A stretch of 64,000 nucleotides of DNA from Actinomycetota bacterium. GTDB taxonomy: Bacteria > Actinomycetota > Acidimicrobiia > Acidimicrobiales > Ilumatobacteraceae. Shown in pieces: positions 1 through 64,000 of the stretch. Location of the stretch: the NCBI GenBank assembly GCA_016870775.1, contig VGAK01000004.1, forward strand, positions 36,022-100,021, written 5' to 3'. Within the stretch, counting starts at the first letter, position 1, and every line of letters starts with the position of its first letter. The notes beneath the pieces were generated by a model, which saw nothing but the letters and a program-made list of their open reading frames with translations, was not told the DNA's origin and searched no databases. The translations under genes and the position numbers were made by a program.

Positions 1-2
1 CC

Positions 3-290
3 CTGCCGGGCGGCCCGTTCGACAGGGTGATGCTCGATCTGCCCGAGCCCTGGCGCGTTGTGCCCCATGCCGAGCACGTGCTGACACGGGGCGGAATTCT
101 GGTCGCCTACACGCCCTCGATCACCCAGGCAGTCCAGGTGCGCGACGCGACGGGGCGCGGGTGGGTCGACAGGCGGACGCTGGAGGTTCTGCACCGCACG
201 TGGCACATCGAGGGCATGTCAGTGCGCCCGGACCATCGGATGGTCGCCCACACGGCGTTCCTCACCGTGGCGAGATGGGTGGGAGCCTGA
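3..290 (+). CDS. trmI: tRNA (adenine-58-N1)-methyltransferase TrmI, C-terminal fragment (5' truncated by window)
   Basis: Frame open from the window edge; C-terminal methyltransferase sequence (LPEPWRVVPHAEHVLTRGGILVAYTPSITQ); typical gene upstream of mpa/ARC in actinobacteria. Confidence 0.75.
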   Translation: MPGGPFDRVMLDLPEPWRVVPHAEHVLTRGGILVAYTPSITQAVQVRDATGRGWVDRRTLEVLHRTWHIEGMSVRPDHRMVAHTAFLTVARWVGA

Positions 291-314
291 CGCTCCGGAT
301 GTCGCTGCCCTGGT

Positions 315-560
315 TCAGGGTTCGATGAAGATGCACTCGCCGGGGCACTCCTCGGCGGATTCAATGACGGCATCGAGGAGATTGTCGGCGAAGTTCGCCA
401 TTCCATCGGCCCCCTGGGGGTTGCCCTTGGCGGTCGCAAAGACCTTGTCACCCTCCTTGACGTAGGCCAGACCGTCATCGAGGAGTGTGAACACATCCGG
501 CGCAATCTCCTCGCAGAGTCCGTCGCCCGTGCACAGGTCCTGGTCGATCCACACCTTCAT
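315..560 (-). CDS. Small ferredoxin, probably 3Fe-4S/4Fe-4S P450-type
   Basis: MKVWIDQDLCTGDGLCEEIAPDVF...ESAEECPGEC pattern; start chosen at internal Met. Confidence 0.85.
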   Translation of the reverse strand: MKVWIDQDLCTGDGLCEEIAPDVFTLLDDGLAYVKEGDKVFATAKGNPQGADGMANFADNLLDAVIESAEECPGECIFIEP

Positions 561-708
561 CGGCTCGTTCCTTCTCTCATTGCCCGCAGCCACGGAATCC
601 GGTCCCGGAGGGGGTCTCGGGGACAGTGCCAGATGCTACACGCGACGAGTTGTCCCGGGAGGTCTGCCGCCCGTCACACGGGAGGGAACCTCCAATAACC
701 TTGGCCCC

Positions 709-2421
709 GTGATCGAAGACGAACGCGACGCGATGCTCGCCGAGATCGAGCATCTCCGCACGCGGCTCGCCGATCTGCCCGAGCGTGCCCGCCAACTCGA
801 GGAGCGCCTCCTCGCCGCCAAGGGGCAACTGTCCCAAGCTGAGTCCCAGCGTGACAGGCTCTCCACGGCCCTGCGGGACACCCGGGAGCAGATCGAGAGC
901 CTGCGCAACGAGGTGGCCCAGTTGTCCGCGCCGCCGTCGGGCTACGGGGTGATCGTGGAGGTCAACGAGGACGACACGGTCGATGTCGTCTCGGCGGGTC
1001 GGAAAGTGCGTGTCCATGTGTCGCCCGAGGTGTCCGTCGACGACCTCGAGCGCGGCTCGGAGGTCCTGTTGAACGATGCCATGAACATCGTGCTCGTGCG
1101 GCGCCCCGACATCGTGGGTGACGTGGTGACCGTGGTCGATGTGCTGGAGGACGGGGTGCGCGCGATCGTCACGACACGCTCCGACGAGAACAAGGTCGTG
1201 GAGCTCGCAGATGCACTGCGTGGGACGATGCTGCGCAGCGGCGATTCCCTGCGTCTCGACCCGCGGTCCAACGTCGTGCTCGAGCGACTTCCCCGACCCG
1301 AGGTCGAGGATCTCCTCCTCGAGGAGGTTCCCGATGTCTCCTGGGCCGACATAGGCGGACTCGACAGCCAGATCGAGCAGATCGCCGATGCGGTCGAGCT
1401 TCCGTACCTGCATCAGGAGCTCTTCGGCGAGTTCCGGCTGCCCGCCCCGAAGGGAATACTGCTCTACGGACCCCCCGGCTGCGGCAAGACGATGATCGCA
1501 AAGGCGGTCGCCAACAGCCTCGCGCGCAAGGTTGCCGCGCGAACCGGTGCCGACAAGGGGACGTCGTACTTCATCAACATCAAGGGTCCGGAATTGTTGA
1601 ACAAGTACGTGGGCGAGACCGAGCGCCAGATCCGACTCGTGTTCCAACGCGCGAGGGAGAAGAGCGACGAGGGCTGGCCGGTCATCGTCTTCTTCGATGA
1701 GATGGACTCGATGTTCCGCGCGCGGGGCACCGGTGTCTCCAGCGATATGGAGTCCACGATCGTGCCCCAGTTGCTGGCGGAGCTCGACGGAGTGGAGCGC
1801 CTCAGCAACGTGATCGTCATCGGGGCCACGAACCGGGAGGATCTGATCGACCCGGCGATCCTCCGGCCGGGGCGTCTCGACGTGAAGATCAAGATCGACC
1901 GGCCCGATGAGCAGGCTGCTCGCAGCATCTTCGCCCGGTACATCACGCCCGACCTGCCGTTCGCAGCGGCGGAGATGGAGCGACACGGTGGATCCGACGG
2001 AGCCGCCGCGGCACTGATCGAGGCCACCGTCGCCGCGATGTACGACCCGATCCCCGGCAATGAGTTCCTCGAGGTGACCTACCAGAACGGCGACCGGGAG
2101 ACGCTGTACTACAAGGATTTCGCGAGCGGCGCGATGATCGAGAACATTGTCCGGCGGGCAAAGAAGGACGCAATCAAGCGGATCATCGCCGGCGGGGACA
2201 AGGGCATCGAGTCGGGGGACCTCGTGGCAGCGATCCGCCAGGAGTTCCGCGAGAACGACGACCTGCCGAACACCACCAACCCGGACGACTGGGCGAGAAT
2301 CTCGGGCCGCAAGGGCGAGCGGATCGTCTTCATCCGCACGATCGCCCACGAGGACGGCGCGCGTGCGTCGCTGGTGGGGGGCAAGGCGATCGAGCGCACG
2401 GTGTCGGGCCAGTACCTCTGA
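709..2421 (+). CDS. mpa: Proteasome-associated AAA ATPase Mpa/ARC
   Basis: N-terminal coiled coil, Walker A GPPGCGKT, Walker B VIVFFDEMDS, C-terminal QYL tail; GTG start 7 nt after TAACCT. Confidence 0.95.
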   Translation: MIEDERDAMLAEIEHLRTRLADLPERARQLEERLLAAKGQLSQAESQRDRLSTALRDTREQIESLRNEVAQLSAPPSGYGVIVEVNEDDTVDVVSAGRKVRVHVSPEVSVDDLERGSEVLLNDAMNIVLVRRPDIVGDVVTVVDVLEDGVRAIVTTRSDENKVVELADALRGTMLRSGDSLRLDPRSNVVLERLPRPEVEDLLLEEVPDVSWADIGGLDSQIEQIADAVELPYLHQELFGEFRLPAPKGILLYGPPGCGKTMIAKAVANSLARKVAARTGADKGTSYFINIKGPELLNKYVGETERQIRLVFQRAREKSDEGWPVIVFFDEMDSMFRARGTGVSSDMESTIVPQLLAELDGVERLSNVIVIGATNREDLIDPAILRPGRLDVKIKIDRPDEQAARSIFARYITPDLPFAAAEMERHGGSDGAAAALIEATVAAMYDPIPGNEFLEVTYQNGDRETLYYKDFASGAMIENIVRRAKKDAIKRIIAGGDKGIESGDLVAAIRQEFRENDDLPNTTNPDDWARISGRKGERIVFIRTIAHEDGARASLVGGKAIERTVSGQYL

Positions 2422-2432
2422 TCGGCCAGCAC

Positions 2433-3959
2433 GTGTCGCTCCCGAAGATCTGCGGCATCGAGACCGAGTACGGCATCCTCGCAAGGGGTCTGGACATCAC
2501 GCCGATGACGGCTTCATCGTTGCTGGTCAACGCCTTCAGCGAGGACGGGTTGAGTCTGCGCGCGTGGGACTTCGCCGATGAGACCCCTGCGGCCGACGCA
2601 CGGGGTGGGTGGCGTCCCGAGGCCGACTATCCGGAGGTGGATGTCCTGATGTCGAACTCGGTGCTCACGAACGGAGCGCGGTACTACGTCGACCATGCCC
2701 ACCCGGAGGTCTCCACCCCGGAGTGCGTCTCGCCCCTGCAGGTCGTGCTCTACGACCGCGCCGCCGAGGAGATCATCAGGGACTCCCTCAACAGGGCCAA
2801 CGATCGTCTCGGATCGGCGGGGGAGCTGATCGCCCACAAGAACAACAGCGATGGCAAGGGCAACAGTTACGGCTGCCACGAGAACTACCTCGTCGATCGT
2901 TCGCTGCCCTTCGGACGGCTGGCCAGTCTCGTGACCTCCCACCTGGTCACCCGGCAGGTCTTTTGTGGGTCGGGCAAGGTGGGCGTGGAATGCCCGCGCG
3001 AGGGCGAGCCGAGGCCGCCATTCCAGATCTCCCAGCGCGCCGACTTCTTCGAGGAAGCGGTGGGACTGGAGACGACCGTGAGGCGCCCGATCGTGAACAC
3101 CCGCGACGAGCCCCACGCCGACCCCGAGCGCTACAGGCGGCTCCATGTGATCGCGGGCGATGCGAACATGAGCGAGGTCGCGACATACCTCAAGGTGGGC
3201 ACGACGGCGCTGCTGCTGGCCGTCATGGAGACGCTCGGCGAGGACCCTTCGGCGACGAAGTGGCCGGTTCTCCTCGACCCCGTCACCGCAGTGCGGCAGG
3301 TGAGTCACGACCCGGGCTTGACCGCCACTGTCGAGACGAGTCGCGGCAGCGCGTCGGCACTCGAGGTGCAATGGATTCTGCATTCCATCGTGCGCAGGTG
3401 GCTGGATGCGGGTGCCGAGGATCCGATAGGTGGTTGCGCAGAGGACGTGATGGATCGCTGGTCGAGGGTCCTGGGGTGGCTCGAGTCGGGAGATCCCCGG
3501 TCTGCACGATGGGTGGACTGGGTCGCCAAGCGCCGGATCGTCGATGGTGTCGCTGCGAGATCCAATCTCGACTCCGATCACGCCCGGCTTCGTGCGGTCG
3601 ATCTGCAGTACCACGACATGCGAATCGACAGAAATCTCGCCGCCCGCGCGGGGCTCGAGACCCTGGTGGCGATCGAGGCGGTTCGGGAGGCAATGACGGT
3701 GCCACCTCGGGAGACGCGCGCGTTCTTCAGGGGCGAGTGCATCAGGCGTTGGCCCGACAGGGTCGTGTCGGCGAACTGGGACAGCATCGTGTTCGACTCG
3801 GGCGAACCGGCTCTCCAACGCGTCCCGATGATGGACCCGCTGAAGGGCTCCAGGGCACACGTGGGGGACCTGCTGGACTCGGTGAACGATGTCCCGAGTC
3901 TCCTCGCCGCGCTCGGCTCCTCGGCGGTCGAGGACGTCGTTTTTGATCCGGGCTGGTGA
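2433..3959 (+). CDS. dop: Pup deamidase/depupylase Dop
   Basis: GIETEYGI start motif, carboxylate-amine ligase-like fold shared with PafA, operon context. Confidence 0.95.
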   Translation: MSLPKICGIETEYGILARGLDITPMTASSLLVNAFSEDGLSLRAWDFADETPAADARGGWRPEADYPEVDVLMSNSVLTNGARYYVDHAHPEVSTPECVSPLQVVLYDRAAEEIIRDSLNRANDRLGSAGELIAHKNNSDGKGNSYGCHENYLVDRSLPFGRLASLVTSHLVTRQVFCGSGKVGVECPREGEPRPPFQISQRADFFEEAVGLETTVRRPIVNTRDEPHADPERYRRLHVIAGDANMSEVATYLKVGTTALLLAVMETLGEDPSATKWPVLLDPVTAVRQVSHDPGLTATVETSRGSASALEVQWILHSIVRRWLDAGAEDPIGGCAEDVMDRWSRVLGWLESGDPRSARWVDWVAKRRIVDGVAARSNLDSDHARLRAVDLQYHDMRIDRNLAARAGLETLVAIEAVREAMTVPPRETRAFFRGECIRRWPDRVVSANWDSIVFDSGEPALQRVPMMDPLKGSRAHVGDLLDSVNDVPSLLAALGSSAVEDVVFDPGW

Positions 3960-4024
3960 GGGCCCGGGCCGGTGTCGCGCCGACGACTGAACGGAGCGTC
4001 GGCGCTCTCGGTACGGTGGGGGAC

Positions 4025-4219
4025 ATGCAGGAGCGGATTCGTCGGCAGAACGGCACGGAGAACGCCACCGAGGATGTCGCCGAAACGGTCGCACCCGGGT
4101 CTGAACACGGGGAGCGTCTCCGGGACGAGATCGACGATCTCCTCGATGAGATCGACGAGGTGCTGGAGAGCAACGCCGAGGAATTCGTGAAGAACTACGT
4201 CCAGAAGGGCGGGGAGTGA
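4025..4219 (+). CDS. pup: Prokaryotic ubiquitin-like protein Pup (C-terminal GGE form)
   Basis: 64 aa acidic protein MQERIRRQNG...FVKNYVQKGGE between dop and prcB. Confidence 0.96.
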   Translation: MQERIRRQNGTENATEDVAETVAPGSEHGERLRDEIDDLLDEIDEVLESNAEEFVKNYVQKGGE

Positions 4220-5001
4220 TGGGGCGTCCGTTCTTCCAGATCGAGGACGATCCCGGTTCGAACTTCACCGAACTTCTCCGCAAGGTGGGCATCGAGCCCT
4301 TCGAGCCCCGTTGGAGCGAATCTCTGTCGGTTCCGCATGCCACGACCTGTGTCGCCCTCAGGTTCACCGGGGGTGTCCTGCTCGCCGGTGACCGTCGCGC
4401 GACCGCCGGCAACTGGATCAGCCACCGAGAGATGGACAAGGTCGTCCAAGCCGACCGCCACAGTGGCGTGGCGATCTCGGGTGCCGCTGGTCCCGCCATG
4501 GAGATGATCAAGGTGTTCCAGTTGACTCTCGAGCACTTCGAGAAGATGGAGGGTCGCCCGCTGTCCTTGGAGGGGAAAGCGAACCAACTCTCGATGATGC
4601 TGCGGGGCAATCTCGGCGCGGCGATGCAGGGTCTCGTGGTGCTCCCGCTGTTCGCTGGTTTCGACACGGCCGAGGATCGCGGACGCCTCTGGGACTTCGA
4701 TGTCAGCGGGGGCCGGTACGAGGAGCGCGAGTACGTGGCCATCGGGAGCGGCTCAATGCTCGCGGGGACTGTCGTGAAGGTCGGATGGCGCTCGACCCTC
4801 GACGAGGACGCCGCCGTGGAGCTCGCGTGCCGGTCCCTCTGGGAAGCCGCTGATGGCGATTCGGCCACGGGTGGCCCCGATGGTCTGCGTGGCGTGTACC
4901 CGATCGTGGCCAAGATCGATGTCGACGGGTGGGCCCGCGTCGACGACTCGCGGTTGGCCGAGGTGTTCGGTCGCATCATCGGGGAGGCTGGTTCACGATG
5001 A
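4219..5001 (+). CDS. prcB: 20S proteasome beta subunit with propeptide
   Basis: Propeptide then TTCVALRFTGGVLLAGDRRAT; operon context; ATG overlaps pup stop region. Confidence 0.95.
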   Translation: MGRPFFQIEDDPGSNFTELLRKVGIEPFEPRWSESLSVPHATTCVALRFTGGVLLAGDRRATAGNWISHREMDKVVQADRHSGVAISGAAGPAMEMIKVFQLTLEHFEKMEGRPLSLEGKANQLSMMLRGNLGAAMQGLVVLPLFAGFDTAEDRGRLWDFDVSGGRYEEREYVAIGSGSMLAGTVVKVGWRSTLDEDAAVELACRSLWEAADGDSATGGPDGLRGVYPIVAKIDVDGWARVDDSRLAEVFGRIIGEAGSR

Positions 5002-5681
5002 GCATGCCGTTCTTCACTCCCCCCGAGGAGATGATGAAGCAGAAGGCAGACTTCGCCCGGAAGGGAATCGCGCGCGGAAGAGCACTCGTCGCGATGCAGT
5101 ACTCGGAGGGAATCCTCCTGGTCGCGGAGAATCCCTCGAACACGCTGCGGAAGGTGAGCGAGATCTACGACAGGATCGCCTTCGCAGGCGTCGGCAAGTA
5201 CAACGAGTTCGACCAACTGCGGCAGTTCGGCATACGCACCGCCGACCTCCTCGGGTACCAGTTCTCCCGGCGTGACGTCGAGGGGAGGAGTTTGGCCAAC
5301 TCCTACGCACAGATCATCGGTCAGTCATTCACACACGAACCCAAGCCGTTGGAAGTGGAGATCCTCGTGGCCGAGATCGGTCCCGAGCCGACCGGGGACC
5401 GTCTCTTCCACATTGCCTACGACGGGACCGTGCTCGACGAGAGTTCCTGTTGCGTGCTCGGAGGCGATGCCGAGACGATCCTGGAGCGCCTGCGCCAGGG
5501 GCTCGACACGTCCGTCTCACTGGCTCTCGCCGTCGTGCACGCCGTCGCGGCGCTGGCTGGTCCCGACCGGACACTCGCGGCCGCCGATCTCGAGGTGGCG
5601 GTCCTGCGACGGGGGGTCGAACGGCGTTGTTTCTCGCGCGTCGACGATGCAGACGTCGCCGTGATCCTCGAAGGAAACTGA
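4998..5681 (+). CDS. prcA: 20S proteasome alpha subunit
   Basis: MPFFTPPEEMMKQKADFARKGIARGRALVAM; ATGA overlap with prcB. Confidence 0.95.
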   Translation: MSMPFFTPPEEMMKQKADFARKGIARGRALVAMQYSEGILLVAENPSNTLRKVSEIYDRIAFAGVGKYNEFDQLRQFGIRTADLLGYQFSRRDVEGRSLANSYAQIIGQSFTHEPKPLEVEILVAEIGPEPTGDRLFHIAYDGTVLDESSCCVLGGDAETILERLRQGLDTSVSLALAVVHAVAALAGPDRTLAAADLEVAVLRRGVERRCFSRVDDADVAVILEGN

Positions 5682-5690
5682 ACCGGCACC

Positions 5691-7055
5691 ATGGCCCCGA
5701 TCGGGCGGCGCATCTTCGGCCTGGAGACCGAGTACGGGATCACCTGCGTGCTCAAGGGTCAGAGGCGGCTCACGCCCGACGAGGTCGCCAGGTACCTGTT
5801 TCGAAGCGTCGTGGCGTGGGGTCGGTCCTCGAACGTGTTCCTCGAGAACGGCGGGAGGCTGTATCTCGACGTGGGCTCCCATCCCGAATTCGCCACGCCC
5901 GAGTGCGACAGTGTCACCGATGTGGTCCTCTACGACCGTGTCGGCGACTCGATCCTCCAGTCCCTCGTCGAGTCAGCCGAGGCCAGACTGCGCGACGAGG
6001 GGATCAGGGGGCGCATCTTCCTGTTCAAGAACAACACCGACTCGGCCGGCAATTCCTACGGTTGCCACGAGAACTACCTGGTGTCCCGTGATCATGACGA
6101 CCGCTCGCTGGACGAGGTGTTCATCCCTTTCCTGGTCTCGCGCCAGATCTTCACGGGAGCCGGACGGATCCTCAGCACGTCGCGCGGACCGGTCTATTGC
6201 ATCTCCCAGCGTGCTGAGCACATCTGGGAGGGGATGTCGTCGGCGACGACCCGTTCGCGCCCCATCATCAACACGCGCGACGAGCCCCATGCTGATGCCG
6301 AGGAGTGGCGTCGACTCCATGTGATCGTCGGCGACTCGAACATGAGCGAGTACACGACGTTCCTCAAGGTTTCGAGTGCCGCGTGCGTTCTCCGGATGAT
6401 CGAGGCGGGTGCCGCCGGGCTGCGCGATCTGACGCTGGAGAATCCGATCCGGGCGATCAGGGACGTCTCCGGCGACACGACCTGCAGGCGCCCGGTGCGC
6501 CTCGCGAGCGGGCGCGAGATGAGTGCCCTCGACATCCAGCGTCACCTGCTCGACGTGGCACTGCGCCACGAGGCCGCGGGTGGGTTCAACGAGGAGGAAC
6601 GCGCGGGGCTGTCCGCGTGGGCCGATGCCGTGACCCAGATCGAGACCGACCCGATGGGGCTCGACACGAAGGTCGACTGGGTGATCAAACTGAGGCTGCT
6701 GGAGAGGTATTGCGAGCGCCATGGGGTCGGACTCGACTCTCCGGAGGCCCAGTTGGTGGATCTCCAGTACCACGACATCGATCCGGCGCGCGGTCTGTTC
6801 CATCGCATCGCGTCGTCGGGTCATGCTGCGACGGTGGTGGACCCCGCCCGTATCCCATTCGCTGTGAGCGAGCCACCCGAGACCCGCGCCCGGCTGCGCG
6901 GCGAGTTCATCAAGCGTGCGAAGGAACGCCAGCGCGACGTCACGGTCGACTGGGTGCATTTGAAGGTGAACGACCAAACCCAAAGGACGGTGGTCTGCAA
7001 GGACCCGTTCAGAAGCAGAGACGAGCGAGTCGAGCGTCTGATAGCGAGTTTGTGA
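5691..7055 (+). CDS. pafA: Pup--protein ligase PafA
   Basis: [14 protein letters not shown], paralogous to Dop, end of proteasome operon. Confidence 0.95.
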
Positions 7056-7092
7056 CCCTCGGAAGCATCCCCGCCACTAGCGTGTTGGGGTC

Positions 7093-7767
7093 ATGAACGC
7101 CGCGTCCGACATCCCCGGGGTCAACCTCGGCGCAGTCGAAGCCCAGCAGGGGGACGGTGCGCCCCATGGCGACGAGTCCCCCGTCGGCGGGGACGGCGGG
7201 CGGAACGCTCGGTCAGGCGCACGGACCATCCTCGATTGGGTTCTCGTCATCGCGGTCGCGCTGGGGGCCGCGCTCGGTGTGCGCGTCTTCGTCCTTCAGC
7301 AGTACTACATCAGTGGTCCATCGATGGAGACGACCCTCAGCAGCGACGATCGCGTGCTCGTGAACAAGTTGTCCTACAGGTTCGGCAAGATCAACCGCGG
7401 CGACGTGGTCGTGTTCGATCGAGTCACAACGACGAGGGGCTCGGTCGTCCACGACGATCTCATCAAGAGGGTCGTTGCGCTCGGCGGGGAGTCGATCGAG
7501 ATCAAGAACTGTGATGTGATCATCGACGGAGCGGTCATTCCCGAGCCCTACCTGGACGCCGCGACGGTGGCGACCCGAAACCCCGCCGAGCGGTGCCGGG
7601 TCGTGAACATGCCGAAGATGACGGTTCCCGTGGGCGATGTCTTCGTCCTCGGGGACAACAGAGCCGAGAGCTTCGACAGCCGATCCTTCGGTGCGATTTC
7701 CGAGTCCCTCGTGCTCGGGCGGGCCTTCGTCGTCGTTTGGCCACTCGTCAAGATCGGTGGACTCTAG
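7093..7767 (+). CDS. lepB: Signal peptidase I
   Basis: SGPSMETTL catalytic Ser motif, NKLSYRFGKINRGDVVVF, GDNR motif; single N-terminal TM. Confidence 0.92.
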   Translation: MNAASDIPGVNLGAVEAQQGDGAPHGDESPVGGDGGRNARSGARTILDWVLVIAVALGAALGVRVFVLQQYYISGPSMETTLSSDDRVLVNKLSYRFGKINRGDVVVFDRVTTTRGSVVHDDLIKRVVALGGESIEIKNCDVIIDGAVIPEPYLDAATVATRNPAERCRVVNMPKMTVPVGDVFVLGDNRAESFDSRSFGAISESLVLGRAFVVVWPLVKIGGL

Positions 7768-8510
7768 GAACCAGCCACGGGCAACGGTGGCACACCGCCG
7801 ATCTCGGTGCGGTACGCAGCGACGATGCGATCGACGTGGTCGCTGTAGACGCCGTCAAGGCCCATGCGGAACATCTCGGAGAGTCTGTGGTCTTGTTGGG
7901 CGTCCCAGCCGAAGGCGAGAACGCCGAAGCGGTGGGCGAGCGCGGCCAACCCACCGGTCCAGTCGGTCTGGTGCATGTTGAGCGCGGAGGCACCGATCTC
8001 GGCCAACCGTGCGATGCGCCTCTCTGGTCCCTCCTTGATGCGTTGCAGTCGCGAGGAGTCCACGATGCGGGCCGGAACCCGTGTCTGGGCCCAGGTTTCG
8101 ACGACACTGAAGTTGTCGTGGCAGAGCCAGAGATTCTCCAGCGGGAATCCCGCCTCGGAACACGTCCGGAGGATCCCGGTGAGGGCCGCGGGATCCTTGA
8201 CGTCAACACTGAGGTGAAACCGCGTGCCGCACGCATCGAACAGGTCCGCCACGGTGGGGATGTGGGCGGGGAGTGCCGTCCGTTCCACCGCTGCGATCGC
8301 CGTTCGGCGGCCGCGACGACGCACCGAGCCGTCGTGATCGAGAACGACGGCTCCATCGGCGGTCACCCACGCGTCGGTCTCGATGCCGTTGGCCCCGAGT
8401 CTCAGCGCGAGTGCGAACGCCTCGAGGGTGTTCTCGGGCGCGTGGGCACACGCGCCCCGGTGAGCGAAGGCAACGGGGTTCTCCATCATCGAAGGGAGCC
8501 GCTGCTGCAT
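7764..8510 (-). CDS. Glycerophosphodiester phosphodiesterase family protein
   Basis: AFAHRGACAHAPENT GDPD signature; ATG 7 nt after TAGCCT on minus strand; overlaps lepB stop by 4 bp. Confidence 0.9.
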   Translation of the reverse strand: MQQRLPSMMENPVAFAHRGACAHAPENTLEAFALALRLGANGIETDAWVTADGAVVLDHDGSVRRRGRRTAIAAVERTALPAHIPTVADLFDACGTRFHLSVDVKDPAALTGILRTCSEAGFPLENLWLCHDNFSVVETWAQTRVPARIVDSSRLQRIKEGPERRIARLAEIGASALNMHQTDWTGGLAALAHRFGVLAFGWDAQQDHRLSEMFRMGLDGVYSDHVDRIVAAYRTEIGGVPPLPVAGS

Positions 8511-8550
8511 GGTCCCGAGGCTAGAAGCACGCGTGCGCTCGTATGCTGGG

Positions 8551-8901
8551 GTGGTGTTCAACCTCTCGGGGACCGAAGTCGTGTTCCTGCTCGTCGCGGG
8601 GTTGGTGGTGCTCGGTCCGGAGCGCCTGCCCGGCGTCATCCGGTCCGTGGGCCGGGTGTACTCGGATGTCCGGCGGGCGGCTCAGGGAGTCGAACGCGAG
8701 TTGTCCGAGACCCTCGGGGCCCCGATCAACGAGATCCGGGGCACTGCGCGGTCGCTGACGGACGAACTCGAGGGCACCCGGAGGCTCTTCGGAGTCCCCG
8801 ACGACGAGCCCTCGCCCCCGATGAGGCCCGAGAAGAGTGCCGACCCGTCCCAATCGCCGTCGACCACGACGGGGGCCGGCGAGGGTGGTTCTGACGCATG
8901 A
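8551..8901 (+). CDS. tatB: Twin-arginine translocase subunit TatB
   Basis: N-terminal TM helix plus GPERLPGVIRSVGR amphipathic helix; directly upstream of tatC; GTG start. Confidence 0.85.
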   Translation: MVFNLSGTEVVFLLVAGLVVLGPERLPGVIRSVGRVYSDVRRAAQGVERELSETLGAPINEIRGTARSLTDELEGTRRLFGVPDDEPSPPMRPEKSADPSQSPSTTTGAGEGGSDA

Positions 8902-9662
8902 GCCGGGATGCGTCCGGGGCGGTCATGCCGTTGATGGGGCATCTGCGGGAGTTGCGCTCTCGAATCATCAAGTGTTGTCTGGCGATCGCCGCCGGAACGG
9001 TCGTCCTGCTGGTGGTCTACTCGTGGTTCAAGGGAATCCTCACGCGACCGTACGTGGACATCTGCCGGACGGACCCCTCCCTCGGCTGCGACGGGTCGTT
9101 GTACTCGCTCGGACCGCTCGATGGATTCTCGGCCAGGATCCGCATCAGCACATGGGGAGGTGTCGTGCTGTCGCTGCCGGTTGTGATGTGGCAGATCTGG
9201 CGATTCATCGTGCCGGCACTGGAGTCACGTGAACGCCGGTATGCGGTTCCCTTCATCGTGTCGTCGGTGGTCCTCTTCGCGGCGGGATGTGCGCTCGGGT
9301 ACTGGACCCTGGACAAGGCGCTCGAGTTCCTGATCTCGTGGGCGGGGACAGACATCACCGAGGCCTACCGGATCAACGACTACGTCACCCTCGTGACCCT
9401 GATGATGCTCGCATTCGGGATCGGATTTCTGAGCCCCGTCCTGATCGTGTTCCTGCAACTCGTCGGGGCGGTGAGTCCGCGCACCCTGGTCAGGCAGTGG
9501 CGCTTCGCGGTGATGGGCATCTTCGTGCTCGCGGCGGTGATCACGCCCTCCGGTGATCCGATCACCCTGCTCGCCCTGTCGGTCCCCCTCACGGTGCTGT
9601 ACGCGGCGGCCGTCGCCATCGGCTGGGTGGTGGTGCGGCGCCGAGATCCGGTGTCGGCGTGA
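8898..9662 (+). CDS. tatC: Twin-arginine translocase subunit TatC
   Basis: MGHLRELRSRI motif, six TM segments. Confidence 0.95.
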   Translation: MSRDASGAVMPLMGHLRELRSRIIKCCLAIAAGTVVLLVVYSWFKGILTRPYVDICRTDPSLGCDGSLYSLGPLDGFSARIRISTWGGVVLSLPVVMWQIWRFIVPALESRERRYAVPFIVSSVVLFAAGCALGYWTLDKALEFLISWAGTDITEAYRINDYVTLVTLMMLAFGIGFLSPVLIVFLQLVGAVSPRTLVRQWRFAVMGIFVLAAVITPSGDPITLLALSVPLTVLYAAAVAIGWVVVRRRDPVSA

Positions 9663-12244
9663 GGGAGTCCGGAGCGATCCGCCGGGCGTTCCTGGACCAA
9701 CTCGCGCACCAACCCGACCCCTTCCAGGTCCAGGCGATGGATTCGCTGGACGAGGGCGCCTCAGTCCTCGTTGCGGCACCGACCGGGTCGGGAAAGACCC
9801 TCGTGGCTGAGTACGCGGTCGCACTCGCACTGGCCCGGGGCAAGCGCGCCTTCTACACGACGCCGATCAAAGCCCTCTCCAACCAGAAGCACCGGGATTT
9901 CGGGGTCCAGATGGGTGGTTCGCGTGTGGGCCTGGTGACGGGCGACAACAGCGTGAACAACGAGGCCCCGCTCGTGGTGATGACCACCGAAGTGCTGCGC
10001 AACATGATCTATGCGGGCTCCACGCGTCTCGATGACCTTGGGGTCGTCATCCTCGACGAGGTGCACTACCTCCAGGACGCCTATCGCGGGCCGGTCTGGG
10101 AGGAGGTGATCATCCAATTGCCGCCCGAGGTGCAATTGGTCTGTCTCTCGGCGACGGTGTCGAACGCCGACGAAGTCGCCGAGTGGCTCACCACCGTCCG
10201 GGGGAGAACCGACGCGATCATCGAGCGGACCAGGCCCGTGGAGCTGGTGACCCATTTCGCCCACAGGGATTCAGCGACTGGTCGTGTGGAGATGAACGAG
10301 ACGATCACGGCGGGAGAGCCCAATCGCCACCTGCAGAAATTGATGGTGTCGAAGGGGCCGCACTCGGGGCCCCGCAGGAATGCTCGTCCGCGACGACGGT
10401 TTTCTCCACCGTCGCGGACCGAGACCATCGAACTCCTGGAATCGCGCCAGATGCTCCCGGCGATCGTGTTCATCTTCAGCCGCGCCCAATGCGAGGACGC
10501 GGTGGCATCGTGCTCGCGGGACGGCATCGTGCTCACATCCGCCGACGAGGAGGACCAGATCGTCTCGATCATCGAGGAGCACTGCGCGGTGCTGTCCGGC
10601 GACGACCGGGTTGCCCTGGGGTACGACCGCTTCGTCGACGATGTGTCGGCGGGAATCGCCTGTCACCACGCGGGGATGATCCCGATGTTCAAGGAGGCCG
10701 TGGAGCAGTGCTTCGTGCGGGGTCTCGTCAAGGTCGTGTTCGCCACCGAGACCCTCGCGGTGGGCATCAACATGCCCGCACGGGCGGTTGTGATCGAGAA
10801 ACTCACCAAGTACACCGGGGAGCACCACGCGCTGCTGCGTGCGTCGGAGTACACCCAGTTGACGGGCAGGGCCGGCCGACGCGGCCTCGACGAGATCGGT
10901 CACGCGATTGCTCTGTGGAGCCCGTGGGTCAGCTTCGATCAGGCAGCCGGACTTGCGCTGAGCAGGTCGTTCCGACTCACGTCGGCGTTCCGCCCCACCT
11001 ACAACATGGCGGTCAACATGGTGGCGAACCATTCGCGGGAGGGTGCCGAGCACATCTTGAATCTGTCGTTCGCCCAGTTCCAGGCCGACCGTGACGTCGT
11101 GACCACGGAGGCCCAACTCGAGCGTCGCCGTCGCGAACTCGCTCTGCTCGAGGGACCCGCGACCGAGGCGCGAGGCCGACCCGAGTCCGGACCATCGTCG
11201 TCGGGCGCTGAAGTCCCGGGTCTCGATGGGGAATCGCCCGGGGTTCCCGCTGGCGACGTCGAGGCAGAGATTGCCCTGCGCTCGCTGAGACCAGGCGATG
11301 TCGTCGTCTTCGACGCCGCCAATATCAGGGGAAGGGGACTGGTCCTTGCCACCGCATCCCGGCGTTCTGGGACCAGGCTGACTGTGCTGTCGCCCTCGCG
11401 CAAGACCGTCGAGGTCTCCGCCCGGGACCTGCGGTCGCTTCCGTCTCGCGCCGCTCGTGTCGATCTGCCGGTTCCTTTCGAACCGGCGCGCACAGAGTTC
11501 ATCCGGGAGGCCGCCTCACGGTTGGTGAAGGCTCGGATCGACGACTCTTCCCCGGGGCGTGCGGTGAATCACTCGGGGCGCCGGACCGACGGCGCCGCGG
11601 ACTCAGCGCGCGCGCTGCGGCGTCTCCGCCGGGAGATCGAGCAGATGGAGAACCGGGTGGGCCGGCGGTCCGGTTCGGTCTCGGCGCGGTTCATGGATGT
11701 CGTCGGGATGCTCGAGGAGCTCGGGTGCGTGAGGGACTGGTCGCTTCTGCCCAAGGGATCGACACTCGCGGGGATCTTCCACGAATCGGATCTCCTGATC
11801 GTGGAGGTCATCACGTCGCGAACCCTTGACAAATTGGCCCCGGTGGATCTGGTGGCCGTGCTGTCGACCCTGGTGTTCGAACCGCGCGGTAACGAGGCGT
11901 CCTCGGCACGGTGGCCCAATGACACTGTGCGCCAGTGCGCCAGGCGAATCGAACGCATCAGCATGCGGATCCAAGCCATGGAAGCCTCGCGGCACATGGC
12001 GCGGCATCGTCCGCCTCATCCGGGAATCGTGTGGGAGATGTCCGCGTGGGCGAACGGCCGACCGCTGAGCCGCATCATCGACGACGATCTCACGCCGGGG
12101 GACTTCGTGCGCACGACGCGCCAGATCATCGACCTCCTGCGACAGATCTCCCTCGTGGCGCCCTCGGAGGTGCTGCGCGGAACCGCCGAGGAGGCGGTGC
12201 GCTTGATCAATCGGGGTGTCGTCGCGGCCGCGGGGACCAGATGA
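9659..12244 (+). CDS. helY: Ski2-like DEAD/DEAH-box RNA helicase (HelY-like)
   Basis: APTGSGKT, DEVH box, QLTGRAGRRG; placed after tatC as in other actinobacteria. Confidence 0.92.
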   Translation: MRESGAIRRAFLDQLAHQPDPFQVQAMDSLDEGASVLVAAPTGSGKTLVAEYAVALALARGKRAFYTTPIKALSNQKHRDFGVQMGGSRVGLVTGDNSVNNEAPLVVMTTEVLRNMIYAGSTRLDDLGVVILDEVHYLQDAYRGPVWEEVIIQLPPEVQLVCLSATVSNADEVAEWLTTVRGRTDAIIERTRPVELVTHFAHRDSATGRVEMNETITAGEPNRHLQKLMVSKGPHSGPRRNARPRRRFSPPSRTETIELLESRQMLPAIVFIFSRAQCEDAVASCSRDGIVLTSADEEDQIVSIIEEHCAVLSGDDRVALGYDRFVDDVSAGIACHHAGMIPMFKEAVEQCFVRGLVKVVFATETLAVGINMPARAVVIEKLTKYTGEHHALLRASEYTQLTGRAGRRGLDEIGHAIALWSPWVSFDQAAGLALSRSFRLTSAFRPTYNMAVNMVANHSREGAEHILNLSFAQFQADRDVVTTEAQLERRRRELALLEGPATEARGRPESGPSSSGAEVPGLDGESPGVPAGDVEAEIALRSLRPGDVVVFDAANIRGRGLVLATASRRSGTRLTVLSPSRKTVEVSARDLRSLPSRAARVDLPVPFEPARTEFIREAASRLVKARIDDSSPGRAVNHSGRRTDGAADSARALRRLRREIEQMENRVGRRSGSVSARFMDVVGMLEELGCVRDWSLLPKGSTLAGIFHESDLLIVEVITSRTLDKLAPVDLVAVLSTLVFEPRGNEASSARWPNDTVRQCARRIERISMRIQAMEASRHMARHRPPHPGIVWEMSAWANGRPLSRIIDDDLTPGDFVRTTRQIIDLLRQISLVAPSEVLRGTAEEAVRLINRGVVAAAGTR

Positions 12245-12840
12245 ACGGGGGCATCGAGAAAGGTCGCGACTGGGGTCGCCAGTCGCGGGTCCCCGACGAC
12301 GCGACCCGATGCCGGAGCGATGCGGATGCGGGGGTGGCACGAGGGCCGGTGGTGCTCGCGGGCGGTGATGTCCACCGAGGGCTCGGCCGGCCCGCGCCGA
12401 AATCACCCGGCGAGGAGTCCGTGCTGGTGGAGGTGGACCGCATGGTGTGCTCGATCACCACACGCACGGGACAGGTGCACATTCCGGCACTCGCGCACGT
12501 GGTGGTCGGTCGACTGCTGTGGCCCGGCGTCTTCGAGGCGTGCGTGAACGCTGGGTTCGTCGGTGGCAGGAACCTGACACCCCGCTCACACCCCGGCGAC
12601 GGCCGATTCGAGACGATCCGCCTCGAGCCGAGCATGGGTCTGCGCCAACGCTGGGCGGCATGGCACAGGTCGAGGCTGGGTGCGCACGTACCCCATCCCC
12701 TCGTCCGGATCGTCCCGACCACGCAATGGTCGTGCGTGCGCAGGAGATGGGAACCTCTCGCGATCGATGGTGTCTTGATACCCGGCTGGGTCTCGGTCGA
12801 GGTTGTCGTCGAGGCCGGCGCGGTGCAAGTGCATTTGTGA
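12241..12840 (+). CDS. Hypothetical protein coupled to helicase
   Basis: ATGA overlap with helY stop; open frame to 12840. Confidence 0.6.
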   Translation: MNGGIEKGRDWGRQSRVPDDATRCRSDADAGVARGPVVLAGGDVHRGLGRPAPKSPGEESVLVEVDRMVCSITTRTGQVHIPALAHVVVGRLLWPGVFEACVNAGFVGGRNLTPRSHPGDGRFETIRLEPSMGLRQRWAAWHRSRLGAHVPHPLVRIVPTTQWSCVRRRWEPLAIDGVLIPGWVSVEVVVEAGAVQVHL

Positions 12841-12864
12841 GCACCCCGGCCTAACCTTTGCCCG

Positions 12865-14070
12865 GTGCGGGACGACGCCGACATCGAGGCTCTCAAAGCG
12901 AGGGCGATCGCGGCAATCGACGCCGCTGCTGCCGACTTGGTCGAGGTCAGCCACGACATTCACGGTCACCCTGAACAGAACTACGAGGAGAGGTTCGCTG
13001 CCGACCTGCTCGCGCGCACGGCATCACGTCACGGCATGGATGTCGCGCTCGGTGTGTACGGGCCCGACACCGCTGTCGGCGCTGAGTTCGGGGGCGGTCC
13101 GCTCGTGTGCGTGATGAGCGAGTACGACGCCCTGCCCGACATCGGTCACGGATGCGGCCACAACGTGATCGCGGCGGCTGGTCTGGGGGCCGCCATCGGC
13201 CTGGCGGCAGTCGCCGGCGACGCGGGCGGTCGGCTCAGGTGGCTCGGAACCCCCGCCGAGGAGGGCGGCGGCGGAAAGATCGTCATGGCCCGCAACGGTG
13301 CCCTGGCCGATGTGGAGCTCGCCATGATGGTGCACTCGGCGGATGCCGACCTGACCCAGATCGATGCGATCGCTCTCCAACAGTTGGTGGTCGAGTACAC
13401 GGGAACCGAGGCACATGCGGCCGCAGCGCCGCACATGGGCCGCAACGCCCTCGATGCTGCCGTGCTGGGGTACATGGGTGTGGCGGCCCTGCGCCAGCAC
13501 ATCAGGTCCACGGAGCGGGTGCACGGGATCTTCACCAAGGCTGGCGACAAGCCCAACATCGTCCCCCGTGAAGCCGGCACCGAGTGGTACGTCAGATCCG
13601 ACACGATCGGATCCCTCGAGGAATTGAAGCCGCGCGTCCTGGCCGCCCTCGAGGCGGGTGCACACGCCTGCGGATGCGGCGTGTCGCATCGATGGGTGGG
13701 GGCCCCCTATGCGGATCTGATCTCGAACGACACTGCGGCGTCTTTGTATGTCGCAAATGCAGCGAGACTCGGCCGGAGTGTCTCGGACCCCCGCACGGGT
13801 GTCCACCGAGTGGTGGGGAGCACGGACATGGGCAATGTGAGCCATCTCGTGCCCACGATTCACCCGATGATCGCCGCCGCGCCCCGGGGGACCGTGATCC
13901 ACACCGCCGACTTCGCCACGCATGCCCGTGGCTCCCTCGCAGACGCAGCCGTCGTCGATGGAGCGAAGGCGATGGCCCTCACGGTCATCGATGCGTGGGT
14001 CGATGGGGGAGTGCGTCGCGCGATCGCCGAGGAGTTCTCCCGCACCGGTCCCGACACCTCGGTGCTGTAG
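12865..14070 (+). CDS. M20 family metallo-amidohydrolase (AbgB/aminobenzoyl-glutamate hydrolase-like)
   Basis: SEYDALPDIGHGCGHNVI metal site motif; GTG start 7 nt after TAACCT. Confidence 0.9.
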   Translation: MRDDADIEALKARAIAAIDAAAADLVEVSHDIHGHPEQNYEERFAADLLARTASRHGMDVALGVYGPDTAVGAEFGGGPLVCVMSEYDALPDIGHGCGHNVIAAAGLGAAIGLAAVAGDAGGRLRWLGTPAEEGGGGKIVMARNGALADVELAMMVHSADADLTQIDAIALQQLVVEYTGTEAHAAAAPHMGRNALDAAVLGYMGVAALRQHIRSTERVHGIFTKAGDKPNIVPREAGTEWYVRSDTIGSLEELKPRVLAALEAGAHACGCGVSHRWVGAPYADLISNDTAASLYVANAARLGRSVSDPRTGVHRVVGSTDMGNVSHLVPTIHPMIAAAPRGTVIHTADFATHARGSLADAAVVDGAKAMALTVIDAWVDGGVRRAIAEEFSRTGPDTSVL

Positions 14071-14228
14071 AGCCTCCGAGCCGGTTCACCACAGTTCCGC
14101 GCTGGGGCGCACCCGGAACATTCCGGCGCACTTGTGCGCTGGTGCTCGAGAGAGGTCTGGCCGTTGCCTCGTCCCGGTGCGTCGGCAATCACCGTCGCCC
14201 CGCCCGGGGACTCCTAGGCTTGCCCGCC

Positions 14229-15833
14229 GTGGCGGTCTATGTCCCCGAGCAGTACACGGACACCGAGGCCGAGATCCTGCGCCGGTACTTCACCAATCTG
14301 GACCTGCCGGTGTTCGGTCTCGTGAATCTTCCCGAGGTGGTCAAGGGGGCCTTGTTCGCGAGATACAGCAGGACGCACAAGAGTCTGCGCAGGTTGTTCC
14401 TCGACGAATTCGTGAACGATCTGGATGTTTCGGGTGACGTGGCCGTCGACGCCACTGTCGGTGTCGACCGTGCCGAGGCGCTCTATGAGAAGGTGTTCGT
14501 GGAATACGGGGACGACTCGGTGGCCCAACTCGGGGGCGTGCACCTGGCCTGCGAGCAGGCCTCGAACGTCCTCACCAAGATCCTCGAGTGGGGCCGCCTG
14601 ATGAGCTATCTCGAGCAGAGCACCCGGTACATCTCCTACGATGAGCGTCTCGGGGGTCGCTATCGCTACTACCGCGATCCCGACCTCCTGGCCGGTCGAT
14701 TCGGAACCCGTTACGTCGGTGACATGGACCGGATGTTCGACTCCTACTGCCGCTTGGCCGAGGCCGTCACGGAGCACGTGCGCGAAACAGTGAGTCGTGG
14801 CAAGGGTGACAGCGACTTCGTCTTCCGGCAGGCGACACGTGCCAAGGCCCTCGATGCGGTGCGGGGTGCCCTGCCGGCGGCGTCGTTGTCGAACGTCGGG
14901 ATCTACGGCACGGGTCAGGCATTCGAGGCGCTGCTGCTGCGCATGCGGGCCCACCCGCTCCCAGAGGCGCGCCACTACGGCGATCTGATGCTGGGAGAGC
15001 TCCGCAAGGTGATCCCGAGCTTCCTTCGTCGCGTCGACGTGCCGGACAGGGGCGGACGATGGTCGGAGTACTTGTCGAGCACGAGCCGGGACACAGCCGG
15101 TGTCGTCGAGCGTCTGCTCGGTGACACCATCGCCACCGAGGTGGACGAAGTGACGCTCGTGGACTTCGACCCGGAGGGGGAGGACAAAGTCGTCGCGGCG
15201 GTGCTCTACCCGCAGTCGCACCTGCCAGAGAGCCAGATTCGGGCGAGGGTCGCGTCCATGTCCATCGAGGACAAGATCGCGGTGTTGCGTGCCTATGTGG
15301 GTGAGCGCGAGAATCGCCGCCACAAGCCCGGGCGCGCTTTCGAGCGGACCGGTTACCGCTTCGATGTGCTGTCGGATTACGGCGCTTTCCGGGATCTTCA
15401 GCGGCACCGGCTGCTGACGATCGAGTGGCAACCGCTCACGCCGTACCACGGCTACTCCAGACCCGATCTGGTCGATTCGGCGAACTGTGCCGAGGTGTTC
15501 GACGAAGTCATGGAACGGTCGTCGTTGCTCTACGACTCCCTCGTGGGGGACCATCCTCACCAAGCCGCATATGCGGTCGCGATGGCGTACAGGATCAGGT
15601 ACGTGATGCAGTTCAATGCGCGCCAGGCCGTCCACATGCTGGAGCTGCGCTCCGGTCCGCAGGGGCATCCCGCCTACCGGCGCGTGGCCCTCGACATGCA
15701 CCGCCAGATCGCCGAGGTGGCCCAGCATCGTGCGATCGCAGCCACCATGACCCACATGACGACCGAGGAGCCCGAACTGGAGCGACTCGAGGCGGAGCGA
15801 AGGGCCGAGAAACGCAGATCCGGCCTGAATTGA
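14229..15833 (+). CDS. Tandem-domain ThyX-like (FAD-dependent thymidylate synthase family) protein
   Basis: Two ThyX-like halves: EWGRLMSYLEQSTRY and LQRHRLLTIEWQPLTPY; FNARQAVHMLELRSG; GTG start 8 nt after TAGGCT. Confidence 0.8.
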   Translation: MAVYVPEQYTDTEAEILRRYFTNLDLPVFGLVNLPEVVKGALFARYSRTHKSLRRLFLDEFVNDLDVSGDVAVDATVGVDRAEALYEKVFVEYGDDSVAQLGGVHLACEQASNVLTKILEWGRLMSYLEQSTRYISYDERLGGRYRYYRDPDLLAGRFGTRYVGDMDRMFDSYCRLAEAVTEHVRETVSRGKGDSDFVFRQATRAKALDAVRGALPAASLSNVGIYGTGQAFEALLLRMRAHPLPEARHYGDLMLGELRKVIPSFLRRVDVPDRGGRWSEYLSSTSRDTAGVVERLLGDTIATEVDEVTLVDFDPEGEDKVVAAVLYPQSHLPESQIRARVASMSIEDKIAVLRAYVGERENRRHKPGRAFERTGYRFDVLSDYGAFRDLQRHRLLTIEWQPLTPYHGYSRPDLVDSANCAEVFDEVMERSSLLYDSLVGDHPHQAAYAVAMAYRIRYVMQFNARQAVHMLELRSGPQGHPAYRRVALDMHRQIAEVAQHRAIAATMTHMTTEEPELERLEAERRAEKRRSGLN

Positions 15834-16002
15834 CGCAATGAGGCGCTTCGGGGGCTGAACACTCGGGTGACCCCGGCCTGTGGACAACCCGTTGCACAAG
15901 GGACCAATGTCGGGCGATCCGGAACGAATGTCGGTGTGTTCGCGCGCCTGAGCCCTCCTCTGCCTATGATCGCGCGCTGAACCACGTCGGGAGGAACCAC
16001 AC

Positions 16003-16455
16003 GTGTCACAAGATGACATCGATCCAGAAGAGCTCGACGGTGAGATCGAACTGGAGGTCGACGACCTCGAGTTGGATGGAGACGAGATTCTCGAGGACGA
16101 CGAGATCATGGACGAAGATGACGACTTCGCCGATGACGATGAGATCGAAGACGCCGTCCCCACCGAGAAGCCTGCGGCGAAGAAGGGCGATGATGACGAT
16201 GAGGACGACGACATGGTCGCCCCCGACGATGTCGAGGAAGACTTGGCCGAGATCCTGAAGGATCGGCTCGCGAGTGAGCAGGTGGCGGCCGAGGAGGAGG
16301 AAACCGAGGAACCGGAGGAAAAGTCCTCGGGCGAGGATGCGCTCCAACCGAAGCGCGCAGACGAGATTCTCTGCAGCAGCTGCTTCTTGTTGGTGAGACA
16401 GGGCGCGCCCGTGTGCCCGGTGGGCGACGACTCCTGCCCGGTGTTCGCCCCGTGA
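16003..16455 (+). CDS. Highly acidic DUF4193-like protein with C-terminal Cys motif
   Basis: Asp/Glu-rich body, C-terminal ADEILCSSCFLLV...C; preceded by gggagg SD-like sequence. Confidence 0.75.
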   Translation: MSQDDIDPEELDGEIELEVDDLELDGDEILEDDEIMDEDDDFADDDEIEDAVPTEKPAAKKGDDDDEDDDMVAPDDVEEDLAEILKDRLASEQVAAEEEETEEPEEKSSGEDALQPKRADEILCSSCFLLVRQGAPVCPVGDDSCPVFAP

Positions 16456-16661
16456 ACGCCGTGGCTCGACTCGTGCGGCGTCTGAGCGACGACGCGCGGC
16501 GAGCCATCGACGACACCCGGCGGCAAGCACCCGGCGCACGCATGATCGGAGAACTCACCGTCCGCGAGGGTGTGCGTTTCGTGCGCCGCAGACTCGGCCT
16601 CGGAGGTTCGGGCCCGGATCGATCCTCCGGGGGCGGGACGCCGGGTCCGGGGGGTCAATGA
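16452..16661 (+). CDS. Small basic hypothetical protein
   Basis: GTGA overlap with upstream gene; Arg-rich 69 aa. Confidence 0.6.
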   Translation: MNAVARLVRRLSDDARRAIDDTRRQAPGARMIGELTVREGVRFVRRRLGLGGSGPDRSSGGGTPGPGGQ

Positions 16662-17110
16662 ACTCGTCGGCTGACGCGATCTTCGTCCGTCGCCCAACGT
16701 CGGGGGAGGAGGAACTCCTCGCGGCCCACAGGTCGGCGGCCCTGGAGGAATCGGGGCGGTACCGGGGCGAGCCATGGAGTCCGACCGATGACCTCGCATC
16801 CGACGCGACGGTGGTTCTCGTGGCCGGCGTCGGGGTGACGGTGATGGCCTCGGTTGAGGCCGCTCAACAGGGCCGATCGGGACGCTGGTGGATCCGCCAC
16901 GTGCATGTCGAGGAGCGCGCCCGCGAGGTGGGTCTCGGTGATGCGATGATGCTTGCCGTCACCTCCGAAGTTGCCCGGTGCGGTGGCACGTGGATCGGCG
17001 CGTCCGCCCAGCCGGGGGATCGCTCGCTCAAGAATCTGTACGAGCGCCACGGACTGGTGGCACGCACGATCCTCGTCGGTCGTGCGGTGGAGCCGAGACC
17101 CGCGGAGTGA
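16658..17110 (+). CDS. GNAT family N-acetyltransferase
   Basis: GNAT-like VHVEERAREVGLGDAMMLAVTSEV; ATGA overlap. Confidence 0.8.
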   Translation: MNSSADAIFVRRPTSGEEELLAAHRSAALEESGRYRGEPWSPTDDLASDATVVLVAGVGVTVMASVEAAQQGRSGRWWIRHVHVEERAREVGLGDAMMLAVTSEVARCGGTWIGASAQPGDRSLKNLYERHGLVARTILVGRAVEPRPAE

Positions 17111-17135
17111 ACCCGACGGTCGGGGACTCGGTCGG

Positions 17136-17945
17136 TCAGCGTCCCTTCCAACGCGGCGGTCGCTTCTCGATGAAGGCCTCGAGACCCTCCTTGGTGTCCT
17201 CCGACGCCATCACCGAGGCGATCGCAGAGTTGGACATCTTCTTCAATGTCTCGTCGTCGGCCCACTGCGACGCGTTGACCACCTCACGGCTCGCCCACAC
17301 CGCGAGCGGTGCGGCGGCAGCTACTTTCTCAGCGAGTTCGAGTGCGACATCGAGCGCCTGGCCCGGTTCGACGAGACGGTTGACGAGCCCCAACTCGTGT
17401 GCACGCTGGGCCGACAAGGGCTCCCCGGTGAGGATGACCTCCATCGCATTCGCCCGACCGATCGCGCGCGGGAGGCGGAACAAACCGCCCGCTGCCGCGA
17501 CGAGGTTGCGCTTCACCTCGGCGAGTCCGAATGCCGAGCGGGTGGTGGCGACCACCATGTCCGAGGCGAGGACGATCTCGCACCCGCCAGCGGTGGCTAG
17601 ACCGTCGACGGCCGCGATGATCGGCTTCTTGCGTTCCCTGTACACGTATCCGGCGAAACCGCCGCGCTTCGTGCTGAGACGAGCACCCTGACCCGAATTG
17701 AGGGCCTTCAGGTCGGCCCCGGCGCAAAAGACCGGGGAGGCTTGACCCTCGGTGTTGGCCGTGAGCACTGCGGCCCACACGCCATCCTCGGCCTCGAAAC
17801 GATCGATGACCGCCTCCATTGCCTCGGCAACGTCGCCGTTGACGGCATTGCGTGCCTCGGGACGATTCAACGTGATGATCGCGGTGTTGCCGCGGATGTC
17901 GTAGGTGACCTTGGGTGCGCTGGATTCCTGTGATGCGTTTGACAT
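17136..17945 (-). CDS. Enoyl-CoA hydratase/isomerase (crotonase) family protein
   Basis: ALNRPEARNAVN, FCAGADLKAL, AGGCEIVLASDMVVA crotonase motifs. Confidence 0.92.
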   Translation of the reverse strand: MSNASQESSAPKVTYDIRGNTAIITLNRPEARNAVNGDVAEAMEAVIDRFEAEDGVWAAVLTANTEGQASPVFCAGADLKALNSGQGARLSTKRGGFAGYVYRERKKPIIAAVDGLATAGGCEIVLASDMVVATTRSAFGLAEVKRNLVAAAGGLFRLPRAIGRANAMEVILTGEPLSAQRAHELGLVNRLVEPGQALDVALELAEKVAAAAPLAVWASREVVNASQWADDETLKKMSNSAIASVMASEDTKEGLEAFIEKRPPRWKGR

Positions 17946-17990
17946 GAACGAATCTTGGCAGGCTCCGAGGTCGTGGCGACGATTGCCGGA

Positions 17991-19565
17991 TCAGCCGGCG
18001 GAGTCCATCGGTGCGACCGGCTGCGGAGGTGGCGCCATCTCTGTTGGTCTCTCCGGGGATGTTGGTCTCTCCGGGGATGTTGGCCCCACCTCTGTTGGTG
18101 CCTGCGGGGATGTTGGTGCCTCGGGGGAAGGTGACTCAGTTGGCATGGACTTGGCAGGAGCGCCCTTCACGGACACCGGGTCCCGCCGAGGCTTTCCGCG
18201 CTCGCCCCGGGCACCTGGTGATCGCTCAGCGGGCCTGCGCTTCTGGCCGGTCTTGCCCGAATCCGCGCGCCCGGTCGTGTCGCTGGCCTTGGTGCGGTCG
18301 GGGCGGGGTGGTTGCAGCGGGCGGGGAGTCTTTGCCGCTGGGTCGGGGGCGACACCGAAGAGGGCGGCCACCTGCGGCATGAGGGGCGCAAGTCTCGTGA
18401 CCGTCGCCATCACGGTGTCGGGCACCGGAGATGGGACAGAGACCGGTGCCACCAGAGTGCGGATCGGCGAGAACGCTGCCGCCTCGAGCAGTGCCGACCA
18501 ACGATCGGCCGGGGCTTCGGAACTGAGACCAGCACTCGTCGCATTTGCCAACTGAGTCGCGAGCATCGGGGGAAAGCGGACACCTGCCTTCGGGGGTTGG
18601 GATGACATGCGCAGTGCGCGCACGATGCGACCGACTCCAGTCGCGGCCGCGATGTCGTCGAGCCAGTTCTTGGTCTCCACTTCCTGGCGTGTTGCGAGCG
18701 CCGCCTGCATGCGGGCGACGAGTGCCCGCGTGTCCTCGTCGGGGGCGACCAATTGGGCCGCCGTGACCACGATCTGGCGCAAGTCTCGTATGTCGACATC
18801 GCTGATGATCGACTCGGCAGCGACTGCTCTGTCCCGCCACTCGGCGATCCGAAGACGGGGGAGCAGGTTCTCCGCGAGAGTCAACAGGCCCTCGGCGGGA
18901 ATCTTCTCCTTGCCCTCGGCGACGTTCTGCCGGTTCTGTGCCTCGATTGCGGTGCGCACCGCGGGCAACCCTCCAGCGAGGACTTTCTCGGCGATCGTGC
19001 GCTGGGCTTCGGGGAGCTCGGACAACACCGCGTCGACATGCTCACGATGCGCGCGGACTCGCTTGGGCTTGGGGCGGGTCGGCAACTCGGGCGGTGGCTC
19101 GGAAAAGGCCCGGCGCGGCCTGTCGGGCCGCGGTTCGCGTTCGGGCCCGCCCGCGCGCTCATTGCGCTCGCCTTTTGGGGGACGGTCCCCGCGGGGGCCT
19201 CGGTCCGACCTGGGACCACTGCGACCGCGACGGTCACCGTCGCGCCGGTCCCCACCGCGCTTGTCCCCACCGCGTCTGTCCCGTCGCGCCGGCTGCTCAG
19301 TCACTGGTTGGAACGGTTTGTCCGACGGAAGGATCTGCAACAGCCCAGTGCGCTCGTTCTTGGCCTTCAGTGCCGACACGGAGAGAACGCGGTTGCCATC
19401 GAGGTCGGCCTCGATCTCGGCACGCAACACCTCGCCGACCTTTGCACCGGAGGGGACCATCATCGACTCGACCACACCACGCGGCTCTCTGGCGCCGGCA
19501 GCACGCCAAGTCCACGAACCATCGTCCCTGAGGCTCGTGAGTTCGATCTCGATGCGTCGCGACAT
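17991..19565 (-). CDS. Uncharacterised RG-rich protein with C-terminal Pro/Ser/Thr/Glu repeats
   Basis: MSRRIEIELTSLRDDGSWTWRAAG; DRRGGDKRGGDRRDGDRRGR tract; TSPERPTSPERPTE repeats; ATG 8 nt after TACGGT. Confidence 0.7.
   Translation of the reverse strand: MSRRIEIELTSLRDDGSWTWRAAGAREPRGVVESMMVPSGAKVGEVLRAEIEADLDGNRVLSVSALKAKNERTGLLQILPSDKPFQPVTEQPARRDRRGGDKRGGDRRDGDRRGRSGPRSDRGPRGDRPPKGERNERAGGPEREPRPDRPRRAFSEPPPELPTRPKPKRVRAHREHVDAVLSELPEAQRTIAEKVLAGGLPAVRTAIEAQNRQNVAEGKEKIPAEGLLTLAENLLPRLRIAEWRDRAVAAESIISDVDIRDLRQIVVTAAQLVAPDEDTRALVARMQAALATRQEVETKNWLDDIAAATGVGRIVRALRMSSQPPKAGVRFPPMLATQLANATSAGLSSEAPADRWSALLEAAAFSPIRTLVAPVSVPSPVPDTVMATVTRLAPLMPQVAALFGVAPDPAAKTPRPLQPPRPDRTKASDTTGRADSGKTGQKRRPAERSPGARGERGKPRRDPVSVKGAPAKSMPTESPSPEAPTSPQAPTEVGPTSPERPTSPERPTEMAPPPQPVAPMDSAG
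18043..18126. repeat. Short in-frame tandem repeats (18-bp unit gttggtctctccggggat and 15-18 bp variants)
   Basis: 18043-18060 and 18061-18078 identical; diverged copies at 18079-18126; encode TSPERP-type repeats on minus strand. Confidence 0.9.
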
Positions 19566-19624
19566 GGCGCCACACCGTATCTCCGATTTCGGCTCGGTCA
19601 CCATGCCGGACCTACGGTGTGGGA

Positions 19625-20143
19625 ATGGCCATCTATGCCCTCGGAGATAGCAGCCCCCTGATTCACCCCGATGCGTACGTGCACCCCGACGCGGTGATCA
19701 TCGGGTCGGTCACGATCGGTGCGGGAAGTTCGATCTGGCCGGGGGCAGTGCTTCGCGGCGATGACGGCTCGATCGTGGTGGGCGAGCGCACGAGCATCCA
19801 AGACGGAACCGTCGTCCACACGACTCCGATCAATCACACCACGGTCGGGAACGACTGCGTGGTCGGACATCTCGTGCATCTCGAGGGGTGCATCCTCGAG
19901 GATTTTTCCCAGGTCTCGTCGGGGGCGATCGTGCTCCACCGGGCCGTGGTGGGAACCGGCGCGATTGTGGCTGCCAATGCGGTCGTGTTGAACGACATGA
20001 CTGTGCCCGCCGGCGCGCTCGCTGTCGGGGCTCCCGCCACGATCAAGGAGGGACGTGCGCGCAGGGGCGACATCGAGATGGCGGTGAAGGCCTACCAGCA
20101 CAGGGCCGAGCGATTCCGTGGTGAGTTGCGTCGGCTCGACTGA
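19625..20143 (+). CDS. Gamma-carbonic anhydrase family (hexapeptide-repeat) protein
   Basis: Left-handed beta-helix repeats IGSVTIGAGSSIWPGAVLRGDDGSIVVGERTSIQDG. Confidence 0.9.
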   Translation: MAIYALGDSSPLIHPDAYVHPDAVIIGSVTIGAGSSIWPGAVLRGDDGSIVVGERTSIQDGTVVHTTPINHTTVGNDCVVGHLVHLEGCILEDFSQVSSGAIVLHRAVVGTGAIVAANAVVLNDMTVPAGALAVGAPATIKEGRARRGDIEMAVKAYQHRAERFRGELRRLD

Positions 20144-20966
20144 GGTGTGGCGCCTGCTGCGCATCGACACCGATCCGGAGCACGCCGAATTGATTTCTGA
20201 CCTCCTCTGGTCGTGGGGGGTCCTCGCCGTCGAGGAGATGGCGCTCGGCTCCGATCGCGTGCGTCTCTTCACCCATGTCGATCATGGGGACGATCTCGTC
20301 GACAGATTGGTCGCGGTGAATCCTGGGGTTTCCGTCGGCTGGGACGAGGTGCCAAGGTCGGTGGCCGACACTTGGAGAGCCCATGCGGGACCGGTGCACA
20401 TCAACGATGACCACTGGATCGTGCCTGCGTGGTTGGATGAGAGACCTTCAGGAACCATGCTCATTATCGAACCCGCGGGAACCTTCGGTCTCGGTGATCA
20501 TCCGACGACAACTCTGGGACTGCGGGCAGCCCTGTCGGTGTGCTTGCCGGGCCAACGTGTCCATGATCATGGAGCAGGCTCGGGGGTGCTCGCGCTCGCG
20601 TTGTCAGCCTGGAGAGGGGCCGTGACCTCGACCGATGACATCGCACGCGAGGCACGGTCAGTGATCGCGCACAACGCACGGCTGAACCGGCTCAGCGAGC
20701 CGCTCTGGTGTGCCGATGTCGCGTCCGCCGGACGCGGACTCGACGGGATCGTCGCGAACATCCTGGCTCCGGTCTTGCGCGACAACGCACCAGGGATCAT
20801 GGCGGCGGTTCGCGATGGTGGGTGGATCGTGCTGAGCGGAATGCGCGCCGAGCAAGTCGACGGTGTGGTCGCTCACTACGGGGAGTGCGATGTCTTGAAT
20901 GTCGATTTGCTGGAGGGGTGGGGCGCAGTCACTCTGCGGAAAACGCCGGTGGGTCAGGAGATCTGA
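20118..20966 (+). CDS. prmA: Ribosomal protein L11 methyltransferase-like
   Basis: FGLGDHPTTTLGL, HDHGAGSGVLALAL, VANILAPVL motifs. Confidence 0.85.
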   Translation: MVSCVGSTEVWRLLRIDTDPEHAELISDLLWSWGVLAVEEMALGSDRVRLFTHVDHGDDLVDRLVAVNPGVSVGWDEVPRSVADTWRAHAGPVHINDDHWIVPAWLDERPSGTMLIIEPAGTFGLGDHPTTTLGLRAALSVCLPGQRVHDHGAGSGVLALALSAWRGAVTSTDDIAREARSVIAHNARLNRLSEPLWCADVASAGRGLDGIVANILAPVLRDNAPGIMAAVRDGGWIVLSGMRAEQVDGVVAHYGECDVLNVDLLEGWGAVTLRKTPVGQEI

Positions 20967-21259
20967 CGCGCCCTCACGCCGATTGGGGCGATCAACCGGA
21001 AGCCGGCGGCGTGGCGTTCCTCCTCGGACTCACCACCCCAGAAGCCATACTCCCGATGCCGACGGGCGAAGTCGCGACACTCGAACATCACGGGACAGGA
21101 GTGGCACACCTGTCGGGCATGTGCCTCACGCTTTTCGCGGGCTTGCGGGCGCTCGGCGGCCGGTGGAAAAAAGATCTCGCTCAACCCACGACACTCGGCG
21201 CGGGGCGCCCATGTCGCATCGTCCCATTCCCGGAATGCAAACAGTTCGCCAGCTGCCAT
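20954..21259 (-). CDS. WhiB family Fe-S transcriptional regulator
   Basis: Four-Cys pattern C..CxxC..C (CHSCPVMFEC) and GFWGGESEEER; start at internal Met with gggggat SD-like sequence. Confidence 0.93.
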   Translation of the reverse strand: MAAGELFAFREWDDATWAPRAECRGLSEIFFPPAAERPQAREKREAHARQVCHSCPVMFECRDFARRHREYGFWGGESEEERHAAGFRLIAPIGVRARQIS

Positions 21260-21308
21260 AGATCCCCCAACTCCGGCGTGCCTGCGGGGCACGGCCAAAT
21301 GTTCCCCC

Positions 21309-21330
21309 AAATTGATCGGACGGTCAATTT
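21309..21330. promoter_or_regulatory. Inverted repeat in whiB upstream region, candidate operator
   Basis: caAATTGA/tCAATTTg-type arms (aaattga 21309-21315, tcaattt 21324-21330), ~50 bp upstream of whiB start; minus strand contains TTGACC. Confidence 0.45.
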
Positions 21331-21398
21331 GACTCGTTTGACATTTCGTTCGCCGGGCACATCGGTGCCGGACCGACCCGGCGCGGAGGCGCGATGTG

Positions 21399-22448
21399 TC
21401 AGCCGCCGAGGGCGGCTCGGACCCCCGCGGCGAACCGGGAGACATCCTCGGGGGTCGTGTCCCACGACGTCATCCACCGCACCTGGCCGCAGGATAAATC
21501 CCAGTCCCAGAAAAAGCTCCAGGCTTGCAACGCCTCCTTTGCGCCCCGAGGGAGGAGGGGATAGAGGCTGTTCACCTGCGGCGGCGAGATCCGGAGGCTG
21601 TGGATATCGCCAAGTTCGTCGTACAGCTGGTGGGCGCGTCGATTGGCAGTCGTGGCGGTCTCCAGCCACAAACCATCGGAGAGGGCTTCCACGAATTGGG
21701 AGGCGACGTAGCGCATCTTGGAGGGGAGTTGGGTCGACTGCTTCTGGACGAGTGGCGCGTGAGGAGCAAGCCCGGGGCGCAGGAGAACGGCCTCGGCGTT
21801 CACCATGCCGTTCTTCGTGCCACCGAAGGACACGACATCCACGCCCGCACCGAATGTCAGGGCCCGGAGGGTCTCGGGGCCCCCGCCCATTGCTGCGACC
21901 GCGTTGGCTATGCGCGCCCCGTCGAGATGGACCGTCAACTTGGCGTCGTGGGCGATTTCACACAACGCCCGGATCTCATCGACCGAGTACGTCGTGCCGA
22001 GCTCGGTGGCTTGTGTGATCGACACGACACCGGGTTGCACGTGGTGGATGTTCCCGAGCCCATGGAGGAGTGCTTCGACCTGATGGGGGGAGATCTTGCC
22101 GTCGGGGGAGTCCACATCCTGCAACTTCGCACCGAGGAATTTTTCGGGAGCGCCGGTCTCATCGACATTGATGTGCGAACACGCGGCACAGACCACGGAT
22201 TGCGCGGGACCAAGGACGCTGCCGAGGGCCACGACGTTCGAGCCGGTCCCACCGAACGTGAAGAGCACGTCAACCTCCAGATCGAGGAACTGTCGGAAGA
22301 GTTCCGTGGCCGCCCGGGTGTGGGAATCGAGTCCGTACGCGGGTTGATGCCCGACGTTGGCACGGGACATCGCCTCGAGGTACCGCGGGTGAGCACCACT
22401 GAAGTTGTCACTTGCGAACAACCGCTCGGGCGCGGCGGGGAGATCCAC
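21399..22448 (-). CDS. Low-specificity L-threonine aldolase family PLP enzyme
   Basis: FASDNFSGAHP, VHLDGARIANA, SFGGTKNGMVNAEAV; GTG start 7 nt after TAGGAT. Confidence 0.9.
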   Translation of the reverse strand: MDLPAAPERLFASDNFSGAHPRYLEAMSRANVGHQPAYGLDSHTRAATELFRQFLDLEVDVLFTFGGTGSNVVALGSVLGPAQSVVCAACSHINVDETGAPEKFLGAKLQDVDSPDGKISPHQVEALLHGLGNIHHVQPGVVSITQATELGTTYSVDEIRALCEIAHDAKLTVHLDGARIANAVAAMGGGPETLRALTFGAGVDVVSFGGTKNGMVNAEAVLLRPGLAPHAPLVQKQSTQLPSKMRYVASQFVEALSDGLWLETATTANRRAHQLYDELGDIHSLRISPPQVNSLYPLLPRGAKEALQAWSFFWDWDLSCGQVRWMTSWDTTPEDVSRFAAGVRAALGG

Positions 22449-22481
22449 CAACCCGATCCTAGATGCTCCTATGTTTTCGTC

Positions 22482-22889
22482 ATGACGAAAAGTGCAGGAA
22501 CAGGGCAACAGCGGGGGAACACCAATCCCCAGGCGCGCACATTCACCGGCGACCCCAGATGTCGCTGGTGCCGTCATGTGTTGACGCCACAGGACGGACC
22601 CGGCCGACGGCGGGAGTTCTGCAGCCAGAAGTGCCGCCAATGGGACTGGGTGGCACGACAACGTGCGAGCGAACTCGCGCTGTCCGAGAACGAACTCGTC
22701 ATCGCCCGCGAGGAACTCGACACGTTGAAGGATCAGATCTATGTGCTCCACTGCGCGGTTGTCGACGCACGCAGGGATCTGGAAAAGCCCCGTCAGACCA
22801 AGGAGACCCTCGCGGAGTTGATCTCTTGGTTGCTGGAGGCTGCCGAGCCCGTCACCGCCGCCTCCTTTTCCCCGGCTCTACGCCCATAA
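22482..22889 (+). CDS. Small CxxC..CxxxC zinc-ribbon plus coiled-coil hypothetical protein
   Basis: CRWCRHVLTPQDGPGRRREFCSQKCRQ; ATG 6 nt after TATGTT. Confidence 0.7.
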   Translation: MTKSAGTGQQRGNTNPQARTFTGDPRCRWCRHVLTPQDGPGRRREFCSQKCRQWDWVARQRASELALSENELVIAREELDTLKDQIYVLHCAVVDARRDLEKPRQTKETLAELISWLLEAAEPVTAASFSPALRP

Positions 22890-22910
22890 TCTCCGTTATG
22901 TAATTCTTTC

Positions 22911-24233
22911 GTGACTGAGCCACATTCGGTCCGCTCCTCCGGGTTTGCTGACGCCATGGACGCCTACAGTCCCCGTGTGGTCCGTCGCGTGATTGAAACC
23001 GGTGCTCCGGTCGGTGCAGTGCTCGAGCAGATGGAACAGATGCGCTCGAGCGACGTGCAGTGGCGTGATGGTCGGGCTTTCTCGCTCGCCTACTCGGCCG
23101 GTCCCGAGGTGCTGGCGCTCGCTGAGGAGGCGTACCGCCGATTCTCCGGGGAGAACGCCCTCAACATGGCTGCCTTCCCCAGTCTCAGGCGGATGCACCA
23201 GGACGTGGTCGATGTCGTCACGGGATGGGTCCACGGCGACGACGCCGTGGCCGGCTTCATGACGTCGGGCGGCACCGAGAGCCTCGTTCTCGTGGTGAGA
23301 GCCGCCACCAAGCGGATGTTGCGCGAGGAGCGCTCCCCCGCACGGCCCAACATGGTGCTGCCGATGTCGGCGCATGCGGCACTCGACAAAGGTGCCGACT
23401 ACTTCGGTGTGCAGGTGCGACGCACTGCGGTGTCGTCGGACTGGCGCGCCGATGTGGATGCGATGGCCGACGCCATCGACGATGACACCATTCTCGTGGT
23501 CGCGTCCGCCCCCCAGTACCCCCAGGGTGTGGTCGATCCGATCGGCGAAATTGCCGCACTGGCTGCCTCGCGCGACATCAACTGCCACGTGGATGCCTGC
23601 ATGGGCGGGGTTGTTCTGCCCGCCATGGAGCGGCTGGGAGAGCCGATCCCCCGTTGGGATTTCCGTGTCGACGGGGTGACCTCGATCTCGGTCGACCTCC
23701 ATAAATACGGCTACTCGTCCAAGGGCTCGGGTGTGATCTTGCACCGGAACAAACAGCTCCGCTCGGATCAAACCTTCATGACGAACAATTGGTTGGGTGG
23801 CGCCTACGGTTCATCGGGGATTCTCGGGACAAAATCAGGTGGCCCCATCGCTTCGTCATGGGCCGTGCTGCACCATCTCGGGAACGAGGGATACGACCGG
23901 CTCGCCCGGTCCGCCCGGAGCGCTGCCCTCGGGATCGCGAGGCACATCGAGTCGCACCCCATGCTCGCACTGCGCGCGCTCCCCCAGACGACGCTGTTCT
24001 CGTTCGGCACGGTGGACCCAATTCGTCATGACGTTTTTGCGATCGCAGACGAGATTGCCGCCGCGGGGTGGCACGTCGATCGCCAGGGTCCGCCTGCGAG
24101 CATTCACCTGACCGTGAACGCGGTCCATGAGCCCCTCGTCGGTCGATTCTGTGCCGTTCTGGATGCGGCTGTGACGCGTGCCGCAGCGACTTCGGCCCAG
24201 GGCGGCACCGCGGTGTACGCCACCACCGACTAG
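22911..24233 (+). CDS. Group II PLP-dependent decarboxylase / sphingosine-1-phosphate lyase-like protein
   Basis: TSGGTESLVLVVRAA, VDACMGGVVLP, SVDLHKYGYSSKGSG PLP-Lys motif. Confidence 0.9.
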   Translation: MTEPHSVRSSGFADAMDAYSPRVVRRVIETGAPVGAVLEQMEQMRSSDVQWRDGRAFSLAYSAGPEVLALAEEAYRRFSGENALNMAAFPSLRRMHQDVVDVVTGWVHGDDAVAGFMTSGGTESLVLVVRAATKRMLREERSPARPNMVLPMSAHAALDKGADYFGVQVRRTAVSSDWRADVDAMADAIDDDTILVVASAPQYPQGVVDPIGEIAALAASRDINCHVDACMGGVVLPAMERLGEPIPRWDFRVDGVTSISVDLHKYGYSSKGSGVILHRNKQLRSDQTFMTNNWLGGAYGSSGILGTKSGGPIASSWAVLHHLGNEGYDRLARSARSAALGIARHIESHPMLALRALPQTTLFSFGTVDPIRHDVFAIADEIAAAGWHVDRQGPPASIHLTVNAVHEPLVGRFCAVLDAAVTRAAATSAQGGTAVYATTD

Positions 24234-24257
24234 TCCGGACTACCCTTCGGAGAGAAC

Positions 24258-24430
24258 CGATTGGGAGAGTGCGGTCCGCAAGGGTCGCCGCCGAAGGAGC
24301 AACCGCCCCGGAATCTCTCAGGCACAACGGACCAGTCGGGTCACGAACGCTGGAAAGAGGAGGCTCGCCTCCCGCCGACGGGGAAAACCGGTTCTGCCGG
24401 TGAAGCTCTCAGGCACAACGGACAGCGGGG
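24258..24430 (+). ncRNA. Tandem (two-aptamer) glycine riboswitch
   Basis: gggagagt..cgccgaaggagcaa..aatctctcaggcacaacggac then second aptamer ctggaaagag..cgccgacgggg..gctctcaggcacaacggac; directly upstream of gcvP. Confidence 0.93.
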
Positions 24431-24454
24431 GCGCCAGACCAAGGCGATCCCGAC

Positions 24455-27334
24455 ATGACCGACTCTCCGTTCCCCCTCACCACCCCTCGTTTCGCCGAGG
24501 ATCACTTTGCGCTTCGTCACCTCGGATTGACCGACTCCGATCGCACCGAGATGCTCGCGGTGATCGGGTGCGACAGTGTCGAGGACCTGCTCGAGTCAGC
24601 CGTTCCCGACTCGATTCGAGAGCGCAGTCCCCTCTCGCTCCCCCCGCCCCTCGCCGAGCATGAGGTGCTCGACCGGCTCCGCGGCAAGTTCGAGGGTCTT
24701 CCCCGGCGCACGAGCATGATCGGGCAGGGGTACTACGGAACGATCACACCCCCCGTCATCCAGCGGAATGTGCTGGAGAATCCGGCGTGGTACACCGCCT
24801 ACACCCCGTACCAACCCGAGATCAGCCAGGGGCGACTCGAGGCACTCCTCAATTTCCAGACCATGGTCGCAGAGATCACGGGCCTGCCCCTCGCGAACGC
24901 GTCGCTGCTCGATGAGGCGACAGCCGTGGCTGAGGCGGTGACCATGGCCCACCGAATCTCCAAATCCCAGAGCAACACCGTCCTCGTGGATGTCGACATC
25001 CACCCCCAGATCCTCGCGGTTCTCGTCACGAGGTGCACGCCGCTCGGTATCGCAATAGAGACCGTGGCCTTCGACGAGATGACTCTCGGTGATCACTTCG
25101 CCGTCGTCGTCTCGTGGCCCGGATCGTCCGGGCGCCTCCACCGTCCGGATGCGGTGCAAGCCATTGTTGACAGTGCGCACCGCAACGGCGCGGTGGCGAT
25201 CGCAGTGACCGACCTCCTCGCGTGCACGCTCATCGTCCCGCCGGGTCAACTCGGTTTCGACGTCTGTGTCGGGTCGTCGCAACGATTCGGTGTCCCAATG
25301 GGATATGGGGGACCCCACGCCGCCTTCATGTCGACCCGCGAGGAGCACGCACGCTCCCTCCCGGGACGTCTCGTGGGGGTCAGCACCGACACTGCGGGTC
25401 GGCCCGCGCTCCGGCTCGCCCTGCAGACTCGGGAACAGCACATCCGGCGCGAGAAGGCCACCTCAAACATCTGCACGGCTCAGGTGCTCTTGGCGAACAT
25501 GGCCGGCTTCTACGGCGTGTGGCACGGCCCCGAAGGCCTCCGGGCGATCGCCACCCGAGTCCACTCACTGGCGGCCCGTGCCGCGTCTGCGATCCGGGCG
25601 GCCGGCGCGCTGCTCGATGCTGACATGTTCTTCGACACCGTCACGGTGCGGGTGTCCGATGCCCTGGCCACGGTCGAGGCCGCGAGAGCGGCGGGAGTCA
25701 ACATCCGCTGTCTCGATGGCGGGCGCGTCAGCTTGAGCGTGGACGAGACGACCAACGAAGCACGGCTCGAGGTCCTGCTCGCAGCACTCGGATGGGGGCC
25801 GTTGGCAGCCACCGCGGAACCGCGGTTGGCCGGGTGTCTGAGGACAGATGAGTTCATGTCACAGTCTGTGTTCACGCGTCATCGGACCGAACACGAGATG
25901 CTCCGCTACATCCGGCGCCTCTCAGATCGCGACCTCGCATTGGATCGGACGATGATCCCGCTCGGATCCTGCACGATGAAATTGAACGCCACCACCGAGA
26001 TGCTGCCCGTCACGTGGCCCGAGTTCGCGGGACTGCACCCCTACGTCCCCGACGACGAGAGCGCCGGGATGCGTGCCGTCGCCGAAGAGTTGTGCTCTTG
26101 GTTGTGCGAGATCACCGGCTACGACGCCGTCAGCCTGCAACCAAATGCGGGGTCACAGGGCGAGTTCGCGGGACTGCTCGCGATCGCCGCATGGCACCGT
26201 TCGAGGGGTAACCCCGGCAGAAACATCTGCCTCATCCCCGAGAGCGCGCACGGGACGAATGCTGCGAGCGCGGTGATGGCGGGAATGCGGGTGGTCGTGG
26301 TGCGTTGCGATGCCGATGGCAATGTGGATGAAGCCGATCTCGCGGACAAGGTGGGGGCGGCCGGCGACGGTCTCGCGGCGTTGATGGTCACGTATCCGTC
26401 GACCCATGGAGTCTTCGAGGAATCCATCGGGCGCATGTGCGCCCTGATCCATGACCACGGTGGTCAGGTGTACGTCGATGGCGCGAATCTCAACGCACTC
26501 GTCGGAACCGCCAAGCCGGGACGTTTCGGAGCCGACGTGAGCCATCTCAACCTCCACAAGACCTTCTGCATCCCCCATGGCGGAGGTGGCCCCGGCGTGG
26601 GCCCTGTCGCGGTGCGCTCCCATTTGGCGCCGTTCCTGCCCTCCCATCCCCTCTCCCCCGGGGGTCAGGTCGGACCCGTGTCGGCAGCGCCCCTCGGGTC
26701 AGCCGGGATCATCGCGATTCCATGGGTCTACATCTCGATGATGGGCGCCCACGGTCTCCTTCAGGCGACGGCCGACGCGATCCTGGCAGCCAATTACGTC
26801 GCGGCACGGCTCGAGGCGCACTTCCCCGTGCTCTACCGCGGTCGCACCGGGCGCGTCGCGCACGAGTGCATTCTCGACGTCGGTCGGGTCGTCAAGGAGG
26901 CGGGCCTGTCCATCGACGATGTCGCCAAGCGTCTCATGGATTTCGGGATCCATGCCCCGACCATGAGTTTCCCGGTCGCGAACACCTTGATGGTCGAGCC
27001 GACCGAGAGTGAGTCGCTCGCTGAGATCGACCGCTTCTGTGAGGCGATGACGGTGATTCGAGATGAAATTGCCGAGGTCGCATCGGGTCACGTCCAGGTG
27101 GCCGAGTCGGTCTTGCGCAACGCTCCCCACACCGTCGAGGACGTTGTGGCCGACTGGGAGCGCCCCTACAGCCGCGAACAAGCGTTGTTCCCCCTTGCGA
27201 GGCTTCGGACGAGGGGCTACTACCCGCCCGTCTCGCGGGTCGACGCCGTGCAGGGTGACCGCAATCTGGTCTGCACCTGTGCCCCCATCGAGGAATACGC
27301 CGTGACCCTCGGTGCGGATACCGTGTCGGCATGA
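24455..27334 (+). CDS. gcvP: Glycine dehydrogenase (decarboxylating), single-chain P-protein
   Basis: Full-length GcvP sequence; [19 protein letters not shown]-Lys motif; riboswitch upstream. Confidence 0.97.
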
Positions 27335-27783
27335 CCACTGGGGAGCCCGCGGACGCAGCGGCGAACTCCGCGCACGCCGTCCCCCCCGGTTCGGGTGGGT
27401 CAACGAATCCGATCGAGCAGTTGTTTGGGCTGCTCACGCTCGTCGACCCCGTCGAGATGGTGGGCAAGGCCATCGACACCTCGCGACGAACCACCGAGGC
27501 GATGCTTGCCGTCCTGGAGAACTTCGCGGGCACGCTCGAGAACCTGAATCGCACCACCACGCGGGTCAATGCGCTCCTTGACGACGTCGAGGAGCCGCTT
27601 CGTCGGGTGATGCCCCAAGTGGGGGCGGCAATGAACGCGATGGCGGCGATGGGCGAGGTCGCGGCGCAGATGGGTGAGATCACCAAGCGCCTCGGTCCGT
27701 TGACCACGCTCGCTGAGAATGCTGGGGGACTCTTTGGCCTCAGGCCGAACCGGAACCCCTCGACTTCCTCACGAACGGAGTAG
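27331..27783 (+). CDS. Hypothetical protein (amphipathic helical)
   Basis: ATGA overlap with gcvP; open frame. Confidence 0.6.
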
Positions 27784-28807
27784 CGCACACCTCTGCGGGC
27801 AGCAAAGTTCCGCGCACATCGACCTCGACTGGATCCCCCATCCTGGTGTGAGGCGCCAGGAATGCAAGCGCGATGCAATGCCCGAGAGTCGGCGAGAAGT
27901 TGCCGCTCGTGACCGTCCCGCTCGATCGACCTCCACTCAGCACATGGTTGCCGTCGCGGGCCGGGCGTCGCCCGTCGATCCGCAGGCCCCTCAACAGCCG
28001 ATGTGGTCCCCTCAGGCGCTCGGCCATGAGGGCGTCGCGTCCCCGAAACACGCCCTTGTCCCAGGCCACGACCCACGACAAACCCGCTTGGAGGGGCGTG
28101 ATTCCCTCCCCCAACTCGCGACCGTGCAGGGGGAGCGCCGCCTCGAGCCTGAGGGTGTCACGGGCACCCAGACCCGCCGGTGTCGCGCCCGCTGAGGCGA
28201 GTGCATCCCAGATCTCGGCGGCCCCGGACGACGGAACAGCGATCTCCACGCCGTCCTCCCCGGTGTATCCGGTCCCGGCAACTGTGCACGGCACACCCAT
28301 GATCTCCACCCGTGCCACGGCGAATCGCCCCACCGTGGCGGCTTGGCTCGAGACATCGGCGACGACACGTCGACAACCCGGACCCTGGACGGCGATGACT
28401 GCCCGGGTGGGCGTCGTGTCGTGTCCCCCGATCGCAGAAACGACGCGATCAGTGTTCGACGCGTTCGGCATCACATCGAAGACCTCATCCGCAGTCCACC
28501 ACACGATGATGTCATCGAGAACCGACCCGTCATCATCGAGCAGGTGGGTGTACTGGGCTCGTCCGGGAGAGATCTTGCGCAGATCGTTCGTGAAGGCTGA
28601 CTGCAGTGCGGCGAATGCACCGGCACCCTCGACCCGCACGGTGCCCAGGTGCGACACGTCGAACATCGCGGTGGCATTCCTGCAGGCCGCATGCTCGGCG
28701 AGGGTTCCACCCTGGTACGCCAGTGGCATCTCCCATCCACCGAACCCGACCATCTTGGCACCCTGCGACCGGTGTCGGTCATCCAGGGGTGAGAGCCTCG
28801 GGCTCAG
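27740..28807 (-). CDS. gcvT: Aminomethyltransferase (glycine cleavage T-protein), probable CTG start
   Basis: GAKMVGFGGWEMPL, MFDVSHLGTVRVEG; upstream in-frame LSPRLSPLDDRHRSQGAK has no ATG/GTG/TTG; CTG at 28807 overlaps MerR stop as CTGA. Confidence 0.85.
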   Translation of the reverse strand: MSPRLSPLDDRHRSQGAKMVGFGGWEMPLAYQGGTLAEHAACRNATAMFDVSHLGTVRVEGAGAFAALQSAFTNDLRKISPGRAQYTHLLDDDGSVLDDIIVWWTADEVFDVMPNASNTDRVVSAIGGHDTTPTRAVIAVQGPGCRRVVADVSSQAATVGRFAVARVEIMGVPCTVAGTGYTGEDGVEIAVPSSGAAEIWDALASAGATPAGLGARDTLRLEAALPLHGRELGEGITPLQAGLSWVVAWDKGVFRGRDALMAERLRGPHRLLRGLRIDGRRPARDGNHVLSGGRSSGTVTSGNFSPTLGHCIALAFLAPHTRMGDPVEVDVRGTLLPAEVCATPFVRKSRGSGSA

Positions 28808-29280
28808 ACCGCGAGATCCTTTTCGTCCGCAGCGACATCGGGCGTCGTTGCGACGATGCCGCGGTCGACCTCGTCGCGAACACCGGACAACGGCAGGACG
28901 TTCAGGACGCCCTGACCGTGGCGGAGCACATCGAACAATTCGTCACCATCGCACAGGATCACCGAGGAACCGCTGATCACGATGGTTGCGGCGGAGATGT
29001 CGCTCGTGACGTGATCGCGCATGTAGTCGAAGACCCTCCTGATCGACTCGAGCCTGATCCCGGCATCCAGGAGGTCCTTGATCACGCGGAGCTCGAGCAG
29101 ATCGCGGTAGTTGTAACGACGACGACTGCCACTGCCCTGTGCATCGGCGGCCGTCGGGCGGACCAGATCGGTGCGCGCCCAATAGTCGAGTCGGCGGTAC
29201 GAGATGCCCGCGATGCGTGCGGCTTGGGTCCCACTGAATGTCTCAGCCCGCGACTCGCTCTGGTTCTGTCGGCTTGCCAT
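28804..29280 (-). CDS. MerR family transcriptional regulator
   Basis: SGTQAARIAGISYRRLDYWARTDLVRPT HTH; analogous position to Rv1830-type regulator; SD ggagaag. Confidence 0.9.
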   Translation of the reverse strand: MASRQNQSESRAETFSGTQAARIAGISYRRLDYWARTDLVRPTAADAQGSGSRRRYNYRDLLELRVIKDLLDAGIRLESIRRVFDYMRDHVTSDISAATIVISGSSVILCDGDELFDVLRHGQGVLNVLPLSGVRDEVDRGIVATTPDVAADEKDLAV

Positions 29281-29314
29281 CGAAGGTCTTCTCCTGTCGC
29301 GCTCCACGCGGAAC

Positions 29315-29326
29315 TACACGGGTGTA
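29315..29326. promoter_or_regulatory. Palindrome TACACGGGTGTA upstream of merR, candidate operator
   Basis: Perfect 5-bp arms with 2-nt centre, about 35 bp upstream of MerR start. Confidence 0.4.
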
Positions 29327-29439
29327 AGACGTTAGGGGCCCAGCCCCGGTCCGTCAACCCCCGGCGAATTCGTCGTTACGGGCGCCCGTGGGCCGAGGGG
29401 AGCCTGGCACCCGGACCGTGCCCCGACGACCACCGGTTG

Positions 29440-29940
29440 TCAGCTCTCGAAATCCTCGGGCGAAATGTTCTCGATGAAACTCTTGAATTCGTCGAGGATC
29501 TCCTCCGCATCGGTCTCGACCTCCTCCTCCGGGACCTCCTTGCCCTCGGCATCGAGGAGGTCCTCGAGGGCGTACAACGGACAGTGCGCGCGGAGAGCCA
29601 GTGCGATCCCGTCGGACGGACGACACGACACCGTCGTCTCCTCCCCCGTCGGTGAGGAGAGAACCAAATCGGCGAAGAAGGTGCCCGACACGACATGGGT
29701 GATCACCACCCGCACGATGTCCACGGCGAGTCGCTCGAGTGCGAGCACGAAGAGATCGTGAGTCATCGGCCGCGGTGTCGATTCTCCCTCGAGTGAGGTC
29801 TTGATCGCAGACGCCTCCGGCGCCCCGATGAAGATTTCCATCTCACGTCTCGGCGACTCGACTTCGCGCAGGGTCACCACCGGCATCCCCGCCATGCGGT
29901 CGATCCTGATCCCCCGCACGGAGAGCGACTTCATCGTCAT
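29440..29940 (-). CDS. DUF151 bifunctional nuclease family protein
   Basis: DUF151-like PVVTLREVESPRREMEIFIGAPEASAI...CRPSDGIALALR. Confidence 0.92.
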   Translation of the reverse strand: MTMKSLSVRGIRIDRMAGMPVVTLREVESPRREMEIFIGAPEASAIKTSLEGESTPRPMTHDLFVLALERLAVDIVRVVITHVVSGTFFADLVLSSPTGEETTVSCRPSDGIALALRAHCPLYALEDLLDAEGKEVPEEEVETDAEEILDEFKSFIENISPEDFES

Positions 29941-30761
29941 CGTTGCTCAGTCAACCGCGAAACCTCGCGCATCAGCAACGCCGAACGCAGGTCGGCGCCC
30001 AATTCGATGAACTCAGCGAGCATCGCGAGCGCTTCCTCGCGCGCTGCCGGGTTGCGTTGGCGCAGCAGCGGGAGGATGCGCTGCTCGAACAGGGTCAATT
30101 CCCGTTCGCTGGAGGATTTCCAGCCACGGAGATGTCGTACGTCGATCCCCATGTCGCGGAACCTGGCGGCCGTGCGCGCTATCTCGAACGAATGCGCATC
30201 GAAGAAGGTGGTGTCCCCCACCTCGTGGCCCCCGACGAAACCAGTCTTCTCGAGATCCCGGAGAAGCGCCGGATCGATCGATGTCCGTTTGATCAATTCA
30301 TCCCGCGGGATCGACTCTGTGTTCTCCGCGTGTCGCGACGCCTCGCGACGAGCAGCCTTGGCGGCCGCGGCGGGGGTGATGTCGCGGTCGGGCCGTGGAA
30401 TCCTGCCCGTCGGCACCCGGGGCACCGTCGCCCGGGCCGCGGGATGACCCGTGGTCGGCATGTCGGCCGGCATGTCCATGTCACGGCTGACATCGGTGCT
30501 GTCATCCATGATCTCACCGGAGTCGTCGAGTCGATTCTTGATGATGCGCAGCGGCAGGAAGTTCTGCCTCTGCTCCCTGAGGATGTACCTGAGGCGCTCG
30601 ACCTCTGATTCAGTGAACTTCCGATACCCCGACGGAGTCCGTTCGGGTTGGATCAGACCTTGGCTCTCGAGGAACCTGATCTTCGAGATGGTGACGTCGG
30701 GGAATTCCTCGAGCAGCAGGGCGAGGACCTCGCCGATCGAGTGGTACCCACGGTCCGTCAC
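29937..30761 (-). CDS. MerR family transcriptional regulator (Rv1828-like)
   Basis: YHSIGEVLALLLEEFPDVTISKIRFLESQGLIQPERTPSGYRKF. Confidence 0.92.
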   Translation of the reverse strand: MTDRGYHSIGEVLALLLEEFPDVTISKIRFLESQGLIQPERTPSGYRKFTESEVERLRYILREQRQNFLPLRIIKNRLDDSGEIMDDSTDVSRDMDMPADMPTTGHPAARATVPRVPTGRIPRPDRDITPAAAAKAARREASRHAENTESIPRDELIKRTSIDPALLRDLEKTGFVGGHEVGDTTFFDAHSFEIARTAARFRDMGIDVRHLRGWKSSSERELTLFEQRILPLLRQRNPAAREEALAMLAEFIELGADLRSALLMREVSRLTEQR

Positions 30762-31252
30762 TTGGGGGCCTTCTCGAAGAAGACCAAATGGTATTTCCCG
30801 ATCTGCACCTCGTCACCCTGGGCGAGCTCGGCGGCGTCGACACGAGCTTGGTTCAGGTAAGTCCCGTTGAGCGAACCCTTGTCGCGCACCACATGACGAC
30901 CCTCGATGCGGATTATCTCGCTGTGGTGACGGGACACGGTGATGTCGTCGAGAACGATGTCGCTCTCTGCGCTCCGACCGATCGAGGTCGTTCCGAGCCC
31001 CAACACGAAATGTTCGCCCTCGTCCTCGCCGCTTCGCACCACCAGAATGGCCGTGCCGTGGGCCATGTCGCCGGTGTCCACGATCACGTCGTCGGCGGTG
31101 CCGAGTGCGTCATGGAGAGGATCGACCTTGGCGATCACGATGGTCCGGTCGTCGGCGGTGTCGAGCACGGTCCCGCACGAGGCACAGAACCTCGATACGG
31201 GCGGATTCCGGTGTCCACACCGGTTGCAAAAGACGTATGAGGCGCCGCTCAT
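30758..31252 (-). CDS. FHA-domain protein with N-terminal zinc ribbon (GarA-like)
   Basis: CNRCGHRNPPVSRFCASCG ribbon; SIGRSAESDIVLDDITVSRHHSEI FHA core; between gcvH and merR. Confidence 0.9.
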   Translation of the reverse strand: MSGASYVFCNRCGHRNPPVSRFCASCGTVLDTADDRTIVIAKVDPLHDALGTADDVIVDTGDMAHGTAILVVRSGEDEGEHFVLGLGTTSIGRSAESDIVLDDITVSRHHSEIIRIEGRHVVRDKGSLNGTYLNQARVDAAELAQGDEVQIGKYHLVFFEKAPK

Positions 31253-31626
31253 GCCCCGATGAGCCCTCTGTAGGCCTCGGCATCCATCAGTTCGGCCCCG
31301 GACATCTCGACGGCACTGAGCTCGCAGATCCAACCCTGCCCGTAGGGATCGCTGTTGAGCAACTCGGGGCGGTCACGGAGCATCTCGTTGACCGCCGAGA
31401 CCGTGCCCGCCACGGGCGCGTAGACATCGTTGACACTCTTGGTGCTCTCGATCTCGGAGAACGATTGGTTCGCCCCCACGACATCCCCCGGTGAGGGCAA
31501 TTGGATGAAGACGATGTCACCCAGGGCGTCCTGGGCATAATCGGTGATGCCCACCCGTACGGTGCCATCGACAACGGAGACCCATTCGTGGTCCTTGGTG
31601 TAGTGCAGATGGGCAGGGATGATCAC
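31249..31626 (-). CDS. gcvH: Glycine cleavage system H protein
   Basis: HEWVSVVDGTVRVGITDYAQDALGDIVFIQLP; lipoyl-Lys ESTKSVNDVYAP. Confidence 0.96.
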   Translation of the reverse strand: MIIPAHLHYTKDHEWVSVVDGTVRVGITDYAQDALGDIVFIQLPSPGDVVGANQSFSEIESTKSVNDVYAPVAGTVSAVNEMLRDRPELLNSDPYGQGWICELSAVEMSGAELMDAEAYRGLIGA

Positions 31627-32207
31627 TCGTCCAACGGTAGTGCGCCCCGGTCGCGACCTGTCGCCATGTGGGCACGCACGAGGGGCAGATACTCAAAGAA
31701 GGTCACCCACGACAGGGCCAAGCCCGGGATGCCGACGGCCCATCCGGCCCACGAAAAGACCGACCACCCACCGCCCACCGAACCCAGGGTGATCCACGGA
31801 ACCGAACACAACAGGGCAAAGGTCGCGGTCTTGCCTCGTCTCGTCACGTCGAATCGCTCCATTCCCAGCAGCGTCGCACCGACCATCAGGAGGGCGATCG
31901 ACGCCTCCCTCGCCACGATCGCAACACCGAACCAGACCGGAAAGGAGCCGTGCCACATCACCGCCACGATCCCCACCAGGAACACGAGCCTGTCGGCCAC
32001 CGGATCGAGGATCTTGCCGAGCTCACTCACCTGGTTGAAGCGCCGCGCAACCCAACCGTCGACCCAGTCCGTCGCGCCAAGGAAGCCCAAGAAGAAACTT
32101 GCCGCCACCACCCTGTCATCGAACAGGAGCACGACGAACCACGGCAGCAACGCCAGTCGAACGAGCGTGATCAGATTCGGCAACGTGAAAGCCCCGCGCC
32201 ACAGCAC
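31623..32207 (-). CDS. CDP-alcohol phosphatidyltransferase (PgsA-like)
   Basis: DG(x)2AR-type motif ATDWVDGWVARRFNQVSELGKILDPVADR; GTG start 7 nt after TACCCT. Confidence 0.9.
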   Translation of the reverse strand: MLWRGAFTLPNLITLVRLALLPWFVVLLFDDRVVAASFFLGFLGATDWVDGWVARRFNQVSELGKILDPVADRLVFLVGIVAVMWHGSFPVWFGVAIVAREASIALLMVGATLLGMERFDVTRRGKTATFALLCSVPWITLGSVGGGWSVFSWAGWAVGIPGLALSWVTFFEYLPLVRAHMATGRDRGALPLDE

Positions 32208-32279
32208 GACACGAAGGGTAGTTCCACCCGGCAACACCACGGTGGCCCGCCCGCCGGCCGTCCCCAGTAGTTTTTGCCC

Positions 32280-33092
32280 ATGGCTGGGGCACTCGAGGGA
32301 CAAGTCGCATTCATCACCGGCGCCGGCTCCGGCCTCGGCGAAGCAGCCGCGAGGCGCCTAGCCGCCGACGGGGCGATCATCGTCGTGAACGACCTCGACG
32401 GCGGCAGGGCGGCGAGGGTCGCCGAGTCAGTCGGAGGACTCGCTTTCGTGTTCGATGTGGCTGACGCACAAGCGTTCGATGCGGCCGTTGACGAAGCGGT
32501 GCGTCAACTCGGTCGACTGGACATCATGGTGAACAACGCCGGTGTCGCGCCGCGAGATGTGTCCTCCAAGACGGATCGTCAGATCAAGAACACGGTGCTG
32601 CGCGCCGAGGGTCGGATCGACGAGATGGTGCCGATGAACCATCTGATCGACCTCTCGGACGAAGAATGGGACCGAATGTTGAGGATCCATCTCCACGGAG
32701 CATTCCACGGTTGCCGCGCCGCCCTGCGCCACATGCAACCCGCTCGACGCGGCAGAATCGTGAACATCTCCTCGGTCCTCGGTCTCCAACCGTCGGCCGG
32801 CGCCCCGCATTATTCGGTCGCCAAGGCCGGCATCATCGCACTCACAAGAGCAGTGGCGAGCGAGGTCGCCGCCCTCGGGATCAATGTGAACGCGATCTGC
32901 CCCGGCTACATCGACACCCCCCTCCTCACACCGTTCAGCGAGATCCTGAGGGCAGCGATCGTGACCCGCATCGGCAAGGGACGGATGGGGCGACCAGAGG
33001 AACTCGCCGAGATGGTTCGATTCCTCGTCGGGCCCGAGTCGACCTACTGCACCGGGGATGTCTTCAGCGTGTCGGGTGGGTACATGGGATGA
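32280..33092 (+). CDS. Short-chain dehydrogenase/reductase
   Basis: TGAGSGLGEAAA, NNAG, YSVAK motifs; ATG 6 nt after TAGTTT. Confidence 0.93.
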   Translation: MAGALEGQVAFITGAGSGLGEAAARRLAADGAIIVVNDLDGGRAARVAESVGGLAFVFDVADAQAFDAAVDEAVRQLGRLDIMVNNAGVAPRDVSSKTDRQIKNTVLRAEGRIDEMVPMNHLIDLSDEEWDRMLRIHLHGAFHGCRAALRHMQPARRGRIVNISSVLGLQPSAGAPHYSVAKAGIIALTRAVASEVAALGINVNAICPGYIDTPLLTPFSEILRAAIVTRIGKGRMGRPEELAEMVRFLVGPESTYCTGDVFSVSGGYMG

Positions 33093-33484
33093 CCACGATC
33101 TTCACCAGGATCATCAGGGGCGAGATACCGGGCACATTCGTCCACCGGGATGACCTCTGCGTTGCCTTCATGACGATCAACCCCATATCGGACGGTCATC
33201 TGTTGGTCGTTCCCGTGAGCGAGGTCGACCAGTGGACCGACCTTCCAGCTGACCTCGCTGCGCATCTCTTCGCCGTGTCCCACCGCATTGCGGGAGCAGT
33301 GAAGACGGCCTTCGAGTGTGAGCGCGTGGGCCTCATCATCGCCGGGTTCGAGGTGGACCACTGCCACATTCATGTGATCCCGGCCCGTTCCATGGCTGAC
33401 CTCAACTTCGCGAACGCCGCGACCTCGGTCCCACGCGAGACACTCGAGTCGAATGCAAATCGGATACGAGCAGCACTCGATTGA
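33089..33484 (+). CDS. HIT family protein
   Basis: FTRIIRGEIPGTFVHRDD and HCHIHVIP histidine triad; ATGA overlap. Confidence 0.93.
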   Translation: MTTIFTRIIRGEIPGTFVHRDDLCVAFMTINPISDGHLLVVPVSEVDQWTDLPADLAAHLFAVSHRIAGAVKTAFECERVGLIIAGFEVDHCHIHVIPARSMADLNFANAATSVPRETLESNANRIRAALD

Positions 33485-33493
33485 CCTGGCCGA

Positions 33494-34213
33494 TCAGAAG
33501 AGTTCCGGATGACCACGGGGCGGATCGTCGACGACGACGGGATCGATCAGATGGGGCCCATTGTTGCGAATCGAGTTCACGGCCTTGTCGACCCTGTGGG
33601 TCCACACCTCGCACAGTGGCGGATCCTCCAAGAGACCGAGCGGTGGGTGTTCTGTGCGGGTCCAGTCGATGGCGTCTGTGATCTCGACCTGCACCGGCGA
33701 GCGGTCGTGGATCTTGGCGAGAGCGTCGACACTGGCACACGTGAGCATCGTCACCGTGGCGAGTCCGTCCAGCACCTCGGGGCGATTCCACAACCCGAGC
33801 GCCCACATCAACCGGCCGTCCGTGCGCGTGACGAAATGGGGAATCTTGTTCTTGGCATCGCGCCGATCCCACTCATAGAACCCGTTCATAGGGATCATGC
33901 ACCGTTGTCGCGGAACCAGATTGCGGAACGATGTCTTGTCCGTGACGGTCTCTGAACGGGCATTGATCAGCGGCACGCCCTTCCCCGGATCCTTGGACCA
34001 TGACGGCACGAGACCCCAGCGCATCGTCTCCAGCTCCAGGGCCCCCTCCGGGGATGGTCTCACCACCGGGATCAGTTGTGTGGGTGCCACGTTCCAGTTT
34101 GCGAACAGGGGCATCTCGCCCCGCAGCCCGACGGAGTGTTCTCCATCGGACAAGGACGAGAACTCAGCAATCAAGTCCTCCATCGAGAACCGACCGACGA
34201 ATCTCCCGCACAC
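33494..34213 (-). CDS. SOS response-associated peptidase family (SRAP/YedK/HMCES-like)
   Basis: MCGRF N-terminus with Cys2; NARSET, MIPMNGFYEW motifs. Confidence 0.92.
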   Translation of the reverse strand: MCGRFVGRFSMEDLIAEFSSLSDGEHSVGLRGEMPLFANWNVAPTQLIPVVRPSPEGALELETMRWGLVPSWSKDPGKGVPLINARSETVTDKTSFRNLVPRQRCMIPMNGFYEWDRRDAKNKIPHFVTRTDGRLMWALGLWNRPEVLDGLATVTMLTCASVDALAKIHDRSPVQVEITDAIDWTRTEHPPLGLLEDPPLCEVWTHRVDKAVNSIRNNGPHLIDPVVVDDPPRGHPELF

Positions 34214-34214
34214 C

Positions 34215-35270
34215 TCAGATAGCGGTTTTGTCTCGACGCATGGAACGGATCGGCCCCGACAATGCGGGCCCCCAAAGCGCCCCGGCGATGATGAGTGCCC
34301 CCAGCAACGACGTCACCGTGTTGGTGATCCGAAGACCGCTGCCCAGATCCGAGATCGTGACACGCAAAGCTTCCTGTGCCAGCGAATCTTCGATGTTGCC
34401 CGCGACCAGTCCGGGCACTCGCGCCGAAAGGAGGAGTCCCAGAAGTCCCGACACCAGCAGCACCGCACCAATCAAGGTCAGGGCGGCTCGGCGCGAGCCG
34501 ACAATGAACCAGATTGCGACCAGGAGGAGCGCCGACACTCCGAGCGCCAGCCACGAGACGAGCTTGACCGTCGACACTCCCCGACGGGCGTCGGAGAGTT
34601 CGTTCGAGTCCGTCGCCAACTCGTCGGCGCTGAAGACCTCGACACTCCCGAGCTCTTCGGGCAGTTCGATCTTCAAAGCCTCGGACAGAGCCGAGACTTG
34701 TGCCGCTGGAGGAAGTTCGAGATCTATCACCGGGATCTCCAGGTCGCCGGGGAGCAGACCCTTGTCCTGCAGTCCCCGCATCAACTCTGTCGCCACTGGC
34801 ACGAGGTTGAGGGTCACCCCCGACGGTGCAGCATCGACGTCCTTCTCGAGGGCAGAGACGAGTTGGGCATGGAAGCCAGTGACGAGTTGGGCAAGCAACT
34901 CCTGCACCGCGCCCGAGCCCACGAGCGTCGTCGCTTGGCTCTTCAGCTCTTCTTGGAGGGCCGCCTTGATCACCTTGCCTTCGTCTTGGAAGGAAGCAGG
35001 GAGCTTCGACGAGACGTCGAAGTTCTCCTCGTAGAGGCTCATCAACTCCTTGCCGAGGAAATCACCCATCGCAGAGACGACGGCGGGCTCGGCAAGGGTC
35101 GTGGCGGCCGTCGACGAGATCGCTGAATTGTCGAGGAGTGTCCCGGTGGCCCATCTCCCCGCAAGTCCCGCCATGCCGAGGGGAACGCAGAGAATTGCCA
35201 AGACGACCGCCACCGAAACACGTGCACGAGAGAGGCGGGGCTCACGTGCACCAGTTGAGGAAACGGACAC
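34215..35270 (-). CDS. Uncharacterised membrane protein
   Basis: N-terminal TM, long extracytoplasmic region, C-terminal TMs; GTG 6 nt after TAATGT. Confidence 0.65.
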   Translation of the reverse strand: MSVSSTGAREPRLSRARVSVAVVLAILCVPLGMAGLAGRWATGTLLDNSAISSTAATTLAEPAVVSAMGDFLGKELMSLYEENFDVSSKLPASFQDEGKVIKAALQEELKSQATTLVGSGAVQELLAQLVTGFHAQLVSALEKDVDAAPSGVTLNLVPVATELMRGLQDKGLLPGDLEIPVIDLELPPAAQVSALSEALKIELPEELGSVEVFSADELATDSNELSDARRGVSTVKLVSWLALGVSALLLVAIWFIVGSRRAALTLIGAVLLVSGLLGLLLSARVPGLVAGNIEDSLAQEALRVTISDLGSGLRITNTVTSLLGALIIAGALWGPALSGPIRSMRRDKTAI

Positions 35271-35280
35271 GATGAGACAT

Positions 35281-35296
35281 TAGGGCAACTGCCCTA
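35281..35296. promoter_or_regulatory. Perfect palindrome TAGGGCAACTGCCCTA abutting predicted -10, candidate operator
   Basis: 7-bp arms, 2-nt centre; overlaps the upstream edge of TAATGT of the minus-strand membrane protein gene. Confidence 0.5.
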
Positions 35297-35390
35297 GCCG
35301 CACACTCAGCACCACACAACCGGCATCGCCACCTCGGAAAAATCAACGGGGACTCCATCTCGGGCGGCTGCGGGCATTAGTTTTTCCGCG

Positions 35391-36359
35391 ATGGAACACA
35401 GCGCCAACCAGTCCAGTCCACTCGTCGCCCTCGCTGATCAACTGCCGGGCTCCGAGCTGCTCGTCATCGACTCGGCGAACCCAGTGAACTTCCACCAAGC
35501 GATCACCGACTCCCCGTCAATGGAGCGACAACCCGTCCGTGGCCTCCTCGCACTCCCCGACGGCGACGGACCCCACCCCGTGGTGATCATCGTGCCCGGG
35601 AGTTCCGGCGTGGTCGCCAATCATGCTCGTCACGCGGTGACCCTGCGTCAGGCGGGCCACGGGGTCTGCGTCATCGACCCCTTCACAACACGGGGAGTCA
35701 CTTCGACCGTGGCGAATCAGACCCAGTACTCGTTCGCCGGAAGCGCTCACGATGTGCTGGCCACACTCGGCCATCTGGCGAGTGATCCACGTGTCGATGT
35801 CTCGAAAATCTCGGCACAGGGTCACAGTCGGGGCGGCGCGGCCGTGCTCATGGCCGCAATGCGCACACTCGCCGATCCCCTCGTCGGCGCGCTCTCTCTC
35901 GCCGGCGTCTACGCGGTGTATCCCTGGTGCGGTCAGCAGTTCCTTGAGCCCGACATCGCAGACACCGTGGTGCGAATCATCATAGGTGAGCGGGATGAAT
36001 GGTGTTCCACACAGAGTGCACAGGCCCAGGAACGGGCCATCGCGTTGGCGGGCGGCTCAGTCTCCATTCGTGTCGTCCCGGGTGCACACCACAGTTTCGA
36101 CCGTCACGAGGAGGTCAACCTGGTAGCGAATGCCAGTGTGTCCCCCGGGGCGCCCATCGAGTATCTCGCCGGTGATGGCTCGATGATCGACCCGACGACC
36201 GGGGTTCCGGATCCGCGCAGGCGAGACATCGACCAGTTCCGCGCGGCAATCGAATCCGGTCACGGCCGAAAAGGTGCGCGACTGGGGTCGGAACCGGGTC
36301 TCGCAGACCTGTTCGACCGCGACATGCTCGACTTCCACCGGAGAATCTTCTCGGCATGA
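35391..36359 (+). CDS. Alpha/beta hydrolase (dienelactone hydrolase-like)
   Basis: GHSRGGAAVL nucleophile elbow; C-terminal GAHHSFDR; ATG 7 nt after TAGTTT. Confidence 0.85.
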   Translation: MEHSANQSSPLVALADQLPGSELLVIDSANPVNFHQAITDSPSMERQPVRGLLALPDGDGPHPVVIIVPGSSGVVANHARHAVTLRQAGHGVCVIDPFTTRGVTSTVANQTQYSFAGSAHDVLATLGHLASDPRVDVSKISAQGHSRGGAAVLMAAMRTLADPLVGALSLAGVYAVYPWCGQQFLEPDIADTVVRIIIGERDEWCSTQSAQAQERAIALAGGSVSIRVVPGAHHSFDRHEEVNLVANASVSPGAPIEYLAGDGSMIDPTTGVPDPRRRDIDQFRAAIESGHGRKGARLGSEPGLADLFDRDMLDFHRRIFSA

Positions 36360-36385
36360 GTCGCAGCTCGGCTGCGACATGTTGG

Positions 36386-36460
36386 TCGGGCTGGCGGGAT
36401 TTGAACCCACGACCTCTTGTCCCCCAGACAAGCGCGCTAACCAAGCTGCGCCACAGCCCG
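36386..36460 (-). tRNA. tRNA-Pro (anticodon GGG)
   Basis: Minus strand CGGGCTG...CTGGGGGAC...GGTTCAAATCC...CAGCCCGA cloverleaf; discriminator A; CCA not encoded. Confidence 0.95.
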
Positions 36461-36503
36461 AACACTGCCATGCTACTCGCGACACTGAGAGACGACTCGG
36501 GTC

Positions 36504-36737
36504 TCAGATGAACAGGTCGACGATCCGCCATCCGAGATACACGACGAGGAGAAAGACCAGCAACTTGAAGTGCCAGGGTGCCTTGTCCTGACCGGCCAAG
36601 TCACGCAGGTCGGATCCGGACAGGGGCCGACCGGAGATCGAGTTCAACTCTGCGATCGTTCCGCAACGAGGGCACCGACCCTCCGCGGTCATCGCCGACG
36701 GCGCCAGGTAACGCGCGCACGGTTCGCACCATGGCAT
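36504..36737 (-). CDS. Small zinc-ribbon membrane protein
   Basis: CEPCARY...CPRCGT and one C-terminal TM. Confidence 0.65.
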   Translation of the reverse strand: MPWCEPCARYLAPSAMTAEGRCPRCGTIAELNSISGRPLSGSDLRDLAGQDKAPWHFKLLVFLLVVYLGWRIVDLFI

Positions 36738-36776
36738 CTCAGATCTCCCCGCGGATCTCGGCGCATGCGGGATCCA

Positions 36777-38105
36777 TCAGTCGCCCTTGCGCCGAACTCT
36801 CAGTTTCAGCGGTGTCGCACCGAAACCGAACGCGTCCCGGATGCAACGCTCCAAGTACCTCAGGTATGGCTGGGGCAGTTCTCGGTTGACGAACAAGGTG
36901 AAAGTCGGCGGATCCGACGCTCCCTGCACCGCGAAGAGCACCTTCGCGCCTCCCCCGGCGGGCTGGCGCTGCTGGGCCGTTGCGATCACTTTGTTCACAT
37001 CCCGAGTGGGCACCTTGCGGCGGTACTGCTCGATCGCATCCTGGAGCACGGGGCGCAGCCTGTGAACCCCCTTGCCGGTCAGGGCCGAGATCTTGAGCAC
37101 CGGTGAGTCGTCTATGAAGTAGAGCATCCGGGCAAGTTGTGCCTCCACCTCCCGGCGGGCATCGGACTCGAGCAGTTCCCACTTGTTCAGCACGATCAAG
37201 ATCGGGCATCCGGCCGCGTCCACGCGCTCGGCCAGTCGTTGATCCTGGCTCGTCACCCCGACGGTCGCATCGACCACCAGCATCGCCACATCGGCCTCGT
37301 CGATCGCACGAAGCGCACGCACGAGCGAGTAGTACTCGGCCGAGTCGTCGATCTTGCCCCGCTTGCGCATCCCAGCGGTGTCAACGAACACGATCGGGCC
37401 GTCCTCGGTCTCGACCAGAGTGTCGATCGCATCACGCGTCGTGCCCGGCATGTCGTGCACGACCGCCCGCTCCTCGCCCACGAGGCGGTTGAACAGAGTG
37501 CTCTTGCCCACGTTCGGCCGCCCGACAATCGCAACGCGGGGCACGCCTCCGGTGACGACGACGGCCTCGCGCTCCCCGTCCGGGATCGGCTCGTCGGTCC
37601 GAGGTAGATGAGCAGTGACGACATCGAGGAGGTCGCCGCTTCGTCGACCGTGCAGCGCCGACACCGGGAGCGGCTCCCCGAAACCCAATGACATGAACTC
37701 CCAACGCTCCTGTTCCCGGCGTTCGTTGTCGGCCTTGTTCGCCGCCACGAGAACCGCGACATCCTCCCGCCTCAGCCAGTCGGCGATGCGTTCGTCCTCG
37801 TCGGTGAGGCCGACCGAGGCGTCCACCATGAAGATGACCAGATCAGCCGTCCTCACCGCGTCCTCGACCTGCCGCGAGACCTTGTCGTCCAGTGCGCTCC
37901 CCTTCGGCATCCAACCGCCGGTGTCCACGATCCAGAACCGATGTCCGAGCCACTCGGCCTCTCGCCGGTGACGGTCGCGCGTGACGCCGGGTCGATCCTC
38001 AACGATGGCGGCCTGTTCGCCGATCACACGGTTGAACAACGTGCTCTTGCCCACGTTCGGACGACCGACGATCACGACCGTCGGCGGTCCCTCACCCGAC
38101 ACGAC
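36777..38105 (-). CDS. der: GTPase Der (EngA) with two G domains
   Basis: Two GRPNVGKSTLFN P-loops; KH-like C-terminus. Confidence 0.96.
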   Translation of the reverse strand, partial: VVSGEGPPTVVIVGRPNVGKSTLFNRVIGEQAAIVEDRPGVTRDRHRREAEWLGHRFWIVDTGGWMPKGSALDDKVSRQVEDAVRTADLVIFMVDASVGLTDEDERIADWLRREDVAVLVAANKADNERREQERWEFMSLGFGEPLPVSALHGRRSGDLLDVVTAHLPRTDEPIPDGEREAVVVTGGVPRVAIVGRPNVGKSTLFNRLVGEERAVVHDMPGTTRDAIDTLVETEDGPIVFVDTAGMRKRGKIDDSAEYYSLVRALRAIDEADVAMLVVDATVGVTSQDQRLAERVDAAGCPILIVLNKWELLESDARREVEAQLARMLYFIDDSPVLKISALTGKGVHRLRPVLQDAIEQYRRKVPTRDVNKVIATAQQRQPAGGGAKVLFAVQGASDPPTFTLFVNRELPQPYLRYLERCIRDAFGFGATPLKLRVRRKGD

Positions 38106-39531
38106 GGACCTCCCCGAGGCGGAGATCGAGGATCTCGCGGAGCACCGCGCCATCGGTTCGCACCACCTCGACATCGAATCGGTCCTGAATCTCCCCGAGC
38201 CGCACATCGTCGAGGAACCGGTCCCCGTTCAGGCACACGTCGGGCAGGAGGAACCTCATCCGACCCTGGTGTGCTTCAAGAACACTGGCGATGTCGGCCC
38301 CGGTCAGCAAGCCCGCAACCGAGGTGCTCCCCCCGAAGTGAGCGTTGGTGACGGCGACAACACCCACTTCGGCGTATCCGTTCCTGTCCAGCAGGTCGCG
38401 CATCACGGGCGCGAAGCATGTCCCCGTCACCACCCCGACCCCACCGCGTGCTGGGGGGCGCAGTCGGACCCCTCGCGGCGCGGTGCCGGTCGACGCCGGG
38501 CGCAGGGCGGTCTCTGAGGCGGGATTTGCGACGCGCACATAATCGACAGTGTCCACCGAGGCGAAGAAACCGGCCTCCTTGGACGCGTCGACATCGGACC
38601 TCTGCTCGAAGGCATCGATGAAGGCGCGCACGAGGCCGACTCCGTCCTCGAGCATCCCGAAGTCGCCGTAGTGGGCAGCGCCGGGGACCTCGCATTCGCC
38701 CGCGAGATACAGCTCGTCAGCCGCCCGGATGACGGAACGACCGGTCATGTCGCGCCACACGTTGCCCCAGGACTCGATCTGCTCGACGGCCTCCCGCGCC
38801 TCCCACCCCGTGTGGACGCGCATTCTCGCTTCGGTGTTGTGGCGCGAGAGTCCGACCGGAACCACCGCCACCGAGTCGAGCATCGGCACCTCCTCGAGCA
38901 GGCGTGCGAATGTGTCGTCGAGGACTTCTCCGTCGTTCACACCGGGACACAGCACGATTTGCGCCCTCACATCGATTCCGGCCTCGCAGAGCAGCCGCAT
39001 CCAGCGCAGGCTGAACCCACCGCGATCGTTCCGCAGCATCTCGGCCCTGGTGCGCGGCGACGCCGCGTGCACACTCACGTGCAGAGGTGACAATCTCTCG
39101 GACACCACGCGCTCGAAGTCGGCTTCGGTGAAGCGTGTGAGCGTGGTGAAGTTCCCGAACAGGAAGCTCAACCGGTAGTCGTCGTCCTTGAGATAGAGGC
39201 TCCGCCGCATTCCCTTGGGCAGCTGGTAGATGAAGCAGAACTCGCAGTGGTTGTCGCAGGTCTGCACGCGGTCGAAGACCGCGCTCGAGACCGACGCGCC
39301 AAACGCTTCCCCGGTGCGTCGCTCGACCGTTCGCACGGACCTGTCGCCGTCACGGAGCGACACCACCTCCACGACCGGCGAATCCACGAGGGACATCCAC
39401 TCGAGCACGTCGCGGGGAACGGTCCCATTCACCGACTGGATCCGGTCGCCCTCCCTCAGACCCGCCCTCGCGGCGGCGCCATCGGGATCGACGTGGGCAA
39501 CCAACGGCATGTCGTCGATCGCGCCATCCAC
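38092..39531 (-). CDS. DUF512 PDZ / radical-SAM-like Fe-S protein
   Basis: PDZ-like N-terminus, CDNHCEFCFIYQLPKGMRRSLYLKDDDYRLSFL; GTG 7 nt after TAGCCT. Confidence 0.9.
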   Translation of the reverse strand: MDGAIDDMPLVAHVDPDGAAARAGLREGDRIQSVNGTVPRDVLEWMSLVDSPVVEVVSLRDGDRSVRTVERRTGEAFGASVSSAVFDRVQTCDNHCEFCFIYQLPKGMRRSLYLKDDDYRLSFLFGNFTTLTRFTEADFERVVSERLSPLHVSVHAASPRTRAEMLRNDRGGFSLRWMRLLCEAGIDVRAQIVLCPGVNDGEVLDDTFARLLEEVPMLDSVAVVPVGLSRHNTEARMRVHTGWEAREAVEQIESWGNVWRDMTGRSVIRAADELYLAGECEVPGAAHYGDFGMLEDGVGLVRAFIDAFEQRSDVDASKEAGFFASVDTVDYVRVANPASETALRPASTGTAPRGVRLRPPARGGVGVVTGTCFAPVMRDLLDRNGYAEVGVVAVTNAHFGGSTSVAGLLTGADIASVLEAHQGRMRFLLPDVCLNGDRFLDDVRLGEIQDRFDVEVVRTDGAVLREILDLRLGEVRRVG

Positions 39532-39595
39532 TCGCCCGAGGCTAACGCCGCTCACGCGAGGCGTGTCGTCCACGCCGATGTAGCCTCTGACAACC

Positions 39596-40651
39596 ATGGT
39601 CGATCATCCGTCCCGGGGCGTGGATCGCGTTCTCCTCGCATCTCCCCGCGGGTTCTGTGCCGGGGTGGAAATGGCCATCAAGGCCCTTGCGTGGATGGTG
39701 CGGACCTTCGACGAGCCCGTGTACTGCTACCACGAGATCGTGCACAACAAGGTCGTGGTCGACCGATTCGTGGACCGGGGCGTGGTGTTCGTGGACTCGA
39801 TCGAAGATGTCCCCGTGGGCTCCCCGATCATGCTGTCCGCGCACGGTTCAGCGCCGGAGGTCGTGGCTGCGGCTCGAGCGCGCGGCAGCTATGTCGTCGA
39901 CGCGGTTTGCCCCCTCGTGACGAAGGTCCACCACGAGGTCAAGACACGGGCAGGCAAGGGTTTCCACATCGTCTACGTCGGACACGAAGGCCACGAGGAG
40001 GCTGTCGGGACGATGGCAGTGGCCCCGGAGTCGACCACCCGCGTGGAATCGGTCGAGGAGGTCCGTGCGCTCCCCGACCGCGGGGTCCCTGTCGCGATGC
40101 TCGCCCAAACCACCCTCTCCCACCGCGAATGGCAGGAGATCGCCGTCGAGGTGAAGAGACGATTCCCCGATGTCTGGACCCCCGGGCGGAGCGACTTGTG
40201 TTTCGCCACCACGAACCGTCAGGCCGCCCTCACAGAGATCGCCCCACGCGTCGACGCGTTCGTCGTCATCGGCTCGTCGAACTCATCAAACACCCGGGCG
40301 CTCGAGCGACTCGCAACCGAATCAGGCTGTTCTCGGGTCATCCGCGTGAACTCAGCCGACGAGGTCCCCGACGACCTCCGGGGAGTGGTCGGAGTGACGG
40401 CTGGAGCCTCGGCACCCGAGGAGTTGGTCGCGGGTGTCATCGCGCGCCTCGCCCCGCGCGATGGAGTCGCAGAGATCACCGTCACCGAGGAGGACGAGTA
40501 CTTCCCGCCGCCGCGCAACATCAGGGACCTCCAGGCCGCGATGGACGGTGCGATCACCGCGATGAGCGGCGGCTCGTTCCTCTCGACCCCCGCTTCGGAC
40601 GACCGCGCACTTGCGGCGAGCGCGGTGTTGGAGGGGCTCTCTCTCCGATGA
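39596..40651 (+). CDS. ispH: 4-hydroxy-3-methylbut-2-enyl diphosphate reductase
   Basis: LLASPRGFCAGVEMAI; HEIVHNKVVV; CPLVTKVHHEV. Confidence 0.96.
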   Translation: MVDHPSRGVDRVLLASPRGFCAGVEMAIKALAWMVRTFDEPVYCYHEIVHNKVVVDRFVDRGVVFVDSIEDVPVGSPIMLSAHGSAPEVVAAARARGSYVVDAVCPLVTKVHHEVKTRAGKGFHIVYVGHEGHEEAVGTMAVAPESTTRVESVEEVRALPDRGVPVAMLAQTTLSHREWQEIAVEVKRRFPDVWTPGRSDLCFATTNRQAALTEIAPRVDAFVVIGSSNSSNTRALERLATESGCSRVIRVNSADEVPDDLRGVVGVTAGASAPEELVAGVIARLAPRDGVAEITVTEEDEYFPPPRNIRDLQAAMDGAITAMSGGSFLSTPASDDRALAASAVLEGLSLR

Positions 40652-41058
40652 TCACGCCCTCCCTCGACGCCCTCCGCACCGCCCTGCACCTGCTCGGGGT
40701 CTCGGTCTGGATCGGCGGTCAGATCGTTCTCGCCGGAATCGTCCCGGTGTTGCGCACCACCGCGCCCGACGCGCTCGGGGCAGTGGCACGAGCCTTCGCA
40801 AAGCTCGCGTGGCCGATGTTCCTCCTCATCGTGCTCACCGGAATCTGGGGCTACGTGGACATCGATGCACCAACCAAGTCGAGCGCCTACACGATCACCT
40901 TCGGCGTGAAGATGCTCCTGGTCGCAGTGACAGCGATCGCTTCTCTCGTCCACGCCCAGGGGACATCAAGGGCCGCCAAGGCGATCGGAGGCGCCGCGAG
41001 CCTGGTGAGCGCCCTCGGGGCCGCGTGGTTGGGAGTGCTGCTCGCCCACCCGACCTGA
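40648..41058 (+). CDS. Small four-TM membrane protein (CopD-like)
   Basis: LHLLGVSVWIGGQIVLAG; ATGA-type overlap with ispH. Confidence 0.7.
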   Translation: MITPSLDALRTALHLLGVSVWIGGQIVLAGIVPVLRTTAPDALGAVARAFAKLAWPMFLLIVLTGIWGYVDIDAPTKSSAYTITFGVKMLLVAVTAIASLVHAQGTSRAAKAIGGAASLVSALGAAWLGVLLAHPT

Positions 41059-41111
41059 CGCCGTCTCAACCGGCGAGCGCAAGGTCGTTCCCAGAAAGTC
41101 CGGGAACGGGT

Positions 41112-42311
41112 TTAGTTCCGGGGAACCTTGCTCCAGGGGACCTCGCGGTCCACCCGCACATCACCGGGCAGACCGAGGACGCGCTCGCCGAGGATGTTCT
41201 TCATCACTTCGGTCGTGCCCCCCTCGATCGAATTCGCACGCGAACGCAGGAACGCCTTCTGGAGACCATCGAAGCCCATCGCGGTCTCGGGGCGAACCAT
41301 CTGGTACGACCCGTAGAGGAGACCGTCCGCACCGAGCAGGTTCATCGTGAAGGAGTACACGTCCTTGTTGAGGTCGGCGCTCGCCATCTTGCCGATCGAA
41401 CCCTCGGGCCCGGGTGAGCCCATCTTGCGGGCGGCGTTCGCGCGGATGTTCGTGAGGCGCAAGACCTCGGCCCGCGACCACAATTTCATGAGTTCGTCAC
41501 GCGTCGCGTCGTCGCGCCGGTGCGACGGCAGGGCCTGCCACGCACCCACGGCCTGGGCGATCGAGCCACTTCCGCGTTGAGGAATGGCACCGCCGATGGA
41601 CACGCGCTCGTTCATGAGCGTCGTGAGCGAGACACGCCAACCGTCGCCCGGGCTGCCGAGCATCTCGCCAGCCGGGATGCGCGCATCGGTGAAGTACACC
41701 TCGTTGAACTCGGCCTCACCGGTCATCTGGCGGAGCGGGCGCACCTCGACGCCGGGTGCGTGCATGTCGACGACGAACGCGGTGAGTCCGGCATGCTTGA
41801 CGGCCTCGGGATCGGTGCGCACGACGAGCAGGCCGAAACGGGACAGATGCGCGAGGGTGGTCCACACCTTCTGGCCGTTCACGACCCACTCTTCGCCGTC
41901 CCTGACTCCCTTGGAGGAAAGTCCCGCGAAGTCGGACCCGCTGCCGGGCTCGGAGAACAACTGGCACCACACCTCCTCGCCGGTGAACAGGGGGCGGAGG
42001 TAGCGCCTCTTCTGCTCCTCACTGCCCCACTCGACGACCGTCGGGCCACACATGCCGTGGCCGATCGGGTTGCGGAACATCGGGTTCGGTGCACCGGCTG
42101 CGTAGACGATCTCGTTGATGGTCTTTTGGAACTTGGGTGAGATACCGAGTCCACCGTGGCCGATCGGGAAGTGCACCCACGCCAGACCACGGTCGAATTG
42201 TGCACCGAGGAACTCCACGACCGGAGTGGTCTTTGGCGGGAAGTCCTTCACGAGTTGCTGGGCCAGCTCGGCGACCCCCGTCTCGTCGATCGTTTGGATG
42301 GTGGCGGTCAC
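41112..42311 (-). CDS. Acyl-CoA dehydrogenase
   Basis: GCQLFSEPGSGSDFAG-type motif, C-terminal RANSIEGGTTEVMKNILGERVLGLP. Confidence 0.93.
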   Translation of the reverse strand: MTATIQTIDETGVAELAQQLVKDFPPKTTPVVEFLGAQFDRGLAWVHFPIGHGGLGISPKFQKTINEIVYAAGAPNPMFRNPIGHGMCGPTVVEWGSEEQKRRYLRPLFTGEEVWCQLFSEPGSGSDFAGLSSKGVRDGEEWVVNGQKVWTTLAHLSRFGLLVVRTDPEAVKHAGLTAFVVDMHAPGVEVRPLRQMTGEAEFNEVYFTDARIPAGEMLGSPGDGWRVSLTTLMNERVSIGGAIPQRGSGSIAQAVGAWQALPSHRRDDATRDELMKLWSRAEVLRLTNIRANAARKMGSPGPEGSIGKMASADLNKDVYSFTMNLLGADGLLYGSYQMVRPETAMGFDGLQKAFLRSRANSIEGGTTEVMKNILGERVLGLPGDVRVDREVPWSKVPRN

Positions 42312-42435
42312 GGATTCCCCCTGTCGGAAGCGATTGGCTGACAGCCAAAGACTACGACCTCGGCGGGTCGACCCTGTGCCTCTGGGACCCTCCCGAACGG
42401 GATGTGACCGAAGTCAAGTGACTAGTTTTGTGCAC

Positions 42436-43992
42436 ATGTACCCCGGAGTTCACGCACAGACTCATCCCGATCGTCCTGCGGTCATCCAAGCCGAAACCGG
42501 CGCCGTCACCACGTACGGTCAACTACACGAGCGAGCCATCAGGCTCAGCAACGTCCTGCGAGCAGCCGGCGTCAGACCCGGCGACCATGTCGCACTGTGT
42601 CTCGAGAACCACCCGCGGTTCCTCGAGGTCATCTGGGGCTGCCACTACGCCGGGTCCATCTACACGGCGTGCTCCAGCCGGTTGACTCGCGCTGAACTGT
42701 CCTACATCCTGAACGACTGTGAGGCGAAGGTCTTCATCACCTCCAAGTACAAAGCCGAGCAGGCCCTCGAGATCGCCGGCGACATCCCGAATGTGACAAC
42801 ACGGCTCATGCTCGACGCCGCCGTCGAGGGCTACGACTCGTACGAGAGCGTCGTCGAGGCAGCATCGACCACCCCGCTCGAGGGCATGGTGGACGGCACA
42901 GACATGCTGTATTCGAGTGGCACCACGGGCATGCCCAAGGGAGTCGCCCGCGTCTTCGCCGGCACACCGCTCGGGGATGCGGCCGGTCTCGGCGCTCCGC
43001 TCACGGCGGGTCTCTACAAGTTCCACGAGGAGATGCGCTACCTCTCCCCCGCTCCGCTGTACCACGCCGCGCCGTTGAGGTTCAACATGTCGGTTCACGC
43101 CCACGGGGGCACCACCGTGGTGATGGAGCACTTCGATGCGCAGCGCTATCTCGAATTCGTGGAGAAGTTCCGTATCACGCATTCCCAGCTCGTGCCCACG
43201 ATGTTCATCCGCATGCTGAAACTCGACGACGACATCCGGCTCGGTTACGACGTGGGGAGCCTCGAAGTTGTCATCCATGCGGCTGCGCCCTGCCCCGTCG
43301 AGACCAAGCGCGCGATGATCCAGTGGTGGGGACCGATCATCCACGAGTACTACGCGGGAACGGAGGGGAACGGCTTCGTCTATTGCAACAGCGACATGTG
43401 GCTCGCCCATCCGGGAACCGTCGGCATGGCCCTGAACGCCACGGTCCACATTCTCGACGAGGAGGGCAACGAGGTTCCGGTCGGTGAGTCCGGGACGATC
43501 TACTTCGAGGGTGGGAACACCTTCGAGTACCACAATGACCCCGAGAAAACTAGGGCGAGCCGCGATCCCAGGGGGCGGGGCTGGTCGACGCTCGGCGACG
43601 TCGGCTTCCTCGATGGCGACGGCTTCCTCTACCTCACGGACCGCAAGGCGTTCATGATCATCTCCGGTGGTGTGAACATCTACCCACAGGAAGCCGAGAA
43701 CTGCCTCGTGAACCACCCGAAGGTCGTCGACGTCGCTGTCTTCGGAGTTCCGAACGACGACTTCGGCGAGGAGGTCAAGGCGGTCGTGCAGCCCAAGACC
43801 ATGCCATCCGACGCATCCGAGGCCGCCGCTCTCGAGAAGGAGCTCATCGTCCATTGCAAGAGCCAACTCGCCGACATCAAGTGTCCGCGCAGCATCGATT
43901 TCCGCCCCGACCTGCCGCGCCACCCGACCGGCAAGCTCTACAAGCGTCTGCTCAAGGACGAGTATTGGAAGGCGGCCGGTCGGTCGATCTGA
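42436..43992 (+). CDS. AMP-dependent acyl-CoA synthetase/ligase
   Basis: YSSGTTGMPKGV, GDVGFLDGDGFLYLTDRKAFMII; ATG 7 nt after TAGTTT. Confidence 0.93.
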   Translation: MYPGVHAQTHPDRPAVIQAETGAVTTYGQLHERAIRLSNVLRAAGVRPGDHVALCLENHPRFLEVIWGCHYAGSIYTACSSRLTRAELSYILNDCEAKVFITSKYKAEQALEIAGDIPNVTTRLMLDAAVEGYDSYESVVEAASTTPLEGMVDGTDMLYSSGTTGMPKGVARVFAGTPLGDAAGLGAPLTAGLYKFHEEMRYLSPAPLYHAAPLRFNMSVHAHGGTTVVMEHFDAQRYLEFVEKFRITHSQLVPTMFIRMLKLDDDIRLGYDVGSLEVVIHAAAPCPVETKRAMIQWWGPIIHEYYAGTEGNGFVYCNSDMWLAHPGTVGMALNATVHILDEEGNEVPVGESGTIYFEGGNTFEYHNDPEKTRASRDPRGRGWSTLGDVGFLDGDGFLYLTDRKAFMIISGGVNIYPQEAENCLVNHPKVVDVAVFGVPNDDFGEEVKAVVQPKTMPSDASEAAALEKELIVHCKSQLADIKCPRSIDFRPDLPRHPTGKLYKRLLKDEYWKAAGRSI

Positions 43993-44016
43993 CCGCCCAG
44001 CACCGGACGGTTCGCC

Positions 44017-44805
44017 CTGCATCCCTTCCTCGACCACGTCGGACCGATCGCATTCGCTCACCGCGGCGGCGCGTCATCGGTGCCCGAGAACACCCTCGTG
44101 GCGTTCCAGGACGCGGTCGATCTCGGATACCGGTACGTCGAGACCGACGTGCACGCCACGAGCGACGGGGTCCTGCTCGCCTTCCATGACGACGACCTGA
44201 CGCGGTCGTGCGCGGATCCCCGCCGGATCGCGGAGAACACCGCCGACGAACTCGCCTCGGCGAGGATCTCTGGCACCGAGCCGATCCCCCGCCTGGTGGA
44301 GATCCTCGACACTTGGCCCGAGATCTTCGTGAACATCGACTGCAAAGCCGACTCAGCGGTGTCGCCACTGATCGCACTGCTGCGTTCCAGGCCCCACGTG
44401 CTCGAGCGCGTCTGCATCGGCAGTTTCAGCGATGCCCGGCTCGACGCCGTGCGTGCCGAGTTCGGGGACAGGGTTCTCACCTCGATGGGACCCAAAGCTG
44501 TCCTGCGTCTGGTGGGCCGGGCCAATCGGATTCCCGTGCCACTTCGACCAGATGGAGCGCGTTGTGCCCAGGTCCCGGTGAGACAGGGCCCGATTCCCGT
44601 GGTGACCCGTCGATTCGTCGAGTCCGCGCACCAGTCCGGTCTGCAGGTTCATGTGTGGACGATCGACGATCCCGTGGAAATCGGGCGCCTCCTCGACATA
44701 GGTGTGGACGGGATCATGAGCGACGATACGAGGGCACTGCGCGATGTGATGTCTGCACGCGGTCTGTGGCGCACCGACGGCCGAAACCATCGGGGAACAC
44801 AATGA
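44017..44805 (+). CDS. Glycerophosphodiester phosphodiesterase family protein, probable CTG start
   Basis: Catalytic AFAHRGGASSVPENT lies upstream of the first ATG/GTG/TTG codons; only CTG at 44017 available after the preceding TGA. Confidence 0.8.
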   Translation: MHPFLDHVGPIAFAHRGGASSVPENTLVAFQDAVDLGYRYVETDVHATSDGVLLAFHDDDLTRSCADPRRIAENTADELASARISGTEPIPRLVEILDTWPEIFVNIDCKADSAVSPLIALLRSRPHVLERVCIGSFSDARLDAVRAEFGDRVLTSMGPKAVLRLVGRANRIPVPLRPDGARCAQVPVRQGPIPVVTRRFVESAHQSGLQVHVWTIDDPVEIGRLLDIGVDGIMSDDTRALRDVMSARGLWRTDGRNHRGTQ

Positions 44806-46046
44806 GCGCCGCGCCAACTCGCACCGCCGACGAGGGCAGTCGCGTCGTGTTCGCGAACGGGCTCTTGCCCGGTGGATCGCTCGTCGACATCACCAGCACG
44901 GGTGACCTCATCACCGGGGTTGACCCGGTGGCGGCCGGCCCACGCCCGGGGAGCACCACCATCGACCTCGAGGGACGCCTCGTCCTGCCCGCACTGGTCG
45001 AGCCGCATGCTCATCTCGACAAGGCATTCCTCGCCGAGCGCGCGTCCAACGACACGGGGGACCTCATGGGAGCGATCCGCGCCCTGGAGCAGGTACGAAA
45101 CACCCTGACCCGTGCAGACATTCGTGACCGTGCCGTGCGCGCTGCCGTGGAACTGTCGCGCAACGGTGTCGTTGCCGTCAGGACGCATGCCGACACGACC
45201 CTCGCGGGCGGACTCGACTCCGTGCTCGGTTTGCTCGACGCGAAGGACGACTGTTCGAGTTTCATCGACATCGAGGTCGCTGCGCTCGTGGAGTGGCCCC
45301 TCACGGGCCGCGGTGGGGCGGACCGACGGGCGCTCGCGCGGGACGCGATCGCAAGCGGGGCCGATGTCATCGGTGGATGCCCACATCTGGATCCCGATCC
45401 CCTCGAGGCCGTCAATGTCCTGATCGACCTCGCACTCGAGGCTGGGAGACCCTTGGATCTTCATGCCGATGAGAACCTGCGGGCGGACTCCGAGGATCTG
45501 TACCACCTCGCCCACCGGATCACCTCCGACGGGTTGACACTCCGGGCGAACGCGAGCCACTGTGTGTCCCTGTCCATGATGGACGAGTTCCGCCAGCGTC
45601 AGATCGCCGATTTGTGCGCCACAGCGGGAGTCACGGTGACGGCGCTGCCGCAGACCAACCTCTTCCTGCAGGGACGAGAGCATCACCGGGCGGTGCCCAG
45701 GGGAATCGCGCCCATCGCACTCCTGGCGAGCGCGGGTGTCGTCGTTGCCGCCGGAGGCGACAACCTCCAGGATCCGTTCAATCCGATGGGCAGAGCCGAT
45801 CCCCTCGAAATCGCGGCCCTTCTGGTGGTGGCATCACACCTGACACCTGATCACGCCCTGCAGACGATATCCACAGGCGGTGCAGCGGTGATGGGACTCT
45901 CCTGCGGGCTCGAGCCGGGTCGGCGGGCGTCTTTCGTCGCAGTGCGTGCGACTAGCGTGAGACAGTCGATAGCGATGGGACCCCCCGACAGACTTGTCGT
46001 TCATGGTGGTGTCGTGATCGACGAACAAAAGAGAAACACAAAATAA
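44802..46046 (+). CDS. Amidohydrolase family (cytosine deaminase-like) protein
   Basis: PALVEPHAHLDKAFL, DLHADEN, GGDNLQDPFNPMG motifs; ATGA overlap. Confidence 0.9.
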   Translation: MSAAPTRTADEGSRVVFANGLLPGGSLVDITSTGDLITGVDPVAAGPRPGSTTIDLEGRLVLPALVEPHAHLDKAFLAERASNDTGDLMGAIRALEQVRNTLTRADIRDRAVRAAVELSRNGVVAVRTHADTTLAGGLDSVLGLLDAKDDCSSFIDIEVAALVEWPLTGRGGADRRALARDAIASGADVIGGCPHLDPDPLEAVNVLIDLALEAGRPLDLHADENLRADSEDLYHLAHRITSDGLTLRANASHCVSLSMMDEFRQRQIADLCATAGVTVTALPQTNLFLQGREHHRAVPRGIAPIALLASAGVVVAAGGDNLQDPFNPMGRADPLEIAALLVVASHLTPDHALQTISTGGAAVMGLSCGLEPGRRASFVAVRATSVRQSIAMGPPDRLVVHGGVVIDEQKRNTK

Positions 46047-46092
46047 ATCGGTGCGGAATGAACGCGGGAACTCGAGCGACTACTTTTCACCC

Positions 46093-46887
46093 GTGCCCAC
46101 GGGAATCATTGAGTCCAATGACCGGGGATTCGAGGTGACAACGACCAACGAGGCGCAGCCGTTGTTGTCCTTCGACGGGGTGTCGATGGTCTTCCCCGAT
46201 GGAACACGCGCCCTCGACGAGGTGTCCTTTTCGGTCCGTGCGGGCGAGTTCGTCACCGTCGTGGGCCCCTCGGGATGCGGAAAGTCCACCCTGCTCCGAA
46301 TCGCCTCGGCGCTCGAGGAGAACACCTCGGGAACATGCGCGGTCGACAGGGACAGCATCGGGTATGTGTTCCAGGACGCAACCCTCATGCCCTGGCGAAC
46401 CGTGCGCAAGAATGTCGAGTTGATAGCAGAGTTGCACAAACTCCCCAAGGATGAGCGGACCCGTCTCGGCCAACAATCGATCGATCTCGTCGGTCTCAAC
46501 GGCTTCGAGGACAAGTACCCACGTCAATTGTCCGGTGGGATGCGCATGCGCGCCTCGCTCGCCCGGTCGCTCGTCATGCAGCCCAAGGTGTTCCTCTTCG
46601 ACGAGCCCTTCGGCGCACTCGATGAGATCACCCGAGAGCGACTGAACGATGAACTGCTGCGTCTCTTCCAGATCGAGGGTTTCGCGGGCTTGTTCATCAC
46701 GCATTCGATCACCGAGGCGGTCTACATGTCGACGAAGGTCCTCGTCATGTCGGCCCGGCCCGGTCGCCTGATCGCCTCGTTCGACGTGCCGTTCAGGTAC
46801 CCGCGCACCCATGACCTGCGCTACGAGCCCGAGTTCGCCGAACTCTGCGGCGAGATCTCCGTGGCGCTCAGGGGGGCACACCGATGA
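46093..46887 (+). CDS. ABC transporter ATP-binding protein (nitrate/sulfonate/NMT1-type)
   Basis: VGPSGCGKSTLL, LSGGMRMRASLARSL, FLFDEPFGALD; GTG 6 nt after TACTTT. Confidence 0.93.
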   Translation: MPTGIIESNDRGFEVTTTNEAQPLLSFDGVSMVFPDGTRALDEVSFSVRAGEFVTVVGPSGCGKSTLLRIASALEENTSGTCAVDRDSIGYVFQDATLMPWRTVRKNVELIAELHKLPKDERTRLGQQSIDLVGLNGFEDKYPRQLSGGMRMRASLARSLVMQPKVFLFDEPFGALDEITRERLNDELLRLFQIEGFAGLFITHSITEAVYMSTKVLVMSARPGRLIASFDVPFRYPRTHDLRYEPEFAELCGEISVALRGAHR

Positions 46888-47744
46888 GTGAAGTCGGACT
46901 CGCACCCACACCCGAGGACTTCGTCCCCGATGAGAAGAACAGGATCAAACTCTCCGATCTCGCCGGACCGGGCATCGTGTTCGTTCTGTTCATCGGAGTC
47001 TGGTACCTGCTCTCGTCGGTGATCCTGCCGAAGCACAAGCGCTTCCTCCTGCCCACACCGGATGCAGTCATCACCGAAGGTTTCGGTGTCTGGCGGTCCG
47101 GTGAGCGTCGTGGGCTTCAACCGATCCTCTTGTCGCTCTGGGATTCGGCCAAGATCGCCCTCCTCGGCCTCGCCATCACGATCGTCATCGGCATGTCGAT
47201 TGCGATCCTCATGAGCATGCGCAGGTGGCTCGAACGCGCGACCTGGCCGTATCTCGTCGCCATACAAAGTGCGCCGATCCTGGCTCTCACACCCCTCATC
47301 AGGGCACTGGTCGAGGGCACGCAGCGTCAACGACTCCTCGTCGTCGTGCTCATCGCGATCTTTCCGATCGTCTCCAACACTCTGTTCGGCCTGCTGTCCG
47401 CAGACAAGAGTCAGCACGAACTCTTCACCCTCCAGGGTGCGTCGCGCTGGACCCGCCTCGCGAAGCTGCAATTCCCCGCCGCGCTCCCGAACATTTTCGT
47501 GGGGTTGCGGATCTCGGCGGGGCTCGCCGTCATCGGGGCGGTTGTCGGGGACTTCTATTTCAGGCAGGGCGGGGTCGTGGGCATCGGGGCCCAGATCGAC
47601 GTGTACCGGGCAAAGCTTTGGGGGCCCGAGTTGATCGCGGCGATTATTCTTGCTTCAGTATTGGGTTTGGTGGTGTTCCTTCTGTTCGGCTGGCTCGCCA
47701 AGGCAGCCATCGGCAAGTGGCACATCACCACCAGGGGTCAATGA
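46884..47744 (+). CDS. ABC transporter permease
   Basis: BPD permease family; LQGASRWTRLAKLQFPAALPNIFVGLRIS EAA loop. Confidence 0.93.
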   Translation: MSEVGLAPTPEDFVPDEKNRIKLSDLAGPGIVFVLFIGVWYLLSSVILPKHKRFLLPTPDAVITEGFGVWRSGERRGLQPILLSLWDSAKIALLGLAITIVIGMSIAILMSMRRWLERATWPYLVAIQSAPILALTPLIRALVEGTQRQRLLVVVLIAIFPIVSNTLFGLLSADKSQHELFTLQGASRWTRLAKLQFPAALPNIFVGLRISAGLAVIGAVVGDFYFRQGGVVGIGAQIDVYRAKLWGPELIAAIILASVLGLVVFLLFGWLAKAAIGKWHITTRGQ

Positions 47745-47787
47745 CCCGCATCTCAGAACACCAACCACACAGGAGACAACCAGCACC

Positions 47788-48948
47788 ATGAAGCACAAGA
47801 AACTGGTCGGATTCGCCGCAGCGGCAGCACTGGTGCTGGCCGCCTGTGGCGGGGACGACTCAAGCAGCGACACGACGGCGGCACCGGCCGACGGAGGGGC
47901 AGTCGGGACGAATCTCGCCGACGTCTGCCCCGCCAAGATCGTGCTCCAGACCGACTGGAACCCCGAGGCCGAACACGGCTTCCTCTACGAGTTGATCGGA
48001 GCGGGTTACGAGGTCGACACCGAGAAGCTCGCCGTGCGCGGCGATCTCGTTTCGGAGGGTCAGACGACCGGAGTCCAAGTGGAGGTTCGGGCCGGCGGTC
48101 CGGCGATCGGATTCCAGGCGGTGTCATCCCAGATGTACCAGGACCCCGACATCATGCTCGGATTCACCAGCACCGACGAGAGCGTCAGCAACTCGGTGAA
48201 GTTCCCGACGAAGGCCGTCGTGGCCCCGTTCAACATCAACCCACAGATCATCATGTGGGATCCGGCCACCTATCCCGACGTCAAGACCATCAAGGATCTC
48301 GGCGCGACGGGTGCCAAGGTCCGTTACTTTGATGGAGCCGCCTACATGGAGTACCTGATCGCCGATGGGCAACTCTCCAAGGACCAGGTCGATGGCACCT
48401 ATGACGGGAGCCCCGCCTCGTTCATCGCAGCGGCAGGCAAGGACGCCCAGCAGGGCTTCGGCACCTCGGAGCCTTTCTCGTACGAGAACGACATCAAGGA
48501 TTGGCTCAAGCCGGTCGCTTACCAGTACATCCACGACGCGGGATGGACCTCCTACGCCCAGTCCCTCGGTGGAACGCCGGAGAGCCTCGAGAAGAACGCC
48601 GAGTGCCTGAAGAAGTTCGTCCCGGTGGTCCAGAAGGCCCAGCGCGACTACATCGCGAGCCCGGCGCGCACCAACGCGCTGATCATCGATGCGGTCCTGA
48701 AGTACAACAACGGCTGGAACTACTCCGCGGCGCAGGCTGACGCTGCGGTCGTGAAGATGCTGGAGGACAAGCTCGTGGCGAACAGCCCCGACGGGACCCT
48801 CGGCTCCTTCGACCTCGACCGCATCACCGCCTTCATCGCGGCGGCAACCCCGGTCTACGAAAAGACCGGTTCGGAGGTCAAGTCCGGCATCACCGCGGCC
48901 GACGTGGTGACCAACGAGTACATCGATCCGTCCATCACTCTGGGCTGA
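47788..48948 (+). CDS. ABC transporter substrate-binding lipoprotein (NMT1/THI5-like)
   Basis: Lipobox VLAACGG; TDWNPEAEHGFLYELI; SD aggaga. Confidence 0.9.
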   Translation: MKHKKLVGFAAAAALVLAACGGDDSSSDTTAAPADGGAVGTNLADVCPAKIVLQTDWNPEAEHGFLYELIGAGYEVDTEKLAVRGDLVSEGQTTGVQVEVRAGGPAIGFQAVSSQMYQDPDIMLGFTSTDESVSNSVKFPTKAVVAPFNINPQIIMWDPATYPDVKTIKDLGATGAKVRYFDGAAYMEYLIADGQLSKDQVDGTYDGSPASFIAAAGKDAQQGFGTSEPFSYENDIKDWLKPVAYQYIHDAGWTSYAQSLGGTPESLEKNAECLKKFVPVVQKAQRDYIASPARTNALIIDAVLKYNNGWNYSAAQADAAVVKMLEDKLVANSPDGTLGSFDLDRITAFIAAATPVYEKTGSEVKSGITAADVVTNEYIDPSITLG

Positions 48949-48972
48949 TCCTCGGACATCCGAAAAGGAAGG

Positions 48973-48999
48973 GGGAGGGGCGAAAGCCCCTCCCTTTTT
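48973..48999 (+). terminator. Intrinsic terminator after ABC operon
   Basis: GGGAGGGGC-GAAA-GCCCCTCCC followed by TTTTT. Confidence 0.92.
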
Positions 49000-49049
49000 C
49001 GTTGCCCCGCGACTTGTCCTCGGGTCGAGACGTCGGTGCCGTGTGGTCC

Positions 49050-49826
49050 TCAGCGTCCGAAATTGAAGTGGGAGATCTCCCGCACCGCGTCACACATCGA
49101 CGTGACCGCGGCATCGAACATCGAAGCTCCCAACTCGGCTGACGCCATCGTCGGGTCGCCGATGACACCCTCGGGAAAAAAGTCGTTCGACAACCAGCCG
49201 AATGAGACCGTCCCGCCGAACTTGACGTGGGTGTTGTCTGCCAGTCCCTCCGGAATCCGCCGGGACGCCAGCGACATGTCCACGAGATCGGGGCGCAGGT
49301 GGAGCATCACGGACGTTTCGTCACGCCCACCATGAACTCCCATGCCGAGTTCGCTGGAGCCGGACGAGCCCCCCTGGTCGGCCGGCATGTGGGGGTGGGC
49401 CAGGAACGTCTGTAGGCCATGCCTCAGGCGCAGCTCGCGATTGGCCATCGCGACAAGGGCGCTGTTTCCGCCGTGACCGTTCACAAAGAGCAGGCGCCGG
49501 GCGGGCGTGGCCGCGACGCATCGTCCGATGTCGTCGAGCACCGCGAGCAGGGTCGTCGCCGAGAGCCAGATCGTCCCCGGGGCCCAGGCGTGCTCATTCG
49601 ACTTGGTGAATGCCAGCGGTGGGAGCAGCCATGCGTCACACTCGTCCCCCACACGCTCAACGACCGCTGTCGAGACAGCCTCTGCGACCACGAGATCGGT
49701 GCTCAAGGGCAGGTGGGGACCATGCTGCTCCACCGCACCGAGGGGCAACACGATGATGGAGTCGCGACCGAGCCGCTCCCCCACCCGGGGACCGGAGAGT
49801 TCGTCGAGTCGGTTCACTGATGCCAT
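49050..49826 (-). CDS. Creatininase (creatinine amidohydrolase) family protein
   Basis: LPLGAVEQHGPHLPLSTD, VNGHGGN, HGGRDETS; ATG 6 nt after TAGGTT. Confidence 0.92.
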   Translation of the reverse strand: MASVNRLDELSGPRVGERLGRDSIIVLPLGAVEQHGPHLPLSTDLVVAEAVSTAVVERVGDECDAWLLPPLAFTKSNEHAWAPGTIWLSATTLLAVLDDIGRCVAATPARRLLFVNGHGGNSALVAMANRELRLRHGLQTFLAHPHMPADQGGSSGSSELGMGVHGGRDETSVMLHLRPDLVDMSLASRRIPEGLADNTHVKFGGTVSFGWLSNDFFPEGVIGDPTMASAELGASMFDAAVTSMCDAVREISHFNFGR

Positions 49827-49850
49827 GGTGCAAACCTATCCAATGGTTGA

Positions 49851-51422
49851 ATGAGAGCCGTGAGGAAGCAGTCGACAGCCGACCACGACGCGATCGTCAT
49901 CGGTGCGGGTCACAATGGTCTCGTTGCGGCCGCCTATCTCGCACGACATGGGATGTCGGTTCTCCTGCTCGAGGCCCGGGAGAACGTCGGGGGCACCGCG
50001 AGCAGCGAGACCTTCGCTGGTGCCATCGTGAACATCTGCAACTGCGACCACCTCACCTTCCGCTCCACTCCGATCGCCGAGGAACTCGGCCTCGCCCGGC
50101 ACGGGCTGGCGTACCTCGACATCGATCCCGCCCAGGTCAACATCGACTGGACCACGGGCCGGGCATGGACCATCCACCACGACATCGAGCACACGATCGA
50201 GAGCCTCGCTGGGGCCCATCCCGGCGCGGCCGAGGGCTACCGCAGGTACGCCGAGACCATGGTGCCGGTCGCGCGACTCGTGCTCGAGGCGGCCTCCCGG
50301 GGTTCATCGCGGGGATCGCTGGTGACGAGCGCGGTGCGGCGCAGGCTCGCGGGACTGCGCGCGATGCTGAAGATGAGCCGCATGTCGGCTGCCGACGTGA
50401 TGCGCGAGTACTTCGACGATGAAGCCGTGATCGGCCCGGCCATGGTCGAGGGTCCGATCGTGTGGGGAATCTCACCCGAGACGCCAGGAACGGGCCTCGG
50501 CGCGCTCTCCTATGCGTTGCGACACGTGGTCCCGGTCGGGCGTCCCGTGGGTGGGAGTGGTGCACTCCCCGAGGCACTCAAGGCATCGTTCCTGGCCTCC
50601 GGCGGGGTTCTCGAGACCGGTGTCATCGTGACGGGGATCCTGTGCGAGGGGTCCCAGGTTGCTGCCATCCAGACCGAGGATGGCCGCACCATCACCGCGC
50701 CGGTCGTTGTTTCTGCGTGCGATCCCCGTCGCACTTTCGTGCAGTGGTTGAAGAACCCTCCCGCGCGCGCGGCGTCCCTCGTGACGAAGTGGTCCGACAC
50801 GCCGGTCGGTGATGGATACGAGTCCAAAATCGATGCGGTCACGACCGAGTTGCCCCTGCCGCGCGCTCTCGGTCACCTCGACGCTGCGGCGCGCCGGGCC
50901 ATCTCGGCGTCGACCACCGTCGTGAGCCCGTCGGTCGCAGAACTGCATCGTGGGGCACAACTCATGAGCGAGGGTCGCACCATGCCGCGGATGGCCCTGC
51001 TCGCCAATGCGCCCACCGCCATCGATCCGTCGCTTGCGTGCCCCGGCCACCACGTCTTCAGCCTCGAGGCCCTCTTCACGCCCTATTCGTTCAGAGGTGG
51101 CTGGGTCTCTCGCGACGAACCGGAACGCTGGCTCCGTCAGTACTGCGAGATTCTCGAGCCCGGTTTCTATGAGTCGATCGTCGACTGGCGGGTCTACACC
51201 CCTGTTGGGTACGAGAGATCGTTCCATCTCCCTCGGGGACACGCCACGAGTTTCTCCGGTGGACCCCTCGCGACCCTCCTCGGCCGCGATCCTGAACTGA
51301 CGCGGTACGAGACCCCGATCCGCGGGCTCTACCTGACGGGGGCAGCCACGTTCCCCGGCGCGGGGGTGTGGGGCGCGAGCGGACGCAACGCCGCGTTGGC
51401 AATCATCGACGCATTCGGTTGA
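49851..51422 (+). CDS. Phytoene dehydrogenase-like FAD-dependent oxidoreductase
   Basis: DAIVIGAGHNGLVAAAYLARHG Rossmann motif; C-terminal GLYLTGAATFPGAGVWGASGRNAAL. Confidence 0.93.
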   Translation: MRAVRKQSTADHDAIVIGAGHNGLVAAAYLARHGMSVLLLEARENVGGTASSETFAGAIVNICNCDHLTFRSTPIAEELGLARHGLAYLDIDPAQVNIDWTTGRAWTIHHDIEHTIESLAGAHPGAAEGYRRYAETMVPVARLVLEAASRGSSRGSLVTSAVRRRLAGLRAMLKMSRMSAADVMREYFDDEAVIGPAMVEGPIVWGISPETPGTGLGALSYALRHVVPVGRPVGGSGALPEALKASFLASGGVLETGVIVTGILCEGSQVAAIQTEDGRTITAPVVVSACDPRRTFVQWLKNPPARAASLVTKWSDTPVGDGYESKIDAVTTELPLPRALGHLDAAARRAISASTTVVSPSVAELHRGAQLMSEGRTMPRMALLANAPTAIDPSLACPGHHVFSLEALFTPYSFRGGWVSRDEPERWLRQYCEILEPGFYESIVDWRVYTPVGYERSFHLPRGHATSFSGGPLATLLGRDPELTRYETPIRGLYLTGAATFPGAGVWGASGRNAALAIIDAFG

Positions 51423-51462
51423 CGTACGGAAACCAGCCGGCGGTTGGAAACCCGGCGTGCCC

Positions 51463-51957
51463 TCAGGCGTCGCGAACCAAGTTCTCCCGATGGACGACCG
51501 GCTCTTTGTCACTCCACGGGAAATTGATCCATTGCGCCGTGTGCTTCCACACGTAGTCGCACCTCACCACCGAGTGGGGCTTTTCGTAGAGAACTGCCGT
51601 GCGCACCTCCTTCACCCGACCTTCGAAGAACTCGCGCACGATTTTCAGGGTGTGCCCCGTGTCTGCGACGTCATCGACGATCAACACACGGGCGAACCGC
51701 AACTCCACGAGATCGGGCACCGGCGGCAAGATCATCGGCACCGGCAGCCTCTCCTCGACTCCGGTGTAGAACTCGACGTTCATCGTGTAGAGGTTCTTCA
51801 CCGCGAGGGCGTACCCGAGAGCACCCGCAGCCAAGAGGCCCCCACGCGCAATTGCCAAGATGATGTCGGGGTCGTAGTCGGAGGCAGCGACCATGTGGGC
51901 CAGATCCCGGCTCGCCACGCCGAAGCTCTCCCATGTCATGATTTCGCGTTCGCTCAC
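51463..51957 (-). CDS. Phosphoribosyltransferase family protein
   Basis: VLIVDDVADTGHTL PRPP motif; GTG 7 nt after TAGTTT. Confidence 0.9.
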   Translation of the reverse strand: MSEREIMTWESFGVASRDLAHMVAASDYDPDIILAIARGGLLAAGALGYALAVKNLYTMNVEFYTGVEERLPVPMILPPVPDLVELRFARVLIVDDVADTGHTLKIVREFFEGRVKEVRTAVLYEKPHSVVRCDYVWKHTAQWINFPWSDKEPVVHRENLVRDA

Positions 51958-52118
51958 GTCGCCAAAACTAGTTCCACGGAACAGCCGGCACCCTTTTGCC
52001 CGAGGTGCGGCGGTGGACAAATTGTCAACACAGCCTCCCCGGCCCGACAATGCCCGTTCATGTTGCTCGGGATTGGGCGCACACGCCTGTGGATAGTCGT
52101 GGCACTAGGTTCACATGT

Positions 52119-53012
52119 GTGCATCACCCCGAGCTCGTCGCACATTGCCTCGCACAGTGCCGCACCGGTCGCAACGACCGCACGACCGAGATCTCCCGGG
52201 AATCGTTCCGGCGCGCGACATGGACCCCCGACGGTCCTGGCGTTCTCGAGGTGTGCGGGCCCGTCTCGAGCCTTCCCGTGGTGCGCGGGCACGGCCCGGG
52301 AGGGCCCTGGCTCGTCCAGTCCTGGGGTCGTCTGCGGGGCGATCACGATCGCTCCGTGGCGCTCGTTTCACGGCACCAAGCGGTGGAAAGGGCCATGCGC
52401 AACTGGTCGGCACTGCCCCTGGGCGCCAGTGGCACGCCGTACCACGAGCTCCTCCCCGCGGTCCTGGCCCAGCGCATCACCGCCAAGGAGGCCGCTGTGC
52501 AGTGGCACCGGATGGTGGATCGCTGGGGCGAGCGGGCACCCGATCCTGAGGGGCGACTGAAGCTTCCTCCGTCGCCCGAGCGGCTCGCCGAAGTTCCCTA
52601 CCACGAGTTTCACACCCTCGGAATCGAGAAGAGACGGGCCGACACCATTCGGGAAGTGGCCCGAAATTTTCGTTGGCTTGCTCATGACTGGTTCGACGGA
52701 GAGCGTCAGACTCCCGAGGATGCGACCGCCTCCCTCCGACGCATCCGCGGCGTGGGCGTGTGGACTGCTGCCGTTGTGGGAGGAATCGCCTTCGGTGACC
52801 CCGACGCTCTCCTCGTGGGCGACTTCCACGTGAAGAACACCGTCGCCTGGGCACTCCATGGGCGACCGCGCGGCACGGACGAGGAAATGCTGGAGTCCTT
52901 GGCGAGTTATGCCGGTCAACGCCACCGCGTGGTGCGATGGCTCCAACTCGACGGTTGGAGAGCACCGCGACGGGGTCCGCGCCGCCGTATTGTGTCCATC
53001 GGGCGACTCTGA
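52119..53012 (+). CDS. HhH-GPD base-excision DNA glycosylase (AlkA-like)
   Basis: LRRIRGVGVWTAAVVGGIAFGDPDALLVGDFHVKN HhH-GPD; GTG 7 nt after TAGGTT. Confidence 0.88.
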   Translation: MHHPELVAHCLAQCRTGRNDRTTEISRESFRRATWTPDGPGVLEVCGPVSSLPVVRGHGPGGPWLVQSWGRLRGDHDRSVALVSRHQAVERAMRNWSALPLGASGTPYHELLPAVLAQRITAKEAAVQWHRMVDRWGERAPDPEGRLKLPPSPERLAEVPYHEFHTLGIEKRRADTIREVARNFRWLAHDWFDGERQTPEDATASLRRIRGVGVWTAAVVGGIAFGDPDALLVGDFHVKNTVAWALHGRPRGTDEEMLESLASYAGQRHRVVRWLQLDGWRAPRRGPRRRIVSIGRL

Positions 53013-53047
53013 GACGACATCGGTCAGGGGCGCGCGACACCGACACC

Positions 53048-54274
53048 ATGACCACCACCGACCCAGCAGCGACAGACGCCCCCTCTCCGCCTGCGACTCC
53101 GGCGACGGCCGCAGCGCCTGACACGACAGAAGCATGGTCACGCGCCAAGACGAGGGGTGCTCTCGCGTATCTCCTGTCGAGGTTCCTCGTCGTGATGGGA
53201 GCAGGCATCGCCGTGGCGGCACAGGCGGTCTGGTCACGGTGGAATGGAGAAGAACCCGTCGGGGGCGCCAGTGCCCTCGTCCAAGTCCTCGACAGCTGGG
53301 ACGGCCACTGGTATCTCGATGTGGTGCGCGACGGCTACCCGCACCACATCATGGACAACGTCTCGTACTTCGTTCCCGATGCCCGAGCGGCTTTTTTCCC
53401 GCTGTACCCGATGATCGTGCGCGGGATCGACTGGATCCTGCCGGGAGGGCCAGTCAGCATCGCTCTGTTGCTCAATTTCGTCCTTGGTGGTTGCGTGGTC
53501 GCGATCGTGGGTGTGCTCGCGCGGCACCTCTTCGATGCGCGCACCGCCGAGAAGGCAATGATCATCGCGGCCGTCTTCCCGGGGAGTTTCGTGCTCAGCT
53601 GGGCGTATTCCGAGGCGCTGCTCCTGTCCATCGCAGGCCTGTGCTTTCTCGCTCTCGCACGGCGTTCCTGGTTCCTCGCGGGTCTCCTGGCTGCTCTGGG
53701 AAGTGCCGCTCGCCCGAACGGTCTCGCGCTGGTGGCCGCATGCGGGGTGGCTGCGCTCCTGGCCATCAAGGACGACAGGGACTGGAGGTCGCTCCTGGCT
53801 CCACTGCTCGCACCCCTCGGATTCGTCGGCTTCATGGCCTTCCTCCGTTGGCACACCGACGAGGACTGGGCGTGGTTCCGCGTCCAACGCGAGGCATGGA
53901 AGGAGAGCACGAGTTTCGGGGCTACCGCGGTCGAGAGAACGCTCGACTTCTTCGTCAGGCCATTCAGCTCACCCACCTCGGTGCTCACCGCCGCAACAGT
54001 CGTCGCCATGATCTGGTCGCTCTTGTTGGCGCGCCGGCACCGGATCCCCCTGATGTATCACGCCTACGCCGTCTCGGTGCTGGTGTTGATGCTCGCACCG
54101 GCAACGGTCACAGCGAGACCACGGTTCCTCTACACCGCTTTCCCACTCATTTTTCCGGTCGCGCGGGCACTGCGCGACGACGACGACCGTTGGTGGCCGA
54201 TTGTGGTCGTTGTGCTGGCAGCAGGCCTCGTGACCGTGAACGGCATCTACGGGGTGCGCGGCGCAATTCCCTGA
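53048..54274 (+). CDS. PIG-V-like mannosyltransferase family membrane protein
   Basis: Polytopic; SWDGHWYLDVVRDGYP, AAFFPLYPMIVR motifs. Confidence 0.82.
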   Translation: MTTTDPAATDAPSPPATPATAAAPDTTEAWSRAKTRGALAYLLSRFLVVMGAGIAVAAQAVWSRWNGEEPVGGASALVQVLDSWDGHWYLDVVRDGYPHHIMDNVSYFVPDARAAFFPLYPMIVRGIDWILPGGPVSIALLLNFVLGGCVVAIVGVLARHLFDARTAEKAMIIAAVFPGSFVLSWAYSEALLLSIAGLCFLALARRSWFLAGLLAALGSAARPNGLALVAACGVAALLAIKDDRDWRSLLAPLLAPLGFVGFMAFLRWHTDEDWAWFRVQREAWKESTSFGATAVERTLDFFVRPFSSPTSVLTAATVVAMIWSLLLARRHRIPLMYHAYAVSVLVLMLAPATVTARPRFLYTAFPLIFPVARALRDDDDRWWPIVVVVLAAGLVTVNGIYGVRGAIP

Positions 54275-54345
54275 CACACACCCCGACGATCGCACCAGGG
54301 CTGTCCGAGTCGATCGCCCACCCTGGTTGCGACCGATTCATCGCG

Positions 54346-55110
54346 TCAGAACGGAAGACGTCTCCAGATTGAAGTTGGGAGGCTTCGGAGAACCGCGAAC
54401 ACCGCTCCGAGCGCGCTCGGAACCCACACGATCCTCTTGTCGGACGAAATCGCAGCCACAGTGCGTGCGGCCACGGTCTCGGCATCGGTGGAGAAGGGCG
54501 CCTTCCTCATGCCTGCTGTCATGCGAGTGGTGACAAAGCCGGGTCTCACGACGAGGATCGACGCACCCGAGCCGGTGAGTTCGTGGTCGAGGGCGAGTGC
54601 GAAGCCATCCACACCGGCCTTGGACGCTCCGTACACCGGGTTGGAGCGCCGCACCCTCATCCCGGCCACGGAGGACAAGAGGACTATCTTTCCGTATCCC
54701 TGCGAGCGCAGTCGGTCGGCGAGTCCATACAGGAGCGCCATCACTCCGGTCATGTTCACCCCGACAACCTCCGACACAGTCGCCGGATCGGCGAAGTAGT
54801 CGTGGCCCTCGCGAAGGACGCCCTGGGCCACCACCGCCACATCGATGTCACCGATCGCCGACACGACCTCAGCCACGACGTGCGGCATGCTCGCGGCGTC
54901 GGCGGCATCGAAGCGAATATGATGCACCTCCAGGTCCGGTGAGCGATCGACGATGTCGACTGCTGCCATTTCGGCGGCAGATGGATCACGACTGACCAGC
55001 ACGAGCCGTGCCGTCCCGGGAACGATGAGACGACGTGCCACCGCGAGGCCGATTTCGCTCGTCCCCCCGAACAAGACGATGCTCTGGGCGACCCCCACAC
55101 CGTTCTTCAT
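54346..55110 (-). CDS. dprE2: Decaprenylphospho-beta-D-erythro-pentofuranosid-2-ulose 2-reductase-like SDR
   Basis: LFGGTSEIGLAVARRL, YGASKAGVDGF; adjacent to dprE1. Confidence 0.85.
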   Translation of the reverse strand: MKNGVGVAQSIVLFGGTSEIGLAVARRLIVPGTARLVLVSRDPSAAEMAAVDIVDRSPDLEVHHIRFDAADAASMPHVVAEVVSAIGDIDVAVVAQGVLREGHDYFADPATVSEVVGVNMTGVMALLYGLADRLRSQGYGKIVLLSSVAGMRVRRSNPVYGASKAGVDGFALALDHELTGSGASILVVRPGFVTTRMTAGMRKAPFSTDAETVAARTVAAISSDKRIVWVPSALGAVFAVLRSLPTSIWRRLPF

Positions 55111-55186
55111 AAGGCTCGGTCTCCCCGGCGCCGTTTCGTCCCGGCGCGGGCATGGGACCTCCCCGAAGCGACATCCATGCGCGGGG

Positions 55187-56578
55187 TCACTCGGCGTTCC
55201 CCGTGTCGACGAGCGAAAGCCTCCGCGCCAGATCACTCCGCCACAGGCCCCGCGGATCCATCTGGTCCCGCACCGACAGCCACTCATCGAAGCGTGGGTA
55301 GCCACGCCGCACGGCGGACGGTGACACATGGGAGTCCTTGGCCAAGTAGTGGCGACCTCCTGCGTCCAGAACCATCTCGTCCACCTCGGCGAGCAGGCGT
55401 GGCAGACCCACCGCTCCAGCCGCCATGTCGAGGGTGAGTGTCCAGCCCTTCGTGGGGAACGACATCGGAGCGTCATTCTGGGCACCCATGCGCTTGAGGA
55501 CCGCGAGGAAGCTCGCGACCCCCGCCGAGGAAAAGCGCTCGATGACTGCTCGCAGAACATCGGTGCGCTCGAGCGGCACGATGAACTGGTACTGGATGAA
55601 GCCCTGCGAGCCGTACATCGTGTTCCAGTTGCGGACCACATCCAAGGGATGGAAGAACGCCGCGATGGACTCGAGTCCCACGTGTCGCCGTGAGGGCGCC
55701 TTTCGGAACCAGGCCTCGTTGAAGGCCTTGATCGACCACTTGTTGAGCACCCCGTTCGGCATCCACGGTGGCGCTGCGATCCGGACCTTCGGGTCGTAGT
55801 CCAGGGCCCCCTCGGTGCGCTGAGCCCCGTTGCTGAGCGCCGACCGGGGCGCGTGGTCTCCCCGCGTCAGGACACCCCGCCCCATCGAGGCACCCCGCGC
55901 CAGGAGATCCACCCAGCAGACCGAGTAGCGGTATTGATCGTCTGCAGCCGGGTCGGCCATCGCAGCGCACACCGCATCGAAGTCACCGAGCCGCTCGGTT
56001 TCGACGGTCACTTTGGCAGTTTCGATCGGAATCAATCGGATCGCAGCACGCACGACGACACCCGTGAGACCCATGCCCCCGACAGTGGCCCAGAACCAAT
56101 CCCGCTGCTCCGAGGGGGACAGCCTGACCACCTCCCCGGATGACAGGAGCAGATCCAGCCATTCGAGGTGCTGGCCAAAACTGCCATCCACATGGTGATT
56201 CTTGCCGTGGATGTCGGACGCAATCGCCCCGCCAACGGTGACAAATCTGGTCCCAGGGGTGACCGGCACGAACCAGCCCCGGGGCACGCTGCGCCGCAGA
56301 ATCTCATCGAGACTCACGCCCGCGGCGACCTCGAGCACTCCCGTGTCGGCGTCGAGGAGGAACTCGGCCGCGGACGGATCCTCCAGGTGATTGACGAGGA
56401 CCAGTCCCCCCGCGTTCTGGGCAGCGGCGCCGTACGACCTCCCGAGACCCCTCGCGATCGCACCACGAGGACCACTCGTCGACAATGCCGCCACCACGGA
56501 CATGGGGTCGGTGGCCTCGACCACATCGGCGACGGTCCATGCCGTTCGGCCCCATCCCGAGAGTCGACGTTGGGTCAC
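55187..56578 (-). CDS. dprE1: Decaprenylphosphoryl-beta-D-ribose oxidase (FAD)
   Basis: GLGRSYGAAAQNAGG, ASDIHGKNHH, YLAKDSHVSPSAVRRGYPRFDEW; GTG 6 nt after TAGACT. Confidence 0.9.
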   Translation of the reverse strand: MTQRRLSGWGRTAWTVADVVEATDPMSVVAALSTSGPRGAIARGLGRSYGAAAQNAGGLVLVNHLEDPSAAEFLLDADTGVLEVAAGVSLDEILRRSVPRGWFVPVTPGTRFVTVGGAIASDIHGKNHHVDGSFGQHLEWLDLLLSSGEVVRLSPSEQRDWFWATVGGMGLTGVVVRAAIRLIPIETAKVTVETERLGDFDAVCAAMADPAADDQYRYSVCWVDLLARGASMGRGVLTRGDHAPRSALSNGAQRTEGALDYDPKVRIAAPPWMPNGVLNKWSIKAFNEAWFRKAPSRRHVGLESIAAFFHPLDVVRNWNTMYGSQGFIQYQFIVPLERTDVLRAVIERFSSAGVASFLAVLKRMGAQNDAPMSFPTKGWTLTLDMAAGAVGLPRLLAEVDEMVLDAGGRHYLAKDSHVSPSAVRRGYPRFDEWLSVRDQMDPRGLWRSDLARRLSLVDTGNAE

Positions 56579-56620
56579 TGGGTGAGTCTAGGTGGCAGAG
56601 GTTCGCCGGCACGGGCGGCG

Positions 56621-57490
56621 TCAACGGGCATACACCGCCAAGCCGTAGATCACAGCCCACACGACACCGTAGAACTGGATGGAGCGGTCCCGGAAGAAAA
56701 CCTCCTCCGGGGCTCCACCTCCACCACGCTCGAGCACGAGCATGTAGCGGAGCAGTGCCAACACCATCGGCACGATCGTGAGTCCGTGGAGTGGAACCGT
56801 CTCGTCGATCGAGGCTGCGCTCTCGAGGGCCCACATGCAGTACGTCACCGCGGTCGCGGTGCACGACACCACGAGTATCTGACGCAGGTACACGGTGCTG
56901 TACTCCGCCAAGGAGCGCCGCGTCACCACAGCCCCCTCCCCCAATTCCAGGAGTTCAGCGAAACGCTTTCCCGCCACGATGAAGAACGAGCCGAAAGTGA
57001 TGCAGAGCACGAACCAGTTCGACATCGGTGTCTGGGTGGCGATCGCACCCGCCATCGCCCGCAGGACGAAGCCGCTGGACACAATGGCCAGATCGAGGAC
57101 CGGTACGTGCTTCAGGCCGACGCTGTAGGCCACCTGGATGACTGCATAGAGCACGAGGATCACACCGGCCTCGGGGCGCACCGACCATGCCAGCGCAGGT
57201 CCCCCGACGGTCAGCACAGACCCGAGGACTCGGGCCACCGGCAATGGAATCTCACCGGCCGCTATCGGTCGGAACTTCTTTCTGGGGTGGGTCCGGTCCT
57301 GCTCCAAGTCGCGAATGTCGTTCCAGAAATAGACCCCGGACGACACCAGACAAAACGCCGCGAACACCGTCGCAGCTCGACCGAGCGGACCGATCTCATC
57401 GAGCACACCGAGGGCGCCCGGACCGGCAAAGACCAGCACGTTCTTGACCCATTGCTTGGGCCGCGCCTCCCGCACGAGTGCTGCGATCAT
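56621..57490 (-). CDS. UbiA family decaprenyl-phosphate phosphoribosyltransferase
   Basis: ARPKQWVKNVLVFAGP, NDIRDLEQDRTHPRKKFRPIAAG. Confidence 0.93.
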   Translation of the reverse strand: MIAALVREARPKQWVKNVLVFAGPGALGVLDEIGPLGRAATVFAAFCLVSSGVYFWNDIRDLEQDRTHPRKKFRPIAAGEIPLPVARVLGSVLTVGGPALAWSVRPEAGVILVLYAVIQVAYSVGLKHVPVLDLAIVSSGFVLRAMAGAIATQTPMSNWFVLCITFGSFFIVAGKRFAELLELGEGAVVTRRSLAEYSTVYLRQILVVSCTATAVTYCMWALESAASIDETVPLHGLTIVPMVLALLRYMLVLERGGGGAPEEVFFRDRSIQFYGVVWAVIYGLAVYAR

Positions 57491-58191
57491 CGTTGCTCGC
57501 CCACCACTCCGGTCGCAGGTCCAGGATCATCTGTCAACCCTCCGAGTTCGCGGTGTCCGACGAGAACTCCCGTCGTGGCTGCTGCCAGCATCTCGGCGTC
57601 CCCTCGGGAGTCCCCGTACGCGACGTCGAGGCCGCCCTCGAACCCGGCCCCATCCATCCACTGTCGGACGCGCACCATTTTCTCGGCTCCGCGACAGTTC
57701 CGCCCTGCCAACTCGCCCGTGAGTCTCCCGTCGGCGTGCTCGAGTTCCGTGCAGAGCACCGCGTCGACCTCGAGGAGGTCACCCACCACGTGCATGTACT
57801 CCCCGAACGAGGCCGACACGATGATGACCACATCACCCCTCTCCTGATGCGAGCGGAGCCGCGCCGCTGTGTCCCGACGCATTTTCGAGCCGACGATCCG
57901 CCCGGCGTGCTCGATTCCCACCGTCGACGCCCGGTCCACCTCGATCCCGGCGAGACAATTGCGGACGAAATGCGCCTTCAACCCGTCGTTGTCGCGCCGC
58001 ACCACGAGTCGCACGATCGTCGGGAGTGTGCGCACGAGCGCCGACAGCACGCATCCGACGCCGGCAACACGAATCACATAGGGCAAGACACTGTCGCGCA
58101 CAGTCAGTGTGTGGTCGAAGTCGAAGGCGACCACGGTCATGCGTTCTGGTCCACGATCGCCAGAATTCGGCGCACGAGAATCGCCCGACAT
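57487..58191 (-). CDS. HAD-IB family phosphatase
   Basis: AFDFDHTLTVRDS, VSASFGEY, AYGDSRGDAEML; overlaps ubiA-like start. Confidence 0.9.
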   Translation of the reverse strand: MSGDSRAPNSGDRGPERMTVVAFDFDHTLTVRDSVLPYVIRVAGVGCVLSALVRTLPTIVRLVVRRDNDGLKAHFVRNCLAGIEVDRASTVGIEHAGRIVGSKMRRDTAARLRSHQERGDVVIIVSASFGEYMHVVGDLLEVDAVLCTELEHADGRLTGELAGRNCRGAEKMVRVRQWMDGAGFEGGLDVAYGDSRGDAEMLAAATTGVLVGHRELGGLTDDPGPATGVVGEQR

Positions 58192-58202
58192 GCCGAACGA
58201 CT

Positions 58203-59501
58203 CTACTTCCGCTCGTTCTCGAGTCGGAGAATGCCGCTCATGTCCATGAAGAACGACGGCCAACTCTTTCCCACGACACTCCCGTCATCGAGTGACACGT
58301 CGACTCCAGCGAGAGACACGAGCGACAACGCCATTGCCAGGCGGTGGTCCTCGTGCGTCTTGAATCTCGATGATCGAGGCCGGGCGGCACCGCCGAGCAC
58401 GAGACCATCGGCTTCACTCCGGACCTCGTAGCCCGCCCGGGCCAATTCGCCCGCGAGATCGTCGATCCGATTGCTCTCCTTGGCGCGGATGAAACCAATT
58501 CCCCGGATCCTGCTCGACCCCGCACCGAGACCGAGGGCAACCGCGACGGCGGGCACGAGATCGGAGCAATCGGCCATGTCCACGTCGACCGGAGTGATCG
58601 AGGCAGCGCCCTCGGTCACGGTCACGACATCGTCGCCATCCACGCCGACCACGGCCCCCATGTCCCGCAGGAGAACCAGGATTCGTGCGTCTCCCTGCAG
58701 GCGCGCCAGCGCGAGACCCGGGATCCTCACCCGACCCCCGGCGATCATCGCGCCCACAAGCGGGAAGGCAGCCGAGGAAAAGTCAGGCTCGATCCGATAC
58801 TTCGTGGGCAGGTACGGACGGGGCGCCACGACGATCTCTGTCCCCTCGATCCTGACATCGGCCCCGAAGGTCATCATCACCGCGGCCGTCATCTCGACAT
58901 ACGGGCGGGACACGAGGGCGCCAACGAGCTCGATGACGAGTCCCTCTGGCAGCACCGGTGCAATCAACATCAACGCCGAGATGAATTGGCTGGAGGCGTC
59001 ACCACGGACTCGGACACGACCACCTCGCATCGTGCCCGGGGAGACCGTGACCGGCAGATGCCCGGGATGGGCGGTTTCCACCCGTGCCCCGAGCACTCCG
59101 AGCGCCTCATGGAGCTCGCCCATCGGCCGTCCCCGGAGAGGCCCTCCGCCGTCCAGCCTCACGGGCGAGGTGTTCACCGAGGCAACCGCCGTGAGGAATC
59201 GCGATGTCGTCCCCGCAAGTCCACAGTCGACCGATGCCGGCAGGAGGGGGCCGTGTCCCGAACCGCCCGTGACGACGAAGTCGGTCCCGATTCCAGCGAT
59301 CCGATCCACCGAGCGGAGAGCCGCCAGCATCACCGCGACGTCGTCCCCATCCGGGAGACCCGTGAGCGTTGATTGCCCGTCCGCGAGCAAGGCGCACACC
59401 AGTGCCCTGTTCGCCAGACTCTTGGAGCCAGGAACCTCCACGGAGGCGTCCACCGGACCTGAGCGACCCGCGAGGCTCACCACTCCCCGGACTGCGTTCA
59501 T
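58203..59501 (-). CDS. aroA: 3-phosphoshikimate 1-carboxyvinyltransferase
   Basis: VPGSKSLANRALVCALLADG, DCGLAGTTSRFL, IKESNR-type RAKESNRIDDL. Confidence 0.95.
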   Translation of the reverse strand: MNAVRGVVSLAGRSGPVDASVEVPGSKSLANRALVCALLADGQSTLTGLPDGDDVAVMLAALRSVDRIAGIGTDFVVTGGSGHGPLLPASVDCGLAGTTSRFLTAVASVNTSPVRLDGGGPLRGRPMGELHEALGVLGARVETAHPGHLPVTVSPGTMRGGRVRVRGDASSQFISALMLIAPVLPEGLVIELVGALVSRPYVEMTAAVMMTFGADVRIEGTEIVVAPRPYLPTKYRIEPDFSSAAFPLVGAMIAGGRVRIPGLALARLQGDARILVLLRDMGAVVGVDGDDVVTVTEGAASITPVDVDMADCSDLVPAVAVALGLGAGSSRIRGIGFIRAKESNRIDDLAGELARAGYEVRSEADGLVLGGAARPRSSRFKTHEDHRLAMALSLVSLAGVDVSLDDGSVVGKSWPSFFMDMSGILRLENERK

Positions 59502-59523
59502 CGACCCACCGTCACCCACACCA

Positions 59524-60603
59524 TCACGAGAGCGGATGGGTGGCGGGCCGGAATCCCCTCGCCAACAATCCCCCACGGAAGAGATCGACGTGCTCGCTGC
59601 GGATCACTATCACCATCACACCCTTGTCCCCTTCGACAGAATGGACGACTTCGAAGTCGTGGATGTTCACTCCAAGATCGCCCGAGAGCGTGAACACCTC
59701 GGCCGCCGCACCGGGCCGATCGGGAATCGGGATGCGCACCTCGGTCAAGTCCTCTATCGCCCCTGCTTTCGACGGCAGATTCATCCGCGCACGCCGCGCA
59801 TCATCGAGGCGCCCACGGAGCGCCTCGGTGTTCCCCTCGTCTATGGAGGTGCGCATCGACCGCAGTCCGTCGATGAGATCATCGAGACCATCGAGAATCG
59901 CCGTGCGGTTCTCTCCGCAGATATCCAGCCAGATGCCCGAACGTGACGAGGCGATGCGTGTCATGTCCCGGAATCCACCGGCTGCGAGGCGCAACAGTGC
60001 GGCATGCTCGTCCGACCGGGTGGCGGCAACACCCATCAGTGCAGCCGCCGTGAGATGGGGGACGTGGCTCACCACCGCAACGAGACGATCGTGGCTCGAC
60101 GGCGCGAGCGCGACCACCTCCGCACCGAGCGACGAAACAACTTCTGCCACGAGCGAGAAGGCCTCGTCGGACGTGGAGGCGGTCGGCGTCAGGACCCAGG
60201 TCGCCCCCTCGAACATGGACGCATCAGCGCCCTCGAGGCCATCCAGTTCCGATCCCGCCATCGGATGACCGGGGACGAAGCGGGGATCATCGACGGCCTC
60301 GGCCACCGGAGACTTCACCGATCCGACGTCGGTGACGACGCCCCCGGTTGAGCCAAGAGCCCACCGGACTCCCTCGACCAGTGTCGCAACGGGTGTCGCC
60401 ACGAAGGTCACCCGTGCGTGGGTCGAGATACCAACGGCGTCCACCACACCCCGAGTCAGCGCCTCCTGTGCGCGCCCCTCGGCAGAATCGATCCCGTGCA
60501 CCGACCACCCTGCTCGACGCAGGGCGAGGCAAACCGATCCCCCGATCAGGCCCAAACCGACGACATTGGCGATGCTCGAGGCGTCATTTCCGGGGTCACT
60601 CAC
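59524..60603 (-). CDS. tyrA: Prephenate dehydrogenase with C-terminal ACT domain
   Basis: [32 protein letters not shown]-like C-terminus; GTG 6 nt after TAGCAT. Confidence 0.92.
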
Positions 60604-61366
60604 GCCTAGATGCTACTTGTCCACCCTTTGTGGCTGCCGTGGATAATGCGAACACCTCGTCGGTGGACAACAGCCTCCACCGACCAGGTGCGAGCGAGGG
60701 ATCCGCGAGAGGACCGATGCGGGTGCGCGCCAAACGCACGACGGGGAACCCGACGTGCTCGCACATCCTGCGCACCTGGCGATTGCGACCCTCGTGGATG
60801 ACAATGCGAAGCACACCCGGTTGCGGCTGACCCACGACCGCAGGCCCAGTCGGCCCGTCATCGAGTTCCACCCCCCGGCGCAGGCGCACCAACACCCGCT
60901 CGGGCACGGCGCGCCCGTTCGAGTCGACCTCCACGAGGTACTCCTTGTCGACACCGTGACGCGGATGTGCGAGCAGGTTGGCCAGTGTTCCGTCGTTGGT
61001 CAGGATCAACAGTCCGGAGGTGTCCATATCGAGCCGACCCACGGGAAACACCCGCGGCTCGCGCGGTACGAGATCCACGACGGTCTCGCGACCGTGCGTG
61101 TCCGACGCCGTGGTCACCACGCCAGTGGGCTTGTTCAAGACGTAGTGCACCGCACCCGGCACGATCCCCACCGGCACCCCGTCGACCTCCACCACATCAC
61201 AATCGGGCTCCACACGGCGACCGAGGACGGCGGTGTCGCCGTTGACCGTGACACGGCCGTTCGCGATCAGGTCCTCGCAGGCACGACGTGATCCGAATCC
61301 GATCCGGGCCAGGACCTTCTGGAGTCGCTCACCCGCGACGGCGGCTCCGGAGTCCTCAGTCACCAT
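60596..61366 (-). CDS. RsuA/RluB family pseudouridine synthase
   Basis: S4 domain [38 protein letters not shown]. Confidence 0.94.
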
Positions 61367-61991
61367 CGGGCGACGGGGCTGCGTGATCCACGTCGGAGTC
61401 GAGTTCGAGTCCGGGCTCGAGACGCAGCGTCTGCTCGAGCGCCTCCACGAGCGATGCGTCCGGAACGAAACTCGAGATCGGAGGCATGTCCTCCAGTGAC
61501 GCGAGGCCCAGTTTGTCGAGGAACAAGGGCGTCGTCCCCCACATCACGGCCAGCCCCGGCCCACTGTCGCGCCCGACGGGCGCGATGTAGCCGCGACCGT
61601 GGAGCGTGCGCATCACCGCTTCGGGGTCGACCCCTCGGATCGATGCGATCTGCAGACGGGAGATCGGTTGCTTGTAGGCGATGATCGCGAGGGTCTCCAG
61701 AGCTGCACCCGAGAGCCGGGTGCGTTGACCCTCGAGCACGAAACGCTCGACATAGTTCGCGAGGTCGGGATGGGACTGGAAACGCCACCCACCAGCGACC
61801 TTTGCGACCTGGAACCCGTGACCCGCATCCTCGTAGACCGAGGCGAGAACACCACAGATCTCCTCGACCCTCGCAACGGGGATCTCGACGAGTTCGGCGA
61901 TCAGTTGTGCCGGAACGGACTCCTGGGCGACCATCAGGATCGCTTCAATGGCGCGCACAGTCTCTTGAGCCACTGCGTCCCCCGAGGCCAC
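61356..61991 (-). CDS. scpB: Segregation and condensation protein B
   Basis: [25 protein letters not shown]. Confidence 0.94.
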
Positions 61992-61998
61992 GTGTCTC

Positions 61999-62775
61999 TC
62001 AGCCTTCGTAGACGTCGATCTCGACGTTGGAGCCGGCGTCCGGGCCCACTCCGGTCCAGGTCACGGTGATGTCGCCGAATCGGTCGTGCTGGTCGATCTC
62101 GATCCACCCCTGCTTGTAGAGCTCGAGCACGGCGAGAAAATGCACGATGATCTCGAGGCGCTCCACGAGCGAACCGGTGAGATCCCGGAACGTGACCTCC
62201 CGTCGAAGCGGGAGATCCTGCATCAGCTTGTCCACGGCCTCTGGCACCGCGAAACGCACCGGCGAGACATGGGACATCTCGAGCGACAGCCCCGACTTCG
62301 GGGTGATCGCCGCAACGAACCCCCTCTGCAACTTGGCGAGAGTGAGACCCTCCAGTGGGTCCGGGACGACCCCTGCGAACCGCTCGTCGGGGCCGGTGGT
62401 GCGGGGATAGACGAGATCGGCATCGTCCACGAACCGCGCCAAGATCTGGGCGACGTCCTTGAAGGTCTTGCACTCGAGCAACCGAGCCAGGAGCAGGTCC
62501 CGCTCCTCCCAGAGGGCCAGTTCATCGTCGAGTTCGACCGCGTCCCGACCGGGCAGAAGCCTCCGCGACTTGATCTCCACCAGCGTCGCCGCGATCAGCA
62601 GGAACTCCGTGGCGATCTCGAGGTCGAGTTCCCGCATCCGCCCGAGCTCGGCGAGATAGGCATCCACGATCGTGGACAGACTCACCTCGTGGATGTCCAC
62701 CTCCTCGCGCATGATCAGGTGGAGCAGAAGATCGAAAGGCCCCTCGTAGACGGGGGTTGAAACTTCGATCGGCAC
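61999..62775 (-). CDS. scpA: Segregation and condensation protein A
   Basis: VYEGPFDLLLHLIMREEVDIHEVSLSTI; GTG 6 nt after TACCAT. Confidence 0.94.
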   Translation of the reverse strand: MPIEVSTPVYEGPFDLLLHLIMREEVDIHEVSLSTIVDAYLAELGRMRELDLEIATEFLLIAATLVEIKSRRLLPGRDAVELDDELALWEERDLLLARLLECKTFKDVAQILARFVDDADLVYPRTTGPDERFAGVVPDPLEGLTLAKLQRGFVAAITPKSGLSLEMSHVSPVRFAVPEAVDKLMQDLPLRREVTFRDLTGSLVERLEIIVHFLAVLELYKQGWIEIDQHDRFGDITVTWTGVGPDAGSNVEIDVYEG

Positions 62776-62865
62776 GATCTCATGGTAGTGGCGCCGCCCG
62801 CGGGCATGAGGGAGGCCGGCGAAAGGTGCGGACACTGTCTCCCCCCGCGCCACTAGCGTCAGAGC

Positions 62866-63855
62866 GTGGCTCGGGTCCTGTCCTGCATCCAACCGACCGG
62901 AGAGGTCCACCTCGGGAACTACCTCGGTGCGCTCCGCACCTGGGTGGTCGGCCAACATGAAAAGGACGTCTTCCACGGAATCGTCGACCTCCATGCCCTG
63001 ACGGTGGTCGATCAACCCGGGATCGTGGGCCGCAACACGCTCGAGTTGGCCGCGATGCTGTTCGCCGTCGGCCTAGACCCCGACGTGGCCACGGTCTTCG
63101 TACAGAGCCATGTCCCCGAGCACAGCCAACTCGGATGGATCATGGAGTGCACGGTCTCCTACGGCGAACTCAGCCGGATGACCCAGTTCAAGGAGAAAGC
63201 CGCCAAGCGGGAGGTCGATTTCGTCGCCGCGGGCCTGTTCACCTATCCGGCACTCCAGGCCGCAGACATCTTGCTCTACGACGCCGACGAGGTGCCTGTC
63301 GGCGAGGATCAGCGGCAACACGTCGAGATCACCCGCGACATCGCCATCCGGTTCAACCACCGCTTCGGTGACACTTTCCGGATTCCCCGGGCCGTGCACC
63401 CGAGAGCCGGGGCGCGCGTGATGGATCTGCAGGAGCCGACTTCGAAGATGTCAAAGACGACCTCCGCCGACACGGGAATCGTGTTTCTCCTCGATGACGA
63501 CGCCACGATTGCGAGGAAGTTCAAACGAGCCGTCACCGATTCGGACTCGACCGTGCGTTATGACCGCGAGAGCAAACCCGGCGTCGCAAACCTCCTCGAC
63601 ATCCTCTCAGCGACCACCGGCGAGCCCGTCGAGCGTCTCGTCGACCGATACTCCCAGTACGGCCCGCTCAAGACCGACACAGCCGACGCCGTCGTGGCCC
63701 TCATCGCCCCGATTCGGGATAGGTACAACGATTTGCTGTCCGACCGTGGCGAACTCGCACGACTCGTCAGGGTCGGCAACGACCGCGCCCACCGGGTGGC
63801 GGCCGCCACCCTCGCGCGCGCGCACACCGCAATCGGTCTGATGCCGTCCACCTGA
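62866..63855 (+). CDS. trpS: Tryptophanyl-tRNA synthetase
   Basis: SCIQPTGEVHLGNYLGAL, KMSKT motif; GTG 6 nt after TAGCGT. Confidence 0.96.
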   Translation: MARVLSCIQPTGEVHLGNYLGALRTWVVGQHEKDVFHGIVDLHALTVVDQPGIVGRNTLELAAMLFAVGLDPDVATVFVQSHVPEHSQLGWIMECTVSYGELSRMTQFKEKAAKREVDFVAAGLFTYPALQAADILLYDADEVPVGEDQRQHVEITRDIAIRFNHRFGDTFRIPRAVHPRAGARVMDLQEPTSKMSKTTSADTGIVFLLDDDATIARKFKRAVTDSDSTVRYDRESKPGVANLLDILSATTGEPVERLVDRYSQYGPLKTDTADAVVALIAPIRDRYNDLLSDRGELARLVRVGNDRAHRVAAATLARAHTAIGLMPST

Positions 63856-63934
63856 GGGCCGATCCCGACCGCATCGAGCCGGGCTCCGCACACGGTGCGC
63901 ATGCGTCCCCTCCGTGCCGGACCTCGCGCGTGCC

Positions 63935-64000
63935 TCAGATCGTGTCGGCTTGCCGCAGGGCGTCTGCGAGCGGGTCTGTCGGGTCATCCGAGACGACGAG
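63935..64000 (-). CDS. C-terminal fragment of an unidentified protein running off the window
   Basis: Minus-strand open frame ...VVSDDPTDPLADALRQADTI-stop. Confidence 0.4.
   Translation of the reverse strand, partial: LVVSDDPTDPLADALRQADTI

Follow-up and report, generated by a model that had tools for sequence, protein, structure and literature searches.

The window, by which we mean the whole 64,000-nucleotide stretch of DNA analysed, carries on its forward strand a gene whose single polypeptide contains two ThyX domains. Its frame is free of stops upstream as far as 13584, and homologues begin at about the GTG at 14229. Before it lies an M20-family peptidase gene (12865-14070), itself downstream of a gene for a Ski2/Mtr4-type DEAD-box helicase with a DSHCT domain (9659-12244, +). 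The features discussed below are the following:

14229..15833, +, tandem ThyX gene; GTG start in agreement with homologue starts, 534 aa, stop included
14286..15038, +, domain 1 (residues ~20-270), ThyX domain, predicted dUMP-binding specialist; PF02511, 3gwc profile match, AF2
14589..14597, +, W121-G122-R123, site of the lost RH of RHR in domain 1; profile mapping; W/R, G/P/S and R in 150 sequences
14613..14630, +, E129-Q-S131-T-R133-Y134, predicted dUMP loop with the lid tyrosine; Mtb S105, R107, Y108; 150/150
15141..15773, +, domain 2 (residues 305-515), ThyX domain, predicted FAD-binding specialist; PF02511, H. pylori/T. maritima profile matches, AF2
15402..15410, +, R392-H393-R394, predicted FAD-binding RHR of domain 2; Mtb R95-R97; 150/150
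15432..15443, +, P402-L-T404-P405, degenerate dUMP-loop position of domain 2; P402 variable, entropy 2.5 bits
15615..15623, +, N463-A-R465, predicted to reach FAD from the second flavin-binding domain; Mtb R190; in the phylum, R465 150/150
15648..15650, +, R474, predicted to contact dUMP although part of the FAD-binding domain; Mtb R199; 150/150

Two Thy1 domains and a divided motif

The original prediction saw here a tandem ThyX-like protein, and two complete Thy1 domains are indeed found, both above the PF02511 gathering cut-off of 24.8 bits. In the profile search of the genome, the first half matches PF02511 (Thy1) with 48.6 bits (E 3.2e-13, window 14466-15020) and the second with 55.4 bits (E 2.7e-15, window 15156-15722); the whole protein reaches 105.4 bits over two stretches. 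Both halves are homologous to ThyX proteins of the PDB, the domain 1 profile matching M. tuberculosis ThyX 3gwc (E 3.7e-5) and that of domain 2 the H. pylori and T. maritima enzymes. This homology is visible only with profiles, phmmer having returned no match of the protein among PDB sequences. A comparison of domain 1 with domain 2 by hhalign also gave no match, because both profiles are shallow. The nearest relatives of the tandem protein are records named Ilumatobacteraceae and Acidimicrobiia.

The AF2 model of the full chain, computed from a diverse alignment as a single chain without ligands, reaches pLDDT 85 and pTM 0.84, with helices and strands in like order in both halves; a poor model based on 58 close relatives (pLDDT 56) was discarded in its favour. 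All matches listed by Foldseek against the PDB are ThyX, with TM up to 0.72 over one domain, either half being possible. The second half, whose ThyX nature had been open to refutation, is a ThyX domain by its sequence profile match, and the whole-chain model resembles ThyX folds. In the tree, domain 1 and domain 2 each form one clade and stand together against single-domain ThyX, a topology as expected from one internal duplication, although both branches are very long and, as the program cautions, may have been joined falsely for that reason.

The RHRx7S motif is divided between the two halves. Residues 120-134 of domain 1, EWGRLMSYLEQSTRY, retain ExSxRY and have lost the RH of RHR, while residues 390-406 of domain 2, LQRHRLLTIEWQPLTPY, retain RHR and have lost SxRY. 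Both strings are thus present as they had first been read, the first half without RH and the second without Ser, and an independent complete RHRx7S, looked for in each half, occurs in neither. The FNAR and LELR stretches attributed to the second half lie there at 462-465 and 471-474.

Residue equivalences were taken from HMMER profile alignments with the ThyX of M. tuberculosis, H. pylori and T. maritima. With M. tuberculosis (Mtb) numbering given second, those of domain 1 are S97=S71, N113=R87, W121/G122/R123=RHR 95-97, E129=Q103, S131=S105, R133=R107, Y134=Y108, Q230=R190 and R238=R199. In domain 2 they are R369=S71 (a pairing that may be one residue off), Y384=R87, R392/H393/R394=RHR, P402/T404/P405=S105/R107/Y108, R465=R190 and R474=R199. 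At the N-terminus of domain 1, residues 39-61 (window 14343-14411), KGALFARYSRTHKSLRRLFLDEF, are nearly invariant, with A44, S47 and R48 conserved even in phage forms; this region may substitute for the lost R87 contact or bind folate.

Conservation in the phylum and replacement of ThyA

Among 150 tandem homologues across the phylum, S131, R133, Y134, R392, H393, R394, R465 and R474 are present in all 150, while the lost positions of domain 2 (P402, T404 and P405) vary. Judged from these sequences, the split pattern is far beyond chance, because the kept residues are invariant while the lost domain 2 residues drift. The motif is contiguous in all 20 single-domain ThyX sampled from the phylum and divided between the halves in every tandem protein examined, with the exception of one decayed copy (in genome G042). 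Tandem ThyX occurs in 88 of 297 phylum genomes, single-contig genomes included. In a deep part of its phylum the tandem form is the usual ThyX, not an oddity of one genome. That the gene is a duplicate in decay, as the G042 copy might suggest, or an artefact of assembly is refuted by this distribution, to which finished plasmid and phage records are to be added, and by the open frame and its strong conservation; the probability of such an origin is practically nil.

Some further copies deserve mention. G186 holds two full tandem copies and G007 has a second tandem gene copy at a contig edge (L229, G007:C60). The tandem ThyX encoded in metagenome records titled 'Bifidobacterium breve' (L007, L031, L033, L040) shows 73-78% identity to the window protein; these titles look wrong.

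The search for another ThyX or a ThyA, put forward as a check, was carried out: the window's own genome, 80% complete, contains a single Thy1 gene, and ThyA, thymidine kinase and DHFR were searched for in it and none was found. Relatives of 98-99% completeness are likewise without ThyA and DHFR. The order, most likely Acidimicrobiales to judge by the titles of related records, was surveyed in 148 genomes. Thy1 is found in 142 of them, nearly always as two matches in one frame of ~540 aa, ThyA in 5, thymidine kinase in 39, and DHFR above the cut-off in 2 (G042 and G061), in both cases adjoining ThyA. By subtraction, at least 95 genomes have two Thy1 matches and neither ThyA nor thymidine kinase, the latter being the one deoxynucleoside kinase family covered. 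The tandem is almost always the sole visible thymidylate-making enzyme across the order.

The two enzymes also replace each other in the phylum: of the 297 genomes, 88 carry the tandem and 38 match ThyA strongly, and only one genome belongs to both groups (Fisher p 1.5e-5, a value that ignores relatedness). Three relatives without the tandem (G315, G418 and G313) do have ThyA. Within the order, full-length ThyA is present in three genomes. In one of these, G042, which carries ThyA and DHFR, the ExSxRY stretch of the tandem reads EPSGGSDY and GHxxYR is gone; this one case suggests that ExSxRY is maintained by thymidylate synthase activity. The G042 gene (L228, G042:C41:31119-32651) is still an open frame, with ExSxRY and other conserved residues lost and ThyA-DHFR adjacent, and reflects either decay or functional change. 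The other two, G061 and G089, keep an intact tandem as well as ThyA, which counts against the reading favoured below. The same is true of a few near-complete genomes of the order: in G030, G086, G097 and G098, all >90% complete, neither ThyX nor ThyA was found, owing to assembly gaps or to an unseen thymidylate route.

These data bear on the suggestion, made at the outset, of a neofunctionalised flavoprotein, which would put the ThyX fold to a different use, such as methylating another uridine nucleotide, thymidylate coming from another enzyme or from salvage. PolB, a ThyX homologue, acts in this way on UMP. It is described as a UMP C-5 methylase in a paper on ThyX-like enzymes (PMC5003785). 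The tandem protein also scores only 35.2 bits with the NCBI equivalog TIGR02170 thyX, whose cut-off of 87.9 it does not reach. However, 143 of the 148 order genomes have no ThyA and 109 no thymidine kinase, DHFR is missing, a signature of ThyX-based thymidylate synthesis, and ThyA and the tandem replace each other. Moreover, each dUMP or FAD contact kept by the split is on the chemically right side. Another reaction is not favoured, and we consider it unlikely.

Predicted composite active site

In ThyX crystal structures, three subunits contribute to each active site (PMC6514825). Subunit A binds FAD through its RHR, and subunit B through S71 and R190. The contacts to dUMP come from A (R95 and R199) and from C (R87, S105 and R107), and Y108 of subunit C forms the lid over the site (PMC6514825). 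As the RHR and the SxRY of one site come from different subunits, two specialised halves can build a complete site. In the tandem protein, domain 2 retains the A and B residues (R392, H393, R394, R474 and R465) and domain 1 those of C (S131, R133 and Y134). Two contacts differ and speak against this assignment: in domain 1 the R87 that belongs to the C role is replaced by Asn, and in domain 2 the S71 that belongs to the B role is replaced by Arg. The loss of R465 in distant phage forms is a further point against it.

We suppose that a ThyX gene was duplicated and then fused, and that its halves were sub-functionalised. Domain 2 would have retained the flavin side (RHR, NAR and the dUMP-facing Arg of LELR), and domain 1 the nucleotide loop and the lid (ExSxRY). 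Because only domain 2 still has an R190 equivalent, two chains probably pair through their domain 2 copies as A and B, each copy completing the other's FAD site, and domain 1 would supply the dUMP side across the interface. Two tandem chains would thus form a pseudo-heterotetramer resembling ThyX, in which two FAD/dUMP sites are complete and two are dead. The original prediction proposed that one polypeptide could assemble a composite site; the composite site is strongly supported, but since each ThyX site is built from three subunits (PMC6514825), one polypeptide probably does not suffice, and we expect two tandem chains to dimerise instead. This composite geometry is modelled on the published homologues rather than on the AF2 model.

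Alternatively, the protein could make thymidylate with only one catalytic half and no composite site, the other half being a remnant with a structural or regulatory role. Fused duplicates often carry a dead partner, and domain 1 does retain S97, R123 and mostly R238 in addition to its loop. Yet neither half holds a full set, domain 2 being without SxRY and domain 1 without RH and the NAR Arg, and both leftover sets are invariant in the 150 sequences and in the phage relatives, the NAR Arg excepted. The retention of ExSxRY argues that domain 1 is not a dead remnant, and we regard a single catalytic half as very unlikely. We therefore favour, with a probability of about 0.86, a functional flavin-dependent thymidylate synthase, fused, with a composite site, acting as a pseudo-heterotetramer made of two tandem chains. 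In this reading the binding of FAD and dUMP, catalysis and the quaternary arrangement are inferred.

Relatives in phages and plasmids, and significance

The same architecture was detected by tblastn in Parabacteroides, Euzebya and Miltoncostaea plasmid records. It also occurs on Bacillus and Paenibacillus plasmids of 200 kb, in jumbo phages of Vibrio and Tunturiibacter and in phages of Microcystis. The distant tandem ThyX of Bacillota phage-plasmids, jumbo phages and cyanophages are 19-26% identical to the window protein and retain the split. An alignment of 12 tandem proteins from several bacterial phyla and phages, down to 21% identity, has just 20 invariant columns, among which are E129, S131, R133, Y134, R392, H393, R394 and R474; E129, S131, R133, Y134, R392-R394 and R474 are likewise invariant in 41 tandem proteins, down to 19% identity. 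R465, the NAR Arg, is not retained in the distant phage forms. Like the window protein, the long ThyX of Microcystis phage Ma-LMM01, of jumbo phages and of Bacillus/Paenibacillus phage-plasmids have ExSxRY in their first and RH(x)R in their second half; they differ from it by their low identity (19-26%), the lost NAR Arg and, in Bacillota forms, RHNR in place of RHR. In three of these forms the second half is visible by alignment and missed by Pfam alone.

Annotation of these proteins varies. Papers on cyanophages name such genes plainly thyX (PMC5083919, PMC9927357). Two proteins, one of a Vibrio jumbo phage annotated 'hypothetical' and one annotated 'thymidilate synthase-like' (L182:1701-3086, L185:1062-2504), are tandem ThyX with the split motif. 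In the ~200-kb Bacillus/Paenibacillus 'plasmids' (L178:2902-4488, L179, L180, L187; L212, L214-L223), tandem ThyX lies beside an ATP-dependent helicase; these are probably phage-plasmids, because IMG/VR, too, lists one of them, at equal length, as a virus. The viral_contigs scans with A1, L181 and L185 as queries gave nothing usable. Large ThyX-annotated proteins do exist in databases, as the original prediction stated, under the label 'FAD-dependent thymidylate synthase'. Searches of the open-access literature turned up no paper on a tandem or split ThyX, and with this scope we consider the novelty provisional.

The tandem protein and canonical ThyX (T. maritima TM0449, M. tuberculosis ThyX) share several features. 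The residues kept in the tandem are the known FAD/dUMP contacts of the canonical enzyme, the predicted fold is the same, and both stand in for ThyA and DHFR. The tandem is distinguished by two domains per chain, a divided RHRx7S and a sub-cut-off TIGR02170 score, and two of its four possible sites should be dead. ABC transporters may have one consensus and one degenerate ATP site. The tandem is like them in that, following duplication, the halves keep different pieces of an interface site, one of each pair being alive, whereas fold and chemistry are unrelated and no membership is implied.

In a broader view, towards which we lean with some reserve, this would be an ancient and widespread ThyX class in which fusion has divided flavin and nucleotide binding, an obligate pseudo-heterotetramer whose two silenced sites would be free for another role, for example regulation or NADPH/folate entry. 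It would range over deep actinobacterial lineages, some Bacteroidota, phages and phage-plasmids.

The mechanism of ThyX, an antibacterial target, is hard to study, because its four sites and all its subunits are identical. If our reading is true, the tandem form places the flavin and nucleotide sides on separate halves, each of which can be mutated alone, and would reveal whether half the sites suffice. It would also explain how thymidylate is made in a large bacterial group without ThyA and usually without thymidine kinase, whose proteins do not pass the usual motif and equivalog tests for ThyX.
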